Assembly (NCBI GenBank): GCA_008636095.1
Contig: VSJD01000248.1
Coordinates: forward strand, 1-10,000
Direction of reading: 5' to 3'
DNA from: Kiritimatiellota bacterium
GTDB taxonomy: Bacteria; Verrucomicrobiota; Kiritimatiellia; JAAZAB01
Length of the DNA stretch: 10,000 nt
Position 1 is the first letter of the stretch. Each line of letters starts with the position of its first letter. The notes under the pieces are model-generated. The model ran no database searches. It was not told the origin of the DNA and saw nothing but the letters and a program-made list of their open reading frames with translations. The translations under genes and the position numbers were made by a program. Positions 1 to 10,000 of this stretch are shown here, piece after piece.

Positions 1-50
1 CAAGGGTCCGACTGTATGACCGCCTCTTCTGTTATCATGCCTGTAATCAT
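1..50 (-). CDS. Start of a gene coupled to yidC, possibly mnmE (partial, runs off the window)
   Basis: An ATG at 50-48 overlaps the yidC stop codon as ATGA, a typical translational-coupling junction, and the frame stays open to base 1. The visible peptide is MITGMITEEAVIQSDPL. A second in-frame ATG gives MITEEAVIQSDPL, so the exact start is unclear. Only 16 to 17 residues are visible, too few to identify a domain. In many bacteria the gene after yidC is mnmE (tRNA-modifying GTPase) or jag (RNA-binding). The acidic lead-in would suit an MnmE that soon enters its conserved DTIAA-like segment, but that part is outside the window. The identity is therefore inferred from gene order, and the symbol is left blank. 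Confidence 0.45.
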   Translation of the reverse strand, partial: MITGMITEEAVIQSDP

Positions 51-1867
51 TGGTGAGTAGTTGCCTGTAATTTCTTCAGCGCCGCCCGATTTTTCTGGAT
101 CAACTGCTGGGCGATCATAATGACCGTGTTGGTTGACCAGTACAGGACCAGGGCGGAGGGCATCGAGTAAAACATGACCAGCATCATGACCGGCATGAAG
201 AACAACATCATTTTCTGCTGGGCCGCGTCCGTGGCGGGCGTCATGGATTGTTGCCAGGCCTGGGCGGCCGCCATGAAAATGGGCAGGATGTTAAGCGCAT
301 CCCAGCCCAGCAGCGGAATGGTGAAACCAAACTGGATCAGGCGCTCCGGTTCGCTGAGATCCTTGATCCAGAGGAAGTCGGCGAAGCGCAGTTCGATGGC
401 ACTACGCAGGACGACAAAAAGGGCGATGAACACGGGAATCTGGATCAGCATGGGCAGGCACCCGCTCACGGGATTGACCTTGTGCTGCTTATACATGGCC
501 ATGGTCTCTTCCTGCAGTTTGCGCGGGTTGTCCTTATGTTTCTTGCGCAGTTCCGCGATCAGGGGCTGGAGCTCCTGCATTTTCTTCATGCTCTCGGTAC
601 TCTTGTGGGTCAGCGGCCAGAACAGAATGCGAATCAGGATCGTAAGCAGAATGATGGCGACCCCGTAATTGGGAATCACGCTGTAGGTGGCATTCAACAC
701 GATGAGCAGGAATTTGCACAGCGGCGACCACATGCCGAAATCCATGACATCTTCCTGATGCAGTCCCAATTTCCGCAGGAGCGAATACTTTTTCGGCCCG
801 GTGTAAAGTTTAAGCGTCTGGGTCACGGATTCGCCCGGATTAAGGGTCCGTGCGGGGACAAAAGCTTGTGCTTCCACGGCTTGGATCGTGGCGCTCTTGG
901 GCGCCAGACTGGGGTCATGGGCTTCGCCGGGCGCCAAGGCGCGTTCCGCCGTCAATTGGTAACCCGTGGCGCCGCCTTCGGGCGCCAGGATCTGTACAAA
1001 AAACTTGCTCTTTACGGCCACCCAGTCCGCCGGCGTATTGGTCTGCAAGGTGACGGTCCGGGGCACGCGCTTGTCCTCGTCCGCCTGCTTTTTGAAAAGC
1101 TTGGGCAGGTCGCCGGCCCAGTATTTGACGCCTTCGCCGCCGCTCGAATGAAGGACATCAATGCCCATTGCTTCCACGCCGGTGGTTTTCGTTTCCTCCT
1201 TACCGAGCCGCATGGAACCAAGCTGAACGCCGCATTCCGGCAAGGTTATGGTCTGGCGGACTTCGTTGCGGCACGTGTCCTGTACGATAATCTGATAATC
1301 GGCGCCGAACGAAATCAAGCGCGTGAAATGCAGTCCTGCCGATGTTGTTTTTTCCACACGGAGATTGCCGGTTTCATCATCCCGTTGGAGCGTAAAGTCA
1401 TCGGCGGCGGAAAGCTCCGGAAACCCTGCGTAGGTCAGGGCGGGCGCATTGGAAAAATCCAGAACCATCGGGCCGCTATGCTTATTTACGGTCCGCCGAT
1501 ACTGAGGGAGTTCGGCGGCGACCAGGCCGCCACCCCAGGATGAAAACGTGAGGACCATATTTGCATTGGTCAGCGTAAGGCGCTGTTCCGGCTGACGGGT
1601 TGCCTGGGGGCGTGGTTCGAGAGCAGGCAGTGCTGGCGCATTCGAACCCGCCGCAATGGCCGCTGGGACGTCTTTAGCTTCTGAGGGCAGGGCTTCCGAC
1701 AGTCGGACCGATGCTTGATTGGTCAACGCCTGGGCGCGCGCTGTTTCCATGGCTGCAGTCGGTTTGGCTGGGACCGGTGGGGGCTTGAAGAACCGGGTAT
1801 AAACCATCGGCCAGGCCAGCATAAGCGCAAATAAAGCGACGATAATGATCAGGTCTTGTTTTTTCAT
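47..1867 (-). CDS. yidC: Membrane protein insertase YidC
   Basis: YidC inserts and folds inner-membrane proteins, alone or with SecYEG. The 606 residues have the full Gram-negative layout. There is an N-terminal membrane anchor (about 6-24), a Pro/Ala-rich linker (28-95), a large periplasmic beta-domain (about 96-355), and a C-terminal core of five hydrophobic segments (about 380-590). Arg413, in the segment LLTILIRILFWPL, sits where the conserved groove arginine of the family is expected. The cytoplasmic coiled-coil hairpin lies at about 423-462, followed by the conserved NPVSGCLPMLIQIPVF stretch (465-480). The start ATG at 1867 encodes MKKQDL directly before the anchor. No strong Shine-Dalgarno precedes it, only a weakly purine-rich stretch. 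It is the fourth gene of the rpmH cluster, separated from yidD by 130 bases, and its stop overlaps the next ORF. The length is slightly above the usual 540-600. Confidence 0.97.
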   Translation of the reverse strand: MKKQDLIIIVALFALMLAWPMVYTRFFKPPPVPAKPTAAMETARAQALTNQASVRLSEALPSEAKDVPAAIAAGSNAPALPALEPRPQATRQPEQRLTLTNANMVLTFSSWGGGLVAAELPQYRRTVNKHSGPMVLDFSNAPALTYAGFPELSAADDFTLQRDDETGNLRVEKTTSAGLHFTRLISFGADYQIIVQDTCRNEVRQTITLPECGVQLGSMRLGKEETKTTGVEAMGIDVLHSSGGEGVKYWAGDLPKLFKKQADEDKRVPRTVTLQTNTPADWVAVKSKFFVQILAPEGGATGYQLTAERALAPGEAHDPSLAPKSATIQAVEAQAFVPARTLNPGESVTQTLKLYTGPKKYSLLRKLGLHQEDVMDFGMWSPLCKFLLIVLNATYSVIPNYGVAIILLTILIRILFWPLTHKSTESMKKMQELQPLIAELRKKHKDNPRKLQEETMAMYKQHKVNPVSGCLPMLIQIPVFIALFVVLRSAIELRFADFLWIKDLSEPERLIQFGFTIPLLGWDALNILPIFMAAAQAWQQSMTPATDAAQQKMMLFFMPVMMLVMFYSMPSALVLYWSTNTVIMIAQQLIQKNRAALKKLQATTHQ

Positions 1868-1997
1868 AATGGTCTATAGTTGTCAGCCCTTAACAAACAG
1901 TTCTTTGTTGCACGAATGCACTTCTATCGAAGTGCCGCTACAACTTCATTCGGCGTTCGGTCCGTCAGCTGACGGATTGGGCGTTTGCTTCATCCGA

Positions 1998-2207
1998 TCA
2001 CGGCACGTGATCCACGCCGCCGGGATGGAATGGGTGGCATTTGCCCAGCCGCATGATTCCCAGGGTGAGCCCCTTAAAACATCCGTGCTTGTGAATGGCT
2101 TCGCGACAATAGTTGGAACACGACGGATAAAACCGGCAACAATCTCCCAGCAGGGGTGAGATGGTAAGCTGGTAGATACGGATTAGTATGTCTAATAATT
2201 GGCGCAT
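1998..2207 (-). CDS. yidD: Membrane protein insertion efficiency factor YidD
   Basis: YidD is a small membrane-associated protein that supports YidC-dependent insertion. The product is 69 residues, typical for the family. The signature is complete: a short amphipathic N-terminal helix (LLDILIRIYQLTISPL), then CCRFYPSCSNYCREAI, a GCFKGLTLGIMRLGKC segment, and the terminal HPGGVDHVP. I chose the ATG at 2207 because it gives the family-typical MRQLLDILIRIYQ start. The same frame is open further upstream, but that part overlaps rnpA and encodes an untypical Arg/Gly-rich sequence. The gene starts 8 bases after the rnpA stop, so the two are probably co-translated. Nothing in the sequence looks broken. 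Confidence 0.95.
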   Translation of the reverse strand: MRQLLDILIRIYQLTISPLLGDCCRFYPSCSNYCREAIHKHGCFKGLTLGIMRLGKCHPFHPGGVDHVP

Positions 2208-2215
2208 AGGTCCAT

Positions 2216-2737
2216 TCAAAAATCGTGAAATTTCTCGCCTACGGCGGACAACCCCGCCTGGGCGGCCAGCCGGTTCAGTTCCTGAACCAGGTCGCCCCAC
2301 GCGGCCTTTATGACCGCAGGCCGCGCCACCAGCACGACGTCCATCTGGCCCTGGAAGCCAGGCCGGTTTAATCGGAAGGCTTCCCGCAAACGACGTTTAG
2401 CCCGGTTGCGCGTGACCGCCGGCCCGATCCGCCGGCTAGCTACCACGCCCAAGCGCAGGGCGGCATCCTTGCCCGTGTAACACCAAAGCACCATAAATCG
2501 CCCGACGAACCGCCGCTGTTGCGCATAGGTTCGTTCGAACTGCAATCGCCTGGTCAGTCGCTGACGCCGGGATAACCGTACGCCAAGCTCCGCCGGCGTG
2601 TCCCACCGACCAGGCTCCGCCGGAGTGCTACGCCCAGGCGAGAGCGGCCTCGCGAAGGGGGAAACGCTTCCTCCTTCGCCAAGGCTATGGCGGACAAGCC
2701 GCCCAGACGAGTCAGGTTGCCGCGTCCCGGTAATCAT
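2216..2737 (-). CDS. rnpA: Ribonuclease P protein component with an unusual N-terminal extension
   Basis: RnpA is the protein cofactor of RNase P, which trims the 5' leader of pre-tRNAs. The family core begins near residue 55 (LSRRQRLTRRLQFERTY) and includes the RNR motif at 110-122 (RNRAKRRLREAFR), which contacts the RNA. It ends at 173. The core of about 119 residues is normal in length. The first 54 residues are an Arg/Pro/Gly-rich extension with no family counterpart that I recognise. The start at 2737 is supported by an AGGGGG sequence 8 bases upstream of the ATG. I found no ATG, GTG or TTG in frame between it and the core, so the extension is probably translated. The DNA of the extension (2576-2737) resembles the palindromic repeat cluster at 4690-4872. 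The gene lies 109 bases after rpmH and 8 bases before yidD. Confidence 0.94.
   Translation of the reverse strand: MITGTRQPDSSGRLVRHSLGEGGSVSPFARPLSPGRSTPAEPGRWDTPAELGVRLSRRQRLTRRLQFERTYAQQRRFVGRFMVLWCYTGKDAALRLGVVASRRIGPAVTRNRAKRRLREAFRLNRPGFQGQMDVVLVARPAVIKAAWGDLVQELNRLAAQAGLSAVGEKFHDF
2576..2737 (-). repeat. Repeat-like DNA forming the 5' extension of rnpA
   Basis: This segment encodes RnpA residues 1-54 and looks like non-coding repeat DNA rather than a domain. It carries GCTCCGCCGGAGT (plus strand 2614-2626) followed directly by GCTACGC. The cluster at 4690-4872 has the same two words on its minus strand, separated there by seven extra bases. A second block, at plus 2670-2696, begins CCTCCTTCGCCAA and contains CTATGG and GGACA. 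It matches plus 4736-4765 closely, with a three-base length difference and a few substitutions. Two shared blocks make chance similarity unlikely, but I compared them only by eye. Confidence 0.6.
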
Positions 2738-2765
2738 GGATGCTGCCCCCTGATAAGAATAGCCC

Positions 2766-2789
2766 CCTGCCTGCCTGCCTGCCTGCCTG
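2766..2789. repeat. CCTG tetranucleotide tandem repeat (6 copies)
   Basis: Six perfect head-to-tail copies of CCTG lie in the rpmH-rnpA spacer (GCAG-type repeats on the transcribed strand). Such a tract can change copy number by slippage. It sits about 30 bases upstream of the rnpA start and forms one arm of the hairpin at 2782-2819. Confidence 0.9.
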
Positions 2790-2819
2790 CAACGCTGTCG
2801 CGTTGCGACTGCGGGCAGG
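2782..2819 (-). other. Hairpin in the rpmH-rnpA spacer
   Basis: An inner perfect stem, GCAACGC-TGTC-GCGTTGC (2789-2806), is flanked by a second pairing of CCTGCCTGC with GCGGGCAGG. The outer pairing has one G-T wobble and a GACT bulge on one side. No T-run follows on the minus strand, so it is not a classic terminator. It may be an RNA processing or stability element, or a relic of a repeat. Confidence 0.5.
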
Positions 2820-2846
2820 TAGCGTTACAGGCGGGCTGATGTGCGG

Positions 2847-2984
2847 CTAATCAACGGTCAAGCGCCGCCGGCCTTTTTGGCGGCGGTGCGCCAGAATCTT
2901 GCGGCCATCCGCCGTGCGCATTCGGGCGCGAAACCCATGCTTGCGTTGCCGTTTTTTAACGGATGGATGATAGGTGGTATTCAT
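2847..2984 (-). CDS. rpmH: 50S ribosomal protein L34
   Basis: L34 is a very basic protein of the large ribosomal subunit. This gene encodes 45 residues, the normal family length. It opens with the [20 protein letters not shown] type of start, matching the consensus MKRTYQPSxxKRxRxHGFRxRM, and continues with [21 protein letters not shown]. The ATG at 2984 is preceded by GGGGA about six bases upstream, a usable ribosome binding site. It is the first gene of the L34-RnpA-YidD-YidC cluster and lies downstream of a candidate promoter at 3066-3093. The stop is a TAG at 2849-2847. Confidence 0.97.
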
Positions 2985-3065
2985 AAATTTTCCCCGATTA
3001 GTATGGATCAGTTTTCAGCGGCCGGTCTTCAACTGGAAGGCCGTAGATCGGCGATGCAAATGGCA

Positions 3066-3093
3066 ATGATCCATTTCCGTGCGTGCTTGTCAA
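3066..3093 (-). promoter_or_regulatory. Candidate sigma70 promoter for the rpmH cluster
   Basis: On the minus strand a perfect -35 box TTGACA (3093-3088) is followed after 16 bases by GATCAT (3071-3066), which matches TATAAT at four of six positions. Transcription would begin about 75 bases before the rpmH ATG. The position, in the only gap before rpmH, supports the call. The -10 box is mediocre. Confidence 0.45.
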
Positions 3094-3148
3094 GCTTGCA
3101 GTGCAGGTATCTTAAATTTTCCAATTGAGGCAGGGCTGACTATGGCAT

Positions 3149-3167
3149 GATCCGCTATAGGCGGATC
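3149..3167 (-). terminator. Short hairpin after the YqaA-like gene
   Basis: This is a perfect 7-base-pair stem, GATCCGC-TATAG-GCGGATC, beginning about 20 bases after the stop codon at 3188. There is no T-run after it on the minus strand. It could weakly terminate or protect the 3' end of the upstream transcript, and it separates that gene from the rpmH promoter. Confidence 0.4.
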
Positions 3168-3187
3168 TCCTGCGGCGAACAACCAAT

Positions 3188-3835
3188 TTAATGCAGATAT
3201 TTAATGGCGATGAAGCCGCCAACCAGCAGGACGCTGAAGAGGATCGTTAGCATTTCGAAATAGCGGTCAATGAATTGCTTGATCGGCGGTCCAAAGAAGT
3301 AGAACAGTCCGGCCACCAGGAAAAAACGCAGGGAGCGGCCGATCAGTGATGCCAGGACCAGGTCCTGCCAAAACCGGATCTGACAGATCCCGCCGGCGAT
3401 GGTGAAGACCTTGTAAGGAATGGGCGTGAAGGCCGCCGTAAAGACATACAGAAAGGCGTTTTGCTGGTAATATCCCTGTACCTTGGCAAAGACCGCCTGG
3501 GCCTGATAAAGGTTGATGATGGGTTGCCCCACTGTTTCCCAGAAAAAGTAGCCGATCCCGTAACCGGCCATGCCGCCCAGCGCGGAGCCAATCGAGCAAA
3601 CCGTGGCAAACCACAGGCTTTTGCGTGGCTTGGAGAGCGCCAGCGCGATCAACAATACGTCGGGCGGGATCGGGAAGAACGACGATTCCGCGAAAGCCAG
3701 CAGAAACAACGCCGGCATACCGTAAGGTGTATCGGCCCAATGCAGAACCCACTGATACAGCTTTTTAAGCCAGACAAAGGGGACTTGATACCAGGCGGGA
3801 GATGGGGGCGTAGTTGATTCCATGCGGAAGCTCAT
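3188..3835 (-). CDS. YqaA/DedA-like (SNARE-associated/VTT domain) inner-membrane protein
   Basis: This polytopic membrane protein resembles the YqaA branch of the DedA/VTT superfamily. Members of that superfamily are linked to lipid transport and envelope homeostasis, but the exact substrate here is unknown. Visible hallmarks are the N-terminal TPYGMPALFLLAFAESSFFPIPPDVLLIAL block, a Gly-rich membrane segment (GSALGGMAGYGIGYFFWE), the FTPIPYKVFTIAGG re-entrant-loop motif, and R-S-L-RFF before a final pair of hydrophobic segments. The frame is open from a TTG at 3886, but that extension is encoded by the hairpin at 3849-3883 and is unlikely to be protein. I start at the ATG at 3835; the ATG at 3823 is about as likely, since neither has a clear Shine-Dalgarno. 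It is a single gene flanked by hairpins on both sides. Confidence 0.88.
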   Translation of the reverse strand: MSFRMESTTPPSPAWYQVPFVWLKKLYQWVLHWADTPYGMPALFLLAFAESSFFPIPPDVLLIALALSKPRKSLWFATVCSIGSALGGMAGYGIGYFFWETVGQPIINLYQAQAVFAKVQGYYQQNAFLYVFTAAFTPIPYKVFTIAGGICQIRFWQDLVLASLIGRSLRFFLVAGLFYFFGPPIKQFIDRYFEMLTILFSVLLVGGFIAIKYLH

Positions 3836-3848
3836 ATAGTCAAATACT

Positions 3849-3883
3849 GGTGTTCCCCGACGAGCATGTCGGCGGGGAACACC
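3849..3883 (-). terminator. Strong hairpin between the barrel gene and the YqaA-like gene
   Basis: The arms GGTGTTCCCC (3849-3858) and GGGGAACACC (3874-3883) pair perfectly over 10 bases. A further GAC/GTC pairing encloses the loop, with a three-base bulge. It starts about 25 bases after the stop codon of the barrel gene, a normal distance for a terminator. The following minus-strand sequence AGTATTTGAC has only a short T stretch, so termination would be imperfect. It might instead be a 3'-end stabiliser or a palindromic repeat. Confidence 0.5.
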
Positions 3884-3907
3884 CAATCACGCTTGACAGA
3901 TAACTGC

Positions 3908-4420
3908 TTAGAAATAACAGCGCACACCAGTCTTGAGGCCGAGGTCATTGTTCTTGGCATCGTCGCCCTGGACGAAGGCCTTTTCGCTGGCCAGATCGAA
4001 ATACAGTTCCAAATAAATGGCCACGCTTTCCGAGAGGAAGAATTTCGTGCCGACGGCAGGTTCCCAGAGAATATAATTATGCTCCGAGGTGTTACGATAA
4101 TACTGGCCGAAACAGTACTCCAGGCGCATGGCGAAGTAGGGCATTATGAACGAATCCAGGTCCAGGTTGGCTTCCCCAAAGCCGCCCAGTCCGAGGCCCA
4201 TATCGTAGCCATTATAACCCCAGTCCACGATGCCGCCGAATTCGATGTTGTCCATTACGAAATAGCCCAAACCGCTTTCGAGCAGCCAATCCACTTTGCC
4301 CTGCGGATTGCTGAAATCCATTTTGCCGCCCAGCCGTAATTCCAGGGTATCCATTGGTATCGTGGCGCCAAAACTGGTCAACGCCGCTGCCATCACCGCG
4401 ATAAATGCAAGTTTCTTCAT
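3908..4420 (-). CDS. Small secreted outer-membrane beta-barrel-like protein
   Basis: The 170-residue product starts with a clear signal peptide, MKKLAFIAVMAAALTSFGA, probably cut after SFGA. The mature part of about 150 residues alternates polar and hydrophobic residues with many Gly, Tyr, Phe and Asp. Examples are ELRLGGKMDF, IEFGGIVDWGYNGYDMGLGLGGF, FAMRLEYCFG and VAIYLELYFDLA. It ends in aromatic Phe (GVRCYF), as outer-membrane barrels do. About eight amphipathic strands would fit a small OmpA/OmpX-type barrel, but no named family is certain. I chose the ATG at 4420 because it opens the signal peptide and has AAGGA about 9 bases upstream; the frame is open 16 codons further. A good promoter lies about 180 bases upstream, giving a long 5' leader. 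Two cysteines remain in the mature chain (EYCFG and RCYF). Confidence 0.8.
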   Translation of the reverse strand: MKKLAFIAVMAAALTSFGATIPMDTLELRLGGKMDFSNPQGKVDWLLESGLGYFVMDNIEFGGIVDWGYNGYDMGLGLGGFGEANLDLDSFIMPYFAMRLEYCFGQYYRNTSEHNYILWEPAVGTKFFLSESVAIYLELYFDLASEKAFVQGDDAKNNDLGLKTGVRCYF

Positions 4421-4507
4421 ACCTTGTTTCCTTGCCATTAAGGTGTTTGAATCGTGTTCGTTTGCCAAGCGTCCTTCGCCGTGTTCCCGCCAAACGGTAA
4501 AAAAACA

Positions 4508-4516
4508 TCACCTCCT
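4508..4516 (-). promoter_or_regulatory. Isolated perfect Shine-Dalgarno sequence in the barrel gene leader
   Basis: AGGAGGTGA on the minus strand is fully complementary to the 3' end of 16S rRNA. An ATG (4508-4506) overlaps its last base and is too close for normal initiation. The frame from that ATG runs 98 residues out of frame across the barrel gene start and has no protein-like character. The element lies about 90 bases before the barrel start. It may be a ribosome standby site, an antisense-pairing leader element, or chance. Confidence 0.4.
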
Positions 4517-4596
4517 GTCTGTGTATCCAGTTAACTTAATGATCGGGTTCGCGTTCTTGCGCGGGCAATCCCGGGCATTGCTTTAGCGCTGTCGGC

Positions 4597-4624
4597 ATTA
4601 TTATGTTACCCCGTCGGAGGTCAA
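4597..4624 (-). promoter_or_regulatory. Candidate sigma70 promoter for the barrel gene
   Basis: TTGACC (4624-4619, five of six) and AATAAT (4602-4597, five of six) are separated by 16 bases on the minus strand. This is the best promoter match I found in the window. A start near 4590 would leave a leader of about 170 bases before the signal-peptide ATG at 4420. Confidence 0.55.
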
Positions 4625-4689
4625 GATAAAATTAATGTTTTCCTTGATGCCGGATTTCGTAATGAAAGATGATATCGCATCCGGCCAAA

Positions 4690-4872
4690 TCGCCCTTCTT
4701 CGCCAAGAAGCCCTGTGGCTTGCCACAGGGAGGATCCTCCGTCGCCAAAGTGACTATGGAGGACACGATGGCGTTCCTGGCTTCGCAGGGTTCCGCAAAG
4801 ACTCGACCTGCGTAGCCAATGCTACTCCGGCGGAGCAGGTTGCCCCGCGGTTTGCCGCGGGGTGCTTCGCTG
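4690..4872. repeat. Mosaic palindromic repeat cluster
   Basis: This intergenic stretch is nearly a chain of short hairpins. They are CTTCTT-CGCC-AAGAAG (4695-4710), CCCTGTGGC-TT-GCCACAGGG (4711-4730), the palindrome GGAGGATCCTCC (4729-4740), GTAGC-CAAT-GCTAC (4812-4825), CTCCG-G-CGGAG (4825-4835) and CCCCGCGG-TTTG-CCGCGGGG (4843-4862). It begins two bases after the stop codon of the coiled-coil gene, so some stems may serve as a 3'-end or terminator structure. Several words recur in the rnpA 5' extension. The 81-codon open frame through it is an artefact. The whole gap 4421-4873 contains no convincing gene. Between this cluster and the promoter (about 4625-4690) I see nothing specific. Confidence 0.75.
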
Positions 4873-4873
4873 G

Positions 4874-6649
4874 TCATTTCAATGACCGGCGGAACTTGCT
4901 GATTTGGTTCACGAATGCCGGTACGGTGTCGAGCGGGATGGCGCGCGCGCCGGCGGCCAGTGGCGCTGTATCAAGAACCAGACAGCGTTGATTGTCCACC
5001 ATGAGTCCGATGAAAGCGCCTTCTTCGGTAACGACGAAATCACCGGTCTCGGGTCGGGCATTCGGATTGGTGAATGCGTTCTGAAAGATGCTGGCCCAGG
5101 CGCGCAGGTTACGCCGGATGACGAGATAACGCGGATCATGCATGTCAAATGATGCTTCGATGGCGAAGCTCAAGCCTTCCGAAGAGCGCTTGAAGAGGTG
5201 CAGCCCGCCTGTGCCGCGCTTTTCCAGGGCCGGCCGACCGAGAATCTTCATGGGAGCAACATTCGTGATGCCGGCTGCCGTCAACTGCGGGTCATTGGTG
5301 AGACTGAACCCAATTAGCACAACGCGTGGATTGTCCGCCAAGGCCTGCAGAGGGCCTTTGAGCAATGCCGAGGTTCCCGCGCCGCCCCGCCGTGCGATGC
5401 GGTAATAAACATGCCGCAGGGACGAGGATGCGCCGGGCCAGTTCAGGCCCAGATCCTTATAGCCGGCGGCTAACCATAACCCGTCCGCCGCGGACAAGAG
5501 CGGCGGATATACCACAGCGGCATGCGTATCGAACTGCTGGCCGCTGATATCACTGTCCCGGTATTCCTGGGTCAGCGAAACCCGCAATTCCACCCGGGCA
5601 TCCCGGAAGGGCCGGAACGGACCCGGCCGCTTGGCGCCGATATCTTCCACCTTGGATGCCAGGCCCTTAATCTGGGCTTGGAGCGCATCCTGGTTCTGGC
5701 GCACGGCCGCAATGCCCGATACCAACTGGTCGGTCCGCCCGGTTATGACCGTTTGCAGGGCGTCCTGCAAGGCCATGTGCTGGGCCGCCATTGCGTCGAG
5801 TTTGGCGTCAAAGCCCTTGAATTCATCCGCAGTGCCGACGGTGTTCAACGCCGGGACCGATTCCGTCAGGCTGGATACGGAAGCTTCCAATTGCTGTTGG
5901 TTCGCGGCGATATCCTGGAGGCTGGCGCGCATGGCCTGGGGCAGATTTGCGGCCAGGGTATTGACGGATTGGAGGGTGGTTTCCATCCGGGCCTGCGCGG
6001 TCTGCAAATCACCGATACGGGTGTTCATTAAAACCTGGCGCTCGGCCACGTCCGTAATCTTGATTTGCGTAACTGTTTCCTGCTGTTGCAAGGTAAGCAG
6101 GTTGGTGGAAATGGTTTTCTGGTCGGTCTGAATATCTTTTAGTGCGCTCTGTACCTGTTCCTGTTTCTTGTTAATTTCTTCCAGGGAGCGGGTGTTCCTT
6201 GCCAGGCTGGCGATGCTTTCCTGCTGGCTGGTAATGGTTTTTTCGTGTTCATGGACGGTCGTGGCCATGCGCTGTTGTTCCTGCTTCAAGACTTCGGCTT
6301 CTTTTGCTTTCTGTTCCAGTTCCTGCTGGCGCGTTTGCAGTTCCTGGCGTTGGCCGGTAAGCGTGGTCTCCAAGCTCGATTTCACAAATTCCAGATCGGA
6401 CGATTTCCGGTTCAATTGAGCGATGGTCTTTTCCTGGGTCAGTAACTTGTGGCTGATAAGCGCATCCTGGGACTCGCGCATCCAGAGCGCTTCCATGTCG
6501 GCGATGGCTGCGGGAGCAAAATCCGGCGCCGGCGCCGTCGCCCGCGCGCCCGCACCTGCCGCCACCTGCCAGTTGTCCGGCCCGGTGATGAACAGCAGGA
6601 GCGAGGATACCAGGAAATCCATGATGATGATAAGAATGGCCGGTCGCAT
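4874..6649 (-). CDS. Membrane-anchored long coiled-coil protein of unknown function
   Basis: I do not recognise a family. The 591 residues have three parts. The first is one hydrophobic segment at the extreme N terminus (4-21, ILIIIMDFLVSSLLLFI) with a buried Asp11. The second is a long Gln/Glu/Lys-rich helical region with coiled-coil character (about 50-340). The third is a globular alpha/beta domain (about 345-591). With three residues before the hydrophobic run and no clear cleavage site, the segment looks like an anchor. An acidic residue in a lone N-terminal span is seen in MotB, TolR and ExbD, but no peptidoglycan-binding motif is evident. Within the C-terminal domain, GDFVVTEEGAFIGLMVDN (536-553) faintly recalls the GDSGGP region of trypsin-like folds but lacks the serine. 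The start has AAGGAA 11 bases upstream, overlapping the end of the preceding gene. The two genes are 7 bases apart. Confidence 0.85.
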   Translation of the reverse strand: MRPAILIIIMDFLVSSLLLFITGPDNWQVAAGAGARATAPAPDFAPAAIADMEALWMRESQDALISHKLLTQEKTIAQLNRKSSDLEFVKSSLETTLTGQRQELQTRQQELEQKAKEAEVLKQEQQRMATTVHEHEKTITSQQESIASLARNTRSLEEINKKQEQVQSALKDIQTDQKTISTNLLTLQQQETVTQIKITDVAERQVLMNTRIGDLQTAQARMETTLQSVNTLAANLPQAMRASLQDIAANQQQLEASVSSLTESVPALNTVGTADEFKGFDAKLDAMAAQHMALQDALQTVITGRTDQLVSGIAAVRQNQDALQAQIKGLASKVEDIGAKRPGPFRPFRDARVELRVSLTQEYRDSDISGQQFDTHAAVVYPPLLSAADGLWLAAGYKDLGLNWPGASSSLRHVYYRIARRGGAGTSALLKGPLQALADNPRVVLIGFSLTNDPQLTAAGITNVAPMKILGRPALEKRGTGGLHLFKRSSEGLSFAIEASFDMHDPRYLVIRRNLRAWASIFQNAFTNPNARPETGDFVVTEEGAFIGLMVDNQRCLVLDTAPLAAGARAIPLDTVPAFVNQISKFRRSLK

Positions 6650-6656
6650 GGCGGCT

Positions 6657-8285
6657 TTATTCCTTCCCGGTGATCAGGCTCTCGCGCAAGGGGTATAGAT
6701 AAAACAGTCTCAGCACGACGGCCAGGACAATCCCGACCAGCGTCGAAGAATAGGCCAGGAACCGGGCCACGCCGACGCCATACGTTGTAATCAGAATGAA
6801 GGAGAAAATCGTCACCGCCAGCCCGCAATAGAGGGGCAGGTCGAGAAAAATGTCCAGGTTCTCCATGCGTTTCAGCCGCGTAGGCAGGTCCGTGTCGGTG
6901 TCATTTTCGACATCCCTGATTCGACGGTGGGCGATCACCCAGCAGATACCCTGCACGATCAGGATGCCGGCCACCATGATGGCCATGGAGATGGCATTCA
7001 TATTACCACTGCTCGTCGTGGGCCCGGTGCCGTTGCTCTCCAGTTTCAGGCCGCCGCCATCTGGCGATGGGCCGGGCACCAGTGCTCCCAGCATGAGGAG
7101 CAGGCTGATGGTTGCACCGACTGCCGTGGCCGCAATCCAGTAGTTTTTCCGTCCCGCAAGTTGCTTGATCCCCGCTACGCCGGTTTTGCTCACGGTGGGA
7201 ATTAGCGATACTAATAAGATGGAGCAAAGTCCCGCCACAACCAAATACTTCAACAGCGTGGCCTTCACGCCAAAGACTGACCGGAAGGCTAACCAGTGCT
7301 TAACCAGTTGGGTGGGCGCCAGTACCCGGCTGCGGTTGAGCTCGTTCAAGGAGGCTAACGTTACGGCGGGGTGGTCGCCGATCCAGGCAACGCCAGCCGG
7401 ACCTTTACGCACCGCCGCGTACAGGAGGTCCAGGCCCGCCGGCCCCTGTTTCAAGATGACATCAATCGCGCGGGTCGCTGCTTGCGGCGCTTCCGTACCG
7501 GCCACGATCAGAACTTGGGTCAGCTTTGCGGCGCTTGACGGGGTGGTGGACGCCATTTTGATCAGAACCTTGAGCTGTTCAAGGCTCCGCGCCTGCTTGA
7601 GCAAGATTGCAAACTCTGTCCATGTTTTGCACGTCTTCGCCAACTGGTATACCGGCATGAGCGCATCTTGCGCGGCGGCCATCGAGAGGGACGAGCCCGG
7701 AGAAGAGCGGACGGCGGCCAGGCAATCGGTCAATTGGTTTTGCAGGGGAGGTTGGATGGCTTGAATACACGTGGCGGCTTTTAACAGGGCAAACGCCAGT
7801 TCGGCCTGGGGAAACAGGGCCGACAACGTATCGGCTTCGTTGATCCGTGTAATAAACGAATTGGCCCCCTGACTGGTTTCGGTGATCAGGCGCGGGATAT
7901 CGGCGTGAATCATGCCGTCGGCCACGCACCTGCCGGCCAGGCTCTCAAACGAGCCGGCGGCGGCATCCGGCTCCAACTCGGTCCCGAGGGCCGTCAGGTG
8001 TCCCAGGGCCGTCGTGTCGGTTCGAAGCGTGGCCCTGTATTTATCGCGCTGACCGGCGGCGACCAGCCACCCGGCAACCTTGTTGCGGTCGATGTAATCC
8101 AGCACTTCCAGGGCGGCGCCCCGGCGTCCGGCTTCCCAATTAGCTTCGGCGAGCGTGCGTAAATCCGATTCGGGCAAGGCCGTGAAGTCGGCCCCGGAAA
8201 TGTCCCGGGCACGGTCAGGGAGTTGCAGGACGGCGATCAGGACAAGCGTGGTCACGACAATCAGTACGATCTGCAGAATCCTCAT
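6657..8285 (-). CDS. Polytopic membrane protein with a large helical domain, unknown function
   Basis: I do not recognise a family with confidence. The 542 residues begin with a signal-anchor-like segment (5-21). A mostly helical, Ala/Leu-rich domain follows (about 25-340) that may be built from ARM/HEAT- or TPR-like helical pairs. Then come five hydrophobic spans (about 345-362, 382-402, 431-452, 484-503, 508-531). Between spans four and five lies a charged loop of about 32 residues (RRIRDVENDTDTDLPTRLKR), probably cytoplasmic. The last two spans, LPLYCGLAVTIFSFILITTYG and STLVGIVLAVVLRLFYLYPL, weakly resemble the paired C-terminal spans of MotA/TolQ/ExbB channels, but the GxxGTxxG motif is missing. 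AGGAG lies 8 bases before the ATG at 8285. It is the first gene of a two-gene unit with the coiled-coil protein, so the two products are likely partners. Confidence 0.85.
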   Translation of the reverse strand: MRILQIVLIVVTTLVLIAVLQLPDRARDISGADFTALPESDLRTLAEANWEAGRRGAALEVLDYIDRNKVAGWLVAAGQRDKYRATLRTDTTALGHLTALGTELEPDAAAGSFESLAGRCVADGMIHADIPRLITETSQGANSFITRINEADTLSALFPQAELAFALLKAATCIQAIQPPLQNQLTDCLAAVRSSPGSSLSMAAAQDALMPVYQLAKTCKTWTEFAILLKQARSLEQLKVLIKMASTTPSSAAKLTQVLIVAGTEAPQAATRAIDVILKQGPAGLDLLYAAVRKGPAGVAWIGDHPAVTLASLNELNRSRVLAPTQLVKHWLAFRSVFGVKATLLKYLVVAGLCSILLVSLIPTVSKTGVAGIKQLAGRKNYWIAATAVGATISLLLMLGALVPGPSPDGGGLKLESNGTGPTTSSGNMNAISMAIMVAGILIVQGICWVIAHRRIRDVENDTDTDLPTRLKRMENLDIFLDLPLYCGLAVTIFSFILITTYGVGVARFLAYSSTLVGIVLAVVLRLFYLYPLRESLITGKE

Positions 8286-8347
8286 GGTCGGTCTCCTGTA
8301 ATGTCAGCTGGTGATAGAGCAGTATCCGGCATCAATCATTGGCTGTT

Positions 8348-8376
8348 CATATGCCACTTTAAAAAGCCACAGTCAA
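8348..8376 (-). promoter_or_regulatory. Candidate promoter for the 8285-4874 gene pair
   Basis: TTGACT (8376-8371, five of six) is followed after 17 bases by CATATG (8353-8348), which matches the -10 consensus at only three positions. The element lies in the 143-base gap before the 8285 start, and its ends form an imperfect inverted repeat, ATTGGCTG/CAGTCAAT (8338-8377). The gap contains nothing else that I can identify. Confidence 0.35.
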
Positions 8377-8428
8377 TACCTTAATTCAATATCAACACTG
8401 TTCAACGGTCCGGTGCAAAGCATATATA

Positions 8429-10000
8429 TTACCTGGCCTTGAAATGAATGATCGTCGTGTCATAAGCCGGCGCCGTGCACACGATCGTTTCCGGATCAGC
8501 GTAAACCTCGCCGGTACCGTGGTTCTGCGCCGTTACCCGGTTTGAGGCGTATTTGACGCGGAAGTCGTTCTTCAGCGTTACTTTTTCATCCTTGTCCGTG
8601 TTGTTGAATATGAACACAACCCGGTCTTCGCCTTTGATCCAGACGCTGTAATCCAACGGCTTGTCCAGCGTGGCAACCTGATCAAACCTTGTGCCATCAA
8701 GGAAAAAATCTTCAAAGGTTGTCAATACCTGAATTCCCTCTCTGACCAAGGACCATGTCTGGCTGTCAAAAAGACCGCCCCAACTATAAATCTGAAATCC
8801 ATCCGCCTCCGTCAACGCCACGGACTGGATGGCGTCATTTTTGGCCAGGGGATAGTACAGCGAATACGTCTGCACCGAATTCAACACCGGCACTTTTCTG
8901 CCGCTGGCGGCCTTCAACGCTTCCCGCATCAGTTTCATTTCCGCCAGCCCCCACCTTCCACGCATCGGGAAATGATGTTCCATAAATACGTCTACATACC
9001 TGCCGGCTGCCGGGGGATAAACCCCGTAATATTCGCAGTCATGCCAAGGCCCCTTCGCGTTCTGAATTTCCTGATAACTGCCCGAATATAGATAGAATCT
9101 GGCAGAGGGATTGGCCTCCCGGACCGATGTAATCATTGATCGCCACATTCTTCCGTTTTGTTCTCCCCTGAACTTCAGCCATTCCAGCGGATAATTTGAC
9201 AGAATCGACCGTGCTGGTTCCGTCAAATCCTGAAATGGATAGTCTTCCTCAAGCATAACTACTCTATCAGGCACTTGGTTAATATCTTCTATCCCTGCAT
9301 ATTTTTTAAATGCCTCAATGCAATCTGGACAGAAACAGCTTTCTTTTTTCTGTTTATAGGGAACATTCAAAATATTAGACACCTCATAGTCCCACATCAG
9401 TCCATCCCATTTATTGATCCGGGCAGCCGCTTTTAGAAACCCGAGAATGATCCGCCAGTACTCACTACGCTCATCCGTCAGTCTGGTTAAGCAAGGAGAA
9501 GGTTTCCTTATTTGAGTTGCCTTATTTGTTTGTCCGGACTGATTCACGTACTCATTGATCGCCAACTTGTCCGGAGCGGGCGGATGATTGGAAACATACG
9601 CATCAAACGCCATATCCTCATAAGGAAAAGCAAGATATGCTATGGCAGCCATCCCGCGTTGTTTGATTTTGCCGGCCAAAGGATCGCGTAGATTCATTTT
9701 CCTGACGTTGCCGTCATATGGTGACTCCCATGGATTATGATGGAGTTCCGTCAAATGTGTCTTGATTCCGCACGATTTCGTCAGATCAAGCAGGTAATCT
9801 TGGACCCGGCCCGGTTGGAACCCCATGCAGTCTTCCGCCGCTGACCATAACACCACTTCCAATGACTTCGGCTTCCTGACATCATCTTCCACGATGACGC
9901 GTAATCTCTGCTCCGGAACGGAATATTGTTTTCCGTTGATCTCGTATTCATAATGAGCCCGTATTTCAGTTTCCCTTTTCCCTCCCCCGATCTTGATCCA
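8429..10000 (-). CDS. Glycoside-hydrolase-like TIM-barrel protein (partial, N terminus outside the window)
   Basis: The reading frame is open to base 10000 on the minus strand, so the GTG at 9892 is internal and not the start. The 523 visible residues open with a beta-strand-rich piece (EIRAHYEYEINGKQYSVPEQ). A barrel-like region follows with LMWDYEV (visible residues 201-207), whose Asp/Glu are plausible catalytic residues. A CFCPDCIEAF motif (222-231) may bind a metal. Further aromatic-rich strands include FYLYSGSY, DVFMEHHFP and GFQIYSWGG. The C-terminal 80 residues look like a beta-sandwich cap (DRVVFIFNNTD to TIIHFKAR). The CxCPxC-Phe element after a WDxE-type strand recurs in uncharacterised glycosidase-like proteins of polysaccharide-degrading bacteria. 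Substrate and enzyme family cannot be fixed. The part around 9250-9700 is visibly more A/T-rich than the genes downstream. Confidence 0.75.
   Translation of the reverse strand, partial: WIKIGGGKRETEIRAHYEYEINGKQYSVPEQRLRVIVEDDVRKPKSLEVVLWSAAEDCMGFQPGRVQDYLLDLTKSCGIKTHLTELHHNPWESPYDGNVRKMNLRDPLAGKIKQRGMAAIAYLAFPYEDMAFDAYVSNHPPAPDKLAINEYVNQSGQTNKATQIRKPSPCLTRLTDERSEYWRIILGFLKAAARINKWDGLMWDYEVSNILNVPYKQKKESCFCPDCIEAFKKYAGIEDINQVPDRVVMLEEDYPFQDLTEPARSILSNYPLEWLKFRGEQNGRMWRSMITSVREANPSARFYLYSGSYQEIQNAKGPWHDCEYYGVYPPAAGRYVDVFMEHHFPMRGRWGLAEMKLMREALKAASGRKVPVLNSVQTYSLYYPLAKNDAIQSVALTEADGFQIYSWGGLFDSQTWSLVREGIQVLTTFEDFFLDGTRFDQVATLDKPLDYSVWIKGEDRVVFIFNNTDKDEKVTLKNDFRVKYASNRVTAQNHGTGEVYADPETIVCTAPAYDTTIIHFKAR

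Follow-up and report, generated by a model that had tools for sequence, protein, structure and literature searches.

In the bacterial genome analyzed here, the gene for the protein component of RNase P (rnpA) carries a copy of a genomic repeat between its start and its family core. With a probability of roughly 0.9, RnpA residues 10-52 are encoded by a composite palindromic repeat of REP-like type, which inserts widely and whose harmless in-frame copies persist. The original prediction had held that a mobile palindromic element was captured in frame by this essential gene, and the analysis supports that interpretation in its essentials, with corrections. The repeat, its reading frame and an empty site in a congener were all found as this view would have it, but the element lies behind a nine-residue leader and is an insertion rather than a pure extension. 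The window is a 10,000-nt stretch on contig C230 (VSJD01000248.1) of a draft Kiritimatiellota genome (GCA_008636095.1, hereafter G000; 3.8 Mb, 87% complete, 357 contigs), and four congeners (G001 to G004) were used for the closest comparisons.

Anatomy and translation start of RnpA

The rnpA gene (2216-2737, minus strand) encodes 173 amino acids, of which residues 55-161 match the Pfam Ribonuclease_P family (PF00825, 91 bits) over profile positions 1-108 of 109. In phmmer, solved RnpA chains match from query residue 54 or later, and by Pfam and phmmer together the family core with its C-terminal tail comprises residues 54-173 (2216-2578, minus strand). The predicted length of the additional segment, about 54 residues, agrees with the 53-54 residues that precede the core. 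Its description as Arg/Pro-rich had to be revised, since the first 53 residues contain 8 Gly, 7 Pro, 7 Ser and 6 Arg, and "Gly/Pro/Ser/Arg-rich" is a better fit. AlphaFold assigned pLDDT values below 50 to residues 1-55 and began the first core helix at residue 57, in what is a poor model (three-row alignment, pTM 0.37).

The gene sits between its upstream neighbor rpmH (ribosomal protein L34; 2847-2984, minus strand; read from the sequence and named by eye) and yidD/yidC, with the order rpmH-rnpA-yidD-yidC intact. Between rpmH and rnpA, positions 2758-2835 hold another palindrome (CTGCCTGCAACGCTGTCGCGTTGCGACTGCGGGCAGG) in which CCTG recurs about six times, and similar sequences were seen by eye near rnpA in G001 and G002. 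The window contains no Rfam match at gathering scores. It also includes three long open reading frames (ORFs) without a Pfam match at E 0.001, located at 4874-6649 (591 aa), 6657-8285 (542 aa) and 8429-9892 (487 aa).

A good ribosome binding site at the far start and the lack of an alternative start near the core had also been predicted, and both are confirmed: AGGGGG, as read from the sequence, ends 8 nt before the ATG, and the only in-frame starts ahead of the core are this ATG (codon 1) and an ATT (codon 2). No ATG, GTG, TTG or CTG occurs from codon 2 to the core in G000; a CTG at codon 61, within the core helix, is the next candidate among the usual and near-usual starts. This lack of start codons weighs against the view that the segment is untranslated, with RnpA starting at an unusual codon by the core and the palindromes serving as leader-RNA hairpins that control expression. 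Hairpins are able to form, and the available text of PMC3733652 gives a warning of this kind for N-terminal REPs in P. putida, C. koseri and S. maltophilia. However, the start and leader are recognizable in all five species of the genus, the frame is kept through four different inserts, and related elements lie deep within PheT, AtpG and AroK, and we regard an untranslated segment as very improbable. Translation probably proceeds through the insert, judging by these sequence features; an example of a tryptic peptide encoded within residues 10-52 is HSLGEGGSVSPFARPLSPGR.

The insert as a genomic repeat

The composite repeat inserted in rnpA spans 132 bp (2582-2713, minus strand; codons 9-52, GAC...GGC), and the same bounds were obtained from blastn and from self-comparison of the sampled genomic stretches. 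Codon 9, the first of the repeat, also belongs to the native leader (residues 1-9, MITGTRQPD, start codon included; 2711-2737, minus strand), which was delimited by comparison with congeners, and the gene is 43 codons longer than the empty site of G001. The insert contains two palindromic units on the minus strand: the 33-nt unit A (2610-2642), which differs at one position from the unit drawn up from other copies, and the 29-nt unit B (2670-2698), which was itself written from this copy. Among the matches listed, the best other copy is C19:1484-1615 of the same genome, with 92% identity over the 132 bp in blastn; it was the alignment to this copy that gave the blastn bounds.

A genome-wide count of copies placed the repeat blocks at dozens of sites, not just two. 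A 181-base query (2560-2740) gave at least 51 matches in its own genome at E values up to 10, itself included, a lower bound because 40 of the 151 first-look candidates were scored. The sequence TCGCCAANNCTATGGNGGACA was found at 41 genome sites with up to 2 mismatches, and GCGTAGCGCTCCGGCGGAGCCTGG at 45 sites with up to 3 mismatches, versus 0 for the reversed control in each case. When 11 repeat copies were aligned, the full-length ones started and stopped near common points, and the flanks differed between copies.

The DNA of the insert folds modestly better than shuffled sequences (z -2.12), and its RNA reaches a z of -0.92; the RNA hairpin was dropped as a strong point, as shuffles fold as well. 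The insert is open in five of six frames, a weak signal against dinucleotide shuffles (P 0.0165).

The intergenic palindrome cluster at 4690-4872, identified by sequence reading and block search, consists of degenerate pieces of units A and B and had been proposed as the relative of the rnpA segment. The shared blocks are present as described: GCTCCGCCGGAGT at 2614 (plus) and 4824 (minus), with no further exact site in the window; GCTACGC at 2627 (plus) and 4810 (minus); TCGCCAA at 2676, 4700 and 4742; and CTATGG at 2685 and 4754. However, among the matches listed, the closest relative is the C19 copy. Since the best match between insert and cluster is a short one (13 bp, with an E value of 4e-4 when 181 bp were compared with 201 bp), the cluster is a degenerate relative at most, and within it 4690-4717 alone passed the repeat threshold in self-comparison.

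The rnpA insertion site in congeners

RnpA was found in 55 of the 58 genomes compared, and its N terminus was read in 17 (the five genus members, three further family members and nine other genomes); the comparison of inserts is drawn from the genus only. The leader is recognizable in all five members, reading MxTGTRQPD in G000, G002, G003 and G004 and MTTRAQQPD in G001. The latter species provides the empty site (MTTRAQQPD-R-RLSKRQRL). In the other four, 7 (G002), 28 (G003), 23 (G004) and 44 (G000) residues separate the leader from RLSRR, and by hand count the excess over G001 is 6, 27, 22 and 43 codons, respectively, always in frame. Aligning RnpA of relatives, as had been suggested, thus revealed an extension that is not conserved as protein: one congener lacks it, and three others have a different one.

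The four inserts differ from one another, and they share the 5' junction GACTCG(C/T)CTG, which in G000 and G003 is followed by the common sequence GCGGCTTGTCCGCCATAG. In G004, CCTGAC flanks the insert on both sides. The shared junction suggests that the common ancestor of four of the five genus members examined may have acquired one in-frame repeat behind codon 9, ahead of the core, and that each descendant lineage would then have remodeled it without loss of frame. Independent insertions at a hot spot, a variant of the same explanation, would account for the different make-up of the inserts and have precedents in AtpG and PheT, each of which received independent insertions within one gene. 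Against it stand the junction common to all four and GCGGCTTGTCCGCCATAG in two of them, and a single ancestral insertion is favored here, with the hot spot as the less probable course.

The same comparison bears on whether the segment is an adaptive domain, a flexible and partly basic tail that would aid binding of RNase P RNA or precursor tRNA. Such a role would suit the 6 Arg among 53 residues, and open frames before the RnpA core run long in some class members too, with a possible start far upstream. Nevertheless, both length and sequence vary per congener, the segment is absent in G001, the same DNA occurs in unrelated proteins, and the AlphaFold model, poor as it is, shows no structure there. 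An adaptive origin is hence considered improbable, and the insert presumably has a near-neutral effect on RNase P.

Reading frame on the genome scale

For a wider view of repeats in genes, 79 joined stretches of G000 (256,457 nt) were assembled, chosen around repeat matches, the window and transposase loci, and coding flanks were scored by a hexamer coding model trained on these stretches themselves. Self-comparison yielded 125 repeat regions. Coding flanks on the same strand were present at both sides of 26 regions, of which 25 were in frame without a stop and 1 was in another frame (P = 2e-11 if one third is expected by chance); the rest had one coding side (49), none (40) or flanks on opposite strands (10). 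The rnpA leader is too short to be scored as a coding flank, which left that region one-sided; the copy on C19 was scored as opposite-strand, so that both fall outside the 25. The repeat threshold missed some pattern matches, such as C14:5701.

A second genome gave a comparable picture. In 43 stretches of G004 (132,694 nt), covering all 29 of the listed matches to unit A and 14 of the 20 to unit B, 65 regions comprised 11 in frame, 0 out of frame, 25 with one coding side, 25 with none and 4 with opposite strands. The sample also includes the rnpA, AroK and AtpG loci, which were fetched by gene and contribute 2 of the 11 in-frame regions. With coding thresholds varied from 0.05 to 0.3, G000 had 19-26 regions in frame versus 0-1 out, and G004 had 7-12 versus 0. 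Counted by ORF, the in-frame regions correspond to 24 ORFs for the 25 regions of G000 and 9 for the 11 of G004. Other repeats or coding sequence held in common may account for some of them, because 5 of 25 and 2 of 11, respectively, lie beyond the match limit for units A and B. A kinase-like ORF (named by eye) on contig C267 of G000 has two in-frame repeat regions about 20 residues apart.

These frame counts also address the concern that the rnpA insert might be an assembly or binning artefact. The genomes are drafts, and short-read metagenome assemblies can break or join at repeats. However, the frame is kept in 25 of 26 regions and, in the second genome, in 11 of 11, the PheT insert is common to two genomes, and the gene order around rnpA is intact, leaving an artefact extremely improbable.

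Repeat regions lay inside genes in frame in 25 of 125 cases, whereas 51% of 1784 positions drawn at random from these stretches did so, and repeats are therefore depleted in genes. Taken as a whole, the elements are palindromic units rich in GC, about 30-33 nt long and either single or joined, that occur throughout the genome and the genus and would insert both within and between genes. Selection would remove out-of-frame insertions from needed genes, and stop-free copies with a length of 3n that code for a likely flexible Pro/Gly/Ala-rich peptide would stay as tolerated passengers. Alternatively, the elements might be built frame-neutral, with 3n units, five to six open frames and Pro/Gly-rich linkers, and act as a constant source of flexible loops and linkers in essential proteins, RnpA among them, rather than as rare lucky survivors, an idea that we consider doubtful. 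The excess of open frames over all regions was 0.61 for in-frame copies versus 0.35 for those without coding flanks, and among high-copy regions 0.74 versus 0.77; frame openness is therefore at best a property of the element, not of the copies within genes.

Host genes and empty sites

By Pfam searches of whole ORFs, the hosts in G000 include PheT, AtpG, AroK, a kdotransferase, MetX-MetW, a ParA-like protein with a URO-D part and a sigma factor, which we take to be of the ECF type. The C19 copy is located near the N terminus of this sigma-factor ORF and is read in the same frame as in rnpA. Further Pfam-assigned hosts are an Mfd-type helicase, PilM, an HI0933-like flavoprotein, a carbohydrate phosphorylase, T2SSE, a GH94-type protein, a glycosyltransferase and a nucleotidyltransferase. 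In G004, they are ScpB, RACo, YidC, a GH94-type protein, a Beta-lactamase-family/FG-GAP protein, anthranilate synthase I, a radical SAM protein and an HD hydrolase.

Relatives show empty sites for several of these genes. AroK carries an exact 30-bp insert in G000 that is absent in 9 of 9 aligned relatives (G010 matched and was left out of the alignment); no target bases are duplicated compared with congeners, and the best solved shikimate kinase shows a 10-residue alignment gap at this point. The 10-11 extra residues of AtpG in G000 are missing from all 7 other rows (G010 and G011, which matched weakly, were left out), and AtpG of G004 has an insert of 22 aa in a different loop. In PheT, 66 nt (22 residues) are common to G000 and G002 and absent in 6 other rows, with 4 differences over the 66 columns versus 17 over 324 in the flank. 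PheT of G004 has its own in-frame insert of 57 nt (19 residues), 40 residues away from the G000/G002 site. Parts of this insert match other stretches (37 bp at 92% and 43 bp at 93%) and are not clearly unit A or B. PheT of G001 was not found beyond a repeat match.

The linker of MetX-MetW is filled in G000, filled otherwise in G002 and empty in G003, G004 and G001. Fusion of the two parts by the element was considered and rejected, as relatives have a single open frame through both parts without it. At C54:1399-1478 of G000, the ParA-like ORF stays open across a unit-B-like repeat and reaches a URO-D-like domain in the same frame, possibly a gene fusion made by the repeat.

Distribution, encoded peptides and a candidate mover

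With up to 2 mismatches, unit A was found in 8 of 58 genomes, all of the same family, with 43 sites in G000, 16 in G001, 35 in G002, 32 in G003 and 29 in G004. At the same limit, unit B was present in 25 of 58 genomes from various parts of the class, in several of them at one site; such single sites may be due to chance, because the reversed control also gave one site in one genome. Unit A is thus nearly confined to the genus, and unit B is distributed more widely.

Twenty in-frame copies of unit A encode SPGRSAPAEP (8), PGSAGALRPGE (6), QAPPERYAQA (4) or LAWAKRSGGAW (2), with none in the other two frames. The first three peptides are Pro/Gly/Ala-rich and likely flexible, and the peptide encoded by the rnpA insert may be flexible as well. 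The remaining two frames are Arg/Leu-rich. That these two are never used was rejected despite the count of 0 of 20, as one of them is read in the MetX-MetW linker of G002 (RLGVALRRSL).

The favored guess for the mover of the units, tentative as it is, is a Y1 (HUH) transposase that would act on their single-stranded hairpins in trans; transposition of this type leaves no target duplication. Y1_Tnp loci numbered 4 in G000 and 2 each in G001, G003 and G004, with none found in G002. In the stretches searched, no clear unit was detected beside the 10 loci, several of which are at contig ends. The nearest unit to a Y1_Tnp gene of G000 is about 2.6 kb away, and one weak unit-B match (8/29 mismatched) occurs in L234.

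Comparison with known systems

No paper on palindromic repeats or repeat elements in Kiritimatiellota, and none on an N-terminal extension of the RNase P protein with rnpA and rpmH, was found in a literature search that most subscription papers lay outside. RnpA of Thermus is long, with extra residues before the core, and we know of no repeat origin for that extension.

According to the available text of a review (PMC10969869), Rickettsia palindromic elements (RPEs) are about 150 bp long and occur in frame in many unrelated genes; a dozen homologues were recorded in other Rickettsia, eleven of them in frame within ORFs. The units described here also insert in frame in unrelated genes, and the predicted likeness to RPEs stands to that extent. 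However, rnpA is one of many host genes, and the available text of PMC3733652 places in-frame palindromes beyond Rickettsia. In addition, the host lineage is a different one, the resemblance is one of behavior, and unit A is read in at least four frames, whereas one conserved encoded peptide would be expected of an RPE. The units are not classified as RPEs.

Another parallel is offered by the intragenic GTAG/CGTC REPs of PMC3733652, described in its available text as palindromes of 20-40 bp that are mostly intergenic and in some cases lie within ORFs. There, in-gene REPs occur alone, in pairs or in groups and add 20-30 and up to 43-82 aa, an ORF with two insertions is on record, and in-gene GTAG repeats reach their highest number in a verrucomicrobium, Opitutus terrae; the section on in-gene REPs, as available, does not name rnpA. 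The present units are likewise small palindromes of high copy number, mainly intergenic, with a fifth of the G000 regions in frame in a gene. In contrast, of the unit-A copies, 10 of 43 in G000 and 7 of 29 in G004 have GTAG at one end of the stem, versus more than 90% in most families of the available text. No tyrosine transposase was found beside the units in the stretches searched. The units resemble miniature inverted-repeat transposable elements (MITEs) in being small, non-autonomous and numerous. AroK shows no target duplication, whereas rnpA of G004 has CCTGAC on both sides of its insert, and no long terminal inverted repeats were seen by eye in 11 aligned copies.

Given the RPEs and the in-gene REPs in the available text of PMC3733652, the kind of event is already known; as far as the literature search reaches, what is new are the families of elements, their host lineage, the insertion in rnpA and the empty sites. 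For annotation, Pro/Gly/Arg-rich segments such as SPGRSAPAEPG, PGSAGALRPGE and QAPPERYAQAR in proteins of this genus can be repeat-derived. These findings extend the known systems to a further bacterial lineage in which palindromes have inserted densely and in frame into core genes, with empty sites in relatives and independent events in AtpG and PheT, and comparison can now ask which sites tolerate a foreign peptide, whether the elements are neutral or useful, and at what rate they seed linkers.
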